DNA from: Bacteroidaceae bacterium
Lineage (GTDB): Bacteria > Bacteroidota > Bacteroidia > Bacteroidales > Bacteroidaceae
Length of the DNA stretch: 64,000 nt
Direction of reading: 5' to 3'
NCBI GenBank assembly: GCA_017483605.1
Contig: JAFUWG010000048.1
Span: 1 to 64,000 of the forward strand
Shown: in pieces, positions 1 to 64,000 of the stretch
Position numbering within the stretch: position 1 is the stretch's first letter
Layout: each line of letters starts with the position of its first letter
Position numbers and translations under genes: made by a program
Notes under the pieces: model-generated
Told to the model about the DNA's origin: nothing
The model's input: only the letters and a program-made list of their open reading frames with translations
Databases searched by the model: none

Positions 1-289
1 CTCGGAACTTTGTAACGAAGTTGTGCATAACAATGATAATTGGACTTGATGAATTGGACACCACTAAGTTACTAATTATCTGCGATATGTACAACTTTTT
101 AAGCATAAATGTTTTACAAATTTAATTCAACCAACAGGTATCATTTTATATTATTTTTTCCAAAAAAAAAACGTTTTTTTTGAAAAAAAACTCATTTCCC
201 GGACAAAAACAAATGATTTAAGCATACAACAATAACAAATGCACATCTTATTATTATAAGAAAATACGAAACCTTTTTGAGAACAGCAA
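1..289. other. AT-rich non-coding left edge
   Basis: No convincing reading frame is present. The stretch is AT-rich and has long A and T homopolymers around 160-200, including a run of A, then CG, then a run of T that is self-complementary. It probably belongs to the intergenic region of a gene outside the window. Confidence 0.5.
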
Positions 290-335
290 CAGCAGAGAGG
301 CTTGGCAAATAACCAAGCCTCTCTGCTGTCTTTTT
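290..335 (+). terminator. Strong intrinsic terminator, possibly bidirectional
   Basis: A perfect 16-bp stem (290-305 paired with 313-328) with a 7-nt loop is followed by a T run at 331-335 on the plus strand. It lies just beyond the 3' end of the minus-strand hslR gene and is oriented best for a plus-strand transcript entering from the left, so it probably separates convergent units. Confidence 0.8.
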
Positions 336-346
336 AGGTTCTTTTC

Positions 347-796
347 TTACGCTTCGAACTCTTCAAAACCGTCCTCGTCGTCTTCGTCATCAAAATCGAA
401 ATCGAAGTCGAAATCGCCAAAGAAAGCGGGCTGGATGAAGTCGTCGAGTTCGCGGCGTTCCTTTTTGGTGGGTCGTCCCGTGCCTCGTGCCCTGCCGACA
501 AAACCGCTGATGCGATTCATTTCCAACAGTTCCAGTTGCTCTTTGGCAGTGACGTTTTCGAGCACTTCGGGAACGAGTTTTGCCCCCACACGGTTCTGGA
601 TGGCTTTCAGCACCTTGAAGGAGTAAGTGATGGGCGGTTTACGCACCTCTATCACGTCACCCTCCTTAATCATTTTCGAGGCTTTCTGCTTCACCCCGCC
701 AATGGTGATACGCCCATTTTTGCAGGCATCGGCGGCAATGGTTCGCGTCTTGAAGATGCGAGATGCCCAGAGCCATTTGTCAAGTCTTGCTTCCAT
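347..796 (-). CDS. hslR: RNA-binding S4 domain protein (Hsp15-like)
   Basis: Small S4-domain RNA-binding protein of the Hsp15 type. In E. coli the family binds stalled 50S subunits carrying nascent chain-tRNA. The S4 fold covers about residues 1-65, opening with MEARLDKWLWASRIFKTRT and a GRITIGG turn typical of the family. The C-terminal third is a basic linker followed by a very acidic FDFDFDFDDEDDEDGF tail, which Bacteroidota homologues often carry. It lies 47 bases downstream of pth on the same strand and after rplY, so the three ribosome-related genes probably form one transcript. The start is the first ATG of the S4 motif. Confidence 0.88.
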   Translation of the reverse strand: MEARLDKWLWASRIFKTRTIAADACKNGRITIGGVKQKASKMIKEGDVIEVRKPPITYSFKVLKAIQNRVGAKLVPEVLENVTAKEQLELLEMNRISGFVGRARGTGRPTKKERRELDDFIQPAFFGDFDFDFDFDDEDDEDGFEEFEA

Positions 797-843
797 CTTA
801 TCATGTACAATTTACCCTGTACAACGGTATCATTTGTTTCCGA

Positions 844-1407
844 CTATTTCTTGTTATACTGGTTCATCGTGCGTTCCAGCCCTTGCAGACAGAAACTCTT
901 AATCATCTCGCCCACGTACTCCACTTTCTCGTCGATGATTTTGTTGTCCTCGTCGCTGAACTGCCCGAGCACAAAGTCCACCTGCGTGCCTTTGGGGAAG
1001 TCGTTTCCGATGCCAAACTTGATGCGGGCATAGTTCTGGGTCATCATGCACGACTCGATGTTTTTCAATCCGTTATGACCGCCAGCACTTCCGTTGCCAC
1101 GCATCCGCACCTTGCCGACAGGCAGGCTCAGGTCGTCAACAATGACCAAGAGGTTTTCCAACGGAATCTTCTCCTGCTGCACCCAATACCGCACCGCCTG
1201 CCCCGAAAGGTTCATGTAGGTGGACGGCTTCAAAAGGGTCAGTTCCGCATTCTTCACACGGGTTTTGGCAATGGCACCATAGCGTTTGTCCGCCCATTCC
1301 ACGCCCTGCTTCTTGGCAAAGGCATCGACGGTGCGGAAACCGATATTGTGGCGAGTACCCACATACTCGTCGCCGATATTTCCAAGCCCCACTATCAAAT
1401 ATTTCAT
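844..1407 (-). CDS. pth: Peptidyl-tRNA hydrolase
   Basis: Cleaves the ester bond of peptidyl-tRNA released from ribosomes so that the tRNA is recycled; cytoplasmic. The family signatures are visible: [24 protein letters not shown] at the N-terminus holding the catalytic His, [13 protein letters not shown], and [26 protein letters not shown]. The length is 187 residues, normal for the family. The frame stays open upstream to 1488, which would add 27 residues (MCGSFYF...), but the conserved protein begins at MKYLIVGLG, so 1407 is preferred. It sits between rplY and hslR on the same strand. Confidence 0.93.
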
Positions 1408-1529
1408 GCTATAATCTACTGGTTCCGAAGGTTTCCGACGGAACAAATTGAACAACCACATAAGATAAAAATAAAAGGAACCACACAACGGTGGCTCCTG
1501 TAAGTGTTACACTGTCATTCAACAGCAGA

Positions 1530-2132
1530 TTACTGGTTAGCCTCAGCCTCTGCCTGTGCAGCACGAGCGGCACGAGTCATGCGAACGGCACAAACGACCA
1601 CTTCCTTAGAGGTGATGATTTCAAGACCTTCGTAAGAAAGAGCCTCTACCTTCATTGCCTTGCCAAGACCGAGGTTCGTCACGTCGATGTCGAGTGTGTC
1701 TGGGAACTTCGTGTATGGAGCCTTCACAGCCAACTTGCGAACGTTGAGAGTGAGTTTACCACCGGCACGTACACCTTCAGCAAGACCATTGAGTTTCACT
1801 GGAATCTCAAATACAACTGGCTTGTCCTCTGTAATCTGATAGAAGTCAACGTGTACTGGACGGTCAGTCACGAAATCGCACTGGAGGTCCTTCAGGATAG
1901 CCTTTACAGCCTTACCGTCAACCACGAGGTTCACGATGTACACGTTAGGAGTGTAGAGGAGTTTTGCCAACTCTTTCTCAGAGATTTTGATTGGCTTTGC
2001 TACTGGAAGGCCATTCTCGTCCTTCTCTACACCATAAAATACTGCTGGAATCTGACCAGCGCGACGAAGGTCACGGCTGGCCTTCTTGCCATACTCAGTA
2101 CGAGTCTGAGCGTTGAGTGTAATTTCTTTCAT
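1530..2132 (-). CDS. rplY: 50S ribosomal protein L25/general stress protein Ctc
   Basis: The 200-residue long form of L25 (Ctc/TL5 type), which binds 5S rRNA in the large subunit. An N-terminal L25 beta-barrel (about residues 1-95, beginning MKEITLNAQTRTEYGKKASRDLR) is followed by the C-terminal TL5/CTC domain (KPVVFEIPVKLNGLAEGVRAGG). An Ala-rich tail ends the protein. The frame extends upstream to 2171, but the added 13 residues are unlike the family. A well-formed promoter lies at 2242-2272 and gives a leader of roughly 105 nt. Confidence 0.92.
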   Translation of the reverse strand: MKEITLNAQTRTEYGKKASRDLRRAGQIPAVFYGVEKDENGLPVAKPIKISEKELAKLLYTPNVYIVNLVVDGKAVKAILKDLQCDFVTDRPVHVDFYQITEDKPVVFEIPVKLNGLAEGVRAGGKLTLNVRKLAVKAPYTKFPDTLDIDVTNLGLGKAMKVEALSYEGLEIITSKEVVVCAVRMTRAARAAQAEAEANQ

Positions 2133-2241
2133 TTTTTTTGTTGTGTTACTATAAATTAAGTTTTTGTACAAGCTTAATTCGCCATCACACGATGACCCAC
2201 TTTTAGGGGAGTGAGCCTATGTGTTGCCCAAAAAAGCGGCA

Positions 2242-2272
2242 CAAAGGTACAACTTTTGCAGGAAACCACAAA
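2242..2272 (-). promoter_or_regulatory. Promoter of rplY-pth-hslR
   Basis: Read on the minus strand, TTTG (2272-2269), a 19-base spacer and TACCTTTG (2249-2242) match the Bacteroidota sigma-ABfr consensus. Confidence 0.75.
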
Positions 2273-2357
2273 AGTTTTACCTTTATTTTTCTATCTTTTC
2301 AGTGATTTAGTCGAATTGCCGTCGTCAAACAAAGCGTTTTGACGCTCCCTGAGAGCA

Positions 2358-2780
2358 TCAGAAGATGTCTTTCACTTTATCCAGGAAACTCTTCTTCTCC
2401 ACTTTGTCTTCCGAATCTGCCTCAGCCTCTGGTGCGGGAGCAGGTGCAGCCTCTACCTCTGGTGCGGCAGCCTCAGCCTGCTCAGCATAAGCCTCTTCCT
2501 TTGCAGCATTTGCCTCTGCCACAGAGATGTTGCCCTTTGCAACGTCCAGTGTCTTGCCCAGCGCTTCAACAAACTTATCATAGTCTTCCTTGTAGAGGAA
2601 CAACTTATGCTTTTCAAATACAAAACGAGGATTCTCAAAAGTGCCCTCATTAATCTTCTTACTCTCCGTGATGGCTATGTATCTGTCGCCATTTCTACTC
2701 TGCTTCACATCGAAGTAGTAGATGCGCTTACCAGCCTTGACACTTTCCGAGAAAATCAAGTCTTTGTCTGTTTCGTTCAT
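2358..2780 (-). CDS. PUR-domain (DUF3276) DNA/RNA-binding protein
   Basis: A 140-residue protein of the Bacteroidota DUF3276 family, which has the PUR-alpha fold and is thought to bind single-stranded nucleic acid. The diagnostic N-terminal stretch is FSESVKAGKRIYYFDVKQSRNGDRYIAITESKK, followed by a second beta-rich half (FVFEKHKLFLYKEDYDKFVEALGK). The C-terminal 50 residues are a low-complexity A/E/P linker ending in a short amphipathic SFLDKVKDIF segment. The start at MNETDKDLIF is chosen over the upstream in-frame ATG at 2828, whose extra KKQLKKQTN stretch is atypical. It is a single gene, transcribed divergently from nusB. Confidence 0.85.
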   Translation of the reverse strand: MNETDKDLIFSESVKAGKRIYYFDVKQSRNGDRYIAITESKKINEGTFENPRFVFEKHKLFLYKEDYDKFVEALGKTLDVAKGNISVAEANAAKEEAYAEQAEAAAPEVEAAPAPAPEAEADSEDKVEKKSFLDKVKDIF

Positions 2781-2939
2781 GATGATATTATTGTTTATAT
2801 TTGTTTGCTTTTTGAGTTGCTTTTTCAAAATTTGCTACAAAATTGTCAATTATTTTTCTTTTACACAAGATTTTCGTCCATTTTTTTCGTTTTAACACAA
2901 TCATTCCACAAAAAAGGCGGATTTTTCAAAGAAAATCAC

Positions 2940-2947
2940 TAAATTTG
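2940..2947 (+). promoter_or_regulatory. Putative -7 box for nusB
   Basis: TAAATTTG fits TAnnTTTG and lies about 98 bases before the nusB start. No clear TTTG is present at the right upstream distance. The leader carries an eight-codon mini-ORF at 2959-2985 that is probably incidental. Confidence 0.45.
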
Positions 2948-3044
2948 CACCCAAATTATGAAAACCAAGGTAAAAGCAAAGTAACATCAGGTGAGTCAAC
3001 CTCAACATCCTTAAATAACTTGCAAAAAAAGAGTTTTTTGAATT

Positions 3045-3974
3045 ATGATAAACCGCACACTCATACGTCTGAAAATCGTACAACTCATGTACGCCTACTA
3101 TCAGAACAGTGGAAAAAACATTGAGACAGCAGAAAAAGAACTGCTGTTCAGTCTATCTAAAGCATACGACCTCTACAACTATATGCTTCTCCTCATGGTC
3201 AGCGTTTCGCGTTACGCTTTCCAGCAGGTAGAACATAAAGAGCAACTCAACAAGGTTGCCCACATCGACGAGCCTGTCAGCCACAGGTTTGCCGACAACC
3301 AATTCACCACTCAACTTGAGAACAACAAACAACTGCAAGAGTTTGTTGAGACGAAGAAGAAGACCTGGGACAACGACATCGACTACATCAAGAAACTGTA
3401 CGCCGATATCGTTGAGAGCGAGTATTATAAAGAGTACATGGCTCAGGAAAGCGTCACCTATGCCGACGACCGCGAGGTGTGGCGTAAGATTTACAAGAAC
3501 ATCATCATGAAGGATGAGCGTATCGACGACATTCTGGAGGACCAGAGCCTCTACTGGAACGACGACCGCGAAATCATCGACACGTTCGTGCTGAAGACCA
3601 TCAAGCGTTTCGAGGCAAAGAACGGTGCCGACCAGGAGTTGGTGCCCGAGTACAAGGACTTGGAAGACCGCGAGTTTGCCACTCGCCTGTTCCGTCGCAC
3701 CATCCTCAACGACGAATACTACCGCTCGCTCATCGGCAAGTGCATCAAGAACTGGGAGTTCAACCGCCTTGCCTACATGGATGTCATCATCATGCAGATT
3801 GCCGTGGCAGAACTGCTCAGTTTCCCACAGATTCCCATCTCCGTTACCATCAACGAGTATGTGGAAATCGCCAAGTGGTACAGCACCCCCAAGAGTGCCG
3901 GCTACGTCAACGGCATCATCGACGCGGTGGCAAAGACCTTGCAGAAAGAGAACAAACTCACCAAGGCACAGTAA
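3045..3974 (+). CDS. nusB: Transcription antitermination factor NusB, long Bacteroidota form
   Basis: NusB with NusE (S10) binds boxA RNA and supports rRNA antitermination. This 309-residue protein is about twice the length of E. coli NusB. It keeps the N-terminal start MINRTLIRLKIVQLMYAYYQ and the C-terminal conserved block (NWEFNRLAYMDVIIMQIAVAELL and ISVTINEYVEIAKWYSTPKSAGYVNGIIDAV), with an acidic, charged insert of about 130 residues between them, as is usual in Bacteroidales. It heads an apparent operon with yajC, a ybbR-like gene, coaE and a DUF5606 gene. Confidence 0.9.
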   Translation: MINRTLIRLKIVQLMYAYYQNSGKNIETAEKELLFSLSKAYDLYNYMLLLMVSVSRYAFQQVEHKEQLNKVAHIDEPVSHRFADNQFTTQLENNKQLQEFVETKKKTWDNDIDYIKKLYADIVESEYYKEYMAQESVTYADDREVWRKIYKNIIMKDERIDDILEDQSLYWNDDREIIDTFVLKTIKRFEAKNGADQELVPEYKDLEDREFATRLFRRTILNDEYYRSLIGKCIKNWEFNRLAYMDVIIMQIAVAELLSFPQIPISVTINEYVEIAKWYSTPKSAGYVNGIIDAVAKTLQKENKLTKAQ

Positions 3975-4038
3975 GCCCCACCCCCGACACACCCAACAAG
4001 AAATTCACATTCATTATTAAATAAAAGAAAATAAGACT

Positions 4039-4356
4039 ATGTTCAACTTGATTCAAGCAGCAGGTGCTGCAAGAGGCGGTTTCGACTGGAGCATGATCAT
4101 CATGATTGTCGCCATGTTCGCCATTGTATATTTCTTCATGATTAAGCCACAGCGCAAGCGTCAGAAGGAAATCGAGAACTTCCGCAAGGGTCTCACCATC
4201 GGCAGCAAAGTCATCACAGCCAGCGGTGTCTATGGCACCGTCAAGTCGCTCAACGAGGGCGAGCCATACATCACGCTCGAAATTGCCAAGGGAGTTACGG
4301 TTCAGATTGACCGCAACTATGTTTACGCAGAAGGTAGCCAGCAACAACAGCAATAA
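4039..4356 (+). CDS. yajC: Preprotein translocase subunit YajC
   Basis: A 105-residue single-span inner-membrane protein that associates with SecDF-YajC. The hydrophobic span is at about residues 18-35 (MIIMIVAMFAIVYFFMI), followed by the hallmark KPQRKRQKE and GLTIGSKVITASGVYGTV segments. It ends in a short poly-Gln stretch (SQQQQQ). It lies 64 bases after nusB and 36 bases before the ybbR-like gene. Confidence 0.92.
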   Translation: MFNLIQAAGAARGGFDWSMIIMIVAMFAIVYFFMIKPQRKRQKEIENFRKGLTIGSKVITASGVYGTVKSLNEGEPYITLEIAKGVTVQIDRNYVYAEGSQQQQQ

Positions 4357-4392
4357 TCTCCATTTCTCTCCACACGCTGTAATCGAATCTGT

Positions 4393-5373
4393 ATGGTTGC
4401 CGACTTCGCAAAGGTCATACTCAGAAGATTGCGGTTGGTAAAAATCAACCGCAATTTTTTGGTGTTTCTGGTGTTCCTCGCCGTGTCCATCGTCTTTTGG
4501 TTCATGCAATCCATCAAGGAGACGACCGAGGTGAGCATCAACTATGTCCTGAAAATAGAGGACGTCCCCAGGAACATCATCTACACCAGCGAGATGCCCT
4601 CCGAAATCAGCGTCAACTACTCCGGAAAAGGCTGGGATGCGTTCTACTACAAGTTCATGAAGAACGAACCCCACGAACTGGTCGTCAACTACAAGGACGT
4701 CAATGCCAAATCGGGCAAAATCATCATCGATGCCAACACCTTCCGGCGGGCAGCCATGAAGAAGAAGCCCAAGGAGTTGACCTACAAGTCCACCGTCCCG
4801 AGCAAAGTGGAGGTTTACTACTCCAACGGCTTGCGGAAGCGGGTTCCTGTGGTCTTCGGCGGAAAGGTGACGACAACCGCCGGACGCTATCTGTGCGGCA
4901 CCATCCTGACACCCGACTCCGTCGATGTCTATGCACCCAGCAGCCTCTTCAGGAGAATCAACAGCGTCGAGACCGAAGAAATTGCCTTCGAGAATCTGGA
5001 AGACACGACCTTCTGCAAGTTGGCACTCCAAGTGCCCAACGGCATGAAAGTGATACCCGACTCCATCGATGCCACCCTGTGCGTGGACATCTTCACCGAC
5101 AAGACCATCCAAGTGCCCATCTACAGCGAGAACGTACCCAACAACAAAATCATGCGTATGTTCCCGCTGAAAGCGACGGTCACCTTCTTGGTCAGTTCCA
5201 CCCTCTACGACGAAATCAACGCCGAAAGTTTCCTCTTGGTGGTCGATTACAACGACACCAAGAAAGACTCCAAGCGTTGCAAACTCTACGTGCGTCAGCA
5301 GCCAGAGAACATACGCCACCTGCGTGTGTCGCCAGAATATGTGGAATATGTCATAGAACAAGAAACAGAATGA
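4393..5373 (+). CDS. YbbR-like (CdaR-family) membrane protein
   Basis: A 326-residue protein with one N-terminal transmembrane segment (FLVFLVFLAVSIVFWFMQSI, about residues 24-43) and extracytoplasmic YbbR-like beta domains. In Firmicutes the family (CdaR) regulates the diadenylate cyclase CdaA. In Bacteroidota it is a conserved neighbour of yajC and coaE with unproven function. Its stop codon overlaps the coaE start in an ATGA arrangement, which indicates translational coupling. Confidence 0.8.
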   Translation: MVADFAKVILRRLRLVKINRNFLVFLVFLAVSIVFWFMQSIKETTEVSINYVLKIEDVPRNIIYTSEMPSEISVNYSGKGWDAFYYKFMKNEPHELVVNYKDVNAKSGKIIIDANTFRRAAMKKKPKELTYKSTVPSKVEVYYSNGLRKRVPVVFGGKVTTTAGRYLCGTILTPDSVDVYAPSSLFRRINSVETEEIAFENLEDTTFCKLALQVPNGMKVIPDSIDATLCVDIFTDKTIQVPIYSENVPNNKIMRMFPLKATVTFLVSSTLYDEINAESFLLVVDYNDTKKDSKRCKLYVRQQPENIRHLRVSPEYVEYVIEQETE

Positions 5374-5951
5374 TGCGAATCGGTATCACAGGAGGGATTG
5401 GCAGCGGCAAGTCCTACGTGTGCAACCTGCTCAGGCAGAGAGGCATACCCGTTTACAACTGCGACGAAGAAGCCAAGCGGCTCATGGTGGAGAGTGCCAC
5501 CATCCGGCAGCAACTCAGCCAACTGATAGGCGAAGACGCATATATAAATAATGTGTTGAACAAACCTGCCGTCGCCCGCTTCCTCTTTGCCAACGCCGAC
5601 AACACCGCCCGCATCAACCGCATCGTCCATCCCGTCGTCAAGCAGGACTTCCTCCAATGGGCAGCATCGCAACCCACCGACATCGTGGTTCAGGAAAGTG
5701 CCATCCTCTTTGAGTCAGGCTTCCATACCACCGTCGATAAAACCATCGAGGTCTTCGCACCCAAAGCCATCCGGCTCAGACGAGCCATGCAACGCGACCG
5801 TGCCACACGCAAACAAATCGAAGCACGCATGGCACAGCAGATGGACGAACGGAAGAAACGCCAACTTGCCGACTTCATCATCCGCAACGACGGCATCCAA
5901 GACCTCCCGTCCCAAATCGACACCATCCTTTATAAAATGAAGGAAGAATGA
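5370..5951 (+). CDS. coaE: Dephospho-CoA kinase
   Basis: Phosphorylates the 3'-hydroxyl of dephospho-CoA with ATP, the last step of coenzyme A synthesis. The protein (193 residues) opens MMRIGITGGIGSGKSYVC with the P-loop at about residues 9-16, then has NCDEEAKRLM, the HPVVKQDF motif (about residues 88-95) and VQESAILFESG. Two adjacent ATGs (5370 and 5373) are possible starts, and both overlap the stop of the ybbR-like gene. Downstream lies a short spacer and then an 8-bp repeat tract leading into the DUF5606 gene. Confidence 0.93.
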   Translation: MMRIGITGGIGSGKSYVCNLLRQRGIPVYNCDEEAKRLMVESATIRQQLSQLIGEDAYINNVLNKPAVARFLFANADNTARINRIVHPVVKQDFLQWAASQPTDIVVQESAILFESGFHTTVDKTIEVFAPKAIRLRRAMQRDRATRKQIEARMAQQMDERKKRQLADFIIRNDGIQDLPSQIDTILYKMKEE

Positions 5952-6005
5952 AGAGTGAAGAAGGAAGAATCTTCCGCTCGACGAAGTCAATCAACCCAAG
6001 ACCCC

Positions 6006-6057
6006 AAAAACTCAAAAACTTAAAAACTTAAAAACTTAAGAACTTAAAAACTTAAAA
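6006..6057 (+). repeat. 8-bp tandem repeat (CTTAAAAA family), copy A
   Basis: About six consecutive units of CTTAAAAA with minor variants (CTCAAAAA, CTTAAGAA) end one base before the start codon of the DUF5606 gene. Related tracts stand in front of 19284 and of clpB. Confidence 0.8.
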
Positions 6058-6058
6058 T

Positions 6059-6529
6059 ATGATTAAGAAAGTTCTCGCCATCTCAGGCAAACCAGGGCTA
6101 TACATGCTCATTTCACGAGGCAACAAGAGCCTCATCGTCGAAACCATAGATGAACAGAAAAAGCGTATCCCCGCCTTCGGAACCGACCGCGTGGTATCCC
6201 TCGGCGACATCTCCATCTACACCAACGACGACAACGAAGTCTCCCTCGCCTCCGTCTTCCAATCCATCAAGGACAACTACGACGGGAAAGCCGTTGACCT
6301 CTCCCCCAAGAAAGCCGACCAAGACGACATCATCGCCTTCTTCGCCAAAGTCCTCCCCAACTACGACACCGACCGTGTCCGCGTTTCCGACATGCGTAAA
6401 GTCCTCTCTTGGTACAACATCCTCATCACCAACGGCATCGACAATTTCGAATTGAAAGACGAGACACCCGCACAAGAAAAACAAGAAACAGAAGAAGCCG
6501 CTGCCCCTGAGCAACTGAAAAAAGCATAA
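6059..6529 (+). CDS. DUF5606 family protein
   Basis: A 156-residue cytoplasmic protein of the Bacteroidota-specific DUF5606 family. It begins MIKKVLAISGKPGLYMLISRGNKSLIVE, followed by GDISIYTNDDNEVSLASVF and a helical VRVSDMRKVLSWYNIL segment. The C-terminus is a Glu/Ala-rich low-complexity tail. The function is unknown. The position after nusB-yajC-ybbR-coaE is typical. The start is clear, although the 5' leader is a repeat tract with no Shine-Dalgarno sequence. Confidence 0.85.
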   Translation: MIKKVLAISGKPGLYMLISRGNKSLIVETIDEQKKRIPAFGTDRVVSLGDISIYTNDDNEVSLASVFQSIKDNYDGKAVDLSPKKADQDDIIAFFAKVLPNYDTDRVRVSDMRKVLSWYNILITNGIDNFELKDETPAQEKQETEEAAAPEQLKKA

Positions 6530-6555
6530 CACTTCTTCCGTTCCATCACAAAAAC

Positions 6556-6601
6556 AGTCCCCCGTTCGGCACTCCAATGCCAAACGGGGGACTTTCTTTT
6601 T
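6556..6601 (+). terminator. Intrinsic terminator of the nusB-DUF5606 unit
   Basis: A 16-bp stem (6556-6571 with 6578-6593, one mismatch), a 6-nt loop and a T-rich tail (ACTTTCTTTTT) lie 27 bases after the stop codon. Confidence 0.85.
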
Positions 6602-7132
6602 CACCCCTCACCACCACAAACAGCAAACATCCCACCACACACTCCGCAACCGCATCACCACATACCCCGCAATAGGACAAAATGACACACTCGATACCTC
6701 CGAAGTGGTGTGACTCACACCGCCCAGGTGGTCTGAGTCACACCACCGAGGCGGTCTGACTCAGACCACTTTCGACGCTCTCTGCGTGTCATTTTTGCCA
6801 AGACGAAATTGACATCCCCCCCCCCAAAAAAAAGGGACAAAGATGAACCTCCGCATGACTTGTGAAAAATCTAAATCTGCTAAATCATCGCGAAGCGATA
6901 TGTCGTTTTTTATCCCGACAAGTGCCTACGGCACGATTAAGCAGATTGAACTGATTTGGCATCGAAGGCATTGGACATCGTTTCCGAAGGACATGGGTGA
7001 GAGAGTTGAGTGAACATTGAGGGCCTTTCCTGTTCAATGTTCGATAATGTGATATCGTGGGAGCGATTTGATGGAAAAATAAAGAATGTTTAACAGATTT
7101 CATCCTCTAAAGAAATTTTTGAGGCTTTTTAT
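6602..7132. other. Non-coding gap before the secreted-protein gene
   Basis: No credible gene. It holds palindromic element copy 1 (6671-6816), a C10-A8 homopolymer junction (6816-6833), and then unremarkable sequence to the promoter at 7133. Confidence 0.6.
6671..6816 (-). repeat. Triple-palindrome intergenic element, copy 1
   Basis: Three 15-bp palindromes of the form GGTSTGASTCASACC (centres at 6714, 6737 and 6760; 23-bp spacing) are enclosed by outer inverted repeats (AAGTGGT...ACCACTT, and AAAATGACAC...GTGTCATTTT). The outer borders (AATAGGACAAAAT... and ...GAAATTGACATC) match copy 3 in inverted orientation, which defines a unit of about 146 bp. It resembles a MITE or REP/BIME element and has no coding capacity. 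Confidence 0.8.
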
Positions 7133-7163
7133 TTTGCCGTTTTCTGCTTTTTTCGTATGTTTG
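7133..7163 (+). promoter_or_regulatory. Promoter for the 7583 gene with a long leader
   Basis: TTTG (7133-7136), a 19-base spacer and TATGTTTG (7156-7163) match the consensus. If used, the transcript has a 5' leader of about 410 nt. Confidence 0.55.
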
Positions 7164-7169
7164 CCACGA

Positions 7170-7582
7170 TTTTCGGGCGGAGTCCGCTCCTATCCGAGAG
7201 TTGAAAAGGCGTTTTTGCTTTATCCTAATATCGAAAATCTGGAAAATTTTGGAAGGGGATAGAGACGACAAAGACGCTCACATGTATGTATATACTCACG
7301 GCGACAACTATGTGCTGTTGCGTTGTGTCATATATACACGCAGCGTGAGTACATAGTTGTTTCATTCATTCTTCCTAAGGTTATTCCAGAGCCTCGATAT
7401 TGATGAGTCAAACAAGTCTCACGCTTTTTTCGTATCTGGAAAACTCCAAAACTTTTCATTGTCACATTCGGAGGCTTAGTGACGGGGTGCTTACATGTAC
7501 GTGTGCGTACCTAAGTCTTTATGCTGATCACTGAGACTCTTTTATTTAATCCTTTTTATTAACAACTAAAAAATGTAAGACA
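7170..7582 (+). promoter_or_regulatory. Long, structured 5' leader of the 7583 gene
   Basis: No gene is visible. Two perfect inverted repeats interlock: TACTCACG (7293-7300) with CGTGAGTA (7344-7351), and ACAACTATGT (7304-7313) with ACATAGTTGT (7351-7360). The order A-B-A'-B' would allow a pseudoknot or mutually exclusive stems. A diverged direct repeat (around 7205-7300 and 7425-7520, sharing ACATGTAYGT) is also present. Confidence 0.4.
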
Positions 7583-10500
7583 ATGAAAAAATTTACGATT
7601 AACAAATTCAGACACTTATGGCTCAGCGTATTGCTGTGCTTAGGTGTGAGTGTGGCATGGGCAGATGATATCACCTCTGCTGCCGAGTTGAAAACCGCCA
7701 TTGAAGGATTGACGGAAGACAATCAATCCATTACCCTTGGAACAAAGATTACGTTGACGGAAAACATCACTGCCAGTAAAAGTTTTACGCTGAACCTTGG
7801 CACATACAGCATCACCAAGGGCAGTTACTCTATTGTTTTGGCTGACGATGTAACGGTAACAACCAGCAAGAGTGCAACAATCTTTTCTACGGCTGTAGAA
7901 GGTAAACAGGTTTGCTACAAACGCCTTGAATCAGGTTATTCCTATCATGTGGCAGCAGCCGTGGCAAAGAATACCTATTTCTTTGAAACCGTGGAAGATG
8001 CCATCACCTATTACGCGACTTCCACGAGCCAGACAACAATTACATTATTGCAAAATGCCTCTCTTTCTTCTGACGTCGTTGCTCCAGGAATTGCTACGGC
8101 TTCTGCTTTATACATCAAACAGGGTGATTACACTCTGACTGCCAATAATCATAAGATTTACCTGAGGCGTGATGTCATTGGTGGTACAGATAAAGAAGTA
8201 ACTAACTTGTTTGCAGCGAGCGAAGAAGACACTGGCTGTACGCTAAACACTCTTGCCGGTACCGCAACTTACCCTTATCGTTACCAACCTTTATATTCAA
8301 AAGAAGCAAAAATTGGTGAAACAGAATATGAAACCTTTGCCGCGGCCGCTAATGCTGCAAATGCAGATGACGTTGTGGTTTTGATGAGAAATATTGCAGA
8401 TTCTTATACCCTTTCAGAAGGAAAGACATTGAAAGTACAGAAATCAGGGTACACAATAGGGGAAACACCGCATAATTACACAGTCACAGTCAATGCTCCT
8501 ACTGGTGAGAATCTGTTATATTCCAGTATCGATGGAGGCGTGACAACTTATTATCTTGACACTCCTACTATAGAATACACAGGCACTAACGATCAAGTTA
8601 GCAAAATGATAGACTTTGATTCCCAACTCAAAGCAGGGACATATAAACTCTTAAAAGATGTTTCAAGAGCACGTTTGCCGATTAGTGCAAACAATTCGAC
8701 CATTACCATTGATTTGAATGGCCATACATTTACATCAACTGAAAGCAATAGTTGGAGTGCATTCAATATTAACAAAACTGGTGTTACTCTTAGCATCGTT
8801 GATACTTCAACAGATGGTGGGGGTAAGATAGTACAAGGCAATGCCAGTGCTGCTGTTGCTTTCAATTCAACCAATGGAACCCTTACAGTTGGGGAGAAAG
8901 TGACTATTGAAGGTTGTATTGCCCTATTTAATTCAGGCAACACTCTCAATGTTTCTGGCACCATCAACGGTGGGGATTACTTTGCGGTAGTCACTAATGG
9001 TTCTACGACTACAGGTGGTACTATTAACATCAACGAAGGAGCAGTTTTGACTTCAAACACCGTGGCAATGTATCTGCCAGGCGTGACCACTACAACCATT
9101 TCTGGAGGTACAATCACAGGTACTACTGGTGTCTATCAGAAGTCTGGCACTTTGAACATCACGGGTGGCACTATAAACGGTAATGGTGCTGTAGCCGAAT
9201 ACACTTACAATGGCAATGGTGCCAATCCGACCGGTGACGCTTTAGTGATTGACAACTGCGGATATCCTGGTGGGGCACCAACTGTTTCCATCACAGGTGG
9301 TACATTCACCAGTACCAACGCTGCGGCTGTTGCAAGTTATGCGTATGGCGACAACGAGGCTGTCACCAGTTTCATCAAGGGCGGCACATTCAGCAGCGAT
9401 GTAAACGGTCTGTGTTATGTAAGCGATACAGAGAGTTACGAGGCAATCAAGAAGACTGTAGAGAATGTTGACACCTGGCAAGTCGGTAAAGTGGAGGCTC
9501 TTGCAATTGCCGCTGTAGAAGGTCAAGAGAACACCTACACTGCCAAAAAGAGTGTGACGGATGGCGATACTGAAATCTATACCCAAACTGTAACCGTTGC
9601 TGTGGCTGCCACAGATACCGAAGAGGAGGCTAAAGCCGTGGGAACTGTGGAACCCGCTCAAGTCAAAGTTAGTGAGGTCATTAATGCTGCAATTGAATCG
9701 ATTGATACAGAAGACCTTGGAACAACTAATGATGTCACGGTTGATTTGGCACTCATGATTAGTGCAAGCGAGCCAGAGAGCAGCACTTCAAGCGAAGGTG
9801 TTCAACTTTCCTTTGAAGTGAAGCCTGAAGCAGTTATTACGGTGAAGCAGGGTGAAACTAAAGTTACCGAATCTACCGTAGAACTTACCAACGATGATTT
9901 GCAGACTTCACAGACTTTCACTTTCACATTGGACGTGTCAAGTCTGAATATTGCAGAAGGTGCAACATATACTGTTACACATAAACATGCTGATGGTACA
10001 ACAGAAAACATCACTCCAACATCAACAACTGTGGATAACGGTAAGATAATAACAATGACCTTCCAGGTTTCTTCCTTCAGTGAATTTATCATCTCTGCAG
10101 GCCTTTCTACAGCATCTGATGTCACTTTGACAGACGGCACTTCTGTTTACCAGATTGATGCCAACACGACCGTCAACAGCATCACTTACAACCGTACTTT
10201 CAGTGACAGCCAGAAGGACAAATATCAGGCATGGTTCGTTCCGTTCGACTACACCATCACAGGCAGCGAGAATGCCACATTCTATCGCATCAGTTTTATT
10301 GCTGCAGCAGGAGAAGAAGGTGTGGTGGCTGATGAAAATGCCGTATATCTCTATGTAACGGCATTGACATCCGGCACAACATTGAAAGGCAATCGTCCAT
10401 ATCTCATCGTTCCTACAGCCGCTGAAACGATGACCTTTACGCCTGCCAGCAAGCAATTGCTTGCCAAGGCTGATGACAGCCGCCTGGATATGAGTACCGC

Positions 10501-10861
10501 TAAGAATACCTATAATTTCTATGGCACGTATGACACCAAAAATGCGACCGTAGCACACGAATTCCTTGGTATGAACGGTGGTCAGATATGCTGGAATGCC
10601 AGTGCAAGTGCAACTCTTGGTGCCTATCGTTGGTACATTACATTGACTTCACGAGATGGCAATGCCGATTACTCCAAGTTGCGTTTCGTCATCACAGACG
10701 AGGAAGAAGAGGATGCAACAGGTATCGCCCATGTCATCAATATGGTTGAAGATGTGGAGGGCTACTACTCGCTGAACGGCACACGGTTGAACACTCTTGC
10801 CAAAGGAGTGAACATCGTGAAGTTTAAGAATGGCGAGGTTCGCAAAGTTTACATTAAATAA
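7583..10861 (+). CDS. Large secreted beta-helix-like surface protein
   Basis: A 1092-residue protein with a signal peptide (MKKFTINKFRHLWLSVLLCLGVSVAWA, cut near residue 27). Residues of about 30-620 are rich in G, T, N and short hydrophobic strands (ISGGTITGTTGVYQKSG, NITGGTINGNGAV), the look of a right-handed parallel beta-helix of the pectate-lyase-like kind. About 620-850 is a beta-sandwich-like region, and 850-1060 a C-terminal module common in Bacteroidales surface proteins (YQAWFVPFDYTITG...). The end, YSLNGTRLNTLAKGVNIVKFKNGEVRKVYIK, is a short sorting-tail-like motif. No enzyme signature is seen. The base composition is more AT-rich than the neighbours. The product is probably exported, and its ligand is unknown. 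Confidence 0.75.
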   Translation: MKKFTINKFRHLWLSVLLCLGVSVAWADDITSAAELKTAIEGLTEDNQSITLGTKITLTENITASKSFTLNLGTYSITKGSYSIVLADDVTVTTSKSATIFSTAVEGKQVCYKRLESGYSYHVAAAVAKNTYFFETVEDAITYYATSTSQTTITLLQNASLSSDVVAPGIATASALYIKQGDYTLTANNHKIYLRRDVIGGTDKEVTNLFAASEEDTGCTLNTLAGTATYPYRYQPLYSKEAKIGETEYETFAAAANAANADDVVVLMRNIADSYTLSEGKTLKVQKSGYTIGETPHNYTVTVNAPTGENLLYSSIDGGVTTYYLDTPTIEYTGTNDQVSKMIDFDSQLKAGTYKLLKDVSRARLPISANNSTITIDLNGHTFTSTESNSWSAFNINKTGVTLSIVDTSTDGGGKIVQGNASAAVAFNSTNGTLTVGEKVTIEGCIALFNSGNTLNVSGTINGGDYFAVVTNGSTTTGGTININEGAVLTSNTVAMYLPGVTTTTISGGTITGTTGVYQKSGTLNITGGTINGNGAVAEYTYNGNGANPTGDALVIDNCGYPGGAPTVSITGGTFTSTNAAAVASYAYGDNEAVTSFIKGGTFSSDVNGLCYVSDTESYEAIKKTVENVDTWQVGKVEALAIAAVEGQENTYTAKKSVTDGDTEIYTQTVTVAVAATDTEEEAKAVGTVEPAQVKVSEVINAAIESIDTEDLGTTNDVTVDLALMISASEPESSTSSEGVQLSFEVKPEAVITVKQGETKVTESTVELTNDDLQTSQTFTFTLDVSSLNIAEGATYTVTHKHADGTTENITPTSTTVDNGKIITMTFQVSSFSEFIISAGLSTASDVTLTDGTSVYQIDANTTVNSITYNRTFSDSQKDKYQAWFVPFDYTITGSENATFYRISFIAAAGEEGVVADENAVYLYVTALTSGTTLKGNRPYLIVPTAAETMTFTPASKQLLAKADDSRLDMSTAKNTYNFYGTYDTKNATVAHEFLGMNGGQICWNASASATLGAYRWYITLTSRDGNADYSKLRFVITDEEEEDATGIAHVINMVEDVEGYYSLNGTRLNTLAKGVNIVKFKNGEVRKVYIK

Positions 10862-10869
10862 TCAAAACA

Positions 10870-11037
10870 ATGAAAAAAATGGGAAAAAAGAAATATGATG
10901 CCCCTAAGATGCAGGTAATAGAGATGCCACCAACATCAATATGTGTTGTGAGTCAGGGTGTCGATACCGATGTATTCGATAGTAAGGAACGAATAGATGA
11001 CCCTACCGAGCAAATTTTAGACGATTTTCTTTGGTAA
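10870..11037 (+). CDS. Small 55-residue peptide downstream of the surface protein
   Basis: A short gene beginning 8 bases after the preceding stop. The product opens MKKMGKKKYDAPKMQVIEM, passes ICVVSQGVDTDVFDSKE and ends EQILDDFLW. A basic start followed by a Y-(D/E)-x-P-K-x-x-V-I-E-M line is a recurring pattern of small Bacteroidales peptides I have seen beside surface proteins. Their function is unknown; some resemble leader-type peptides with a Gly/Cys core and acidic tail. It is followed 10 bases later by a strong terminator, so it is probably cotranscribed with the 7583 gene. Confidence 0.65.
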   Translation: MKKMGKKKYDAPKMQVIEMPPTSICVVSQGVDTDVFDSKERIDDPTEQILDDFLW

Positions 11038-11047
11038 TACTGTAAAC

Positions 11048-11083
11048 AAAGCCTTGGTGCAATCGCATCAAGGCTTTGCTTTT
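11048..11083 (+). terminator. Terminator after the small peptide gene
   Basis: A 12-bp stem (AAAGCCTTGGTG with CATCAAGGCTTT, one G-T pair) around a 6-nt loop, followed by GCTTTT. Confidence 0.75.
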
Positions 11084-11378
11084 ATCCTCATCCACTCCAA
11101 TACTTCGCTTCACCAGGTCTGTTAACCAACTGAAATGTTGATGCGAGCGGAAACAAGAGGTGTTTACACCGCTAAAACACATCAACAGACATCCCTAATG
11201 TATGTTGACTGGTGTGCCTAATATAAACGAACCACTTTCACGGGTCACGACCAAACAGCGTGGCGGGTGTAGATGTGAATATTGTTTACACGGCTACAAA
11301 GATTTACATTTTGTAGTCATTTTTCTGTTGTTGACTCGAAAACGCGATAACTTTGTTGCGATGAAGTTGGGAAGAGGG
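11084..11378. other. Non-coding gap between convergent units
   Basis: No convincing gene or terminator for the minus-strand nuclease was found. Weak inverted repeats (TGTTGATG near 11132 with CATCAACA near 11180) are present, and a TAACTTTG box on the plus strand near 11347 points into the nuclease gene in antisense. Confidence 0.4.
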
Positions 11379-12428
11379 TTATTTCATCTCCTTCACCAAA
11401 TAAATCTGTGTGGGGAAGTGGTCGCTGTAGCCGTCTTTCCAAACACCAGAGTCGGTGGTGCGTTTGGGGGCACCCTTCAATTTGCCGGAGGTGTTGGTAA
11501 TCCATTCGGGACGGAAAATTTCGTTCTTGAAGAAGGTGAAGGACGAGCGGTTCCCGTTGAAAATGTTGGCGGTGAAGATAATCTGGTCGAAGAGATTCCA
11601 CATTCCATCATACATCAGGGTGCCCTGTCCTTTCTTGCGGAGGATTTTGTACCACGGGTCGTAGAGGTCTTGAGGCGAGGAAATCTTATTTTTGTTCAGT
11701 TTCGCCCCCAGTGCCTTTGTGATGGACTTGTTGTCGGGGTCGTCGTTCAGGTCCCCCATGATGACGATGCGGGCATCGGGCTCCACCTGCTGGATGGAGT
11801 CAACAATCTGACGCACGATGCGTCCGAGAAATTCACGGGCAGGACTTTCCGACCTGCGGCTTGGCCAGTGATTGACCAAGAAGTGGAAATTCTCGCCCAG
11901 CATGTTGCCTTCGATGTGCAAGACACCACGTGTGGCATATCCGCCGCTCAATGCCCGATAGCCCGTTGCGGGAATCAGTTCGCTGTGCTTGGGCTTGAAC
12001 ATTTTGGGGTTATAAAGTGCTGCCACATCTATACCTCTTCCGTCTTCGCCTTCGTAGTGAATAAACTGCAGACCCTTCTCTTTCAGTTCGGGTTCATTGC
12101 ACAGGTCTTCCAGCACGGTGGCGTTCTCCACCTCTGCCAATCCGATGAAAGCGGCACCACCCCTGACACGGTCGGTACACAGTCGAGAGAGCACAGCCGA
12201 CAGGTTGTGCAGTTTGTGCGTGTACTGCATGGTGCCCCAATGGTAGGAGCCATTCGGTGTGAAGTCTTCGTCGTTCTTGGTGGGGTCGTCGATGGTGTCG
12301 AAAAGGTTTTCGAGATTATAGAAGGCAATGCCTGCATAAACGGTGCGGAAATCGCCCTCTGGACGTGATGCGGTCATCAGCACAAGTGCCATCAACACTG
12401 CTACTGCGGTAAGGATAGTTTTTCTCAT
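11379..12428 (-). CDS. Secreted endonuclease/exonuclease/phosphatase family protein
   Basis: A 349-residue member of the Mg-dependent EEP superfamily (DNase I/exonuclease III fold). An N-terminal signal peptide (MRKTILTAVAVLMALVLMTASR) indicates export. Motifs in order: FYNLENLFDT (about 36-45), IGLAEVEN with the metal-binding Glu (E99), GRGIDVAALYN (130-140), VNHWPSRR (185-192), IMGDLNDDP (D226, N228) and the terminal SDHFPTQ with the catalytic His (H337). All expected catalytic residues are present. It is transcribed divergently from the TonB receptor operon, which encodes a second, unrelated nuclease. This points to extracytoplasmic nucleic-acid breakdown, although phosphodiesterase or phosphatase activity cannot be excluded. 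Confidence 0.85.
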   Translation of the reverse strand: MRKTILTAVAVLMALVLMTASRPEGDFRTVYAGIAFYNLENLFDTIDDPTKNDEDFTPNGSYHWGTMQYTHKLHNLSAVLSRLCTDRVRGGAAFIGLAEVENATVLEDLCNEPELKEKGLQFIHYEGEDGRGIDVAALYNPKMFKPKHSELIPATGYRALSGGYATRGVLHIEGNMLGENFHFLVNHWPSRRSESPAREFLGRIVRQIVDSIQQVEPDARIVIMGDLNDDPDNKSITKALGAKLNKNKISSPQDLYDPWYKILRKKGQGTLMYDGMWNLFDQIIFTANIFNGNRSSFTFFKNEIFRPEWITNTSGKLKGAPKRTTDSGVWKDGYSDHFPTQIYLVKEMK

Positions 12429-12552
12429 GGTTGTCTTTCTTTTTTGTTTTTAGTTCTTGCAAATATCATAAAAAAAAACGAGTTGAACAGCAAGTTTTGC
12501 CAGAAAAACTATTTTTTCTTGAAAATGTCATGGGAATCGTTAAAAAAAGTAG

Positions 12553-12560
12553 TAGATTTG
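12553..12560 (+). promoter_or_regulatory. Putative -7 box for the TonB receptor operon
   Basis: TAGATTTG fits TAnnTTTG and lies 48 bases before the receptor start. The TTG nearest to the -33 position (12519-12521) is too far upstream, so support is partial. Confidence 0.45.
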
Positions 12561-12608
12561 TAACGAATACTAAATAATCAAAAAATAAAAACAACTTCAC
12601 ACACAACT

Positions 12609-15317
12609 ATGAGTAAAGGTGTAAAACTTATGGCTGCTGCCCTTTGCATCTCAGCAGGTGCAATGGCGCAGGAAGTCAAGACTGACACGCTGAGTGCAGG
12701 AGATGATTTCGACTTCTCGCTCACCGAAGGTCAGATTGACGAAGATGCCGAAGCTGCCAATACCGTCACATTGGTGTCAAGCAAGAAAGACCCCTACCTG
12801 AACGAAGTAGGATACACATGGAGTGCGATGCGCTTCAAGTATCGTGCACTCGACAATGCGTATGTGGGCAACTACTTCAATGGCGTCAAACTGAACAATG
12901 TGGAAAACGGCAGATTCAGTTTCTCTGGCATCACCGGCGGTCTCAACGACGCCACTCGCAACAAGGAAGGCGTGTCGCTCTATGACGACAACAACTTCTC
13001 GTACTCACCGCTCGGAGGTGCCACCAACACAGACCTGCGAGCAAGCCACTATGCCCCTGGCAGCAAAGCCATCTTCTCGCTGACCAACCGCAACTACTAT
13101 GCCCGTCTGGGGTACACTTACGCCACAGGACTGCTTCCGAGCGGATGGGCTTTCATGGGAAGTGTCGCCTATCGCTACGCCGACCGAGGCAACATTGAGG
13201 GTACGTTCTACAACAGTTTCTCCTTCATGCTCGGAGTCGAGAAACGACTGGGCGACAGCCATGCCATTTCGTTCAACATCTGGGGTGCCCCCACGGAGCG
13301 TGGCCAGCAAGGTGCATCCACCGAAGAGGCTTACCACTTGGCAAACTCTCACTACTACAACCCCTACTGGGGATACCAGAACGGACATCGCCGCAATTCA
13401 CGCGTCGTCACAGAATTCTCCCCTTCTGCCCTCTTCACTTGGGACTGGGACATCAACGACAAGACGAAACTCACCACGACGGCAGCACTCACATGGATGA
13501 ACTACGCATCGACTGCCCTGTCCTACAACAATGCCTACAACCCTCGTCCTGACTACTACAAGAACCTGCCATCGTCGGTGTTCAATGTCTATAACGAGAA
13601 CTACAACAACCCAGAGTGGCTCAGCGAGAACCCTGGCGTGTTGGATACTTGGCAGAACCTTTACGACTACTGGACAGAATCAAAGGCCAACCGTCAGGTG
13701 AAGTGGGATCAACTCTACGCACAGAACGAGGCAAACAACGAGACGGGCAAGGATGCGCTCTACTATCAGGAGAAGCGTCACAACAATCAGTTGGCATTCA
13801 ACTTCTCCAGCATCCTCGACGGCAAGTTCAACATGCACGGCAAATACATCTTCGGCGTCAATGTGAACTCTACCAAAGGTATGCACTACAAGACCATGGC
13901 AGACCTGTTGGGTGCTGCAACCTTCCACGACGAAGACAACTATTCGCTCAACAAGTATGGCTCTACGTCCAACGAATATTTCAACGACCTCGACAACCTC
14001 CACTACGAGAACGGCAAACTGCGTGGTGCCAGCATCAAGGAAGGCGACAAGTTCGGCTATAATTATAATGTTTATGTGAACAAACTCAAGGCTTTCGCCA
14101 CCAACACATGGAAATATGGCGACTTCACGGTGTCTTACGGTGGCGACATCGAAGGCACCTTCATGGAGCGTGAAGGCTTGATGAGAAACGGGCGTGCCGC
14201 CGAGCACTCCAAAGGCAAGAGCGGTGTGGCTAAGTTCCTTGGCGGTGGCGGGAAAGTCATCCTCTCTCAGCAGATTGCCACATCGAACGTCTATGTCGGA
14301 GCATCCATCGAGAGTCAGGCACCGCTTGCCTACAACTCATTTGTGGCTCCCCGCATCAGCAACGACTTCGCAAACAACCTGAAGAACGAACTGTTCTACA
14401 ACTTTGAAGCAGGTTACCAATGGTATTTCGGTCCCATCAGCGGTAAAATCAGCGGCTACTACACCCGCTTCAATGATGTCACACAGCAGACCGCCTTCTA
14501 CAACGACGATGCCTCCTACCTCACTTATCTGACCATGACAGGCATCGAGAAGGAATACAAAGGTCTGGAAGCAGCCATCAACGTGAAACTGGTCAGCACC
14601 CTCAAACTGAGACTGATGGGCACTATCTCTGATGCCAAATACCTGAACAACCCTAACGCTCAGTTGGCATACGAAGGTTCAGACGCAGAGACGGTGACAG
14701 CCATCAACACCTGGACCAACGAAGTGACAGGCGGCAACCGCGACCTCAAAGTGTTTATGAAGAATGTGAAGGTGGACTCTACCCCACTCACCGCTGCCAG
14801 CGTGGGTCTTTCCTACAACCTCCACGGATGGTACTACGATCTGAAACTCAACTATTACGACCGTGTACACATCGGTGCCAGTGCCTACCGCCGTTTGGGC
14901 AACGCCCAGGAGTGCGGTGTGACGGGCTATGCAAGCAACATTCAGGACATCAACATCAACGGAACTTACACCACGGCATGGGATTATGCCAAGCAAGCCG
15001 CAGCCAACGGAACTGCCGCATACGTTTACGATGCCACCACAGGCGAACTGCTCAACGGCTACTCTCCCGAGCAGGAGAAGTTCAAGGGCGGCTTCATGCT
15101 TGACGCCTCCATCGGCAAGAACATCTACCTGCCACACGGTCGCCGTCTCTCCATCAACCTTTCGTTCCAGAACATCACCAACAACCGGAACTTGAAGACG
15201 GGCGGATATGAGCAGAACCGTGCCGACCGTCCTTACGACTACATCTTCTCGAAGAACAACTTCTACTACTATGCTTACGCATTCAACGCATTCCTCAATG
15301 TATCACTTAAATTCTAA
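12609..15317 (+). CDS. TonB-dependent outer-membrane receptor
   Basis: A 902-residue protein with signal peptide MSKGVKLMAAALCISAGAMA. A plug-like region (about residues 55-150; AYVGNYFNGVKLNNVENGRFSFSGITGGLNDATRN) precedes a long aromatic-rich region of alternating strands that ends in a terminal phenylalanine (NAFLNVSLKF), as in outer-membrane beta-barrels. It lacks the carboxypeptidase-regulatory-like N-terminal domain of SusC proteins, so it is a distinct TonB-receptor type. It heads a plus-strand operon with a DUF5689 lipoprotein, an anchor-J/OB lipoprotein and a nuclease. The substrate is therefore inferred to be nucleic acid or nucleotides, not established. Confidence 0.8.
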   Translation: MSKGVKLMAAALCISAGAMAQEVKTDTLSAGDDFDFSLTEGQIDEDAEAANTVTLVSSKKDPYLNEVGYTWSAMRFKYRALDNAYVGNYFNGVKLNNVENGRFSFSGITGGLNDATRNKEGVSLYDDNNFSYSPLGGATNTDLRASHYAPGSKAIFSLTNRNYYARLGYTYATGLLPSGWAFMGSVAYRYADRGNIEGTFYNSFSFMLGVEKRLGDSHAISFNIWGAPTERGQQGASTEEAYHLANSHYYNPYWGYQNGHRRNSRVVTEFSPSALFTWDWDINDKTKLTTTAALTWMNYASTALSYNNAYNPRPDYYKNLPSSVFNVYNENYNNPEWLSENPGVLDTWQNLYDYWTESKANRQVKWDQLYAQNEANNETGKDALYYQEKRHNNQLAFNFSSILDGKFNMHGKYIFGVNVNSTKGMHYKTMADLLGAATFHDEDNYSLNKYGSTSNEYFNDLDNLHYENGKLRGASIKEGDKFGYNYNVYVNKLKAFATNTWKYGDFTVSYGGDIEGTFMEREGLMRNGRAAEHSKGKSGVAKFLGGGGKVILSQQIATSNVYVGASIESQAPLAYNSFVAPRISNDFANNLKNELFYNFEAGYQWYFGPISGKISGYYTRFNDVTQQTAFYNDDASYLTYLTMTGIEKEYKGLEAAINVKLVSTLKLRLMGTISDAKYLNNPNAQLAYEGSDAETVTAINTWTNEVTGGNRDLKVFMKNVKVDSTPLTAASVGLSYNLHGWYYDLKLNYYDRVHIGASAYRRLGNAQECGVTGYASNIQDININGTYTTAWDYAKQAAANGTAAYVYDATTGELLNGYSPEQEKFKGGFMLDASIGKNIYLPHGRRLSINLSFQNITNNRNLKTGGYEQNRADRPYDYIFSKNNFYYYAYAFNAFLNVSLKF

Positions 15318-15324
15318 TCCAGCC

Positions 15325-16188
15325 ATGAAAAAGTATTTAATCATGATAGTTGCAGGACTGCTCACCATGACATCTTGCATGAACGACTTCGACAGCGAAG
15401 ACGTTGACAACGACCTCTATTCAGCCCAAAACATCGGCGAACCCACAACCACCATCGCACAACTGCGTTCAAAATTTGCCTCGACCATCAGCAATTCCAG
15501 TTACGAGCAGATTACGACCGACGAAGTGGTGGAAGGTGTTGTGGTGGCAAACGACATTTCGGGCAACATCTATCAGTTCATCTATATCCAAGGACTCAAC
15601 GACGACGGCACGCTCGACATCAATCGTGGCGGCATCGGCGTGGGCATCAAGGGAATGGGGGCACTCTACACGCTCTATCCTGTGGGTCAGAAAATCCGCA
15701 TCAACCTCAAAGGGCTCTACGTCGGTGGCTATGGCAAATCCCCTCGCATCGGTATGCCATACATCAACACCAACGGTGCCATGCGAATGGGACCCATGAC
15801 CCTCGAAATGATGAAGACCCACATCGAGAAGGTGGGCAAGCCCAGCCCCGAACTGGTGGTGGCTCGCGAATGCTCTGCCAACGAGATCAAGAACAATATC
15901 GCCACGTTGGCTCCGATGCTTGTCGTGCTGAAAAATGCTGAAATCAGCGATGCAGGCTGGCCTTACGCACACTGGGAAGTCGGTGGCGACACCTACTCAG
16001 AGTACCACGACATCACCATCAATGGCAGCACGGTCAAGCAGTTGCTCTACACCAGCACCTCGGCACAGTTTGCGGGTGATACCATTCAGGCAGGCAAGAA
16101 GACCATCTACGGACTGCTCAACATGTACTCTGGCTCTCCACAACTTTCACTCCGTTCAATCGACGATATTATAGAACTCAATAATTAA
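15325..16188 (+). CDS. DUF5689 domain lipoprotein
   Basis: A 287-residue lipoprotein: MKKYLIMIVAGLLTMTSC gives a clear lipobox with the modified Cys at residue 18. The body has the DUF5689 pattern (TTIAQLRSKFAS..., VVEGVVVANDISGNIYQFIYIQ, GIGVGIKGMGALYTLYPVGQKIRINLKGLYVGGY), an OB-fold-like module usually found in Bacteroidota surface operons with TonB receptors and nucleases. It starts 7 bases after the receptor stop; the longer frame that overlaps the receptor end is not used. It is probably a surface-exposed accessory or binding protein. Confidence 0.8.
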   Translation: MKKYLIMIVAGLLTMTSCMNDFDSEDVDNDLYSAQNIGEPTTTIAQLRSKFASTISNSSYEQITTDEVVEGVVVANDISGNIYQFIYIQGLNDDGTLDINRGGIGVGIKGMGALYTLYPVGQKIRINLKGLYVGGYGKSPRIGMPYINTNGAMRMGPMTLEMMKTHIEKVGKPSPELVVARECSANEIKNNIATLAPMLVVLKNAEISDAGWPYAHWEVGGDTYSEYHDITINGSTVKQLLYTSTSAQFAGDTIQAGKKTIYGLLNMYSGSPQLSLRSIDDIIELNN

Positions 16189-16197
16189 AGATAAATC

Positions 16198-18237
16198 ATG
16201 AAAAAGATTTTCAACATACTGCTCCTTGCAGCAACGGCACTCGGCTTCACCACTTCCTGCTCTGATGTGCCAGCACCATACGACATCTATGCCAATGGAA
16301 ATGCCTCCTATGGCAAAACACTTCCCTACAAAAGTGCAAGTCTCAACACCGGTTGGACCACCCACACCATCACAGCCGACGAGCCTTGGAGCCAAGGTTC
16401 TTCCTACACACAGGCAACCGGCTACCAGGACTGGGACGGTACAGGCAGCAAAGTCAACCACGAGGTAGAGTCTTACCTCATCTCCCCTGCCCTCAACTTG
16501 AAGTGTGAGAGCGGGAAGGTGAAGTTCAACTTCGACCAGACCATCCGCTACACCAACAACGTGTCGGGATGGGCAAACAACCACAAGATCTTCATCTCCA
16601 AGGACTACGACGGCATGGACTTCGATGCTGCCACTTGGGAAGAACTGCCTTTCACGCCAGAGGCATCTCCCTACTCTGACTGGACGCTCTACACCTCTGG
16701 TGACATTCAGATTCCAGACGCATACGTCAACCACGATTCCGTTTACGTGGCTTTCTGGTTCTATGCACCAGCCAGTGCTTCCACCACATGGGAACTTGAG
16801 AACTTCTTCATTCTCGAAGGTGAAGCAGAAAATAACAACACACCTTCTTCTGAGAAAACACTTCCATACCTCAGTAGTAACCTCAATGCCGATTGGACCA
16901 TTTACAGTACCACTGAAAATAATCCTTGGTCACAAGGTTCTTCTTATACCCAAGCCACAGGATACCAAAACTGGGATGGTACAGGCAGCAAATATAACAA
17001 AGAGGTGGATGGCTATCTCATTTCTCCTGCCATAAACACGAAATGTGAAAGTGGAAAGGTAAAAATTAATTTTGACCAGACTATCCGTTACACCAACAAC
17101 GTGTCGGGATGGGAAAATAACCACAAGGTCTACATCTCTGGCAACTACGACGGACAGAAATTCGATGCCGCCACTTGGGAAGAGTTACCCTACAAACCCG
17201 AAGCATCGCCCTACACAGACTGGACACTCTACAACTCTGGTGACATTCAGATACCCGATGCCTACGTTGGGCAAGACTCCATATATGTAGCCTTTTGGTT
17301 CCATGCACCAGCCAGTGCATCCACTACATGGGAACTGGAGAACTTCAACATGCTCGAAGGTGAGGCAGGCATTACACCCGACAATCCTAACCCAACCCCA
17401 ACAGAAGGTAGCGGTTCAGGTACAAAGAGCGACCCCTACAACGTGGCTGCGATAATATCCTTTGCAAAAGCAGGAAACTACTCCAACGACAATCCTTCTG
17501 CAACAGTATATGTAAAAGGCATTGTTTCCAATATCGGAAAATTACAAGACAAATATGGTGAACTTGATTACTATATTTCTGATGACGGAACGACAGGAAA
17601 CGAATTTTTCATTTACGGGGGCTATGGATTAAATGGAGAAAAAATCACTTCCTCCGACTACCTCAAAGTTGGTGATGAGGTACTTGTTGCTGGGCAAGTC
17701 GTTACCTACAACGGAACACATGAATTCAAATATGGAAGTAAGATTATTATACTCAACGGCTCGACCGAAGGAGGTGGCAACAACGACAATCCAGACACAC
17801 CATCTGGTGGCTCTGACGGTGTCAGCATCAGCGGAACGACAGTCACCCTCACCAACGCAGCCGCAACCCCTGGCAACGAGTCTATCACCATCGACCTGAA
17901 CACGCTCGGCTACGAAAATGCTGCTGACATGGGTACTGTCACCCTCAACGATGGCACAACCATCGTGTTCGATGCAGGTAGCAACAAGAACGCTCCTAAG
18001 TTCTACTCGGCAACCAAGGGTGCCCGCGTCTATGCCAACAACACCATCACCTTCAACGGTAAGAGTGCCATTGCAACCATCGTCATGACTTGCGACTCCT
18101 ACAACGGCACTGACTATGTAGGTAACGCCACGGCTACCATCTCGGCATCAGGCAACACACTCGTCTATACCAACGCAAGTGCCGACGCAGGCACACAACT
18201 TCGTGTACAGACCATTACCATCACGTATGCTCAATAA
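16198..18237 (+). CDS. Lipoprotein with two choice-of-anchor-J domains and an OB-fold
   Basis: A 679-residue lipoprotein (MKKIFNILLLAATALGFTTSC, Cys 21). Two nearly identical 180-residue choice-of-anchor-J units (about 35-212 and 215-395) each contain WSQGSSYTQATGYQ(D/N)WDGTGSK, SGKVK(F/I)NFDQTIRYTNNVSGW and PASASTTWELENF. A linker (TPTEGSGSGTKSDPYNV) leads to an OB-fold-like domain (about 408-520; TVYVKGIVSNIGK...GDEVLVAGQVVTYNG), then a second glycine-rich linker and a C-terminal beta domain (about 545-679). The OB-like module and the nuclease gene that overlaps its 3' end suggest nucleic-acid binding at the cell surface. No SusD is present in the operon, so this protein may play that role. 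Confidence 0.72.
   Translation: MKKIFNILLLAATALGFTTSCSDVPAPYDIYANGNASYGKTLPYKSASLNTGWTTHTITADEPWSQGSSYTQATGYQDWDGTGSKVNHEVESYLISPALNLKCESGKVKFNFDQTIRYTNNVSGWANNHKIFISKDYDGMDFDAATWEELPFTPEASPYSDWTLYTSGDIQIPDAYVNHDSVYVAFWFYAPASASTTWELENFFILEGEAENNNTPSSEKTLPYLSSNLNADWTIYSTTENNPWSQGSSYTQATGYQNWDGTGSKYNKEVDGYLISPAINTKCESGKVKINFDQTIRYTNNVSGWENNHKVYISGNYDGQKFDAATWEELPYKPEASPYTDWTLYNSGDIQIPDAYVGQDSIYVAFWFHAPASASTTWELENFNMLEGEAGITPDNPNPTPTEGSGSGTKSDPYNVAAIISFAKAGNYSNDNPSATVYVKGIVSNIGKLQDKYGELDYYISDDGTTGNEFFIYGGYGLNGEKITSSDYLKVGDEVLVAGQVVTYNGTHEFKYGSKIIILNGSTEGGGNNDNPDTPSGGSDGVSISGTTVTLTNAAATPGNESITIDLNTLGYENAADMGTVTLNDGTTIVFDAGSNKNAPKFYSATKGARVYANNTITFNGKSAIATIVMTCDSYNGTDYVGNATATISASGNTLVYTNASADAGTQLRVQTITITYAQ
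16312..17361 (+). repeat. 540-bp internal tandem duplication
   Basis: The two anchor-J units are offset by exactly 540 bp (for example, GTGTCGGGATGG at 16561 and again at 17101). Some stretches are almost identical at DNA level, whereas about 16925-17090 differs from its partner mainly at synonymous positions and is more AT-rich. Confidence 0.85.
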
Positions 18238-19168
18238 GAAACTTTCATACCTTATGGTGGCACTGACTTTCGGTGCCACCTTTTTCACTTCTTGCGGCGA
18301 CAAGGACGAGGACGACAAAAACGGTTCGTCCCAAACGAATGTGACCAACAAGAACGCCAATCTGGTCGGTGCCGACGAGACGGTGGCACGCATCGAGATG
18401 CCTCACCTCAACTCGCAACACGACTACATCTGTCACAAACTCTCCAACGGCGACGTGAACTACACCTTGGAGTACGACAGGTCGAAGCTTCACGCACGGT
18501 GGGTGGCTTACACCTACGACACCAAGAATGCCCAGAAGAACTATTCCACCCGCACCAATGCGTGGGACGGTGAGCCCTTCTACGACGGACTGATGCAGTA
18601 TCAAGTCACGGTGCAGACCTTCAAGGGCTATCAGCGAGGACACATCGTCGGTTCCGCCGAGCGTTATTACTCGCAGGAAGCCAACGAACAGACCTTCTAC
18701 ATGAGCAACATGTCCCCCATGATTGGTGCGTTCAACGACACCTATTGGGGCGAGGTGGAAGACCTTGTGCGTGACAACTGGGGGCGTGGCGTCATCAACC
18801 AGAAGAGCGACTTCTATGGAGGCACACTCTATGTGGTGAAAGGCGGCACACTCGACCAACTCAACACGACCATCACCGTCAAGAACACACTGGGCGACAA
18901 CGTGCAGATGGCAGTACCCAAATACTACTGGATAGCCTGCCTTTTCGTGTCCTCCACGGGAACGATGAAAGCCATCGGCTTCTGGGTGGAGCACAAGAAC
19001 TACAACAACACCTCCACATCCTTCCTCTCCACTTTCGCCCGCAACCACGCTTGTTCCATCGACGAACTCGAAGAGAAGACAGGTCTCGACTTCTTCTGCA
19101 ACGTTCCCGACAACGCCGAAGAACTGGTGGAAGCCAACTACAACATCAGCCAATGGAGCGGACTCTAA
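18227..19168 (+). CDS. Lipoprotein DNA/RNA non-specific endonuclease (NUC family)
   Basis: A 313-residue protein with a lipobox (LTFGATFFTSC, Cys 23) and the beta-beta-alpha-metal nuclease domain of the NucA/Serratia type. The active-site region reads YQRGHIVGSAERYYSQEANEQTFYMSNMSPMIGAFN: the catalytic His is H139, and the downstream Asn residues N161 and N170 fit the metal-binding and transition-state positions. The usual DRGH is QRGH here. The start ATG at 18227 overlaps the stop of the preceding gene by 11 bases, implying coupling. The inferred role is cleavage of extracellular DNA or RNA for uptake through the operon's receptor. Confidence 0.85.
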   Translation: MLNKKLSYLMVALTFGATFFTSCGDKDEDDKNGSSQTNVTNKNANLVGADETVARIEMPHLNSQHDYICHKLSNGDVNYTLEYDRSKLHARWVAYTYDTKNAQKNYSTRTNAWDGEPFYDGLMQYQVTVQTFKGYQRGHIVGSAERYYSQEANEQTFYMSNMSPMIGAFNDTYWGEVEDLVRDNWGRGVINQKSDFYGGTLYVVKGGTLDQLNTTITVKNTLGDNVQMAVPKYYWIACLFVSSTGTMKAIGFWVEHKNYNNTSTSFLSTFARNHACSIDELEEKTGLDFFCNVPDNAEELVEANYNISQWSGL

Positions 19169-19172
19169 CCCC

Positions 19173-19277
19173 TCTCAAAACCTAAAAACTTAAGAACCCA
19201 AAAACTTAAAAACTTAAAAACTTAAAAACTCAAAAACTCAAAACATACAAACTAAAAACATACAAACTAAAAACTCA
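19173..19277 (+). repeat. 8-bp tandem repeat (CTTAAAAA family), copy B
   Basis: A run of CTTAAAAA and CTCAAAAA units from about 19173 to 19277 fills almost the whole spacer between the nuclease gene and the next start. The second half contains two ACATACAAACTAAAA variants. Confidence 0.8.
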
Positions 19278-19283
19278 ACACTT

Positions 19284-21677
19284 ATGAAAAAAACTTTACG
19301 CTTATCACTGACGGCATTGTTCCTTTCCGTGTTCAGCATGGCACATGCAGCCACATGGGTCAGAACCGATGCCTCCAGTCTCACCACAGGCGACGTGGTG
19401 GCAATCGTAGATGTCACCTCATCTATGGCCATGCCAAACGACAACGGTACCAGTGCAGCCCCTGCTGCTACTGCGGTCACACTGAACGAAGATCAATCTG
19501 AAATCACCTCAAAAGTCGATGCAACACTACAATGGGTGGTAACTGTCAGCGGCTCAAGTCTCCAATTTGGCATTGCCAACACCTCACACTATCTCTACTG
19601 CACCGATACGAACAACGGACTTCGTGTGGGCACCAACGATGCTAATACGTTCGAAATCAAAGACGGTTATTTACATAGCACAGTAAAAAATCGTTACATC
19701 GGCGTTTACAACAACCAAGACTGGCGTTGCTACACGACCGTACACACAAATATTAAAGAGACGGTTCTTGCCTTCTACAAAAAGATTGGAACTGATGACG
19801 AGCCTGAAGAGCCCGTTGTGAATCCATCCATTGCAAACACACCTGAAACGGCTTATACCGTGGCAGAAGCAAGAGCACTCATCGAGAAGTATTTCACCGA
19901 GAACAAAGCAGTCCTCAAAGATGAGATTTACGTGAAAGGCGTTGTTGTTTTTGCAGATATCGAAACAGTACAATATGGCAACGCAACCTTCTGGATGAAA
20001 GATAAGACAGAAGATACAGACTCTATCGAAGCATTCCGTTGTTTTGATTTGAACGGAGAGAAGTTCACCGACGAAAACAAAGTGGTAGTAGGCGATACCA
20101 TCGTCGTGAAAGGTTCAACCACCATCTACAACGACACGAAGAATAACCGCCAGATTTACGAATTCAATGCCGGATGCTACCTGCACGAAATCATCAAAGG
20201 CTCTGCATCTGCTAACACTATCGCTGCCCCAACCTTCTCGCTCGAATCAGGCACCTACAACGAGGCACAGCAACTGACCATCACCGCACCAGAAGGCTAC
20301 GGCATCATCTACACCACCGACGACTCCACTCCTGTGGAAGGTAACGGCACATACGTAGAAGAGAACACCGTGACCATCACACTCTCTGAGACAACCACCG
20401 TCAAGGCGATTACCGTAGATAACGACGACCCAGACAACTGCTCTTCGGTGAAGTCTGCCACCTACACCATCATCACGGCCTACAACACTGCCGAAACAGC
20501 CCTCACCGTGACCGAGGCACTTGCCTTCATCGCCAAGGGAGAAGGACTCGACCGCAATGTTTACACCAAGGGCACCATCTGCAAGATTGACGAACTCAGC
20601 ACCAGTTTTGGCAATGCCACCTACTACATCGCCAACGAAACAGACACCCTCGAAGTCTATCGTGGCTATGGTCTGAACAACGAGAAGTTCACAGCCGCCG
20701 ACGACATCGCGGTAGGTGACGTAGTCATTGTTTGTGGCAAACTCGTCCTCTTCAAAGACACCACGCCAGAATACACCACAGGCTCCTACATCGTATCGCA
20801 AGACAAGAGCGGACGTTCCACCGAGCCAGAAGAGCCAAAGGAAATCACCCACATCACCATTGCCGAATTCCTTAGCAATGCGGATACCAACACCACTTAC
20901 GAACTGACAGGTGTGGTGACAGAAATCGTCAACACCACATACGGAAACCTCTACATCCAGGAAGGGGACGCCACCATCTACATCTACGGAGTGCTCGATG
21001 CCGACGGTGCATCCAAGAACTTCGAATCGCTCAACGTTGAGAAGGGCGACACCCTCACCATCACAGGCGTGTACTCCCTCTACAAAGACGAGCCACAAAT
21101 CAAGAATGCCCAGTTCGTCTCCGTTGTGAAGGGCGAAGCAGCACCAGAACCTCCATACGAACTGGCAGGCAACGGCAGCCTCTCCAACCCATACACCATC
21201 GAGGACATCGTGAAGGGCATCTACGTAGAAGGTGACACCATCACAGGCGTTTGGGTGAAAGGCACCATCCTCGGATGTGTCAACACCAGCCGTGGTAACA
21301 CCCTCTCCACTAACGACCCCGTTAACTCCAACATCGCCCTCGGCACCGAAGATGGCACCATCATCATCCCTGTGCAACTTCCCTACGTAGCCGACAGCGA
21401 AACATCCGTTCGTGCCGTCGTCAACATTGTTGATAACCCTGACAACGTCGGCAAGACCATCTACCTCTACGGCGACGTCATCAAATACTGCGGCGTAGCA
21501 GGTCTCAAGAACACCAGCGACTACTCATGGGACGGCACTACAACTGCCATCTCCAACATTGCCACCGCTCAGCCCGCTGCACCAAAGACCATCTTCACCC
21601 TCTCTGGTCAGAAGGTACGTGCCATCACCCAGAGCGGCATCTACATCGTGGACGGCAAAAAAGTGTACGTCAAGTAA
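19284..21677 (+). CDS. Secreted multi-OB-fold protein
   Basis: A 797-residue protein with a signal peptide (MKKTLRLSLTALFLSVFSMAHA). Residues of about 23-170 are a beta-rich module. Three related OB-fold-like modules follow at about 185-310, 403-515 and 525-630; each has VYVKG/VYTKG/YELTG, then YGNATFWM-like and GD(T/V)(I/V)(V/I)V strands. A chitobiase/hexosaminidase C-terminal-like (CHB_HEX_C) module sits at about 315-400 (IIYTTDDSTPVEGNGT), and a DUF6359-like domain at about 640-755. The protein ends IFTLSGQKVRAITQSGIYIVDGKKVYVK, a Bacteroidales sorting-tail-like motif. As the last gene of the nuclease locus it may bind nucleic acid outside the cell; no catalytic motif is visible. Confidence 0.7.
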   Translation: MKKTLRLSLTALFLSVFSMAHAATWVRTDASSLTTGDVVAIVDVTSSMAMPNDNGTSAAPAATAVTLNEDQSEITSKVDATLQWVVTVSGSSLQFGIANTSHYLYCTDTNNGLRVGTNDANTFEIKDGYLHSTVKNRYIGVYNNQDWRCYTTVHTNIKETVLAFYKKIGTDDEPEEPVVNPSIANTPETAYTVAEARALIEKYFTENKAVLKDEIYVKGVVVFADIETVQYGNATFWMKDKTEDTDSIEAFRCFDLNGEKFTDENKVVVGDTIVVKGSTTIYNDTKNNRQIYEFNAGCYLHEIIKGSASANTIAAPTFSLESGTYNEAQQLTITAPEGYGIIYTTDDSTPVEGNGTYVEENTVTITLSETTTVKAITVDNDDPDNCSSVKSATYTIITAYNTAETALTVTEALAFIAKGEGLDRNVYTKGTICKIDELSTSFGNATYYIANETDTLEVYRGYGLNNEKFTAADDIAVGDVVIVCGKLVLFKDTTPEYTTGSYIVSQDKSGRSTEPEEPKEITHITIAEFLSNADTNTTYELTGVVTEIVNTTYGNLYIQEGDATIYIYGVLDADGASKNFESLNVEKGDTLTITGVYSLYKDEPQIKNAQFVSVVKGEAAPEPPYELAGNGSLSNPYTIEDIVKGIYVEGDTITGVWVKGTILGCVNTSRGNTLSTNDPVNSNIALGTEDGTIIIPVQLPYVADSETSVRAVVNIVDNPDNVGKTIYLYGDVIKYCGVAGLKNTSDYSWDGTTTAISNIATAQPAAPKTIFTLSGQKVRAITQSGIYIVDGKKVYVK

Positions 21678-21791
21678 ACTCACCCACAGAGGCTCCCAGT
21701 GCAAGCCGCACTCGCCTGTGAGCCTCCGCCGTGAATGCTTACGAGCCTCTTCGGCTAACCCTCGCGAGCCTTAGCGGCTATCCCAAACAGC
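21678..21791. repeat. GC-rich short repeat cluster between convergent genes
   Basis: Contains GCCTGTGAGCC (21714-21724) and GAGCCTTAGCGGC (21766-21778), both found in inverted orientation at 59868-59909. No coding potential. Confidence 0.4.
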
Positions 21792-21837
21792 AACCGTGGG
21801 CGTATCAATGTCGATACGCCCACGGTTCTTGTTTTTT
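21792..21837 (+). terminator. Terminator of the nuclease/receptor operon
   Basis: A perfect 15-bp stem (21792-21806 with 21813-21827), a 6-nt loop and a T-rich tail (CTTGTTTTTT). Confidence 0.85.
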
Positions 21838-21892
21838 CCCGTCATCGCACAGGTGCGTATGACATCTATTTTCATCTTCTCGTCTTTGTCAC

Positions 21893-22036
21893 CATCTCTT
21901 TTTCGTCACCCCTAAAATGGTGTGCTGGAAGCCTCAAAAGTGGTGTGAGTCACACCGCCTCGGCGGTCTGAGTCACACCACTTGGGCGGTGTGACTCAGA
22001 CCACTTTTGAGGTATCGAGGGAAGCATTTGGACACC
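21893..22036 (+). repeat. Triple-palindrome intergenic element, copy 2
   Basis: Palindromes GGTGTGAGTCACACC (21942-21956), GGTCTGAGTCACACC (21965-21979) and GGTGTGACTCAGACC (21988-22002) are spaced 23 bp centre to centre. They are enclosed by a 13-bp perfect inverted repeat CCTCAAAAGTGGT...ACCACTTTTGAGG. The left and right flanks resemble copy 3, so the orientation is plus. It lies between the terminators of two convergent transcription units. The outer borders are approximate. Confidence 0.75.
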
Positions 22037-22063
22037 TCCCCGTCAATAGAGATAGGCAAGAGC

Positions 22064-22100
22064 ACGAAACAAAAAAAGGACTACGTTATCCGTAGTCCTT
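22064..22100 (-). terminator. Terminator of clpB
   Basis: On the minus strand, a 10-bp stem (22100-22091 with 22085-22076) around a 5-nt loop is followed by a run of seven T and then GTTTCG. Confidence 0.85.
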
Positions 22101-22138
22101 CGATGGTGACTTTTTCTAAGTGAAGTCGGATTGCATTT

Positions 22139-24226
22139 TTATTGTTCAAACCTTAGTGCGTCGCCTTGGGTGGTGACGGTGACGGGCTGCTCGTGGTTGA
22201 TTTCGCCGCTGATGATGCGCTTGCTGAGTTCGTTGAGCAGTTTGTCCTGGATGGCTCGCTTGACAGGACGGGCACCGAACTGCGGGTCGTAGCCTGCCTT
22301 GGCAATCAGGTTGATGGCTTCGTCGGTCACGTTGAGCGTGATGCCGTTCTGAGCGACCATCCCCACCACCTTGTCGACTTGCAGACGGACTATCTGCTTG
22401 ATTTCTGCCTCGTTGAGGGGCGAGAAGGTGATGATGTCGTCGATTCGGTTGAGGAACTCGGGGCGGAAGATGCTGCGGAGTTGCTCACGCTGGGCATTGC
22501 TGGTCATGATGATGATGGTGTTCTTGAAGTTCACCACACGACCCTTGTTGTCGGTCAGACGGCCATCGTCGAGCACCTGCAGGAGGGTGTTGAACACATC
22601 GGGATGGGCTTTCTCGATTTCGTCGAAGAGCACCACCGAGTAGGGTTTGCGCCGCACAGCCTCGGTGAGTTGTCCGCCCTCTTCATAACCGATGTAGCCC
22701 GGAGGCGCACCGATGAGTCGGGTGACGCTGAACTTCTCCTGATACTCGCTCATGTCGATACGGGTCATCATCGTCTCGTCGTCGAAGAGGTAGTCTGCCA
22801 ATGCCTTGGCGAGTTCCGTCTTGCCCACACCCGTGGTGCCGAGGAAGATGAAGGAGCCGATGGGTCGCTTCGGGTCTTGGAGCCCTGCACGGCTGCGACG
22901 CACGGCATCGCTGACGGCACGGATTGCCTCGTCTTGACCGATGACACGCTTGTGCAGTTCCTCTTCCAGATGGATGAGTTTGGTGCGTTCGGAGGTCTGC
23001 ATCTTGCTCACGGGGATGCCTGTCCAGCGGCTCACCACATCGGCGATGTCGTCGCTATCGACCTCTTCCTTCACGAGGGCAGAAGCCCCTTGAGCCTCGG
23101 CAAGTTTGCTCTGCACCGCCTTGATGTCCTCCTCCAGATGCTGGAGTTTGCCGTAGCGGATTTCAGCCACCTTGCCGTAGTTGCCCTCACGTTCTGCCTT
23201 GTCAGCCTCGAACTTCAGTTGCTCGATTTGCTGCTTGTCGCTCTGGATTTGGTTGAGGAGCGCCTTCTCGCCTTCCCACTTCGCCCGCTGCTTCTGCTCG
23301 TCGGCACGGAGGGTGTCGATGATTTTGTTCAGTTCGGCGAGTTTTTCCTTGTCGCCTTCCCGCTTGATGGCTTCGCGTTCAATCTCCATCTGCTTGAGCC
23401 GACGGCTCAGTTCGTCGATTTCCTCAGGCACGGAGTCACGTTCCATACGGAGTTTGGCAGCCGCCTCGTCCATCAGGTCAATCGCCTTGTCGGGCAGGAA
23501 ACGGTCGGTGATGTAACGGTTGCTGAGTTCGACGGCAGCGATGATTGCCTCGTCCTTGATACGCACCTTGTGGTGGTTCTCATAACGCTCCTTCAAGCCT
23601 CGGAGGATGGAGATGGAAGACGGCACATCGGGCTCATCCACCATCACGGTCTGGAATCGGCGTTCCAGCGCCTTGTCCTTCTCGAAGTACTTCTGGTACT
23701 CGTCCAGCGTGGTGGCTCCGATAGCCCTCAACTCGCCACGTGCCAGGGCAGGCTTGAGGATGTTGGCGGCATCCATCGCACCGCTCGTCTGACCCGCACC
23801 CACGAGGGTGTGGATTTCGTCGATGAAGAGGACAATCTGCCCGTTGCTCTCCACCACAGCCTTCACCACGGCTTTGAGTCGCTCCTCAAACTCTCCCTGA
23901 TACTTGGCACCTGCAATCAAGGCACCCATATCCAAGGAGTAGAGTTGCTTATCCTTCAGGTTTTCAGGCACATCGCCACGCACGATACGTCTTGCCAGAC
24001 CTTCCACGATGGCGGTCTTACCCGTACCCGGTTCACCTATCAAGATAGGGTTGTTTTTAGTTCGACGGCTAAGAATCTGCAAGATTCGACGAATCTCCTC
24101 ATCACGTCCGATGACGGGGTCGAGTTTGCCGTTCTTAGCACGCTCCACGAGGTTCGTTGCATATAGTTCAAGAACCTCCTTGGCAGACGGTTGCTGCCCA
24201 TTCTGATTCTGATAGTTATTGTTCAT
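22139..24226 (-). CDS. clpB: ClpB-type disaggregase lacking the N-terminal domain
   Basis: A 695-residue Hsp100 ATPase. It begins with a short Asn/Gln-rich stretch ([14 protein letters not shown]) and enters NBD1 directly (Walker A GEPGTGKT, residues 64-71; FIDEIH Walker B). The coiled-coil M-domain covers about 255-385, and NBD2 has Walker A GTTGVGKT (463-470), the pore loop GYIGYEEGG and the C-terminal [16 protein letters not shown]. The usual 140-150-residue N-domain is absent. The segment between sensor-1 Asn (TSN, N577) and RPEFLNRID is about 30 residues shorter than I recall for standard Bacteroidales ClpB. It is therefore a ClpB variant or paralogue that resolubilises aggregates with altered substrate entry. 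It lies 91 bases downstream of an S41-like gene on the same strand. Confidence 0.85.
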
Positions 24227-24235
24227 AGTTGCAAT

Positions 24236-24297
24236 TGAGTTTAGTTTTTGAGTTCTTGAGTTCTTAAGTTTTTGAGTTTTTAAGTTCTTAAGTTCTC
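24236..24297 (-). repeat. 8-bp tandem repeat (CTTAAAAA family), copy C
   Basis: Read on the minus strand, seven units of the CTYAARAA type fill the spacer between the S41-like gene and clpB and end about 9 bases before the clpB start. Confidence 0.8.
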
Positions 24298-24317
24298 ACT
24301 AAACCCATTTGCAACAT

Positions 24318-25727
24318 TCATTCCACCGTCTCTTCCTCTGCCGATTCGTCGGTTTCGTCCTCTTCTCCGCCCTCGTCGTCTGCCGTTTCGTCAGAATTTT
24401 CCTCGTCTTCGCTGTCATTTTGGCTGATTAAGCCGCGAATATGTTGGATGGCGGTGTAAAGAAGAATCTCAGAGGGAGAGCCATAGTCAGCCAACGAAAC
24501 GTAGTCGAACTCGTTGATGTTGAGCGTGGGCGAAAGGCTACCATAATCGTAGTCGCCATTGCCGTCAGCCACGTATGCCACCACAGGGAACAGACGCACA
24601 TAATACTCATGCCCCACCTCTTCGGTCATCACATACTGACCATTGGTGCTTTGCCCAACGAGGATGACGTTTTCCTCCCCCATCGTCGTCTGCAACCCAT
24701 GAATCAGCCACTCGGCAGCCCCCTGGGTGTAGGAACTGGTGAGGATGTAAACACGGCTCAACCCCAGATTGCCCAAAGAGGAATCGTAAAACAAATCTGT
24801 GTCTTCCGAAGCATATTTCTCATTATGGAAAGTCTTGGCGAAAGAGGTTCCGAGATACTGTGGAGCCACCACATAACTTGCCAATCGCACAGCCATGTCG
24901 AGGGTGCCGAAATTGCACAGACGGAGGTCGAGCACCAGTTCCGTCACGCCAACGCCCTTCAGTTGTGCCATGATTTGGTCAAGTTCATCCTGATAGACCG
25001 TGCTGCTCGTCCTCCCTTCGCCCTGTTCGACGGGGTAAGCCAACAGACGGTTACACATCAGGTAGCCCACCAGCGTATCGTTCACATTGATGACCTGATA
25101 GACCGGGAAGGCGCCGTCCTCTACATACTCGGATGCAGGAAGTGACACGCTGACCGTATCTTCCCAATAGAACTCGCCTTCCAGTTCATCAACACCCAAG
25201 TGGCACACCTCCAACGAGCGTGCCACTCCCTTCTGCAACCGAGCCATATTGCTGCTCGAAATCTTGTAAGAGTCGAAAGAGCAAATGAAGTCGCCCCTCA
25301 TCAGCCCAGCCCTGTCCGCAGGACTTCCACCATAGACCGTCAGCACTCGCAGCACCGACTTGGTGGTCTGTCCCGTGGGGTCAGTCATCAGCGTGAAGTC
25401 GAAGCCGTATGAGTTGATGTGGTTGAAGTTTCCCCGTTCGTGGCTGTCGCTGCTCACCGTGTCCACCTCCACATACGACCACGAATCCGTGTGCCCCGTC
25501 TTCGAGGCAAGCGTGGCGAGGAACTCGGCAGGTGTGGCAAAGAAATTCTTCCACGTCGGTTCGTATGCCGACAGGGTGTCCGCCCACAGATATTTGTCCA
25601 CCATCACATCATACATCCACTGGTTGTGCTGCGTCTTCTCCTCGTATTCATAGGTGCGGTCTTCGCCACACGAAATTGTCAACAGCAAACCACAAATGGC
25701 AACAATATGTGTTAAAATACTTTTCAT
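24318..25727 (-). CDS. S41-family lipoprotein, predicted catalytically inactive
   Basis: A 469-residue lipoprotein (MKSILTHIVAICGLLLTISC, Cys 20). The order of elements is that of Bacteroidota C-terminal-processing (S41) peptidases: an N-terminal helical part (MYDVMVDKYLWADTL), a PDZ domain (about 105-180; YGGSPADRAGLMRGDFI) and an S41 core (VLDLRLCNFGTLDMAV, then VYILTSSYTQGAAEWLIHGL). Where active enzymes have (T/S)ASASE with the Ser nucleophile, this protein has TQGAAE (G336). Where they have the TxGK lysine, it has TNGQ (Q364). The last 35 residues are almost all acidic. It is probably a peptide-binding or scaffolding pseudoprotease of the envelope. The start at MKSIL is preferred to the ATG at 25763. 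Confidence 0.75.
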   Translation of the reverse strand: MKSILTHIVAICGLLLTISCGEDRTYEYEEKTQHNQWMYDVMVDKYLWADTLSAYEPTWKNFFATPAEFLATLASKTGHTDSWSYVEVDTVSSDSHERGNFNHINSYGFDFTLMTDPTGQTTKSVLRVLTVYGGSPADRAGLMRGDFICSFDSYKISSSNMARLQKGVARSLEVCHLGVDELEGEFYWEDTVSVSLPASEYVEDGAFPVYQVINVNDTLVGYLMCNRLLAYPVEQGEGRTSSTVYQDELDQIMAQLKGVGVTELVLDLRLCNFGTLDMAVRLASYVVAPQYLGTSFAKTFHNEKYASEDTDLFYDSSLGNLGLSRVYILTSSYTQGAAEWLIHGLQTTMGEENVILVGQSTNGQYVMTEEVGHEYYVRLFPVVAYVADGNGDYDYGSLSPTLNINEFDYVSLADYGSPSEILLYTAIQHIRGLISQNDSEDEENSDETADDEGGEEDETDESAEEETVE

Positions 25728-25748
25728 CCGAAGAAATTTTAATTTCAA

Positions 25749-25781
25749 TTTGCAAAGATACACATTTTTTATTTACCTTTG
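25749..25781 (+). promoter_or_regulatory. Promoter of the Ala-rich lipoprotein gene
   Basis: TTTG (25749-25752), a 21-base spacer and TACCTTTG (25774-25781) match the consensus, 48 bases before the start codon. Confidence 0.75.
25753..25760 (-). promoter_or_regulatory. Putative -7 box for the S41-like gene, inside the opposing promoter
   Basis: On the minus strand TATCTTTG (25760-25753) lies 26 bases before the S41-like start and within the spacer of the divergent promoter. No good -33 box was seen. Confidence 0.45.
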
Positions 25782-25828
25782 CCACGGTTTAGTCAAATAA
25801 ATTGTTTAACACTAAAAACAAAAGCAAA

Positions 25829-26389
25829 ATGAAAAAGATTTTCCTTGCCATCATGGCAGTTGCAGCCATCTCATTCTCGGCATGCAACAACGCTTCCAAA
25901 GCAGACATCGAAGCAGCAAACGCTGATTCCATCGTGATTGAAGAGCCCGCAGCCAATGTGGACGAGACCATCACCGCCCTCTCTTCTGCCCTCGAGGCAT
26001 CTGATGCAGAGCAGGCAAAGACCCTTCTCCAGCAGGCTCAGGAGTACATTGCCAAACTTCAGGCAGAAGGCAAACTCGAAGAGGCTAAGGCATACATCGC
26101 CAAGTTGCAGGAATTCGTTGCCAACAACGAAGAGAAAATCAACACCCTCGCTGGTGGCAATGAGACCGTGGCCAACCTCGTTTCTGCCGTTAAGGCCATC
26201 CCAACCGATGTTGCCAATGCCGCTACCGACGCAGCAGAAGGCGTGAAGGACGTTGCCACCAATGCAGCCAACGACGCTAAGGATGCTGTGAACGACGCAG
26301 CCAACGCAGCCGTTGACAAAGGCAAGGAAGAGGCAGGCAAAGCCATCGACAATGCAGCCAACGCCGTGAAGGGCAAACTCGGCATCTGA
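25829..26389 (+). CDS. Ala-rich helical lipoprotein
   Basis: A 186-residue lipoprotein (MKKIFLAIMAVAAISFSAC, Cys 19). After a short linker (residues 20-45) the protein is almost entirely amphipathic helix. A Gln/Glu/Ala coiled-coil-like middle part (AKTLLQQAQEYIAKLQAEGKLEEAKAYIAKL) leads into an 11-residue-like repeat of A/N/D/K (ATDAAEGVKDVATNAANDAKDAV...). The latter resembles LEA- or apolipoprotein-like sequences. No enzymatic motif is seen and the function is unknown. It has its own promoter. The start is the ATG that gives a proper signal peptide, not the in-frame ATG at 25802. Confidence 0.75.
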   Translation: MKKIFLAIMAVAAISFSACNNASKADIEAANADSIVIEEPAANVDETITALSSALEASDAEQAKTLLQQAQEYIAKLQAEGKLEEAKAYIAKLQEFVANNEEKINTLAGGNETVANLVSAVKAIPTDVANAATDAAEGVKDVATNAANDAKDAVNDAANAAVDKGKEEAGKAIDNAANAVKGKLGI

Positions 26390-26484
26390 TAGAAACATCT
26401 CATTCACACACATATTATTTATATACAACAAGAAGGGCGACGATGGGCTTGCACTATCGCCGCACTTCTTATAAAAAAACGACG
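26390..26484. other. Spacer with an imperfect hairpin
   Basis: AAGAAGGGCGA (near 26429) can pair imperfectly with ATCGCC...CTTCTT (near 26455-26471), but no T run follows on the plus strand. No gene is seen. Confidence 0.35.
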
Positions 26485-26670
26485 ATGGCATACAGTTTCA
26501 CCACGCTGATTGTGTTTGCAGTGGCACTGCTCAATGTGACGGCAAATCTCGTATGCGGCATACTGCTCTTGTGGAAGCGGAAGGAAGTGCCCGACCGTTC
26601 ACGAACAATACTGGCTCTTCCGCTGTTGCTGGCTGTCCGACTTCGACAACCTCGTACCGACGCAGGTTGA
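26485..26670 (+). pseudogene. Fragment: N-terminus of a membrane protein
   Basis: From ATG 26485 the frame encodes MAYSFTTLIVFAVALLNVTANLVCGILLLWKRKEVPDRSRTILAL, one strong transmembrane helix followed by a charged turn. This looks like the first span of a multi-span protein; I suspect an AraC-type regulator with a membrane N-terminal half, but cannot prove it. The frame then runs into unrelated residues and stops at 26670, where a different frame takes over. It is read as the 5' remnant of a deleted gene. Confidence 0.5.
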
Positions 26671-26785
26671 GAGCGTCCGCACCAAAGCCGCCGAGAGCAC
26701 CAAGGCCTACACACTGAGCGGCCAGCCCGCCACCGAGGCCACCAAGGGCGTCATCATTCAGAATGGCAATAAAATGATTAAATAA
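26612..26785 (+). pseudogene. Fragment: C-terminus of a secreted protein with sorting tail
   Basis: A second frame, overlapping the first fragment, encodes WLSDFDNLVPTQVESVRTKAAEST and ends KAYTLSGQPATEATKGVIIQNGNKMIK before TAA at 26783-26785. The ending has the LSGQ...KGV-I-NG-K-K pattern of the two secreted proteins at 7583 and 19284. No start codon and only a C-terminal end remain. The stop overlaps the next start as TAATG. Confidence 0.55.
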
Positions 26786-27876
26786 TGATGAAAACAAATA
26801 GATTGATACAACTGCTGGCTGCAGCCCTGCTGCTATCCGCCTGCTCAAGCAATGACGACCCAGAAGTGCCACAGCCAGAGGACAATCCCGCTGTGAACGA
26901 ACTCTTGACCGACTTCGTGAGAACCGTGCCTGGCATCGAAAAATACCAGCAGACACAGACCGACTACTCAAAGGCGGAGAATTGGCTGACGGCCGAAACT
27001 GAGGGTGAGTACGACGTGGATGTGTTCTACATCTATCCCTCAAACTACACCCCTGGCGAAGGCGACCCTGCCATCTCCGACATCGACAATGCGGGGATGC
27101 ACCAAGGTGCACAGGCCATCTACCAGCGGCAGGCAACGGCTTTCGAGACCTGCTGCAACATCTATGCCCCCTACTACCGACAGGTGGACGGCTCCTACTG
27201 TCTGCAGTTGACCTCCGAAGATGAATGGAGTCTCATTCGCTATCAGGCTTCGCAAGACCTGACCCGTGCACTCGACTACTACTTCGAGCACTGGAACCAG
27301 GGCAAACCTTTCATTCTTGCCGGACACTCCCAAGGCTCCGAGAACCTGCTGGCCCTGCTGCAAGACTACTTCCACAAGGATGACGCCCACAAGACACTGC
27401 TTAGCCGCATGGTCGTGGCCTACGCCATCGGCTTCAGCGTGACCGACGAGTATCTGCAACGCAACCCCGACGTGCCCTTCGCCAAGAGTGCCTTCGACAC
27501 GGGCTGCATCGTGTCGTGGAACACCGAAGGCCCAGGCAACAAGGGGCAGCATAACGCAGTCGTAAAACCCCACGCCCACAGCATCAACCCTCTGAATTGG
27601 CAAATCGACGAGACGCCCGCCACGGCGGAGCAGAACCTCGGCTCGCTGACCTCCGTAGAAGAGGGCATCGTCACGCCCGGCATTGCCGATGCCACGCTCA
27701 ACACAGAACGTGGTGTGGTGGTCTGCACCACTGCCAACCCCGCGAAGTATGGTCTGCCAGCCTTCGTAGCACATCTCTTCGGTCCCGAGTCATTCCACGG
27801 CCACGACTACGGTCTTTACTATATGAATATTCGCAAAAATGCGAAAGACCGTATCAACACTTATTTGAACAAATAA
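26785..27876 (+). CDS. DUF3089 alpha/beta-hydrolase-like lipoprotein
   Basis: A 363-residue lipoprotein (MMKTNRLIQLLAAALLLSAC, Cys 20). The DUF3089 signatures are present: DVFYIYPSNY, YAPYYRQVDGSY, LTRALDYYFEHWNQGKPFILAGHSQGSENLLALL with the nucleophile-elbow Ser at residue 182, and SWNTEGPG. The family has the alpha/beta-hydrolase fold; its substrates are unknown, and esterase activity is plausible. The start overlaps the stop of the preceding gene remnant; ATG 26788 is an equally possible start. Confidence 0.82.
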   Translation: MMKTNRLIQLLAAALLLSACSSNDDPEVPQPEDNPAVNELLTDFVRTVPGIEKYQQTQTDYSKAENWLTAETEGEYDVDVFYIYPSNYTPGEGDPAISDIDNAGMHQGAQAIYQRQATAFETCCNIYAPYYRQVDGSYCLQLTSEDEWSLIRYQASQDLTRALDYYFEHWNQGKPFILAGHSQGSENLLALLQDYFHKDDAHKTLLSRMVVAYAIGFSVTDEYLQRNPDVPFAKSAFDTGCIVSWNTEGPGNKGQHNAVVKPHAHSINPLNWQIDETPATAEQNLGSLTSVEEGIVTPGIADATLNTERGVVVCTTANPAKYGLPAFVAHLFGPESFHGHDYGLYYMNIRKNAKDRINTYLNK

Positions 27877-27904
27877 GCACCTAAAATACGATATTGAATA
27901 GCAC

Positions 27905-27931
27905 CCCTCGCTCTCTTCCTGAAAGCGAGGG
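27905..27931 (+). terminator. Weak terminator-like hairpin
   Basis: An 8-bp stem (CCCTCGCT with AGCGAGGG) lies 28 bases after the DUF3089 gene. There is no T run, so termination is uncertain. Confidence 0.35.
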
Positions 27932-27996
27932 ATGTGTGTGTATGAAAAAAGAAGCATGGATTTTCCTTACTTAACAAGTTCGAGAAAGATGCACCT

Positions 27997-29313
27997 TTAT
28001 TTAGGATTTTCAATCTTCACGAATGCGGTGACGGTGAAGGTGACGAGGCAGAACGCCATGACGAGCCAGAAGAAACTTTGATAGCCGATGTTTTCGGAGA
28101 TAAGACCGGACACCATGCCAGGAATCATCACGCCGCCGAGGTACTGCCCTGCGGTGCAGATGGAGAAGACGGCTGTGGAGCGTTCGCCACGGGAGAAGGT
28201 GACGAGATAGAGGGTGTAGGCAGCAAAGCCAAGTCCATAGCCAATCTGCTCGATACAAACACAGGTGCCAACGAGCCAGAGGCTGTCGGTGGGGAAATAA
28301 CTGAGATAGACATAGACGATGTCAGGCAGCGTGATGCAGAGGACAAGCGGCCAAAGGCATTTTTTCAAGCCCCATTTCGATACGACCCATCCACCGATGA
28401 TGCCACCGAGGAGAAGGCCGATGACACCCAGAGTGCCATAGATGAAACCAAAATCCACATCGCTCATGCCAAGCCCTCCTTCGGCGGTGCTGCGGGTGAG
28501 GAAAAGGGGTACTATTTTGGTGAGGAGTCCTTCGGGCAAACGAAACAGGAGGATGAAGCAGAGGGCTGAAATGATGTGGGGCTTGGTGATGAAGACCTTG
28601 AGGGTCTGGACAAATTCCTGCATCTGCTCCATCAGATTGAAGCGGTCATGCAGGGAAGTTTCAACTCGCGGCAGGATAAAGGCATGGTAAAGCCCTAACA
28701 GAAACATCAGCACCCCTATAATGACGAAAACGACCATCCACGAGGCGACCACCGATTGAAGCGAAAAGTGAAAAGTGAAAAGTGAAAAATCTAAGGCACC
28801 CGTCTCTTTCATTCTTTCTTGCAAGAAACCAGCCAAAAGCACCAGCCCACCCTGTCCAATTACCATACCAATGCGGTAGAACGTGTTGCGGACGCCTACA
28901 TAGAGTTCCTGGTCTTTTTCGGGCAGTCCAATGATGTAGAAGCCGTCGGCAGAAATGTCGTGGGTGGCACTGGCGAAGGCGATGAGCATGAAGATGGCAA
29001 GGGAGCCTTGTAGCCAAAAGGCGGTGGGGAGGGTGAATGCCACGAGTGCCAAGGCGATGCCCATGAGGAACTGCATAGACACAATCCACCAGCGTTTGGT
29101 CTTCAGGTTGTCAATAAGGGGACTCCAGATGGGCTTGATGACCCACGGAAGCCCGAGCCAGCCAGTGTAGAGGGTGATTTGTCCGTCGGAAAGTCCCAAC
29201 TCCTTGAACATGATGACGGAGATGAGCATGACGGCTGAAAAAGGAAGTGCCTCGCCGAGATAGAGGGAAGGCACCCACGCATAGGGTTTGGGGTTATTGT
29301 TCAGTGTCTTCAT
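27997..29313 (-). CDS. AmpG-like MFS permease
   Basis: A 438-residue protein with about 12 hydrophobic segments. The N-terminal block (YLGEALPFSAVMLISVIMFKELGLSDGQITLYTGWLGLPWVIKPIWSPLID) and KTKRWWI follow the AmpG/PAT-type pattern of muropeptide or acetyl-CoA permeases. It is the last gene of a four-gene minus-strand unit and overlaps the previous permease gene by 20 bases. The substrate is inferred from context to be a cell-wall-derived sugar or muropeptide. A perfect heptamer repeat lies inside the gene (28761-28788), encoding FSLFTFHFSL. Confidence 0.75.
   Translation of the reverse strand: MKTLNNNPKPYAWVPSLYLGEALPFSAVMLISVIMFKELGLSDGQITLYTGWLGLPWVIKPIWSPLIDNLKTKRWWIVSMQFLMGIALALVAFTLPTAFWLQGSLAIFMLIAFASATHDISADGFYIIGLPEKDQELYVGVRNTFYRIGMVIGQGGLVLLAGFLQERMKETGALDFSLFTFHFSLQSVVASWMVVFVIIGVLMFLLGLYHAFILPRVETSLHDRFNLMEQMQEFVQTLKVFITKPHIISALCFILLFRLPEGLLTKIVPLFLTRSTAEGGLGMSDVDFGFIYGTLGVIGLLLGGIIGGWVVSKWGLKKCLWPLVLCITLPDIVYVYLSYFPTDSLWLVGTCVCIEQIGYGLGFAAYTLYLVTFSRGERSTAVFSICTAGQYLGGVMIPGMVSGLISENIGYQSFFWLVMAFCLVTFTVTAFVKIENPK
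28761..28788 (-). repeat. Heptamer repeat (TTTTCAC x4) within the permease gene
   Basis: On the coding strand three perfect TTTTCAC units and one variant (TTTTCGC) lie in tandem. The unit length is not a multiple of three, so a gain or loss of one unit would shift the frame. Confidence 0.7.
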
Positions 29314-30616
29314 TGTCTGTAGGAAGTGTGTGTTGATTGGAGGGTTTGAGGAGGATATGCTGAATGCGGCAAATCGCCATCACGCCCCATGCGATCGGTG
29401 CCATGAGGGTGTTGAGGAGGAAGAAATGGGGATAGCCCAAGGTGGTGGCGAGCCATCCCGACGCCATCATGGGCAGCATCATGGCGGTGGCAACCAAAGG
29501 CACGTAGAGGTAGTTGAGGGTGTTGCGGTAGCGGTATTCGGAGATGTAGCGGACAAAGGGGGTGCAGACATTCAGACCGATGCCGAAGAAGAGTTGGGCA
29601 AAGAAGGTGACGAGACAGATGAGCCACAAACGTCCTGGCTGTGGATGCATCGCCATGAGCAGATAGAATGCAGGCGAAAGGGTGAGGGTGCAGGCCAAGC
29701 CCCAGAGTGTTTTCTGTTCGCCAAGACGTCGCAAAAGTGCCCGTCCCAATCCTAATCCGAGAGAGAAGGCGATGACGCCAATGGTGCCTTGGGCAAAACC
29801 CACATCCTGCACAGAGCAGTCGAGTCCTCCCTCGTCGGCAGAAGCGAAGAGGAAGAAGACGCGGGTGTTGAACATGAGCGCCTGAGGGAAAAGGAGGAAG
29901 AAGAGGCTGACGAGGACAGGAAAGACGTGGGGTTTCTGACGGATGCGGTCGAGGACATGAAGTTCGTTCTTGACAGCATCGGCTAAACTCTCATAGCGGT
30001 AATGAGGCTGGCGATGGGGATTCTGCAAGAAAAAGGCATTGGCAATGCAGAAGAGAAGAAAACCGCCTGCCACGAGGGAACTTTCCATCGCCCACGCTTT
30101 CTGGTAACTGCGGAAAAACACCTCGAAGAATCCTGCAACGATGATGAGCAGACCGTAAGTGACCACGAGGGAAATCTGCGAGGAAATCATCTTGGTGTTG
30201 CCGTAGATGTCCTGTTCCCGACGGGTGAGCATACGGCTATAGTAGATGCGGGAGAGCAATTCGTGCCACGCACAAAAGAAGGAAAGCACAAACATGAAGA
30301 GAAACAGCACCGCTGCTTTCACTCGGTATTCAGTCAGATAGACAGCAATGCTCATCAGGCAGACAAACATGAGCAGTTCGACCACATGGATACGCCACTT
30401 GAAGGTGGAGGCTTTCTGCACCTTGGTGTAGAGGTAGGATTTGAACACCCAAGGGAGGAAGAGCAGTCCGCTGTAAACGGCTGCCATCGTCTCGTCTGCC
30501 CCGAACTGCAAGAACATGATGAGGGCAACATATATCACCACGGCGGAAGGTATTTCTTCTGCCACGAAGAGGCTGGGAATCCAGAGCCAAGGAGTGTATA
30601 ATTTACGAGTTAACAA
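29294..30616 (-). CDS. MFS-type permease, AmpG-like relative
   Basis: A 440-residue protein of about 12 transmembrane segments that parallels the next gene (LYTPWLWIPSLFVAEEIPSAVVIYVALIMFLQFGADETMAAVYSGLLFLPWVFK), so the two are probably divergent paralogues working in sequence or as partners. It follows the SpoIID-like gene by 48 bases and overlaps the AmpG-like gene by 20 bases. The C-terminus is hydrophilic. The substrate is unknown; the operon suggests a peptidoglycan fragment. Confidence 0.7.
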   Translation of the reverse strand: MLTRKLYTPWLWIPSLFVAEEIPSAVVIYVALIMFLQFGADETMAAVYSGLLFLPWVFKSYLYTKVQKASTFKWRIHVVELLMFVCLMSIAVYLTEYRVKAAVLFLFMFVLSFFCAWHELLSRIYYSRMLTRREQDIYGNTKMISSQISLVVTYGLLIIVAGFFEVFFRSYQKAWAMESSLVAGGFLLFCIANAFFLQNPHRQPHYRYESLADAVKNELHVLDRIRQKPHVFPVLVSLFFLLFPQALMFNTRVFFLFASADEGGLDCSVQDVGFAQGTIGVIAFSLGLGLGRALLRRLGEQKTLWGLACTLTLSPAFYLLMAMHPQPGRLWLICLVTFFAQLFFGIGLNVCTPFVRYISEYRYRNTLNYLYVPLVATAMMLPMMASGWLATTLGYPHFFLLNTLMAPIAWGVMAICRIQHILLKPSNQHTLPTDNEDTEQ

Positions 30617-30664
30617 TCTATTGCGATTTATGATTGAACCATTGACGATGTACCATTTATGAGG

Positions 30665-31876
30665 TCACCACAGCGGGGTGAGTTGTGCTTGGGGATAATA
30701 AAACTGGAGGATGTCGGAGTAGGGAATGCCTTGTTCACCCATCACGGCAGCACCGATTTGGCATAGACCGACACCGTGCCCCCACCCTCTGCCGTGGAGG
30801 ATAAAGTCATCGGGAGTCTTCTCCACTTCGAAGGCGGAAGAATAGAGATGGGATTCGCTCAGCCACTTTCTGATTTCCAGTTCTTTGCCAACCTTCACTT
30901 GACGTTTCTCTCCAACAATCTGTAGCAAGGAAATACGTCCCGAGGCACCTCGCTCAAGAGGGATGAGGTCGAGGATGCGACCGAAATCGATGCCTGACTT
31001 TCGAGCGACCAACTCGCTGAGTTCGTCGGCGGTGAAACGGACGGTCCATCGGTAGAAATCCTGCGTCTCCTGGTCGTAGTTGTTCAGAACCTGACTGAGC
31101 ACTCGACGGTCGGAGGTGTGGCAATAAGGATCTGGCTTTGCCACCAGATAGGGATGGGGAACAGGCTCCCAGCAGGTTTCGAAGCGTTCGGTCATGCCGC
31201 CACAACACTTGGAGAAACGGGCATCGCAAATCTCGCCGGCGTAGGTGAGCACCTGCCCGCGAGTGGCATCGATGGCTTCCACCACCCGAGGATTGGATTG
31301 ACGAATGATGCCCTGATAACGCTGGCAGTGGTCGTCGGCACAGACATCAAACAGGTGATGTGCCTCGCTGTCATACCAACGAATGACACTCCCCTCGCCT
31401 ACCTGCTCATGCAGCGAGACAGTCTTCTCCCGCCGAGCCGACTTCTGCATCATCGCCAACAGCCAACTGCGGGAAATGACAGCATGGGCTTTCAGGAGTT
31501 CGAGCGAGGCATTGGCACTCATTTCGCTGCTAATGACACTGGTCAAGTAGGTCTCGACGGGCAGCACATTCACCGCCCTCACCATGCCGTCTTCCGCCAC
31601 CAGTTGCAAGGCACCCCGAAAGGTCTGTTCCTCCCGACGTTCCCAATGGAAGCCGATGCCAATGAGCACATCTTTCAGGGTGAAAGTAGCATCGGGAGAA
31701 ACGGGGACGAAAAGAGGGTCACCATCGGCGGTGTCGAAGGTGTAGTCGCCAACAAAGGACTTTCCATCCTGCTCATACGCAGAATGGAAAACCACACGCA
31801 GTTTTTCGGCCTTCACTATGCCGACCCTGACGTCTCGTTCTTGCCCCTTGCGGGGCGTTTTAAAGCCACTTCTCAT
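30665..31876 (-). CDS. SpoIID/LytB domain protein
   Basis: A 403-residue protein with the SpoIID domain, which in Bacillus is a lytic transglycosylase acting on denuded glycan. The catalytic-Glu region reads SVISSEMSANASLELLKAHAVISRSWLL (about residues 115-142). Further motifs are DARFSKCCGGMTE and, at the C-terminus, GRGWGHGVGLCQIGAAVMGEQG. No signal peptide is visible at this start, which is odd for a murein enzyme and leaves open action on imported fragments in the cytoplasm. The start lies inside the end of the upstream glycosyltransferase gene (17-base overlap). Confidence 0.8.
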   Translation of the reverse strand: MRSGFKTPRKGQERDVRVGIVKAEKLRVVFHSAYEQDGKSFVGDYTFDTADGDPLFVPVSPDATFTLKDVLIGIGFHWERREEQTFRGALQLVAEDGMVRAVNVLPVETYLTSVISSEMSANASLELLKAHAVISRSWLLAMMQKSARREKTVSLHEQVGEGSVIRWYDSEAHHLFDVCADDHCQRYQGIIRQSNPRVVEAIDATRGQVLTYAGEICDARFSKCCGGMTERFETCWEPVPHPYLVAKPDPYCHTSDRRVLSQVLNNYDQETQDFYRWTVRFTADELSELVARKSGIDFGRILDLIPLERGASGRISLLQIVGEKRQVKVGKELEIRKWLSESHLYSSAFEVEKTPDDFILHGRGWGHGVGLCQIGAAVMGEQGIPYSDILQFYYPQAQLTPLW

Positions 31877-34382
31877 CGGCCTGCTCTAATCCCCCCCCCT
31901 TGAATTTCATCACCATTTCGAGTTCTTCGTCGCGAGAGATTCCACACTCCTGAATGATGTTTTTGGCAAGGGCGACTGTCATTTTTTTGAAGTCCTCTTC
32001 GCGAGGCGTAATGAGGAGTCCACCCATATCGAGAGCCCCAGGACTGACCAGCACTTTCGCCTTACCTTCCATGAAATAGCAGTCGGGGCGATGCTTGGAA
32101 CGAGGAATGATGACACTGATGATGCGTTGAGAGCCGTCTGAAGAACTGGGTTGTGTCCACGCCAAGATGTTCATCATTGGCTCATACTGTCCTTCGGGCA
32201 CCGGCATCGCACGGTAGATTTTATCGAAAAGCACCTTGTTGGCATGTGGGGTGCGGGTGATGATGATGATGCCCGGACACACATATCCACGCAAACTGAA
32301 CACACCCGTGTTGTCTGCCACATCTTCAAGGCTCACCGCCTCCAGATATTCTTCCTCGCTGATAGGCCAGAGGCGAGAGCGGTTGTCGTGGTAAAGTTCT
32401 CGCCAGTCACGCTCCAACGGCACAGCACCTCGACTGCCTGCCTGAAAGTGCATGTGGTCGGGGGCACTGGCTCCACACTGAGGACCGTTGTAGAAGACAA
32501 ACATATCGTCCAGCAGCGTCGTGATTTCCATCATATCCTCATAATGGTTGAGAATCTGTTGGTTGCGGTGGTGACGTAACGGAATCGTAAAGTGTCGGGG
32601 AAGAATCGGGTTGGGATTGACCAGCAAGTGATACTTTTGCAACATCGGATTGCTGATTTGCTCCCCGGGGCGATTGACATCGCACAAGAAGCAGGGGCGG
32701 CGACTGATGGTGAGTGCATCCACTTTCGCACCAGTCGAGACGATTCGTGCGGGGTTGTACTGTGCAGCCAGACGGCAGCCCTCCAGAATGAAGTTGGTGG
32801 TCGTCACGTTCTCCAACTGGCCGTAGCGTTCACGGGCTTCCTGCCACTGCTTGATTTGCTGGTCGAAGAACTCATTCACCGACTCGCTGGTGGCTCCCTT
32901 GAGCCAGTATTCGTTCAGACGACGGCGGTCAATAATCTCCATCGTGCGGAGACTGTCCTTGTAGATATTGTTGCGGTTGACCTGCTCGGGCGTCAAGGCA
33001 GCATCGCTGTTGCCCTCCCATCGGCGGCAGAGATAAAGTTCATCGTAGATTCTGCCTATCTTATACTTGCGGCTGAACGCCAAGCCCACGGCATAGTCCT
33101 CACCATAGGAAGAGTTCGGCATTCCTATCTTGCGGAGCAATGGGGTGAAGAAAGCACGAGGAGCACCCAATCCGTTGATACGCAAAGCGTTGTTATGCCC
33201 GTTTTCAGGTGTCCACTCGCGATGGTCAATGATGCCAGGAGGCAGGGTCTCCAACTGGAAGTTACACATACGATAAGAGCCAATCACCATGCCACAATGC
33301 TCCTGATAGAACTTATCAACAATGCGTTGCAGCGTGTCCGTCCCACTATAGAGGTCGTCGCTGTCGAGTTGCACAGCGAAACGTCCGCATCGAGAGTCGT
33401 TGAAGGCAAGGCTCCAGCAGCCGCCAATGCCGAGGTCGTTGCGGTCGGGGATGATATGGACGACACGGTTGTCGGTCGCCACCAATGCATCGATGGCTTC
33501 GGTGGTGCCATCGGTAGAGAGGTTATCGACCACTATCACATTGAACTCGAAGGTGGTTCGCTGAGAGAGGGCACTCTTGATGGCATCGGCGATGGTCTTC
33601 ACGCGGTTTCGCACCGGAATGATGACCGAAGCCTCTTTGTCGAACTCGAAGCGGTCAACCGACACTTCCACGATGCTGTCGGGGTCGATGTAGGCACCAA
33701 TCTCTTTCAGGTGTTCGGTACAAACCAACTCCCTTTCCTTCTGCACCTCCCGATTGCGAGGGTCAACGTAGTCAAACTGCTTCTCGCCACTTCTCCGCAG
33801 GTCACGTTCCTCCTCGGTGTAAAGGTATTCACGCAGGTGGAACAGCGATGCCTGACGCTTCCGACGCAGGGCATACAGTTGGAGGTCATACCATGCGGAA
33901 AAGCGGTAATTTGCCTCAGGCTTTTCTGCCACATAATCTTTCAGCGTGGAAGCAGAAAACAGCACGACGCTGCCAAAATCAAAGTCGTCACGCACACTGC
34001 CATAGTAGAAGTCCATCGTGGGACACGCCACGGTCTTACCACCCTTCACGGCATAATGGTCGGCATAAACCACAGCGGGGTCAACGCTCTCTGCCACCGA
34101 GTAGAGCCGCTTGATGGCTTGATAGCCAAAGGTGATGGGGGTCTTCTTGGAGCAGAAAAGTGCGTAGGGAGAGTCCAGTGCCTCGGCGATTTGCCGCACG
34201 GTTGAAGAACAACCAAACCCTTCCACCCGAATCACTTCACACCCGACAAAGGGGCAAGCGTCGTCTCCCTTCATCATGACATATATATTATTCACCAACG
34301 GTTCATCCTTCAGTTGCTTCAGTGTCACCAAGGTTGTTTCCGCGTCAGCATACGTGACAAAACAGTCTATGCCTTTTTTCAT
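31860..34382 (-). CDS. Three-part protein: degenerate GT-like domain, GT2 glycosyltransferase, DUF4922
   Basis: An 840-residue cytoplasmic protein. Residues 1-240 have a glycosyltransferase-A-like look (a seeming degenerate copy: LVNNIYVMMKGDD, YALFCSKKTPI). About 250-480 is a family-2 glycosyltransferase (ASVIIPVRNRVKTIADAIKSAL, VVDNLSTDGT, QLDSDDL as the DxD). About 540-840 is DUF4922, related to GalT/HIT nucleotidyltransferases: FLCDVNRPGEQ, ILPRHFTIPLRHH and PDHMHFQAG near residue 642, which resembles the HxH motif. This pairing suggests nucleotide-sugar making or breaking coupled to transfer, inferred only. It is the first gene of the minus-strand unit with SpoIID and two permeases. A G9 run lies near the 3' end. 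Confidence 0.72.
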   Translation of the reverse strand: MKKGIDCFVTYADAETTLVTLKQLKDEPLVNNIYVMMKGDDACPFVGCEVIRVEGFGCSSTVRQIAEALDSPYALFCSKKTPITFGYQAIKRLYSVAESVDPAVVYADHYAVKGGKTVACPTMDFYYGSVRDDFDFGSVVLFSASTLKDYVAEKPEANYRFSAWYDLQLYALRRKRQASLFHLREYLYTEEERDLRRSGEKQFDYVDPRNREVQKERELVCTEHLKEIGAYIDPDSIVEVSVDRFEFDKEASVIIPVRNRVKTIADAIKSALSQRTTFEFNVIVVDNLSTDGTTEAIDALVATDNRVVHIIPDRNDLGIGGCWSLAFNDSRCGRFAVQLDSDDLYSGTDTLQRIVDKFYQEHCGMVIGSYRMCNFQLETLPPGIIDHREWTPENGHNNALRINGLGAPRAFFTPLLRKIGMPNSSYGEDYAVGLAFSRKYKIGRIYDELYLCRRWEGNSDAALTPEQVNRNNIYKDSLRTMEIIDRRRLNEYWLKGATSESVNEFFDQQIKQWQEARERYGQLENVTTTNFILEGCRLAAQYNPARIVSTGAKVDALTISRRPCFLCDVNRPGEQISNPMLQKYHLLVNPNPILPRHFTIPLRHHRNQQILNHYEDMMEITTLLDDMFVFYNGPQCGASAPDHMHFQAGSRGAVPLERDWRELYHDNRSRLWPISEEEYLEAVSLEDVADNTGVFSLRGYVCPGIIIITRTPHANKVLFDKIYRAMPVPEGQYEPMMNILAWTQPSSSDGSQRIISVIIPRSKHRPDCYFMEGKAKVLVSPGALDMGGLLITPREEDFKKMTVALAKNIIQECGISRDEELEMVMKFKGGGLEQADEKWL
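31891..31899 (-). repeat. G9 homopolymer at the GT-DUF4922/SpoIID junction
   Basis: Nine G on the coding strand encode KGGG near the C-terminus, 15 bases before the SpoIID start codon. One extra G would end the upstream frame at a TGA overlapping the SpoIID ATG; one fewer would stop immediately. Confidence 0.65.
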
Positions 34383-34563
34383 ATTGTTGGATTACTAAGG
34401 TTACCTAATCATTTTTTTCAGTTCTCATTCCACAAGTCTCACTTTTCGTCATCAGCAAGATTTTCGACTCATTACAAATGCAAAGTTAGGCAATATCTGT
34501 GAAAGAAAAAAATCTTTTCTGTTCTTTTTCCATCCAAATGGGTGCTTATTCATTCTTTTTTCT
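34383..34563. other. Divergent intergenic region
   Basis: Non-coding. It contains the leader and promoter of the minus-strand salvage unit, and AT-rich sequence upstream of the yhhQ promoter. Confidence 0.5.
34481..34488 (-). promoter_or_regulatory. Putative -7 box for the minus-strand GT-DUF4922 unit
   Basis: TAACTTTG on the minus strand, 98 bases before the start codon. Only a T-rich match is seen at the -33 position. Confidence 0.5.
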
Positions 34564-34571
34564 TACCTTTG
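34564..34571 (+). promoter_or_regulatory. Putative -7 box of the yhhQ-queF operon
   Basis: TACCTTTG fits the consensus and puts transcription start near 34577, about 14 bases before the aptamer array. A TTTG -33 box is not evident. Confidence 0.55.
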
Positions 34572-34590
34572 CAGCCGATTTACAAAAATC

Positions 34591-34680
34591 CGAGTGCCTG
34601 ACTACCTCGTAAAAACAGGCGTGTACTAGTTCAACCACGTAAAAAACCAGCGAGTGCTTGACCACCTCGTTAAAAACAAG
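34591..34680 (+). promoter_or_regulatory. Three tandem preQ1-I riboswitch aptamers
   Basis: Three head-to-tail 30-nt units. Unit 1 (34591-34620): P1 CGAG (34591-34594)/CTCG (34606-34609), pseudoknot P2 GCCTG (34596-34600)/CAGGC (34616-34620). Unit 3 (34651-34680): P1 CGAG/CTCG (34651-34654/34666-34669), P2 CTTG (34657-34660)/CAAG (34677-34680). Unit 2 (34621-34650): P1 CGTG (34620-34623)/CACG (34636-34639), P2 CTAG/CCAG with one A-C mismatch. All three keep the preQ1-I contacts: U right after the 5' P1 strand (U6 of the B. subtilis RNA), AC right before the 3' P1 strand (A16-C17), and the A-rich tail with A before C (A30). The array ends 6 bases before the yhhQ start, so translational control is likely. 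Confidence 0.8.
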
Positions 34681-34686
34681 AAAACA

Positions 34687-35415
34687 ATGAAAACAAACAA
34701 ACAAGTGAGCGTGTTCTTCATGCTCGCAGGAATTCTTTTCTGCATCTGCCTCGTGGCAGCCAATCTTCTCGAAACCAAAGTCTTCCGTGTATGGGGTAAC
34801 ATTTCCCTGACCTGCGGTTTCATCGTGTTTCCCATCTCTTACATTCTCAACGACGTCATTGCCGAAGTGTGGGGCTACCGCAAGGCCCGACTCATCATCT
34901 GGGTAGGCTTCGCCATGAACTTCTTCGTCATGGCATTGGGCGGCATCGCTTGCATCCTGCCCCCCATCGAAGCAGGTGCTGACGAAGCCTTCAAGCAGGT
35001 GTTCACCTTCGCGCCACAGATTGTCGTGGCAAGCCTCATCGCCTTCATCGTCGGTTCGTTCCTCAACGCACTGGTGATGAGCAAGATGAAGATGGCAGAC
35101 CGCAATAAGGGACACTTCGACTACCATTTCTCCATGCGTGCCATCCTCTCCACCTTGGCAGGCGAAAGTGCCGACAGCCTCATCTTCTTCCCTCTGGCTT
35201 TCTATCTGTTTCCGCTCATCGTGTCGGGACAGCCCGTGTTGACGTTCGACATCATGCTGGGACTGATGGTCACACAAGTGGTGGCAAAGACGGCGTATGA
35301 AATCATCGTGCTGCCGCTGACCATCCGTGTGGTGAAATTCGTGAAGCGTGTGGAAGATACGGACGTGTACGATGAGCACATCAGTTACAGTGCATTCAAA
35401 ATCAGTGAAATATAA
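34687..35415 (+). CDS. yhhQ: Queuosine-precursor transporter (YhhQ/DUF165)
   Basis: A 242-residue membrane protein with about six spans, of the YhhQ family, which imports preQ0/preQ1. Motifs include [12 protein letters not shown], the signature [19 protein letters not shown] (about residues 50-68), [20 protein letters not shown] and [13 protein letters not shown]. The start at MKTNKQVS, just after the third aptamer, is preferred to the ATG at 34654, which lies inside that aptamer. queF begins one base after its stop. An array of preQ1 aptamers in front is exactly what such a transporter would be expected to carry. Confidence 0.92.
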
Positions 35416-35416
35416 C

Positions 35417-35884
35417 ATGAACAATTTACGTGAAAAGGAGGGGCTGCAATCCCTCGGCAAGAAGACAGAGTATCGCCAAGACTATGCCCCCGAGGTGTTG
35501 GAAAGTTTCGAGAACAAGCATCCCGACAACGATTATTGGGTACGCTTCAACTGCCCCGAGTTCACTTCTCTCTGCCCCATCACTGGTCAGCCCGATTTTG
35601 CAGAGATTCGCATCTCCTACTTGCCCGACCGCCGCATGGTGGAGAGCAAATCGCTGAAACTCTACCTGTTCTCGTTCCGCAACCACGGCGACTTCCACGA
35701 GGACTGCGTGAACATCATCATGAAAGACCTCATCCGGCTGATGGATCCGAAGTACATCGAGGTGGCGGGCATCTTCACGCCACGCGGCGGCATCAGCATC
35801 TATCCTTTTGCCAACTATGGCCGCCCCGGCACAAAATACGAAGAGATGGCGAACTATCGGCTGATGAATCACGACATGAACTGA
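35417..35884 (+). CDS. queF: NADPH-dependent 7-cyano-7-deazaguanine reductase (QueF)
   Basis: Reduces preQ0 to preQ1 in queuosine synthesis. The 155-residue protein is the short, unimodular (YkvM) type. The substrate-binding and catalytic region [16 protein letters not shown] has the thioimide-forming Cys at C53 and the Asp at D60. The QueF NADPH-binding motif is [21 protein letters not shown], followed by [14 protein letters not shown]. It is cotranscribed with yhhQ (one-base gap), so its product preQ1 should act on the aptamers upstream. Confidence 0.94.
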
Positions 35885-35897
35885 GCGTTGTTCGTCG

Positions 35898-35966
35898 TCG
35901 ATGAACAATTATTCAACGTCGATGAACAAATATTCAACGACGACGAACAATTATTCAACGACGACG
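35898..35966 (+). repeat. 21-bp tandem repeat after queF
   Basis: About 3.5 copies of a 21-bp unit (GAYGAACAAWTATTCAACGWC, given degenerate). In one frame it would read as repeated VDEQLFN/DDEQLFN heptapeptides, but no gene is supported there. Confidence 0.65.
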
Positions 35967-36044
35967 AACGACTTCGCCAACGGGGAAAACCCAGAAGAGG
36001 TTGCGGAGATGAAGGTCAAGCGGCAGTGGAGCATCCCATAAAAC

Positions 36045-36087
36045 AAAGCCGGGCAAAACGATTCAGCGTTTTGCCCGGCTTTTCTTT
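36045..36087 (+). terminator. Terminator of yhhQ-queF
   Basis: A 16-bp perfect stem (36045-36060 with 36067-36082) with a 6-nt loop and a TTCTTTT tail. Confidence 0.85.
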
Positions 36088-36141
36088 TGCCAAAAATGAA
36101 TTTTATGACCCAAAACTCACGTGTATGTCAGATTTTAGTCG

Positions 36142-36149
36142 TATCTTTG
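36142..36149 (+). promoter_or_regulatory. -7-like box four bases from the phoH start
   Basis: TATCTTTG lies so close to ATG 36154 that a transcript from it would start at or next to the start codon (leaderless). No -33 box is seen. Confidence 0.4.
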
Positions 36150-36153
36150 TGGC

Positions 36154-37128
36154 ATGATTGAAAAGCATATAGTTTTGGAGGACATTGACCTCGTGACGTT
36201 CTACGGGGTGAACAATGTCCATCTGCAAATGATAAAGGCGCTCTATCCGAAGTTGCGCATCGTGGCTCGTGGCAACATCATTAAGGTGATGGGCGACGAG
36301 GAAGAAATGTGCGCCTTCGAGGAGAACGTGGCGAAGATGCAGCAGCATTGTGCCAAATACAACTCGCTGAACGAGGAGGCGATTCTGCAAATTGTGAAAG
36401 GAGAAAGCCCGTCGGGACATCTGACCGACGGCACCGCCATCTGCTACAGCGTGACGGGCAAGCCGATTGCACCTCGGTCGGAAAATCAGCGGCTGCTGGT
36501 GGAAGCCTACCAAGAGAACGATATGATTTTTGCGGTGGGGCCCGCCGGTTCGGGCAAGACCTACGTGAGCATCGCCTTGGCGGTGAGAGCACTGAAGAAC
36601 AAGGAGATACGCAAAATCATCCTGTCGCGCCCGGCTGTAGAGGCTGGCGAGAAACTGGGGTTCCTGCCTGGCGACATGAGGGACAAGATAGACCCCTATC
36701 TGCAACCGCTCTACGACGCCTTGCAGGACATGATTCCGGCACAGAAACTGACGGAATACATGGAACAGAACGTGATTCAGATTGCCCCGTTGGCATTCAT
36801 GCGTGGACGCACACTGAACGATGCGGTCGTCATTCTGGACGAGGCACAGAACACGACCACCCAACAAATCAAGATGTTCCTCACCCGCATGGGACAGAAC
36901 ACGAAGATGATTATCACGGGCGACATGACGCAGATTGACCTGCCACGCAACGTGAAGAGCGGCCTGAAGGAAGCCACCGAGGTGCTGAACAACGTGAAGG
37001 GCATCAGTTTTGTGCAGATGGACGAACGCGACATCGTGCGTCACAAGTTGGTGACAAGAATCGTGAATGCTTATCATAAGTACGAACAATCTAAAATTCA
37101 ACAATATGAACTCTTTAACAAGGACTGA
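36154..37128 (+). CDS. phoH: PhoH family ATPase
   Basis: A 324-residue cytoplasmic P-loop protein of the PhoH family (helicase superfamily I-like; some members are linked to RNA metabolism). An N-terminal KH-like segment ([30 protein letters not shown]) precedes Walker A GPAGSGKT at about residue 129, Walker [21 protein letters not shown], and [16 protein letters not shown]. The MIEK start is conserved in Bacteroidales relatives. Its 3' end overlaps purC by 23 bases. Confidence 0.92.
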
Positions 37129-38053
37129 TTTCAACTTCCCCGGACAGAAGGAAGTGTATCACGGCAAAGTCCGTGACGTGTACAACATCAACGACGACCT
37201 TATGGTGATGGTCGCTACCGACCGCATCTCGGCATTCGACGTGGTGCTGCCCAAAGGCATCCCTTTCAAGGGTCAGGTGCTCAACCAGATTGCAGCCAAG
37301 TTCCTCGACGCATCGGCAGACATCGTCCCCAACTGGAAACTCGCCACTCCCGACCCGATGGTGACCGTGGGCTTGAAGTGCGAAGGCTTCCGTGTGGAAA
37401 TGATTATCCGTGGCTACCTGACCGGTTCGGCATGGCGTGAGTACAAGGCTGGCAACCGCACTCTTTGTGGCATCACTCTGCCCGAGGGAATGCGTGAGAA
37501 CGAGAAGTTCCCTGAGCCCATCATCACCCCCACCACCAAGGCAGACGAGGGTCACGACGAGAACATCTCGAAGGAAGAAATCATCGCACAGGGCATTGTG
37601 AGCAAGGAAGACTACGAGGTGATGGAGAAATATACCCGTGCCCTCTTCGACCTCGGCACCAAGATTGCCGCCGAGAAAGGACTCATCCTTGTGGACACCA
37701 AGTACGAGTTTGGCAAGCGTGACGGCAAGGTCTATCTGATTGACGAGGTACACACCCCCGACTCCAGCCGCTACTTCTATGCCGAAGGCTATCAAGAGAA
37801 ATTCGAGAAAGGTGAACCACAAAAGCAACTCTCCAAGGAGTTTGTACGTCAGTGGCTCATCGACCACAACTTCATGAACCAGCCCGGACAGGTGATGCCC
37901 GAAATCACGGACGAATACGCCGAATCGGTCAGCGAACGCTACATCGAACTGTACGAACATATCATCGGCGAAAAATTCGTGAAGGCTGAAGGCGATGAGG
38001 ACATCGCTGCCCGCATCGAAAAGAACGTCTTGGCATATCTCGCAAAGAAATAA
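37106..38053 (+). CDS. purC: Phosphoribosylaminoimidazole-succinocarboxamide synthase
   Basis: Makes SAICAR from CAIR, aspartate and ATP in purine synthesis. The 315-residue protein is the longer SAICAR synthetase type: [32 protein letters not shown] (ATP-binding N-terminal part), [17 protein letters not shown], and [11 protein letters not shown]...[14 protein letters not shown]. The start at MNSLTRTDF lies inside phoH (23-base overlap); the frame is open upstream to 37067, but those residues are unlike the family. The TAA stop overlaps the menG ATG (TAATG). Confidence 0.94.
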
Positions 38054-38844
38054 TGTACGAACAGGAGCAGATTAAGCCCTACGGCGACCAAGGCACGAAG
38101 CGTGAGCAGGTGGAGCAGATGTTTGACAACATCGCCCACTCCTACGACACACTTAACCATACCCTCAGTTTCGGTGTTGACCGCCTCTGGCGAAACGCCG
38201 CCATCAACTATCTGCGACCTTTCTTCCCCCAAAAAGCAAACACCCCAAACGGCCTCCCTCCCCATAGAGGGGGAGGGCCAGGGAGGGGGTCTGTACTCGA
38301 CATTGCCACGGGCACTGGCGATTTCGCTATCCTTGCTTTTCAAAAACTACAACCACAACGCATCGTCGGCATCGACATCAGCGAAGGGATGATGGCAATT
38401 GGACGTGAGAAAGTGGCGAAACTCGGGCTTTCCGACCGTATCACATTTCAGAACGAGGACTGCTCGAAGATGCCTTTCTCCGACAACACCTTCGATGCCG
38501 TCATTTCTGCCTTCGCCCTCCGCAACTTCCAGAACCTCGACGAGTGTCTGAAAGAGATGCACCGAGTGCTCTCCCCTGACGGACACCTCTCCGTCATCGA
38601 CCTCTGCACACCCGTCTCCTTCCCCATGAAGCAACTCTTCTGGCTCTACAAAAAAGCGGTGATGCCCATCCTCGGCAAACTCCTCTCCCACGACTCCACC
38701 GCCTACACCTACCTGCCCGACACGATGGATGCCATTCCCCAAGCCGAGCACATGCAGCACATCATCCAACAGGCAGGTTTCCATCACGTAAATTTCAAAC
38801 GTCTCCCCTTCGGCATGTGCATCCTCTATACAGCAAAAAAATAA
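38053..38844 (+). CDS. menG: Demethylmenaquinone methyltransferase with an inserted segment
   Basis: The 263-residue UbiE/MenG methyltransferase, which makes menaquinone from demethylmenaquinone with SAM. Features include [28 protein letters not shown], motif [13 protein letters not shown] (SAM binding), [11 protein letters not shown], and [27 protein letters not shown]. Between PFFPQ and VLDIATG lies a 20-residue stretch ([20 protein letters not shown]) encoded by a G/C-run palindromic sequence, absent from relatives as I recall them. It is in frame and precedes motif I, so the enzyme may still fold. Coupled to purC by TAATG. Confidence 0.9.
38233..38292 (+). repeat. In-frame 60-bp palindromic insertion in menG
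   Basis: Contains GGCCTCCCTCCCC followed by ATAGA and GGGGGAGGGCC, then a second GGGAGGGGG, a hairpin-forming sequence of the kind that recurs between genes in Bacteroidota. It adds exactly 20 codons without a stop. Confidence 0.65.
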
Positions 38845-38850
38845 ACAGAT

Positions 38851-39588
38851 ATGGAAACATACGGATTGATTGGTTACCCATTGGGACATTCGTTCTCTCG
38901 CAAGTTCTTCACGGAAAAATTCGCAAAGGAAGGACGAGAGGCACAGTATTTGAACTTTGAGATTCCAAACATTGAGGAGTTTCCCGATGTGGTGAAGAAC
39001 AACCCCGAATTGAGGGGTTTGAATGTCACGATCCCTTACAAGCAGCAGGTGATGCCGTATCTGGAAGGCATCAGCGAGGAGGCAAAAGCGATTGGTGCGG
39101 TGAATGTGGTGAAGGTCTCGAAAGAAGGTTTGATTGGTTACAACAGCGATGTGATTGGCTTTGTCAACAGCATACGCCCTTTGTTGAAACCGCATCATAG
39201 GAAAGCACTCATCCTCGGCACTGGCGGTGCATCGAAGGCGATTCATTATGGGTTGACGAAGAAGTTGGGGATGGAAACGTTGTTTGTCAGCCGTTCGGCA
39301 CGAGACGGAGTGATTACCTACAACGACATCACGCCCGACACGCTCAAAGAATATGAAGTGATTGTGAATTGTTCGCCTGTGGGGATGTTTCCCCATGTGG
39401 ATGAACGCCCAGCCCTCCCCTACGAAGCCATGAGCGAGGCGAACCTACTGTATGACCTCGTTTACAATCCAGAAGAAACACTTTTCATGAAGAAAGGGGC
39501 GGAACAAGGAGCCACCGTGAAGAATGGGCTTGAAATGCTGCATCTGCAAGCCCTTGCTTCGTGGGAGTTCTGGGGAAATGGAGAATAA
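38851..39588 (+). CDS. aroE: Shikimate dehydrogenase
   Basis: Reduces 3-dehydroshikimate to shikimate with NADPH (chorismate pathway). The 245-residue protein has the substrate-binding GLIGYPLGHSFSRKFFTEKF, GLNVTIPYKQQVMPYL with the catalytic Lys, the NADP-binding LILGTGGASKAIHYGL and the C-terminal NGLEMLHLQAL. Six bases separate it from menG. It is the last gene of the phoH-purC-menG-aroE run and converges on the PBP gene. Confidence 0.93.
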   Translation: METYGLIGYPLGHSFSRKFFTEKFAKEGREAQYLNFEIPNIEEFPDVVKNNPELRGLNVTIPYKQQVMPYLEGISEEAKAIGAVNVVKVSKEGLIGYNSDVIGFVNSIRPLLKPHHRKALILGTGGASKAIHYGLTKKLGMETLFVSRSARDGVITYNDITPDTLKEYEVIVNCSPVGMFPHVDERPALPYEAMSEANLLYDLVYNPEETLFMKKGAEQGATVKNGLEMLHLQALASWEFWGNGE

Positions 39589-39604
39589 ATCCAGATTCTT
39601 TATA

Positions 39605-39643
39605 AAAACAAAAGTGCAGAACCCTATTCGGATTCTGCACTTT
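39605..39643 (-). terminator. Terminator overlapping the 3' end of the PBP gene
   Basis: An 11-bp stem (39643-39633 with 39621-39611) with an 11-nt loop; on the minus strand a TTTTGTTTTTAT tail follows. The 5' arm and part of the loop lie within the last codons and stop (39624-39626) of the PBP gene. Confidence 0.7.
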
Positions 39644-42041
39644 CTGGTTGTGCTTCAACTGCCGGAGCAGCATCACCACCCTCACCTCCATCAGCAGCGT
39701 CTTCACTCTCGTCATCGTCTTGACTCGACGAATGAGACACATAGACAGAGGAGCCAATGTAGGTGTTGCGAGGAATATCTTCTTTGGCAGACGGATACTT
39801 CCCATGATATTGCGGGAAGTTCTTGTCTGCCAACACCTTATCTATGAAATAGCCAAACACAGGAAGTGCCGTGCGGCTACCCTGCCCCAAAGCCCCTGTG
39901 CGGAAATGGATGCAGCGGTACTCACCGCCAACCCACGCTCCACCCACAAGACCTGGAGCGCAGCCCACAAACCACGCATCGGAATGGTTGCTTGACGTTC
40001 CCGTCTTACCACCCAACTCGGTGTCGTAGCAATGCACATACTCCCACAATGCTTGCGACGTACCACCAGGCTCGTGCATTCCGGCATAAAGAATCCGTTG
40101 CAGATAGAAAGCCGTTTTGTAACGTATGGCTTGCTGGGCTGCTGGTTCATCACGGTCACAATCATAAACAACTGTGCCATCGCGGTCAATGACCTTCGTG
40201 ACCAAAATTGGCCGCCGCTGCTTACCGTCATTCATTGCGGTACAATACCCGTCCACCAACTCCAATAAGTTTACATCAGACGAGCCAAGTGCCAAGGCGG
40301 GTGTAGGGTCAAGTTTACTTTCTATACCCATTTTATGGGCAATGCTAACCACATTGTCGATTCCTGTTTCCTGTCCCAGTTTGACCGCTATCGTATTGAT
40401 AGACTGAGCAAAAGCCGACTTCAGCGGCATCATGACACCCGTACAATGTCCACTGGAGTTATGAGGTGTCCAAGTCTTCGTCTTGCCGGGATTCTGGGCG
40501 TCAGGCACTTGGATGGAAATCGGTTCGTCGCGATAATAGGAAGTCGGTGTAATGTCATCATTACCCTCAAAGGCTGAAGCATAAACGAACAACTTGAAGG
40601 TTGAGCCAGGTTGACGCATCGCCTTCACCTTGTCATACTTCCAACTATTGAAATCAATATCCCCCACCCAAGCACGCACATAACTCGTTTGAGGTTCCAT
40701 CGCTACAAAACCACAATGCATGAACTTCACCATATAACGGATGGAATCCATCGTGCTCATCTCCATTTCGGTCAAGTGTTTCGGATTGTTGTAATCGAAC
40801 ACCTTCACCAGATGGGGCTGATTCATATAGTAATCAATGGAATCGGCATCGCCATCGAACTTTTCTGATAAAATCTTATAATATTCTGTCCGCTTGGCAA
40901 TATCTTCAATGAAATTAGGAATCTCCTGTCCACGCTCATCACGCCAAGGAGATTTGGTGCCCCAATGCTGATTGAAGCGCTGCTGAATGACACGCATTTG
41001 CTTCTGCACCGCCTGTTCGGCATATCGCTGCATTCGGGTGTCGATAGTCGTATAGATTTTCAGTCCATCAGAATACAGGTCAATGTGATTTTCCTCACAC
41101 CAATCCTCCAAATAATCCTTGATGGCCTCACGGAAATACTGAGCCTCCCCATCATAGGTTTTCTCCACATTGTAATTCAGGTTGATAGGTATCTGAGTGA
41201 GGGAGTCTAATTCGTGACGAGTCAACTTGTCATGGGTAAACATATTGTTCAACACGACATTGCGACGTTCAAAACTCTTGTCTGGATGCACTTTAGGATT
41301 GTAGGTGGTCGTCGCTTTCAACAGTCCGACCAACACAGCCGCCTGCTCTGCGGTAAGGTTCTGAGGAGTGGTCTTAAAGTATGTTTTGGCTGCGGTCTTG
41401 ATACCGTATGCGTTGGAGCCAAAATCTACCGTGTTCAGATAGAGGGTCAGGATGTCCTCCTTGCTGTACATGTTCTCTATCTTAATGGCAGTAATCCATT
41501 CCTTCGATTTCATGATGAGGATACGAAGTCCTGGCACCTTGCCCAACAACCCCGTTGAATATTGGGAACGAATCTTGAAGAGATTTTTCACCAACTGCTG
41601 TGTGATGGTGCTGGCACCACGTGGATTGCCCCGAGCAATATCTTTAAATGCTGCAAAAAGTCCTTGATAATCAATGCCATGATGCAGATAGAAACGTTCA
41701 TCTTCAGTCGAGATAAGGGCATCCACCACATAAGGAGAGATGTCTTCAAACTTCACAGGCGAACGATTCTCATTGAAGAACTTACCCATCAGCACACTAT
41801 CGGCACTGTAGATATAGGAAGCCTCATTGGTAATCGGATTCTGAATGACTTCCATCGTTGGGGACACGCCAAAAAGCCCGAGGAAGTTAACATCGACTGC
41901 ACCCAGATAAAGAAAAAAGAGAACAAAAAAAGAGGCTATCGGAGTGACAAACCTCTGATACCATCTACCTTTGTACTGGCTCACATACCAAGCCCATACC
42001 ACCTTGATAGAATGCCATGTCTTATTCAACATCGATTTCAT
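39624..42041 (-). CDS. Class A penicillin-binding protein (PBP1A-type)
   Basis: An 805-residue bifunctional murein synthase. It has a cytoplasmic start, one transmembrane span (about 31-52; [16 protein letters not shown]), and the GT51 glycosyltransferase domain ([31 protein letters not shown]). The transpeptidase domain has STFK (S480, K483), SIN and KTG ([14 protein letters not shown]). The C-terminus is Ser/Asp/Glu-rich. The start overlaps miaA by 20 bases, so it is the last gene of the lpx-miaA minus-strand run. Confidence 0.92.
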
Positions 42042-42933
42042 GTCCTATTACTTTTAACATTTCTGCCGAACTCATTTTGTCTGCGTCAAGCCAATGAATA
42101 TCAGCATCATGCTTATACCATGTCATCTGTTTCTTTGCATACACTCTTGTGTTCTTTTTGATTCGCTCCACCGCCATCGACAGTTCCCATTCTCCATCCA
42201 GCACCTTGAACAGTTCCTTGTACCCAACCGTATTGAGAGAATTGAGATGTCGCAACGAATACACTCGCCTCACTTCGTCTAAGAAGCCATCTTTCATCAT
42301 CTGCTCCACACGCTGATTGATACGACTGAAGAGATTTTCACGTTCCCGCTTCAAGCCAAACTTGACGATACGGAAGGGTCGGTTTTTCTGGCTGTTGGTA
42401 CGAAAGGACGTGTAGGGTTTCCCTGTCATGTAGCAGATTTCCAAAGCGTGAACAACTCGCTTGTGGTTCTTCTTGTCCACAATATCATAATAAGCGGGGT
42501 CGAGCAGTTTCAGTTCTGCCAGCAGTTGGTCAAGTCCTTCGGTTTCAAACCGCTGTTTCAGTTCCATTCTCGTCACCTCATCTACCGTCGGGATATCGTC
42601 AAAGCCTTTGGTCACCGCATCTATGTACATCATACTGCCACCAGAGAGAAGCACCGTATCGTATTCTTTGAAGAGGTCGTCAAGCAGACGAAGTACATCC
42701 TTTTCATATTCTGCCGCACTGTAATACTCATCCAACTGAAGCGTATGCACAAAATAGTGTTTCACACGTGCCAACTCCTCTGCAGTAGGAGCAGCCGTAC
42801 CAATCTTGATGTCCTTGTAAATCTGGCGAGAATCGGCATTAATGATAGGACACCCAAAGTGTTCTGCCAACAGAAGACTTAACTCAGTCTTCCCCACACC
42901 TGTGGGTCCCAACAACACAAGAAGGGTTTTCAT
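42022..42933 (-). CDS. miaA: tRNA dimethylallyltransferase
   Basis: Transfers an isoprenyl group to A37 of tRNAs reading UNN codons. The 303-residue protein has the P-loop [14 protein letters not shown] (residues 6-19), [31 protein letters not shown]-like strands, [11 protein letters not shown], and [15 protein letters not shown] at the C-terminus. The 3' end overlaps the PBP start. Confidence 0.93.
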
Positions 42934-42938
42934 GCCTC

Positions 42939-43382
42939 CTATCCTACAGCACCGATGAAACGAAGTTCGCCTGATTCTGTAACATGCAGGTCAAGCCTCA
43001 CAGTGTATTTGACACCATAATCCATCAGTATCTGGACGTCTGCATAAAATTCCTCCTTTTTCGGATTACAACAAACTTTCTTCACTTTCATAGACTTGAT
43101 TCGGTGAAGTTCTGGCGTCATATCATAATAACCTTTCTTGACTGTTCCCGACAAAAACTCTGCCACAAACTGCTCTGTACGACCTTCGAGGAAGTTGTCA
43201 TGCTGCTCTGCCACATAACTGAGGTCAAAAAAAACCAATGTGCCTTTCAGATTTTTCTCCATCAGTAGTGTAGAGATGAAGCCGTTGGCAATTTCCTCGA
43301 CCTTGCTTTTTGTATATTCCTGCGCATTGACAGATATACTCACCAACAGCATGGCAACAATCAATATACCCAGTTTTTTCAT
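42939..43382 (-). CDS. Small secreted protein of unknown function
   Basis: A 147-residue protein with a signal peptide ([20 protein letters not shown], cut before QEYTKS). The mature part is mixed alpha/beta ([53 protein letters not shown]). It has paired Cys in [13 protein letters not shown] do not recognise the family. The gene ends 5 bases before miaA on the same strand and 44 bases after the pRiA4b-like gene, so it is probably cotranscribed with them. Confidence 0.7.
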
Positions 43383-43426
43383 TCTTCAATTGACTTTTAA
43401 CAAGTTCATCATTCGCATGTATTCTA

Positions 43427-43966
43427 TCAGAATTCGTCACTGATGTCAAAACCTTCCAAATCAATCTCGCTACTATCTACCTCATCACCAAACATATCCT
43501 CGTCATCCATCACAGAAGAGGGCTCAATGATAGGATTGCGAGCAAACATCTCATCAAAATCCAAGGCTTGTACAGGCGGCTCACCCAACGAACGCGTCAC
43601 CTTGCCATGAGCCAACGACTTACCCGTCTTGATTTCAGACAATTCAATGAAAAACACACGGTCGGCCAGAGGGTCAAACGTATAAAGAAGATGCTGCTTT
43701 TCGTCCTCCAAGAACTCGCTTAACTCAGTTTCTGCCATGATGTAGTTATCCTCATCGGCATCGGTGTCCATCTCCTCCAATGTAATCTCCTGCCCCTTTT
43801 CCCATCCGTTTTCACAAATGGTGAAGGAGGTCATTTGATTATCCTCATAGCCACACGACTCCAGAATCAACTTATGTAATTCCAGAAACTTAGCTTCTGC
43901 GTCAATCTGAATTTCTCTCATGAAGCCATCCACTTCATCAGAGATGAGGGTGAATCTGTAAATCAT
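43427..43966 (-). CDS. pRiA4b ORF-3-like protein (IS1096 TnpR-like family)
   Basis: A 179-residue acidic protein. The N-terminal MIYRFTLISDEVDGFMREIQIDAEAKFLELHKLILESCGYE and LLYTFDPLADRVFFIEL fit the PRiA4_ORF3 family, often labelled after the IS1096 passenger gene. The C-terminal 50 residues are nearly all acidic or Ser. No transposase or repeat ends are nearby, and it lies within an lpx-miaA operon, so it appears to be a resident gene. Its function is unknown. Confidence 0.78.
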   Translation of the reverse strand: MIYRFTLISDEVDGFMREIQIDAEAKFLELHKLILESCGYEDNQMTSFTICENGWEKGQEITLEEMDTDADEDNYIMAETELSEFLEDEKQHLLYTFDPLADRVFFIELSEIKTGKSLAHGKVTRSLGEPPVQALDFDEMFARNPIIEPSSVMDDEDMFGDEVDSSEIDLEGFDISDEF

Positions 43967-43975
43967 AGTTGAGAA

Positions 43976-44749
43976 TTATCTGATAATACCTCTTTGAGAA
44001 TTAGAAACAAAATCGATGATATATTCAATCTCCTTGCTCATCGGCACTTCGCTCCGGATGGCGGCAATCGCCTCGTTGACTGTAAGATTGCACTGATAAA
44101 TCAAACGGTAGGCATGGCTGATGTTGTCCACCACCTCACGACTAAAACCACGGCGACGCAGACCAATAATATTCAAACCAGCAAACGCCACAGGTTCACG
44201 GCCAGCCATCACAAAAGGCGGAATATCTTTGCTGGTGCGAGTACCGCCCTGCACCATCACATAACCACCAATGCGGCAGAACTGATGCACCAGTACCACG
44301 GCAGAGATAATGGCATTGTCATCGATAATCACCTCACCAGCCAACTTCGTAGAATTGCCCATAATGATGCCATTGCCAAACACGCAGTCATGTGCAATGT
44401 GGGCATTCTCCATGATGAGGTTGTTGCTGCCCACAATCGTTTTGCCCTTGCTGGCTGTGCCACGATGGATGGTCACATTCTCACGAATCTTATTATTATC
44501 ACCAATCTCCGCTGTTGTCTCTTCACCCTTGAACTTCAAGTCCTGAGGCACTGCACCTATCACTGCACCAGGAAACAGCGTGTTGCCATTGCCGAGGCGA
44601 GTACCAGAAAGCAGTGTCACACTGTTCATCAATACGTTGTTGTCGCCAACTGTCACATTCTTATCAATGAAACAGAAAGGACCAATCTCGCAATTCTCAC
44701 CAATCTTTGCTTCGGGGTCGACAAATGCTAATGGACTAATTTTTGCCAT
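43976..44749 (-). CDS. lpxA: UDP-N-acetylglucosamine O-acyltransferase
   Basis: First step of lipid A synthesis: transfers a 3-hydroxyacyl chain from ACP to UDP-GlcNAc. The 257-residue protein starts MAKISPLAFVDPEAKIGENCEIGPF and runs through hexapeptide left-handed beta-helix repeats, with the catalytic His in ENAHIAHDC, and ends in the helical C-terminal domain. The frame is open to 44827, overlapping lpxC/fabZ, but the conserved start is MAKISP. The gap from lpxC/fabZ is 10 bases. Confidence 0.94.
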   Translation of the reverse strand: MAKISPLAFVDPEAKIGENCEIGPFCFIDKNVTVGDNNVLMNSVTLLSGTRLGNGNTLFPGAVIGAVPQDLKFKGEETTAEIGDNNKIRENVTIHRGTASKGKTIVGSNNLIMENAHIAHDCVFGNGIIMGNSTKLAGEVIIDDNAIISAVVLVHQFCRIGGYVMVQGGTRTSKDIPPFVMAGREPVAFAGLNIIGLRRRGFSREVVDNISHAYRLIYQCNLTVNEAIAAIRSEVPMSKEIEYIIDFVSNSQRGIIR

Positions 44750-44759
44750 ATCTCGTATC

Positions 44760-46142
44760 TTATTTATTCTTAACAATTTGTGCAGTAAATTCCGCCTCTG
44801 CAGCCACGGTCTCTCCCACGAAGACAAGACCCGCCATCGTTGCTATGCCACGACGCAGAGGTCCCATCATCTTCACCTTGAAGATGAGTGTGTCGCCAGG
44901 CACCACCTTGCGACGGAACTTCACATTGTCTATTTTCAGAAAGTAAGTGGACCAGCGTTCGGGCTCCTCCACGTTGCTCAGCACCAACAGGCCACCAGCC
45001 TGTGCCATCGCCTCCACAATGAGAACGCCTGGCATAACAGGCTCCTCTGGGAAGTGTCCTGTGAAGAAAGGTTCATTGCTGGTCACATTCTTAACAGCCA
45101 CAATTTCAGCCTCATCCACAGAAATCACCTTGTCCACCAACTGCATTGGATAGCGATGAGGAAGCAAATGACGAATCTTGTTCACATCCATCAAAGGCTC
45201 ATTGTTCGGGTCGTATGCAGGACTCTGCACCTCATGCTTCTTGATGTCCTTCTTTATCGCACGCGCGAACTTATTATTTATAGTATGACCAGGTTTGGTG
45301 GCGATGACACGGCCAAGAATAGGCTTGCCCACCAATGCAAGATCACCAATAATGTCAAGCAACTTATGACGAGCAGTCTCATTGTCCCACATGAGTGGCT
45401 TATGGTTGATGTAACCCAGACGGGTGGCATCCATGTGAGGAATACCCAATGTATCAGCCAACTTGTCGTAACGCTCCTGTGGCAACTCACGCTCATAGAT
45501 AACAATCGCGTTGTCGAGGTCACCACCTTTAATGAGTCCAAGATTCAAGAGAGGCTCAATTTCACGCACAAAGACAAATGTACGTGCCGATGCAATCTCT
45601 GTAGGGAAGTCGGCGATATCGTCAAGATTAGCAAACTGGTTGTCAAGAATTTTCGAGTCGAAAGCGATTTGTGCGTTGACACAGAAATGGTCGTCTGGCA
45701 AGAGAATCAAGTGTTCCCCATTCTCACCTTTCACTTCCATTTTATGTTTCACCACGTAGAAGTCCTTCTTGGCTTCCTGTTCCTGCAAGCCAACTTTTTG
45801 AATTTCTTCCACAAAAGGATAGGCACTGCCATCCAAAATCGGCATTTCTGGACCATCCAACTGAATCAAACAATTGTCGATACCGCTTGCATAGAGTGCC
45901 GCCATCGCATGTTCAATGGTGCTAATCTTAATGTCACCCTTCACCAAAACAGTGCCGCGCTGTGTGTCACCCACAAAGTCGGCATTACAGTCCACGATAG
46001 GCTGGCCTTCTATATCTGTTCGCTGAATCTTATATCCGTAATTTTCTTCTGCAGGGTTGAACACGGCAGTAATAAACTGTCCCGTGTGAAGCCCTTTGCC
46101 TTCTACCGTGAAAGACGCTTTCGGGGTTTGTTGCTTTTGCAT
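44760..46142 (-). CDS. lpxC: Bifunctional LpxC/FabZ fusion
   Basis: A 460-residue fusion typical of Bacteroidota. Residues of about 1-310 are the zinc deacetylase Lpx[27 protein letters not shown] with a zinc His, and [17 protein letters not shown]. About 315-460 is FabZ, the 3-hydroxyacyl-ACP dehydratase: [43 protein letters not shown] with the catalytic His. It couples lipid A deacetylation and fatty-acid dehydration in one chain. It lies between lpxD and lpxA. Confidence 0.95.
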
Positions 46143-46178
46143 TGCTTCTATTGAGTTGTTTTAACGTTAAGTCGTTAG

Positions 46179-47222
46179 TTAATTATTTCCTTTCAGTTCG
46201 GCTATTTCCTTTTTCAGTTGTGCCACCTCTTTCAGCAGGTCGGGCAAGGAGTTAAGTGCCGCCATATTCTTGGCAAATTTCCTGTGTTCCACAGCAGGAT
46301 AGCCCATCAGCGTTGCACCACCCTTCTTGGCAAGGTTGCCGCCAGCAAGACCTGCTTGTGCACCAATCGTAGTGTGGTCACCCACTTTCAAGTGACCTGC
46401 AATGCCTACTTGCCCTGCAAACACGCACCATTCACCCACTTTCGAACTGCCAGCCACACCCACCTGAGCAGACATGACTGTGTTCTGTCCCACTTCCACG
46501 TTATGGGCAATTTGTACCAGATTGTCGAGTTTCACGCCCTTGCGGACAATGGTGCTTCCCATCGTTGAACGGTCGATACAGGTGTTGGCACCAATCTCCA
46601 CATTGTCCTCGATGGTCACAATGCCAATCTGCGGAATCTTATCGTAGCCCTCTGCTGTCGGTGCAAAACCAAAGCCGTCAGCACCAATCACACAGCCTGC
46701 ATGAAGAATGCAGTTGCTGCCAACGATACAATCGTGGTAAACAACTGCATTGCTATAGATTTCGGTGTTACTGCCCACTTTAGCATTTCGTCCGATGGTA
46801 ACGTGAGGATGAAGTACCACTCCATCGCCAATTTCGACTCCCTCGGCAATCGCAACAAACGGTCCGATGTAACAATCCTTACCAATTTTTGCCGATTTGT
46901 CAATGAACGCCAAAGAGTCTATGCCAACACGCTTCTGCTGCATACTCTGATAGAGTTGCAGAAGTTTCGCCACCGATTCGTAAGCATTGTCCACCCTCAC
47001 CAACGTGGCAGCCACGGGATGAGAAGGTTGAAAATCCTTGTTAACCAGAACAATGCTTGATTTTGTCTCGTAAATATAATGTTCGTATTGTAGATTTGCA
47101 AGAAATGACAATGCTCCTTCAACACCTTCTTCAATTTTTGCGAATGTGCTGATGACAGTTTCAGGATTACCCTCCACTGTTCCGCCTGTAAAACCTGCAA
47201 TCTGCTGTGCGGTAAATACCAT
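46179..47222 (-). CDS. lpxD: UDP-3-O-(3-hydroxyacyl)glucosamine N-acyltransferase
   Basis: Third acylation-pathway enzyme of lipid A synthesis. The 347-residue protein has the N-terminal uridine-binding domain ([22 protein letters not shown]), long hexapeptide beta-helix repeats with the catalytic-His region ([15 protein letters not shown]), and a C-terminal coiled-coil helix ([17 protein letters not shown]). First gene of the lpxD-lpxC/fabZ-lpxA run, divergent from purM. Confidence 0.94.
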
Positions 47223-47253
47223 CTATTTTCTCTTTAATTACGTAATATGCTTG

Positions 47254-47261
47254 CAAATTTA
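47254..47261 (-). promoter_or_regulatory. Putative -7 box for lpxD
   Basis: TAAATTTG on the minus strand, 31 bases before the start. A TTG about 22 bases upstream is a possible -33 element. Confidence 0.5.
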
Positions 47262-47304
47262 GGAAAGATTTTCGACATAACGGCAATTTCTTCCATTTTT
47301 TCAC

Positions 47305-47312
47305 TACCTTTG
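47305..47312 (+). promoter_or_regulatory. Putative -7 box for purM
   Basis: TACCTTTG, 40 bases before the purM start. Confidence 0.55.
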
Positions 47313-47352
47313 CACCATAAAACTTCCAAATAGACAAAAAAACTTGACAAAT

Positions 47353-48528
47353 ATGGCTATCGACAACAAGCAGAGGTACATGATGCGTGGCGTAAGTGCC
47401 GCAAAGGAAGATGTGCATAATGCCATCAAAAATATCGATAAAGGAATCTTTCCACAAGCGTTCTGCAAGATTATCCCCGACATTCTCGGAGGCGACCCTG
47501 AGTATTGCAATATCATGCACGCTGACGGGGCTGGCACAAAGTCCAGTTTAGCATATATGTACTGGAAGGAAACGGGCGACCTTTCGGTGTGGAAAGGCAT
47601 CGCACAGGATGCACTCATTATGAACACAGACGACCTGCTGTGTGTGGGTGCGGTCGATAACATTCTCGTTTCCAGTACCATTGGGCGCAACAAAATGCTG
47701 ATTCCGGGCGAAGTGATTTCCGCCATCATCAACGGCACGGACGAACTGCTGGCGGAGATGCGGAACATGGGCATCGGCATCTATGCCACGGGAGGCGAAA
47801 CCGCCGATGTAGGCGACTTGGTGCGTACCATCATCGTGGACAGCACGGTCACCTGCCGCATGAAACGGAGCGACGTGATTGACAACGCGAACATTCGTCC
47901 CGGGGATGTCATCGTAGGTCTATCATCTTGTGGACAAGCCACTTACGAGAAGGAGTACAATGGTGGCATGGGCAGCAACGGACTGACCTCGGCTCGCCAC
48001 GACGTGTTTGCCAAATATTTGGCAGAGAAATACCCAGAATCGTTCGACAAGGCCGTGCCTGAAGAGTTGGTGTATTCAGGTTCGTACAGGCTGACCGACC
48101 CCGTGGAAGGTGCCCCTGTCAATGCAGGAAAACTGGTGCTCTCGCCCACTCGAACGTATGCCCCCGTGGTAAAGAAACTGTTGGACGAGATGCGTGCCGA
48201 CATCCACGGCATGGTGCATTGCACGGGCGGTGCCCAGACGAAAGTGCTGCATTTCGTGGGTGACAACTGCCGTGTCATCAAAGACAACATGTTCCCTGTT
48301 CCTCCACTCTTCAAGGCGATTGCCAAAGAGTCCTGCACCGACTGGGCGGAGATGTACAAGGTCTTCAACATGGGGCACCGCCTCGAAGTCTATCTCTCCC
48401 CCGAACATGCCGAGAAGGTGATTGCCATCAGCAAGTCGTTCAACATTGACGCTCAGATTGTTGGACACATCGAAGAGGGCAAGAAGAGCCTGACTATCAA
48501 GTCTGAATTTGGAGAATTCAACTACTAA
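47353..48528 (+). CDS. purM: Phosphoribosylformylglycinamidine cyclo-ligase (AIR synthase)
   Basis: ATP-dependent closure of FGAM to AIR in purine synthesis. The 391-residue protein is of the Bacteroidota PurM type: RYMMRGVSAAKEDVHNAI, MHADGAGTKSSLAYMYW (substrate loop), MNTDDLLCVGAVDN, IYATGGETADVGDLVRTI (nucleotide site), MVHCTGGAQTKVLHFV. The start at ATG 47353 (MAIDNKQ) is preferred to the TTG at 47344. A small membrane-protein gene follows after 12 bases. Confidence 0.9.
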   Translation: MAIDNKQRYMMRGVSAAKEDVHNAIKNIDKGIFPQAFCKIIPDILGGDPEYCNIMHADGAGTKSSLAYMYWKETGDLSVWKGIAQDALIMNTDDLLCVGAVDNILVSSTIGRNKMLIPGEVISAIINGTDELLAEMRNMGIGIYATGGETADVGDLVRTIIVDSTVTCRMKRSDVIDNANIRPGDVIVGLSSCGQATYEKEYNGGMGSNGLTSARHDVFAKYLAEKYPESFDKAVPEELVYSGSYRLTDPVEGAPVNAGKLVLSPTRTYAPVVKKLLDEMRADIHGMVHCTGGAQTKVLHFVGDNCRVIKDNMFPVPPLFKAIAKESCTDWAEMYKVFNMGHRLEVYLSPEHAEKVIAISKSFNIDAQIVGHIEEGKKSLTIKSEFGEFNY

Positions 48529-48540
48529 TAACACTGTTGT

Positions 48541-48768
48541 ATGAGAAATTTCACAACCAAAGACTACTGCATCGCATTCGCATATCTGTTGGCGGCAATG
48601 TTCATCTTCCAAGGGACATTTATCTTTATCCGCGAAAACGGCTGGCTCAACTGGACTACCTTTGCCGGCATCCTTGGTTTCGTCGGTTGGATTCTCCATT
48701 ACCTCCGTTTCATGAGGGAGGTAAAAGAACGGCCAGAAAACAAGACTGAAAAAACAGAATTAACGTAA
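48541..48768 (+). CDS. Small two-span membrane protein
   Basis: A 75-residue protein with two hydrophobic helices (YCIAFAYLLAAMFIFQGTFIFI and FAGILGFVGWILHYL) and a charged C-terminus (REVKERPENKTEKTELT). I do not recognise a named family. Its tight packing between purM (12 bases before) and prfA (4 bases after) supports it as a real gene, and a hydrophobic-then-charged layout is unlikely by chance. Confidence 0.72.
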   Translation: MRNFTTKDYCIAFAYLLAAMFIFQGTFIFIRENGWLNWTTFAGILGFVGWILHYLRFMREVKERPENKTEKTELT

Positions 48769-48772
48769 ACAA

Positions 48773-49888
48773 ATGGCAACGGAAAACAATACATTACTGG
48801 AAAAACTGGATGGGTTGGTGCCTCGGTTTGAAGAGGTATCAACCTTGATTACTGACCCAAGCGTCATTGCCGACCAAAAGCGGTATGTGCAACTGACGAA
48901 GGAGTATAAGAATCTGGAAGACATCGTGAATGCCCGAAAGGAGTACATCAATGCCCTCAAGGGGCTGGAGGAGGCCAAGGAGATGCTGACGCTGGAGGAT
49001 GACCCCGAGATGAAGGAGATGGCACGTGAGGAGATTGCCGCCAACGAAAAACGCATCCCCGAACTGGAGGAGGAAATCAAACTGCTGCTCATCCCTGCCG
49101 ACCCCGAGGACAGCAAAAATGTGACGCTCGAAATCCGTGGCGGCACAGGTGGCGACGAGGCTGCCCTTTTTGCAGGCGATCTGTTCCGCATGTACTCTAA
49201 GTATTGCGAGACGAAAGGTTGGCACATGGCGGTGTCATCGTTCTCGGAGGGTGCCGCAGGAGGCTACAAGGAAATCATCGTGAGTGTGACAGGCGAGAAC
49301 GTGTACGGCACGATGAAGTACGAGTCGGGCGTGCATCGGGTACAACGTGTGCCGGTCACCGAGACACAAGGCCGTGTGCACACCTCAGCCGCCACCGTGG
49401 CTGTGCTGCCCGAAGCAGAACCCTTTGATGTTCAAATCAATGAAGGCGAAATCAAGTGGGATACCTTCCGTTCGTCGGGTGCCGGCGGTCAGAACGTGAA
49501 CAAAGTGGAATCGGGTGTTCGTGCCCGCTATATGTGGAAGAATCCGAACACAGGTGAAACAGAGGAAATCCTCGTGGAATGTACCGAAACCCGCGACCAG
49601 CCGAAGAACAAGGAACGTGCCCTCGCTCGTCTCCGCACTTACATCTACGACCGCGAGCACCAAAAGTACATCGACGACATCGCCTCTCGCCGCAAGACCC
49701 TCGTCTCCACCGGTGACCGCTCCGCCAAAATCCGCACTTACAACTATCCTCAGGGCCGCATCACCGACCACCGCATCAACTACACCATCTACAACCTCTC
49801 CGCCTTTATGGACGGCGACATCCAAGACTGCATCGACCACCTGATTGTGGCTGAAAATGCAGAAAGACTGAAGGAAGCGGAATTGTAA
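48773..49888 (+). CDS. prfA: Peptide chain release factor 1
   Basis: Recognises UAA and UAG and triggers peptide release. The 371-residue protein has the N-terminal helical domain, the codon-recognition region ([18 protein letters not shown]) and the universal GGQ motif at 238-240 ([13 protein letters not shown]). [18 protein letters not shown] and [17 protein letters not shown] complete the family pattern. Confidence 0.95.
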
Positions 49889-49904
49889 AATCATCAGCAG
49901 CAAT

Positions 49905-50729
49905 ATGACACGAAAAGAACTTATCAATCAGATTTTCACGAAGAAGACCTTCCTCTGCGTGGGTCTCGATACAGACATCAAGAAGATTCCAGAGCACCTT
50001 TTGAAGGAGGAAGACCCCATTTTTGCCTTCAACAAGGCGATTATTGACGCTACGGCTCCTTATTGCGTGGCTTATAAGCCGAACCTCGCCTTCTATGAGA
50101 GCATGGGCGTGAAGGGCTGGATTTCGTTCGAGAAGACCATTGCGTATCTGAACGAGAGTTATCCGCTGCATTTCATCATCGCCGATGCGAAACGTGGCGA
50201 CATTGGCAACACAAGTGCTATGTATGCACGCACGTTCTTTGAGGAAATGAGCCTCGATGCCCTCACCGTGGCTCCCTACATGGGCGAGGACAGCGTGACC
50301 CCGTTCCTCCAGTACGACGGCAAGTGGGTCATCCTCTTGGCACTCACATCCAACAAAGGTAGCCACGACTTCCAGTTGACTACCGATGCTGAGGGTGAGC
50401 GTCTCTTTGAGAAGGTATTGAGAAAGAGCCAAGAATGGGGCAATGCCGACAACATGATGTACGTGGTAGGTGCCACGCAAGGCAAGATGTTTGAGGACAT
50501 CCGCAAGGTTGCCCCCGACCACTTCCTGCTCGTCCCAGGCATCGGTGCACAGGGTGGCAGCCTCGAAGAGGTATGCAAGTACGGCATGACCAAAGACTGC
50601 GGCCTCATCGTCAACTCTTCCCGTGCCATCATCTATGCAGACAAGACCGAACGATTTGCGGAAGTGGCAGGTGAGGAAGCCCAAAAAGTGGCAAAACAAA
50701 TGAAAACAGTTCTTGAATCTATAAAATAA
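49905..50729 (+). CDS. pyrF: Orotidine-5'-phosphate decarboxylase
   Basis: Forms UMP from OMP. The 274-residue protein is the longer (type 2) form: [37 protein letters not shown] with the DxKxxD catalytic signature, and [14 protein letters not shown]. It lies 16 bases after prfA. Its stop codon enters the left arm of a 27-bp inverted repeat. Confidence 0.94.
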
Positions 50730-50820
50730 TTCATGAATAATTCGTGGTTAATTTGTGGAAATTCATGTTAAAAAATAAAACATAAATTATCAGAAATTAA
50801 CCACGAATTATTCATGAATT
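50728..50820 (+). repeat. 27-bp perfect inverted repeat spanning the pyrF/HD-gene junction
   Basis: Left arm 50728-50754 and right arm 50794-50820 (AATTCATGAATAATTCGTGG... and its complement) flank a 39-bp AT-rich spacer. The left arm overlaps the pyrF stop; the right arm contains the first ATG (50814) of the HD gene. A second ATG lies at 50826, just outside the arm. Confidence 0.85.
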
Positions 50821-52049
50821 TTATGGTCACCATGCAAGACGCCAAAATCATCAACGACCCCGTCTTTGGTTTCATTCGTGTGCCCCGTGGCTTGCTGCTT
50901 GACATCGTTCGTCACCCAGCCTTCTACCGCCTCAGCCGCATCAAGCAGTTGGGCGGTGCCAACATCGTCTATCCTGGTGCACAGCACACCCGTTTCCAAC
51001 ATTCCCTCGGAGCCTTCCATCTGATGGGGAAAGCCATCCAATCGCTCCAGATGAAGGGGCACTTCATCTTCGACAGCGAAGCAGAGGCAGTGCAGGCAGC
51101 CATCCTGTTGCATGACATCGGGCATGGTCCTTTCAGTCATGTGCTGGAACACACCCTCATCCGAGGCGTTGACCACGAAGAAATCTCCCTCATGGTGATG
51201 GAGCAGATGAACGAGGCGTTTCGTGGACAGTTAGGGCTTGCCATCAAGATTTTCAAGGACGAATACCCCAAACGCTTCCTCCATCAACTCATCTCCTCCC
51301 AACTCGACATGGACCGTCTCGACTACCTGAAGCGAGACGCTTTCTTCTCCGGCGTGAACGAAGCCAACATCGGCTCCTCTCGCATCATCGATATGCTCGA
51401 CGTGGTGGACGACCAGTTGGCGGTGGACAAGAAAGGCATCTACTCCATTGAGAACTACCTTTTCAACCGTCGTCTGATGTACTGGCAAGTGTACTTACAC
51501 AAGACCTCTGTCGCTGCCGAGCACGTGATGATTAACGCCCTCCAACGAGCCAAGCACCTTGTTCGTCAAGGCGGCAACCTCTTTGCCACCCCCTCCTTGT
51601 CGTTTTTCTTGACCAACGATGTGGACCGAGACATGTTCCTGCACAATCCTGACTGCCTGCAGAACTATCTTGCCCTCGACGACAACGACATCTGGTCGGC
51701 CATGAAAGCGTGGTGCTGCCACCCCGACCCCGTCCTCTCCATGCTGAGCAGCGACTTCGTCAACCGCCGCATCTTCAAGGTGGAGACCCTCGACGAACCC
51801 GTCAGCAAGGAGCGGAAACAGCAGAAACTCGACGAACTTGCCCAACGCTACAACATTCATCTCTCCGATGCCAACTATCTCATTGCCAGCATCGAAGTGG
51901 GCAAGGACATGTACAGCCTCGACGATGACCAGATAGAAATCCGCTTCAACGATGGCACCACGCAGGACATCACAGAAGCGAGCGACATGCTCAGCACTTC
52001 GCTCGCCTCGAAGAAAGTCCGAAAACACTATTTCTGCTACCAGCGATAA
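50814..52049 (+). CDS. HD-domain phosphohydrolase
   Basis: A 411-residue HD-superfamily protein related to dNTP triphosphohydrolases. Metal ligands are visible: RFQHSLGAF (H63), LLHDIGHGPFSH (H100, D101) and a later SSQLDMDRLDYLKRDAFF segment. The C-terminus is highly charged. The substrate is not known. The start may be 50814 or the nearby ATG at 50826 (MVTMQDAKIIND); the first lies in a long inverted repeat that could hide it in RNA. Confidence 0.85.
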   Translation: MNFMVTMQDAKIINDPVFGFIRVPRGLLLDIVRHPAFYRLSRIKQLGGANIVYPGAQHTRFQHSLGAFHLMGKAIQSLQMKGHFIFDSEAEAVQAAILLHDIGHGPFSHVLEHTLIRGVDHEEISLMVMEQMNEAFRGQLGLAIKIFKDEYPKRFLHQLISSQLDMDRLDYLKRDAFFSGVNEANIGSSRIIDMLDVVDDQLAVDKKGIYSIENYLFNRRLMYWQVYLHKTSVAAEHVMINALQRAKHLVRQGGNLFATPSLSFFLTNDVDRDMFLHNPDCLQNYLALDDNDIWSAMKAWCCHPDPVLSMLSSDFVNRRIFKVETLDEPVSKERKQQKLDELAQRYNIHLSDANYLIASIEVGKDMYSLDDDQIEIRFNDGTTQDITEASDMLSTSLASKKVRKHYFCYQR

Positions 52050-52268
52050 GAGAGGTGGGCACTTCCACACGAAACCATTCCTGATGTCAATTTTGTCTTA
52101 CCCTAAAACGGGGCACCGTGCACCTCTGAGGTGGTCTGAGTCACACCACCGAGGCGGTCTGAGTCACACCGCCCATACCGGTGTGACTCAGACCACCTTT
52201 GAGGCTTCGGGCGTGCAATTTTGTCCTATTCCTAAGCATCCATTCGTTCAAAACTCCTTCCTCATTTT
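52050..52268. other. Gap carrying palindromic element copy 3
   Basis: Non-coding apart from the repeat element. An open frame reaching back from uvrA to 52199 runs through the repeat and is not considered coding. Confidence 0.6.
52083..52230 (+). repeat. Triple-palindrome intergenic element, copy 3
   Basis: Palindromes at 52133-52147, 52156-52170 (both GGTCTGAGTCACACC) and 52180-52194 (GGTGTGACTCAGACC), spaced 23 and 24 bp. Its borders (GATGTCAATTTTGTCTT at the left, CAATTTTGTCCTATT at the right) are the reverse complements of the borders of copy 1. It ends 38 bases before the uvrA promoter. Confidence 0.8.
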
Positions 52269-52300
52269 TTTGCCCATGTGAGGAAAAATGTGTACCTTTG
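52269..52300 (+). promoter_or_regulatory. Promoter of uvrA
   Basis: TTTG (52269-52272), 20 bases and TACCTTTG (52293-52300), 33 bases before the start codon. Confidence 0.75.
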
Positions 52301-52333
52301 TCGTTTGAAATCAATGAAGAAAGGATTGACACA

Positions 52334-55162
52334 ATGAACAAACTGAAAAAATATGACCTGAGGGAGTACATCACGGCGAGGGGTGTGAGGGTGAATAACC
52401 TAAAGAATGTGGACGTGAGGATTCCGCATGACCAGTTGGTGGTGGTGACGGGGGTGTCGGGCAGTGGCAAGTCGTCGCTGGCGTTCGACACGCTGTACGC
52501 CGAAGGGCAGCGACGATATGTGGAGAGCCTGTCAACGTATGCGAGACAGTTTCTGGGCAGGCTGCGGAAGCCAGAGTGCGACTTCATCGAGGGCATCTCG
52601 CCTGCGATTGCGATTGAGCAGAAGGTGAGCAGCAGAAACCCAAGGTCAACGGTGGGGACGAGCACGGAGATTTACGATTACCTGCGTATGCTGTATGCGA
52701 GGATTGGACGGACGTATTCGCCTGTGAGCGGCGTGGAGGTGAAGAAGAACACGACGGACGACATCGTGCAGTGTATGCTGGAGCATGAGACGGGCATGAA
52801 ACTGATGGTGCTGACGACACTGAAGGTGAGGAAAGGAAGAACGCTGGAGGAGCAGTTGGATGTGTACTACAAGAGTGGATTTCAGCGGGTGGAAGTGGAT
52901 GGAGAGGTCGTGAGGATTAGCGACCTGCTGACTTCCGCTGCGACTGAATCGCAGCACACGCAGCGGATGATGCTGGTGATTGACCGCCTGAAAGTGGGGG
53001 ACGAGAAGGCGACGGTGAACAGGCTTGTGGACTCGGCAAACACGGCATTGTATGAGGGAGATGGACGATGTGTGCTGAAGTTTGAGAATGGGGACGTGAA
53101 GGAGTTTTCGTTGAAGTTTGAGGCGGACGGCATCGAATTTGAAGAGCCGACCGACCAGATGTTTTCGTTCAACTCGCCTGTGGGGGCATGTCCCGAGTGT
53201 GAGGGATATGGACGAATTATCGGCATCGATGAGAGTCTGGTGATTCCGAACCCTGACCTGTCGGTATATGACGGCTGTGTGGCTCCGTGGAAGGGCGAGA
53301 AGATGGGCGAATGGAAGCGTGAGTTTGTGAGACGGGCTGACAAATATGAGCATTTCCCCGTGTTCACGCCTTACAGCCAACTGACTCAACAACAGAAGGA
53401 TATGCTTTGGCGCGGAATGTATGAAGAGAATGAATGGAGCAACCATTCCATCTGCATCGACGAGTTTTTCAGGATGCTGAGGGAGAATCAGTATAAGATT
53501 CAGTATCGGGTGATGCTGGCTCGATACAGGGGCAAGACGACGTGTCCGACGTGCCACGGAAGGCGATTGAAGAAGGAGGCGGAATATGTGAAAGTGGGCG
53601 GAAAGAGCATCACGGAGTTGTGCGAACTGTCGATTGACGAACTGAATGAGTTTTTCCGCACGCTGCGTGTGACGGAGCATGAGGCAAAGGTGGCAAAGCG
53701 ACTGCTGACGGAGATTCGGAGCCGATTGCAGTTCTTGGTGGATGTGGGGTTGAGTTATCTGACGCTGTCGCGACTGAGCAACTCGCTGTCGGGCGGAGAA
53801 AGCCAACGCATCAACTTGGCAACCAGTTTGGGCTCATCGCTGGTGGGCAGCATGTACATTCTGGACGAGCCAAGCATCGGACTGCATTCGAGAGACACGC
53901 AACGGCTCATTCGAGTGTTGCGGCAATTGCAGCAGTTGGGCAATACAGTGATTGTGGTAGAACACGACGAGGAAATCATGCGGGCAGCGGATTACATTGT
54001 CGATATCGGCCCTGACGCGGGACGATTGGGAGGCGAGATTGTGTATGCAGGAGTGCCGAATCCTGACCCCAAGGAGGTGAAGGGAGTGAAGTCCCACACT
54101 TTAGACTATCTGACTGGTTTTGAGACGATTGCCATTCCCGAGAGCCGCCGACCTTGGAACAACTACATCTTGGTGAAGAATGCAAGGGCTAACAACCTGA
54201 AGGGTATCGACGTGAAGTTTCCGCTGAATGTGATGACGTGTGTCACGGGAGTGTCTGGCTCGGGCAAATCGACGCTGGTGAGAGACATTCTGTTCTGTGC
54301 CCTGAAGCGACATTTAGGAGAGACGGGAGACAAACCCGGGCTGCATTCAGGTTTGGAGGGCGACATGGACATGATTCAACACGTGGACTTTGTGAATCAG
54401 AACCCTATCGGCACATCCTCACGCTCAAATCCTGTGACGTACATCGGAGCGTGGGACGAAATCCGAAAACTGTTTGCCAATCAGCAATTGGCGAAGCAGA
54501 TGGGGTATTCGCCCGCTTACTTCTCGTTCAACACGGAGGGTGGACGCTGCGAGGAATGCAAGGGAGAAGGCACGGTGACGGTGGAGATGCAGTTCATGAA
54601 CGACTTGGTACTGGAGTGTGAGGCGTGTCACGGGAAGCGGTTCAAGAGCGACATTCTGGAGGTGAAATATCAGGGGATGAATGCTTACGACGTGCTGGAA
54701 ATGACCATCAATCAAGCGATAGAGTTTTTCACAAAGCACAAGCAGATGAAGATTGTGGAGAAGATGAAACCTTTGCAGGATGTGGGATTGGGCTACATCA
54801 AACTGGGACAGACTTCTTCCACCCTTTCGGGCGGCGAGAATCAGCGTATCAAGTTGGCGTACTACCTCAGTCAAGAAAAGGCGGTGCCGACGCTGTTCAT
54901 TTTCGACGAGCCCACCACAGGATTGCACTTTCACGACATCCGCAAGTTGCTCGACGCTTTCAATGCGTTGATTGCCAGAGGGCACACCATCATCATCATC
55001 GAGCACAACATGGACATCATCAAATGTGCCGACCACATCATCGACTTGGGACCCGAAGGTGGACAGGCGGGTGGAAACGTGGTGGCGACAGGCACACCCG
55101 AGGAAGTGGCAAAGTGTGCCTACAGTTACACGGGACAATTTTTGCAAGACAAATTGCGGTAA
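52334..55162 (+). CDS. uvrA: Excinuclease ABC subunit A
   Basis: Damage-recognition ATPase of nucleotide excision repair. The 942-residue protein has two ABC modules. The first Walker A is GVSGSGKS (40-47), followed by FDTLYAEGQRRYVESLSTYARQFLGR; signatures are SGGESQRINLA and SGGENQRIKLA; the second Walker A is GVSGSGKST. Zinc-binding Cys pairs are in CPECEGYG, CPTCHGRR and CEECKGEG...CEACHGKRF. The start at MNKLKKYDLREY is chosen because the longer frame (from 52199) runs through the promoter and a repeat element. Confidence 0.95.
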   Translation: MNKLKKYDLREYITARGVRVNNLKNVDVRIPHDQLVVVTGVSGSGKSSLAFDTLYAEGQRRYVESLSTYARQFLGRLRKPECDFIEGISPAIAIEQKVSSRNPRSTVGTSTEIYDYLRMLYARIGRTYSPVSGVEVKKNTTDDIVQCMLEHETGMKLMVLTTLKVRKGRTLEEQLDVYYKSGFQRVEVDGEVVRISDLLTSAATESQHTQRMMLVIDRLKVGDEKATVNRLVDSANTALYEGDGRCVLKFENGDVKEFSLKFEADGIEFEEPTDQMFSFNSPVGACPECEGYGRIIGIDESLVIPNPDLSVYDGCVAPWKGEKMGEWKREFVRRADKYEHFPVFTPYSQLTQQQKDMLWRGMYEENEWSNHSICIDEFFRMLRENQYKIQYRVMLARYRGKTTCPTCHGRRLKKEAEYVKVGGKSITELCELSIDELNEFFRTLRVTEHEAKVAKRLLTEIRSRLQFLVDVGLSYLTLSRLSNSLSGGESQRINLATSLGSSLVGSMYILDEPSIGLHSRDTQRLIRVLRQLQQLGNTVIVVEHDEEIMRAADYIVDIGPDAGRLGGEIVYAGVPNPDPKEVKGVKSHTLDYLTGFETIAIPESRRPWNNYILVKNARANNLKGIDVKFPLNVMTCVTGVSGSGKSTLVRDILFCALKRHLGETGDKPGLHSGLEGDMDMIQHVDFVNQNPIGTSSRSNPVTYIGAWDEIRKLFANQQLAKQMGYSPAYFSFNTEGGRCEECKGEGTVTVEMQFMNDLVLECEACHGKRFKSDILEVKYQGMNAYDVLEMTINQAIEFFTKHKQMKIVEKMKPLQDVGLGYIKLGQTSSTLSGGENQRIKLAYYLSQEKAVPTLFIFDEPTTGLHFHDIRKLLDAFNALIARGHTIIIIEHNMDIIKCADHIIDLGPEGGQAGGNVVATGTPEEVAKCAYSYTGQFLQDKLR

Positions 55163-55168
55163 TATATA

Positions 55169-55220
55169 AATAATGTGTAAGAAAATTGTGCCCATTCTTC
55201 TTACACATTATTTTTTTTTT
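55169..55220 (+). terminator. Terminator of uvrA
   Basis: A 15-bp perfect stem (55169-55183 with 55198-55212), a 14-nt loop and a run of ten T. The T run abuts the next promoter's -7 box. Confidence 0.88.
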
Positions 55221-55221
55221 G

Positions 55222-55229
55222 TACCTTTG
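55222..55229 (+). promoter_or_regulatory. Putative -7 box for the M64 peptidase gene
   Basis: TACCTTTG directly after the uvrA terminator, 30 bases before the start; the -33 position falls inside the terminator stem and has no TTTG. Confidence 0.5.
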
Positions 55230-55259
55230 TGGCGAAAACCTAAAACTAACTGAAGAGAT

Positions 55260-56693
55260 ATGAAAACCTATTTGACTCTGATGATTTGTTTCTGCTGTGC
55301 CATGACGACCCATGCACAGAACTTCGATGAATACTTTGAGGATGCCACATTGCGTCTTGACTACATCTTTGCCGGCAACGACCGTGAGCAGCACATCTAC
55401 CTGCAAGAACTGAAAAAGCAGGACAAATGGGCTGGCAGAAAAAGCCGACTGGCGGAGAAGTTCCTGAACGGCAACGGACAGGTGACGGTGAGAGACCACG
55501 ACACCCAGGCGGTCATTTATGTGACCACTTTCTCGACGCTGTTTCAAGAGTGGCTGCAATATGATGAAGCGAAAAAGGTGGACAAGGCATTTGAGACATC
55601 TTACAATGTACCTTTCCCAAAGAAGTCGGTGGACATCACCGTGACGCTGACGAACAATCATCAGGCTGTCGTCACAGAGATGACACACACGGTGGACCCC
55701 AAGGATATTTTGATTCGGAAGATTGGAAAGAACGGGATTCCGTTCCATTACATCTGGAAGGGACAAAACACTGATGCACAAAGTGCGACCAATGTCAAGG
55801 ATGAACCCCGCAGCGGAAAAGGGAGGAACTACATCGCCTCTGATTACGACCCATTCAAGGATGTAAATATTACCGATTGCATCGACCTCGCCATCGTGGC
55901 AGAGGGATACACGGAAGCACAGATGGGCAAATTCTACCACGACTGCCAGAGAGCAGTAGATGCCTTGTTCACATGGGAACCGTTCAAATCGCTGAAAAAT
56001 CGATTCAATGTGGTGGCTGTCGCTGCTCCCTCGAAAGAGGCGGGCCCTACAGTACCCCATCAGGACGTGTGGCACAACACTCCTGCTGGTAGCCATTATG
56101 ACACATTCTACTCTGACCGCTATTTGATGTCGCAGGAGATGCACAAGATTTACGACCTCCTGTCGGGCGTTCCTTTTGAACATATCATGGTGCTGGTGAA
56201 CAGCGACACTTACGGCGGTGGCGGCATCTACAATCAGGTGACGTTCTCCACCAGCGACCACCCCACGTTCAAGGAAGTCTTTGTGCATGAGTTCGGACAC
56301 AGTTATGCAGGTTTGGCTGACGAATATGCATACGACGACATGGACAGCGAGTGGTATCCTGCCGACACGGAACCTTGGGAACCGAACATCACTACGCTGA
56401 AAGACTTCAATGCCAAATGGGCAGACCTCATGCCGAAGAAACAACCCATCCCTACCCCACTCGACCCCAAAGTGCCAAACTTCAGAGCCATCAGCAAGGA
56501 TGATGCCAAGGCAATGGAAGCCCTGAACAAAGCGACACAGGTGGTGGGTGTGTTTGAAGGTGCTGGCTATCAGAGCAAAGGCTGTTACCGTCCGGCACAG
56601 GAATGCCGCATGAAAATCAACGAGGTGGAGGACTTCTGTCCTGTCTGCACCCGTGCCATCATCAGAATCACAGACTTTTACACTGCAAAATAA
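55260..56693 (+). CDS. Secreted M64-family metallopeptidase
   Basis: A 477-residue protein with signal peptide MKTYLTLMICFCCAMTTHA. An N-terminal beta domain (about 20-130) precedes the M64 catalytic domain, whose founding member cleaves IgA. Markers are DLAIVAEGYTEAQMGKFYHDCQRAVDALFTWEPF, FNVVAVAAPSKEAG, and the zinc site VHEFGHSYAGLADEY (HEFGH at 343-347 with the downstream ADEY). Cys pairs near the end (CYRPAQECRM, FCPVCTRAII) are typical. It has its own promoter and is followed 23 bases later by a glycosidase gene. Many Bacteroidales carry such M64 enzymes; the substrate here is unknown. Confidence 0.88.
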   Translation: MKTYLTLMICFCCAMTTHAQNFDEYFEDATLRLDYIFAGNDREQHIYLQELKKQDKWAGRKSRLAEKFLNGNGQVTVRDHDTQAVIYVTTFSTLFQEWLQYDEAKKVDKAFETSYNVPFPKKSVDITVTLTNNHQAVVTEMTHTVDPKDILIRKIGKNGIPFHYIWKGQNTDAQSATNVKDEPRSGKGRNYIASDYDPFKDVNITDCIDLAIVAEGYTEAQMGKFYHDCQRAVDALFTWEPFKSLKNRFNVVAVAAPSKEAGPTVPHQDVWHNTPAGSHYDTFYSDRYLMSQEMHKIYDLLSGVPFEHIMVLVNSDTYGGGGIYNQVTFSTSDHPTFKEVFVHEFGHSYAGLADEYAYDDMDSEWYPADTEPWEPNITTLKDFNAKWADLMPKKQPIPTPLDPKVPNFRAISKDDAKAMEALNKATQVVGVFEGAGYQSKGCYRPAQECRMKINEVEDFCPVCTRAIIRITDFYTAK

Positions 56694-56716
56694 GATTTTA
56701 ACCAAACCCTATCGAT

Positions 56717-59596
56717 ATGAAACTTAAAACGTTAACTTTTTCCCTGCTGTTCTCTTTGGCAATGTCTATTCATGCTGCCAATGAGAAAACGACCATTGAA
56801 CAGGTGACGGATGCGGTAGAACTGACCACAGACGTGGACTACATCGTCACTGGAGACACACCGTTTGCCACGGCAGGCAGCGTGAACATTGTCAACACTG
56901 AACATGCAGTGCTCATCATCTCGAAAATAAAACCGAGCAAGGTGCTGAGCAACTGGATGGCAAACATCTACATCAATGGCGAACAGGCTGTTGACGGCGA
57001 AAACTGCCAAGTGAAGATGTACGGTCGTGGTGCCATCATCTTCCCTTATGGCAAAGATTTTCAACCACTCACGTGCTACACGGAACAAAACTATGGTGGC
57101 GAGGCGTGCAGCAATTACAGCGAGGGCAGCAGCGGTGGCTTCATGAAGTCATTGAGTGATGCCACCCTCAACAATCAGATTCGTTCCTTCAAACTGAAGC
57201 GTGGCTACATGGTCACGTTTGCCATTGGCACGGGTGGCTGGGGCTATAGCCGTTGTTTCATTGCCGACCAGGAAGATCTGGAGTTTGCCACACTTCCCAA
57301 TATTCTGGACCACCGCATTTCATCCTACCGCCTTTTCAAATGGCACAATGCCCACAAGGCAGGTCTGGCAAGCAACGGAGATTACACCGCCAACCAAGCA
57401 CTCAACACCTCTTGGTGCTACGACTGGGCACAGGGCAATGCCAACAACATGCCCGACACCGAGTGGGTGCCTAACCACATCTATGAGGACTGGCCATCAC
57501 CTGCTACGTGTGGCGGTGTGACAGCATCATGCCACATGAAGAACAACAACGAGCCACGCAACCAATCTGACGACCATCCACAAGAACTGTCCACCATCCT
57601 CGACAACTGGCAGAACATCATGCGTACCGGTATGCGTCTTTGTTCTCCCTCTTCATGGGATGGCAGCGACTACTGGAACGGTACAGGTTTCATCAAGACT
57701 TTCCTCGATTCCATCGATGCTCGCGGTTGGCGATGCGACATTGTGGATGCTCACTGCTACTGGACAGAGGGTAACTTTGTGAACCTGAAGAACTACTGGT
57801 ATCCCAACATGCACCGCCCTATCTGGATTTCTGAATGGATTTGGGGTGCATCGTGGAGCGGTGGCAGCGGTGCCTTTGGCAACGGCGTGAACAACACACA
57901 GATTCTCAACACCACCAAACAGATTCTCGAAAATCTCAACTCAATGGATTGTGTGGAGCGTTATGCCTATTGGAACAGCGAAAGCAAGGCACACATCTAT
58001 GAAAATGGGGCATTGACGGACCTCGGCAAGTATTATTCCACAATGGATGTCGGTCTCGGATACAAGGCATCCAACGAATTTATTCCCAAAGAATCTCGTT
58101 TGGAGGGCTTGACAGATTTTGCCTACACATACACTCGCACTAAAGGCACGGTTGCCCTTTCGTGGACAGACCCGAATGGCGACCTGATGGAAACCATCAC
58201 CGTGCAGTGCAAACTCCCCGGAGCAACAGCGTACACTAACCTTGCCACCATCACTCCGAAGGACAAAAACTCAGCAGGCGGTGTCACTTATGCCTACACC
58301 GACACCGTGGCAGATCCGGGCGTGTACACTTACCGAATCAGAGCGGTCTCTTACAAAGACAAAGCGATAACCACAGAGGATGCCACTGTGAATGTGGCTC
58401 CAGCACAGGGCACCAGCGAGTTCCAATATGGACGTCTCTCGCTCGACAACCTCGACGAGAACACCATCTATTACTCTGAATCTTTCTCGGAAAACCCATG
58501 TGTATTCATTGGAACCCTGACCAACAAGAACACTCAACTCTATGCAGGCAACATCACTGCCAAGACCAACAACAAGGGATATTTCACTTATCAACTTTAC
58601 CCCTGGCAAACCACCAAATCGACGGAAATGAAGAACAATGAGGAAGTCCCATTCTTGGCATTGAAAGCCGGCAACTACCAGTATGGCGACCTCGCTTGTG
58701 AGGCAGGAGTGATTGACGCAAACAAAGCATCAGACAACACTTGGACAGACGTGACGGAAGTGACTTTCAATCAGCCTTTCCCTGCTGGTGTCACCCCTAT
58801 CGTCCTGACCGAAATTCGCAATCCGGGCTACATCAGTGCGGACCCTAAGACAACCATTGGCACACGCGTCTTCGATGTCACCAACACGGGCTTCAAGTTC
58901 ATCATCTATTCCGAGGATGCCTCTGGACGCAAAATCTCCTTACAAAAGAAAGTGTGCTACTTTGCCATCACCCCAGGTGTCGGCACGGTGGATGCAGAAA
59001 ATAGCATTTTCATTGCGGCAGGACAAGGCGTGGACAGCCAATTGTATGGTTCTACCCAACGCGAAAACTCATTCTACCTGCAATCGTATGACGAAACGGG
59101 CGATTCCATCAAGAATGAGCAACTGTATCTCTACCAACCCACCCTCCTGACTGCCCTGCAAACCAACAACTACCCTGCCCTCTGTATGCTTCGCCGCACT
59201 GACGTGACAGAGAAGGATGACGAGGGCACAACATGGACCACGGGTACGAGAGTGAAACGCCAACTTGACCATGACATCACCGTGGACGGAACAACGATTC
59301 GTCAATCCTCCACTTCTGACAGGGACAATGCTTATCGTGACAATCTCGGATGGGTTGCCATCACAACGGCAATCAAAGGCGCTTCTATCGATACAGGCAT
59401 CCGCTCGATGACTATGGAGAAGTCTGGGAACCAGCATACGCCACAAGTTGTGAATGGTCGCATCTACATTGACGGCACTTCTGCATTTGACCTCTACAAC
59501 ATCAGCGGTGTAAAAGTTCCATCAACCAGCACCCTTACTTCAGGTATTTACGTAGTAAAACACCAAGGAAAAACCACCAAGGTGCTTGTCAGATAA
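56717..59596 (+). CDS. Secreted GH128-like glycoside hydrolase (Asl1-like core)
   Basis: A 959-residue protein with signal peptide MKLKTLTFSLLFSLAMSIHA. Residues of about 25-190 form a carbohydrate-binding-like beta domain. About 195-440 match the glyco_hydro_cc/Asl1-like TIM-barrel pattern: YDWAQGNANNMPDTEWVPN, HMKNNNEPRNQSDDHP with the presumed acid/base E279, and RPIWISEWIWG with the presumed nucleophile E373. GH128 members act on beta-1,3-glucans. A fibronectin-like module follows at about 465-570, further beta modules at 575-760, and the protein ends with a sorting-tail-like FDLYNISGVKVPSTSTLTSGIYVVKHQGKTTKVLVR. Confidence 0.75.
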   Translation: MKLKTLTFSLLFSLAMSIHAANEKTTIEQVTDAVELTTDVDYIVTGDTPFATAGSVNIVNTEHAVLIISKIKPSKVLSNWMANIYINGEQAVDGENCQVKMYGRGAIIFPYGKDFQPLTCYTEQNYGGEACSNYSEGSSGGFMKSLSDATLNNQIRSFKLKRGYMVTFAIGTGGWGYSRCFIADQEDLEFATLPNILDHRISSYRLFKWHNAHKAGLASNGDYTANQALNTSWCYDWAQGNANNMPDTEWVPNHIYEDWPSPATCGGVTASCHMKNNNEPRNQSDDHPQELSTILDNWQNIMRTGMRLCSPSSWDGSDYWNGTGFIKTFLDSIDARGWRCDIVDAHCYWTEGNFVNLKNYWYPNMHRPIWISEWIWGASWSGGSGAFGNGVNNTQILNTTKQILENLNSMDCVERYAYWNSESKAHIYENGALTDLGKYYSTMDVGLGYKASNEFIPKESRLEGLTDFAYTYTRTKGTVALSWTDPNGDLMETITVQCKLPGATAYTNLATITPKDKNSAGGVTYAYTDTVADPGVYTYRIRAVSYKDKAITTEDATVNVAPAQGTSEFQYGRLSLDNLDENTIYYSESFSENPCVFIGTLTNKNTQLYAGNITAKTNNKGYFTYQLYPWQTTKSTEMKNNEEVPFLALKAGNYQYGDLACEAGVIDANKASDNTWTDVTEVTFNQPFPAGVTPIVLTEIRNPGYISADPKTTIGTRVFDVTNTGFKFIIYSEDASGRKISLQKKVCYFAITPGVGTVDAENSIFIAAGQGVDSQLYGSTQRENSFYLQSYDETGDSIKNEQLYLYQPTLLTALQTNNYPALCMLRRTDVTEKDDEGTTWTTGTRVKRQLDHDITVDGTTIRQSSTSDRDNAYRDNLGWVAITTAIKGASIDTGIRSMTMEKSGNQHTPQVVNGRIYIDGTSAFDLYNISGVKVPSTSTLTSGIYVVKHQGKTTKVLVR

Positions 59597-59615
59597 TCTG
59601 AACAACCCATATCTT

Positions 59616-59657
59616 AAAAGGGGCATTTTGGCATTCAGCCACGATGCCCCTTTTTGT
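59616..59657 (+). terminator. Terminator of the M64/GH128-like pair
   Basis: An 11-bp stem (AAAAGGGGCAT with ATGCCCCTTTT) with a 17-nt loop and a TTTTTG tail, 19 bases after the stop. Confidence 0.8.
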
Positions 59658-59774
59658 TTGTTTAGAATTTGCAAAACTTGGCTCTTAAAGAGATTTTAAC
59701 TTTTTAGTGGTTAATTTTTGTTAAGAACGATGATTTAAATCATGATTTAGGAGACTCCTTTTGTTAACTTATAT

Positions 59775-59782
59775 TATATTTG
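59775..59782 (+). promoter_or_regulatory. Putative -7 box for the FAS1/SusC genes
   Basis: TATATTTG fits TAnnTTTG. A 14-bp palindrome lies 31 bases upstream and could be an operator. No clear TTTG at -33. Confidence 0.4.
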
Positions 59783-59839
59783 CAAATAATTTCCGATTCG
59801 CCTCTGCGGGGTCGAGCAGTCATTGTATGCCCCTCAGAG

Positions 59840-59925
59840 CAGTAGCGGGCAAGGCTCACGGGGCTACGCCGCTAAGGCTCATGAGCATCTGCGGCTACGG
59901 CTCACAGGCAGACGCGGCATTCGGG
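59840..59925 (-). repeat. GC-rich short repeat cluster (related to 21.7 kb)
   Basis: Alternating GGCTCAYR and GCGGCTAC/GCCGCTAA blocks; GCCGCTAAGGCTC (59868-59880) and GGCTCACAGGC (59899-59909) are the reverse complements of words at 21766-21778 and 21714-21724. Confidence 0.4.
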
Positions 59926-60039
59926 AATACACATTATTTATATAATAAGGCCTACTAACCTCAAAAAGGAAGCAGCCTAACCTAATAAAAAATATGCTAA
60001 TCAACAACAATTAATCATATAAACAATATCTTAACCTTT

Positions 60040-63003
60040 ATGAACAAACGCTTTTGTAAATTAGGACAGTATGCTGCGAAGGCATTCTTCCTATTTGCCA
60101 TGTGCGGAGCGACTTACTCATGTAAGGACGATTACACGTTGGACGACTCCAATCCTTCGTGGCTCGGTTCAAGCATCTACGAGTATCTCGAAAGCCAAGG
60201 CAATTACACAAACTTTGTCAAGCTCATCAACGACCTTGACTACAAGGAAGTGTTGGCTCGTACAGGTTCGAAGACACTCTTCGTTGCCGACGACGATGCC
60301 TTCGCCACCTTCTACCAGACCAACGCATGGGGCGTTCGCAGTTACGACCAACTGACCCGGAGCCAAAAGAAACTGCTGCTGAACACCGCCATGATTAACA
60401 ATGCCTACCTGCTCGAAATGATGTCGAGCACACCGGCAGGCAGTGACGAAAATGCTCAGCCCGACAAGGGTCAGGCATTACGGCGCGTGACAGCATCGGA
60501 CGTGACCGACTCGGTGCCTCACCTCTTTGCCGACGACCTGCCCATCAGTTACAATCCCGATGATGTGGACTATTGGGCACGTTTCCGCAACAACGACAAG
60601 GGTATTTACATGGCACTTGATGCCACCACTCCAATGATTACCCACTTCTTGGCTGCACAGATGTCGAACAAGAACATCACTGACGAGGACTTCCACATTA
60701 TCACTGGAGAAACTCGCGAGAAGACCGATGCCCACATCTACAGCAGCAAAGTGTTGGAACAGGACATCACTTGCCAGAATGGTTACATCAACCGACTGGA
60801 CAAGGTGCTGCTCAATCCGCAGAACATGGCTGAAGTGCTCCGCACCAATGGCGACACCAAGATTTTCAGCCACCTCATTGACCGCTTCTCCGCTCCATTC
60901 TACAGCAGCGACCTGACCAACCGTTACCGTCTCATCTACGGCAACGATGTTGACTCAGTGTTCCAGAAGCGATACTTTGCCATCCGCTCACAGGGCAATG
61001 CAGCCCTCTACAGCGATGCCGGCACCGACCCCGTTGGCAACCCGAACGGTAACACTGTCTTCGATGCCAACTCCAACAAGCCACTCCCCTTCGACCCCGG
61101 ATGGAACACCTACGTGGCTGATGCCAAGACCACCGAGGAGCAAGATATGGGTGTGATTTTCGCCCCATCAGACCAGAAACTGATGGAATATTTCTTCAGC
61201 AGCGAAGGCGGTGGTCGCTTCCTCGTGAAAGCGTATGCCCCCGACATGCTCGACAAAATCACAGAGAACACTACTGACCTTCAACTCGTTTACAAAGCCA
61301 TCGACCAGATTCCACGTCAGACCATCCGAGCACTGCTTAACAACCTGATGAAGGAGTCGTTCATCAGTTCTGTGCCCAGCAAGTTCGAGACCATCAAGAA
61401 CTCCGCACAGGATGCTATGTTCGATGAGAACAATGACTACCACCGCGACAACATCCTCAAGGTACTGCTTGCCAACAACGGTATCATCTACCTGATGGAC
61501 GAGGTGACCACTCCTGCTGAATATGCAGCCGTATCGGCTCCTGCCTATGTAGAGACCGACAAGCGCATTTTCAACTGGGCAGTACAAAGTGCTTCGCTGG
61601 GTGGCATCCCGACGAACTACTATGCTTATCTGCTCGCCATGAGTTCACGCTTCTCCTTCTTCGTGCCCAGCGATGATGACTTCTGGTATGTAGATCCACT
61701 GTCGTTCTACAACCCAACTGTGGAAACAAGTTCAGACGGTACAATTCTTGTGGGCCGTGCCTACAACTACACATGGGATGCTAACAACAACCGTCCCCGT
61801 GTGGCTTCCTACCGCTACCGCTACGACATCACCACAGGCAAAGGCGAGGTGGGCGACATCGTTGCAACAGAAAATGTAGGTGAGACGACTTACGGCAACC
61901 GTCTGAAAGATATGCTGGAGACACACACTATCATCCACGAGGACAACAGTGAGATTACAGGCATCGACGAAACTCAGACGGGTGTGGAATGTGCACAGCA
62001 TTACTTCATCACGAAGAACAACGCCGTGGTATATGTGGACAATGCTGAACGCCGCACCAACGGAATGACCGTGAAGGGTGGATGGCAGATCGCCAATGAC
62101 GAGGAACGTACCGTCACAGGTTTCGACGACAAGTCAGCCCAGACTAACGGCTACGGTAATGGTTTCGCCTACATGATTAACCGTCCTCTCATCCCGACGA
62201 TTGAGTCTATCTACTCAGCCATGTACAACAACCCTGACTTTTCTAAGTTCTTCGAACTCTGCCAGACAGATGCCGAAGTGCTGCAAGAAATTGGCATCAC
62301 CTCCACCACCGAGCAGTCGAAGTATAACATCTTTGTGAACAACAAGGGTCTGCCCTGCTACGACAAAGCAACTGGTACCATGGTGAACTCGGCAACCAAC
62401 GTACGTTTCTTCAACAACTATCGCTACACGGTTTACGTGCCCACCAACGCTGCCATCGAGGCTGCCGAGGCTGCAGGCCTTCCCTCTTGGCAGGACATCC
62501 GCAACTACCTCCAACTCGATGTGGACGAAGACCAACAGGCTGATCTCACACAGGAAGAACTCGATGCACGCAACTTGAAGGCAAAGGCGATGGTGACTGC
62601 CATTGTGAACTTTGTGAAGAACCACTTCCAGGATAACTCCATCTTCGCCGATGCTGCCGCCATCCAGCCAACACAGTATGAGACGGCAACCATCAACAGC
62701 GAAACAGGCGTTTACTGCAAGGTCAACGTATCAAGCAATGGTAATGGCACACTTTCTGTGACCGATGCCAATGGCAAGACCTGCAACGTGACCAGCAACA
62801 AGAACATCATCGCACGCGACTATGTCACAAACGGTAACAGCAGCCCCATCAGCATCACTGTTCAGGCAAGTTCTTCAGCAGTGCTGCACGGCATCGACGG
62901 TGTGCTCGACTACAAGAAGTACGAAGGCAACCGCTACGACTCTGATTGGGCAACCACAGCCAAAGCACGTGCTTATCTGAAAAAATATCAACTTTTTGAC
63001 TAA
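60040..63003 (+). CDS. Fasciclin (FAS1) domain lipoprotein
   Basis: A 987-residue lipoprotein (FFLFAMCGATYSC, modified Cys at about residue 28). Several FAS1-like segments are seen: SIYEYLESQGNYTNFVKLINDLDYKEVLARTGSKTLFVADDDAFATFY near the N-terminus, TEEQDMGVIFAPSDQKLMEYF, ISVPS-like FSFFVPSDDDFWYV, and YTVYVPTNAAIEAAE. They use the characteristic (T)(V/L)FVP(T/S)(D/N)xAF motif. FAS1 proteins mediate adhesion. The gene precedes a SusC-like receptor by 24 bases, so it may be the surface partner in a nutrient-uptake complex. Confidence 0.8.
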   Translation: MNKRFCKLGQYAAKAFFLFAMCGATYSCKDDYTLDDSNPSWLGSSIYEYLESQGNYTNFVKLINDLDYKEVLARTGSKTLFVADDDAFATFYQTNAWGVRSYDQLTRSQKKLLLNTAMINNAYLLEMMSSTPAGSDENAQPDKGQALRRVTASDVTDSVPHLFADDLPISYNPDDVDYWARFRNNDKGIYMALDATTPMITHFLAAQMSNKNITDEDFHIITGETREKTDAHIYSSKVLEQDITCQNGYINRLDKVLLNPQNMAEVLRTNGDTKIFSHLIDRFSAPFYSSDLTNRYRLIYGNDVDSVFQKRYFAIRSQGNAALYSDAGTDPVGNPNGNTVFDANSNKPLPFDPGWNTYVADAKTTEEQDMGVIFAPSDQKLMEYFFSSEGGGRFLVKAYAPDMLDKITENTTDLQLVYKAIDQIPRQTIRALLNNLMKESFISSVPSKFETIKNSAQDAMFDENNDYHRDNILKVLLANNGIIYLMDEVTTPAEYAAVSAPAYVETDKRIFNWAVQSASLGGIPTNYYAYLLAMSSRFSFFVPSDDDFWYVDPLSFYNPTVETSSDGTILVGRAYNYTWDANNNRPRVASYRYRYDITTGKGEVGDIVATENVGETTYGNRLKDMLETHTIIHEDNSEITGIDETQTGVECAQHYFITKNNAVVYVDNAERRTNGMTVKGGWQIANDEERTVTGFDDKSAQTNGYGNGFAYMINRPLIPTIESIYSAMYNNPDFSKFFELCQTDAEVLQEIGITSTTEQSKYNIFVNNKGLPCYDKATGTMVNSATNVRFFNNYRYTVYVPTNAAIEAAEAAGLPSWQDIRNYLQLDVDEDQQADLTQEELDARNLKAKAMVTAIVNFVKNHFQDNSIFADAAAIQPTQYETATINSETGVYCKVNVSSNGNGTLSVTDANGKTCNVTSNKNIIARDYVTNGNSSPISITVQASSSAVLHGIDGVLDYKKYEGNRYDSDWATTAKARAYLKKYQLFD

Positions 63004-63027
63004 TAACTTACATCAAGAACAAACATT

Positions 63028-64000
63028 ATGAACAAGATTAAATTCATTATCTCCTCTCTCGTGCTGTTCTTCTGTGTAAGTTCAGCCATGGCACAGCAAC
63101 GACGCATCACCGGTAACGTTTACGACGATCTGGGTCCTATCATGATGGCAAACGTTGTGGAGCGTGACAACAACAACCGTATCGTCGAGGCATCTGTGAC
63201 CGACATCAATGGTAACTTCTCGATGGTCGTCAAGAATCCGAAAGACCGTCTCGAAGTCAGTTATATTGGCTACAAGAAATGGAGCCAGGTGATAGGCAAC
63301 AATACCAAGTTCAACATCCACATGCAGGACAACACTCAGTTGCAAGAAGTGGTGGTGAAAGCAAAGCCTATGACCCGCAGCAACGGTATGTCCATCCCGC
63401 TCAAGGAAATCTCTGTCGCCACACAGACCATGAACATGGACGATGTGGAAGGTCTCTCCTTCACCTCTGCAGACGAAGCCCTGCAAGGTAAGATTGCCGG
63501 TCTCGACATCATCGCCAACTCTGGTAACTTGGGTGCCGGTACTTCCATGCGTATGCGTGGTGTGAGCACCATTAACGGTTCAGCCGAACCACTCATCGTG
63601 GTGAACGGCAATATCTTCGACCTGCCAGACGACGTTTCGGAAGTGAACTTCGAGGATCTCGACAACGAGGAACAGTTTGCGACCCTCCTCTCTGTCAACA
63701 CCGAGGACATCCAAGACATCAAGGTGCTGAAGGATGCCGCCGCCACCGCTATCTGGGGTTCCAGAGGTGCTAACGGTGTTATCGAAATCACGACTCGCCG
63801 AGGTGTGAAGGGTAAGACCAAAATTAACTTCTCTTACAAGTTCACCGGCTCTTGGATGCCAGCAGGCCTGAACATGCTCGATGGTGATGGCTACACCATG
63901 ATGCTCAAGGAAGCCTACTTCAACCCCAAGCAGAACACGGCCACTGCCGACATGGTCGAATTGAACTACGACCAATCATATCCTATTCAGTACTACAACT
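63028..64000 (+). CDS. SusC/RagA-type TonB-dependent receptor, N-terminal part
   Basis: The first 324 codons of a receptor that continues past the window. A signal peptide (MNKIKFIISSLVLFFCVSSAMA) precedes the carboxypeptidase-regulatory-like domain (RRITGNVYDDLGPIMMANVVERDNN...SYIGYKKWSQ). After a TonB-box-like stretch (LQEVVVKAK) comes the plug, with GKIAGLDIIANSGNLGAGTSMRMRGVSTINGSAEPLIVVNG and VLKDAAATAIWGSRGANGVIEITTRRG. These are the SusC/RagA signatures. It probably works with the FAS1 lipoprotein just upstream, and perhaps with a SusD-like gene beyond the window. Confidence 0.92.
   Translation, partial: MNKIKFIISSLVLFFCVSSAMAQQRRITGNVYDDLGPIMMANVVERDNNNRIVEASVTDINGNFSMVVKNPKDRLEVSYIGYKKWSQVIGNNTKFNIHMQDNTQLQEVVVKAKPMTRSNGMSIPLKEISVATQTMNMDDVEGLSFTSADEALQGKIAGLDIIANSGNLGAGTSMRMRGVSTINGSAEPLIVVNGNIFDLPDDVSEVNFEDLDNEEQFATLLSVNTEDIQDIKVLKDAAATAIWGSRGANGVIEITTRRGVKGKTKINFSYKFTGSWMPAGLNMLDGDGYTMMLKEAYFNPKQNTATADMVELNYDQSYPIQYYN

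Follow-up and report, generated by a model that had tools for sequence, protein, structure and literature searches.

The preQ1-I type II riboswitches of Thermoanaerobacter tengcongensis and Bacillus subtilis are H-type pseudoknots with an A-rich L3 and serve queuosine genes; section 4 of PMC11625349 defines the type by an AC before the 3' strand of P1, and gives it an A-rich L3 and a G11-C30 pair above preQ1. A 2022 survey of tandem riboswitches, which applied Infernal, Rfam 12.2 and published alignments to environmental data and to the 44,270 named species of RefSeq 80, gives glycine and guanidine-II in its tables as paired aptamers sharing a single platform, and its Table 3 places preQ1-I, II and III among the classes not found in tandem (PMC9481103). 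The initial annotation of the DNA studied here knew of no described three-unit preQ1-I array, which agrees with that table, and no such array was among the matches listed by our literature searches on preQ1 or queuosine in tandem or Bacteroidales settings.

The window, i.e. the whole 64,000-nucleotide stretch of a Bacteroidaceae contig that we analysed, carries three abutting pseudoknot units in the leader upstream of yhhQ-queF (34591-34680, + strand; Table 1). We consider this a real and conserved three-unit array whose sequence fits preQ1-I type II, in an arrangement unreported in the literature searched. Within each unit the order is the same: the 5' strand of a 4-bp P1, U, the 5' strand of P2, a loop ending in AC, the 3' strand of P1, an A-rich stretch, and the 3' strand of P2, beginning with C. 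The initial annotation had described three seamless 30-nt units; their number and abutment hold, but their lengths are not equal. The rest of its anatomy stands, i.e. P1 plus a 4-5-bp P2 in units 1 and 3, the U after the 5' strand of P1, the AC before its 3' strand and the A-tract followed by C in all three units, and the single P2 mismatch of the middle unit. A fifth G-C pair is possible in P2 of unit 1, at the cost of the first base of unit 2. Across the 18 triple arrays of the wider comparison, the P2 of the middle unit has two mismatches in 12, one in 3 (including the window) and none in 3. The box upstream of unit 1, which we take to be a promoter of the Bacteroidota -7 type, has a TAnnTTTG-like counterpart in 23/23 leaders listed, with a spacing of 16-19 nt in 19 of them. 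A possible conserved 5' hairpin in the interval from the box to unit 1 was considered and rejected, as it folds in only part of the leaders. Downstream, queF is likely the second gene of an operon with yhhQ.

Table 1. Features of the yhhQ-queF leader and operon, in window coordinates (34,564-35,884)
Feature	Position	Strand	Details
Candidate promoter box TACCTTTG	34564-34571	+	sequence
Aptamer unit 1 (predicted)	34591-34619	+	29 nt; R2 match 23.9 bits
Unit 1 P1	34591-34594/34606-34609	+	CGAG/CUCG
Unit 1 P2	34597-34600/34616-34619	+	CCUG/CAGG
Aptamer unit 2 (predicted)	34620-34650	+	31 nt; R2 match 35.3 bits
Unit 2 P1	34620-34623/34636-34639	+	CGUG/CACG
Unit 2 P2	34626-34629/34647-34650	+	CUAG/CCAG, one mismatch
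Aptamer unit 3, start-proximal (predicted)	34651-34680	+	30 nt; R2 match 42.6 bits
Unit 3 P1	34651-34654/34666-34669	+	CGAG/CUCG
Unit 3 P2	34657-34660/34677-34680	+	CUUG/CAAG
Unit 3 A-rich L3, UUAAAAA	34670-34676	+	holds A at -12/-13 from yhhQ ATG
yhhQ, queuosine precursor transporter	34687-35415	+	TIGR00697 95.9 bits (cut-off 50.95); PF02592 154.8 bits
queF, preQ1 synthase	35417-35884	+	TIGR03139 173.9 bits (cut-off 86.9)

Other repeats occur in the window. Just 3' of queF lies a 21-bp tandem repeat of 3.4 copies (35899-35969), and tandem arrays of 23-bp units with a common GGTGTGAGTC-like core, partly in opposite orientation, are found at 6705-6769, 21942-22006 and 52121-52170; compared by eye, these three are perhaps one dispersed repeat family. 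Tandem repeats of 8 bp, of the AAAACTT/AGTTCTTA type, are located at 6006-6057, 19177-19275 and 24243-24296.

The observation of a three-unit array is confirmed as real by a model (R2) built from 35 single-unit sequences of other genera, without any sequence of the window's genus. Run over the whole window with filters off, R2 gave matches up to E 1 that are exactly the three units, with E 4e-7 for unit 3, 1.4e-5 for unit 2 and 0.0038 for unit 1. In the whole 3.06 Mb assembly the three units rank 1-3 (E 1.9e-5, 6.7e-4 and 0.178), with the next match at 1.1. By itself, then, unit 1 lacks significance at the genome scale with R2 (E 0.178), and it is secure because its position adjoins the other two units. 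Among 20,000 dinucleotide shuffles of the 124-nt leader, our parsing grammar recovered one unit in 374 and a tandem pair in none, and the same grammar found one extra lone unit per strand in the window. The nested MFE fold of the leader is no better than that of shuffles (z 0.04), which is unsurprising given pseudoknots of only 4 bp.

What are these units? We predict, with strong support from their sequences, that they are preQ1-I type II aptamers, as the initial annotation had proposed: P1 and P2 covary, the contacts are kept (partly by construction, see below) and queuosine genes lie downstream. Covariation was assessed on 103 distinct units from 138 matches, contributed by 95/96 sources (L098 was without a match). 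Standard pairs fill 95.7% of the P1 and P2 cells in these units (P1 99.8%, P2 91.7%). Cells changed on both sides number 78 against a shuffled mean of 24.8, and the covariation score is 0.270 against 0.075, values as high being found in 0/500 shuffles in both cases, with the caveat that related sequences can exceed shuffles without any structure. Double changes affect 5/8 base pairs, a figure equalled in 30/500 shuffles. Sliding the partner strand by 1-3 columns destroys the covariation signal, with scores falling far below. Among 73 units the P2 types include CUUG/CAAG, CCUG/CAGG, CUGG/CCAG, AUAG/CUAU and GUUG/CAAU.

The bases expected to read the ligand were placed by mapping the Tte residue numbering by hand onto the units, a correspondence that we assume. 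All 103 distinct units have the U after P1, the G before this U, the G-C pair above the ligand and the last three A residues of L3; the C before the 3' strand of P1, the base that would read preQ1, is present in 102 (one gap), and the A before that C in 100 (2 C, 1 gap). This fixity is partly by construction, because the sequences underlying the model were chosen by a parser that demanded paired P1 strands, the U, the C preceding P1, the A-rich tail and the C after it; it made no demand on the G before U, the A before C, the G of the G-C pair or P2 pairing. In the majority of arrays the P2 of unit 2 pairs poorly, with a mean of 2.5 of 4 pairs, and because of this the unit may bind weakly or not at all. 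In 16/18 triple arrays the P1 strands follow the order CGAG, CGUG, CGAG, so that neighbours differ, and misfolding between units 1 and 3 is possible since their P1 is identical. Strict orthogonality of the units was considered and rejected: units 1 and 3 share P1, and the P2 strands are non-orthogonal.

The Rfam search that had been suggested as a check of this assignment came out negative: the sole RF00522 match in the window was unit 3, with 12.1 bits where the cut-off is 39. The model stayed below the cut-off in 20 loci of relatives (best 26.1 bits), rose above it in 0/21 genomes (that of the window, 12 from the genus and 8 from the order), and exceeded it in 1/14 controls. We read this failure as poor coverage by the model rather than missing biology, because 103 distinct units share the anatomy described above; the cut-off is a database threshold, which we take as no biological defining feature. 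A curated model for the yhhQ and queC units of Bacteroidales seems to be missing, and as RF00522 stays below its cut-off on the units, the array family would be easily overlooked.

The distribution of the units was followed in two sets of leaders. A tblastn-confirmed search gave 41 YhhQ loci (L022 and L036, which cover only the inside of the gene, were left out), and 80 further leaders from family genomes were added, some of these genomes overlapping the 41 loci. From the 120 leaders parsed, the window included, 103 gave units, amounting to 76 distinct sets: 54 of one unit, 4 of two and 18 of three, where the 54 include the four mis-parsed rows L071, L074, L077 and L079 as well as L008, whose upstream units are decayed. 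The 17 leaders without a unit under the grammar are four of remote YhhQ (L038-L041), ten that were positive in another search, two found by a second model, R1 (L066 and L121), and L114, which lacks a unit in either. Alignment A1 is without three odd units and has seven extra ones that were read by eye, alignment A3 is without rows with a long L1, and R1 was built with units of the window's genus included.

Within the genus, R1 matches 31 of 45 genomes at E up to 0.5, with three adjacent matches in 18, two in 7 and one in 6, one of the latter being weak (E 0.092, with a DnaA-like ORF adjoining); 14/45 have no match, and 7 of these 14 are also without a YhhQ match. Tandem units are conserved in many members of this one rumen/gut bacterial genus, and their number varies between 1, 2 and 3, as the initial annotation had thought worth asking. 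In the family sample R1 matches 237/399 genomes, compared with 321/399 for YhhQ, and a unit stands before only part of the YhhQ genes in the family; in the order and phylum samples the figures are 70/393 and 8/395 genomes. No adjacent pair of units was found outside the genus in the family, order and phylum samples, where a weak neighbouring unit could be missed in such large scans because the stricter filters lose weak matches. Two R1 matches outside the genus occur in five family-sample and eight order-sample genomes, one of them common to both. Wherever both sites are listed, as they are for all of these genomes but G344, the two are widely separated or sit on separate contigs.

The genes beside the units were identified next. 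At 20 order-level sites, chosen by hand from the R1 order matches, the next gene by NCBIfam is YhhQ in 13 and QueC in 6, and the twentieth (L169) precedes QueC as read by eye. In an earlier batch of 20 regions, 12/12 sites outside the genus with E below 0.01 are near queuosine-related genes or a hydrolase, preceding YhhQ in 8 (by eye), QueC in 2, QueD in 1 and a PF01156 nucleoside hydrolase in 1. Four weaker sites (L139, L140, L141 and L146) had no queuosine gene in the one ORF read beside each, and look like chance matches.

Several individual leaders deserve mention. Single-copy preQ1-I-like units stand before yhhQ and queC in many Bacteroidales families (e.g. L152-L171, L128-L138). The unit L133 (G117:C42:84026-84055, - strand) stands before a nucleoside hydrolase of PF01156 whose start resembles that of a lipoprotein; it is likely a leader duplication, because its flank is nearly the same as that of the yhhQ leader 14.5 kb away, and such a duplication suggests a queuosine-salvage role. 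A mention of iunH under preQ1 control is found in PMC3766115. In the queC leaders L157, L159 and L169 the start codon lies about 100 nt or more past the unit, and a different expression platform is likely there because of this distance. The yhhQ leader of G388 (L066) has a single unit with a hairpin, CCTTCAGTCGTTGAAGG, inserted within L2, and a Bacteroidales-type yhhQ with one unit (L033) sits in a contig labelled Mailhella, probably misbinned. In the window's own genome (G000; assembly 81.5% complete) QueC is below the cut-off and yhhQ is followed directly by queF, several genus members having yhhQ-queC-queF instead; a life style of preQ0 salvage is possible for this genome. QueC falls below the cut-off in 14/45 genus members, the window's genome included, and we rejected the idea that arrays are tied to the loss of de novo synthesis, as array carriers occur both with and without QueC.

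All three units are conserved far above neutral sites. The comparison covered 105 pairs drawn from the 15 triple arrays, among 18, for which a whole yhhQ was available. The array is 0.90 identical in all three bins of less than 90% protein identity, compared with 0.52-0.54 at fourfold-degenerate sites and 0.49-0.50 in the 80 nt 5' of the promoter box (shuffled level 0.48), and the unit means in these bins are 0.89-0.93, 0.84-0.85 and 0.94-0.96 for units 1, 2 and 3, respectively. In the bin above 90% (8 pairs) the values are 0.96 for the array, 0.74 for fourfold sites and 0.72 upstream; over all bins, mean identity is 0.89-0.95 for unit 1 and 0.84-0.94 for unit 2. Units at the same position are more alike (0.91) than units at different positions (0.74), from which it follows that the array is of old standing and that each member has stayed distinct; the same figures speak against recent copying and against concerted evolution. 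A YhhQ tree of 36 rows places the arrays in a single group, 24 rows in size, together with the single-unit leaders L018 and L019, and unit number changed several times. The unit of L019, missed by the parser, is that of L018. Inside this group, two-unit arrays precede the divergent YhhQ of L143 (G404) and L145 (G409), their units resembling 2+3 and 1+2, respectively, and units may have been lost or gained at either end of the array.

The leader has several like aptamer units and a single expression platform, the yhhQ start region. No terminator-like site was found within or after the array in 34400-34900, and transcription termination was rejected, the sole such site in that interval being 5' of the promoter box. 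The ATG of yhhQ lies 6 nt past the last unit in the window, and the first ATG 5-9 nt past it in 22/22 arrays; it is 4 nt past the unit in 34/54 distinct one-unit leaders (the four mis-parsed ones included). The 3' strand of unit 3 P2 occupies -7 to -10 from the ATG, and units 2 and 1, ending 37 and 68 nt before it, are too distant to cover the start themselves. According to PMC6847099, Bacteroidetes mRNAs are without Shine-Dalgarno sequences, and what tunes initiation is structure between -20 and +20 together with A residues at -3, -6, -12 and -13, the role of A-12/A-13 being described for Flavobacterium. The window has A at all four positions. In 72 distinct leaders (the mis-parsed L071, L074, L077 and L079 left out), -12/-13 fall inside the final unit's L3 in 69, and 67 have A at both, while A-3 and A-6 are kept in only 39 and 44, respectively.

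We propose that the leader consists of three type II preQ1-I aptamers in series, with one shared platform in the yhhQ start region. Each unit would be an H-type pseudoknot with preQ1 seated between P1 and P2. When preQ1 is plentiful unit 3 would close, its A-rich L3 folding into the minor groove of P1 and thereby hiding the unpaired A-rich stretch favoured by SD-less Bacteroidota ribosomes; since this loop doubles as the part of the leader that promotes initiation, ligand binding should conceal the initiation region, and import as well as reduction of preQ0 would be shut off. This suggests riboswitch action without Shine-Dalgarno pairing, by hiding an A-rich L3 that serves both the ligand and initiation. 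The stack of an H-type pseudoknot has the 3' strand of P2 and the 5' strand of P1 on one and the same side, which with zero linker lets a knot stack on the next one. On this geometric reasoning neighbouring units would stack coaxially, the end of each P2 abutting the next P1 via a G|C step and the three knots forming one rod, in which the units would stabilise one another such that less preQ1 is needed and the response is sharper. With P2 counted as 4 bp, 37/40 unit junctions have a linker of 0 and 38/40 a G|C step; with moderate confidence, we see coupling as the most likely reason for this fixed junction. From sequence, then, we infer preQ1 binding, translational repression, stacking and cooperativity, and find it probable that the start-proximal unit closes over the A-rich initiation region while units 1 and 2 reinforce it by stacking. 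A bolder form, which we put forward tentatively as something that may well fall short, is a continuous ligand-bridged rod (P1-preQ1-P2-P1-preQ1-P2-P1-preQ1-P2) that would bind three preQ1 cooperatively, its last unit closing the start.

Would three units be needed at all? In a simple model without coupling and with unit 3 alone controlling, the EC50 is 1 and the Hill coefficient 1.00, and upstream units change nothing. With unit 3 controlling and stacking of -1, -2 and -3.4 kcal/mol, the last being the GC/CG step of an ideal helix, the Hill coefficient becomes 1.37, 1.83 and 2.39 and the EC50 0.36, 0.12 and 0.026. We infer that serial aptamers could give a steeper or broader dose response, as the initial annotation had supposed. 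If any folded unit represses, the model reaches an EC50 of 0.26 and a Hill coefficient of 1.26 without coupling. Three independent aptamers might each lower expression, for example by blocking the approach of the ribosome, altering mRNA decay or hindering bS1 binding along the leader, a gain in sensitivity rather than true cooperativity that would fit the conservation of all three units; we find this somewhat unlikely, as it has no need of a near-fixed zero linker and G|C junction, and units 2 and 1, 37 and 68 nt off the ATG, lie beyond the low-structure region of -20 to +20 described in PMC6847099. Nor do we favour the idea that unit 3 is the sole working switch, with units 1 and 2 as duplicated leftovers or a structured 5' spacer. 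The 54 distinct leaders with one parsed unit (L008 and the four mis-parsed rows included), the weak P2 of unit 2 and a first unit that looks decayed by eye in one array (L008/L048) are what such a history might leave behind, but in the bins below 90% protein identity unit 1 retains an identity of 0.89-0.93 and unit 2 one of 0.84-0.85, against 0.52-0.54 for fourfold sites, and both keep the contact pattern, making this reading unlikely.

Perhaps the units differ in what they bind. The middle unit has its own L1 and P2, with an identity kept genus-wide (0.91 vs 0.74), and could read preQ0 or another 7-deazapurine, the leader then integrating precursor and product; according to PMC10622847, YhhQ transports preQ0 as well as preQ1, and the Tte aptamer, of type II, has a preference for preQ1 of only 17-fold. 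Yet the bases expected to read the ligand are identical in all three units, and P2 of the C[CU]AG type also occurs in the sole units of several genera, so that we rate this division of labour as very unlikely. That the repeat is no riboswitch at all, being instead a protein-binding element or a set of chance hairpins, is scarcely credible: RF00522 below its cut-off and an ordinary nested fold are in its favour, but the P2 covariation with its slide control, the queuosine gene context and the preQ1 contact pattern stand against it.

Should the stacked reading be true, the rod would be the first tandem preQ1-I and the first three-aptamer single-platform riboswitch within the literature searched, and a cooperative switch made by end-to-end stacking of pseudoknots from aptamers among the smallest known. 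One, two and three units before the same gene in one genus offer a natural series on copy number versus response; at 30 nt the units have a size within reach of synthesis, NMR and crystallography, and thanks to the zero linker their end-to-end stacking lends itself to direct tests. Beyond the array, the work brings to light a family of leaders in Bacteroidales, before yhhQ, queC and queD, whose scores are below the RF00522 cut-off wherever tested.

Glycine aptamers are larger than the 30-nt units described here. The tandem glycine riboswitch likewise joins several like aptamers to one expression platform (PMC9481103), but as two aptamers, whereas the array has three 30-nt pseudoknots and no linker. 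Triple-tandem c-di-GMP-I also has three copies of one aptamer in a leader; it is tabulated as pseudo-cooperative with several expression platforms, in contrast to the one platform of the array (PMC9481103). In the preQ1-I type I riboswitch of Carnobacterium antarcticus, for which positive cooperativity is reported, more than one preQ1 is bound per leader as well, with two ligands in the pocket of one aptamer (PMC8752633), where the array would hold one per aptamer. The preQ1-I type III riboswitch of E. coli yhhQ controls the same gene by covering the initiation region, as the array would, but is described as a single aptamer that buries the SD, has a three-nucleotide L2 and belongs to a type found almost only in gammaproteobacteria (PMC10622847). 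The preQ1-I type II riboswitch has the same U after the 5' strand of P1, AC before its 3' strand and G-C pair above the ligand (PMC11625349). Unlike the single-copy members of that type, the array has three abutting copies with a 4-bp P1, scores below the RF00522 cut-off, and would take as its platform an A-rich start region without a Shine-Dalgarno sequence.
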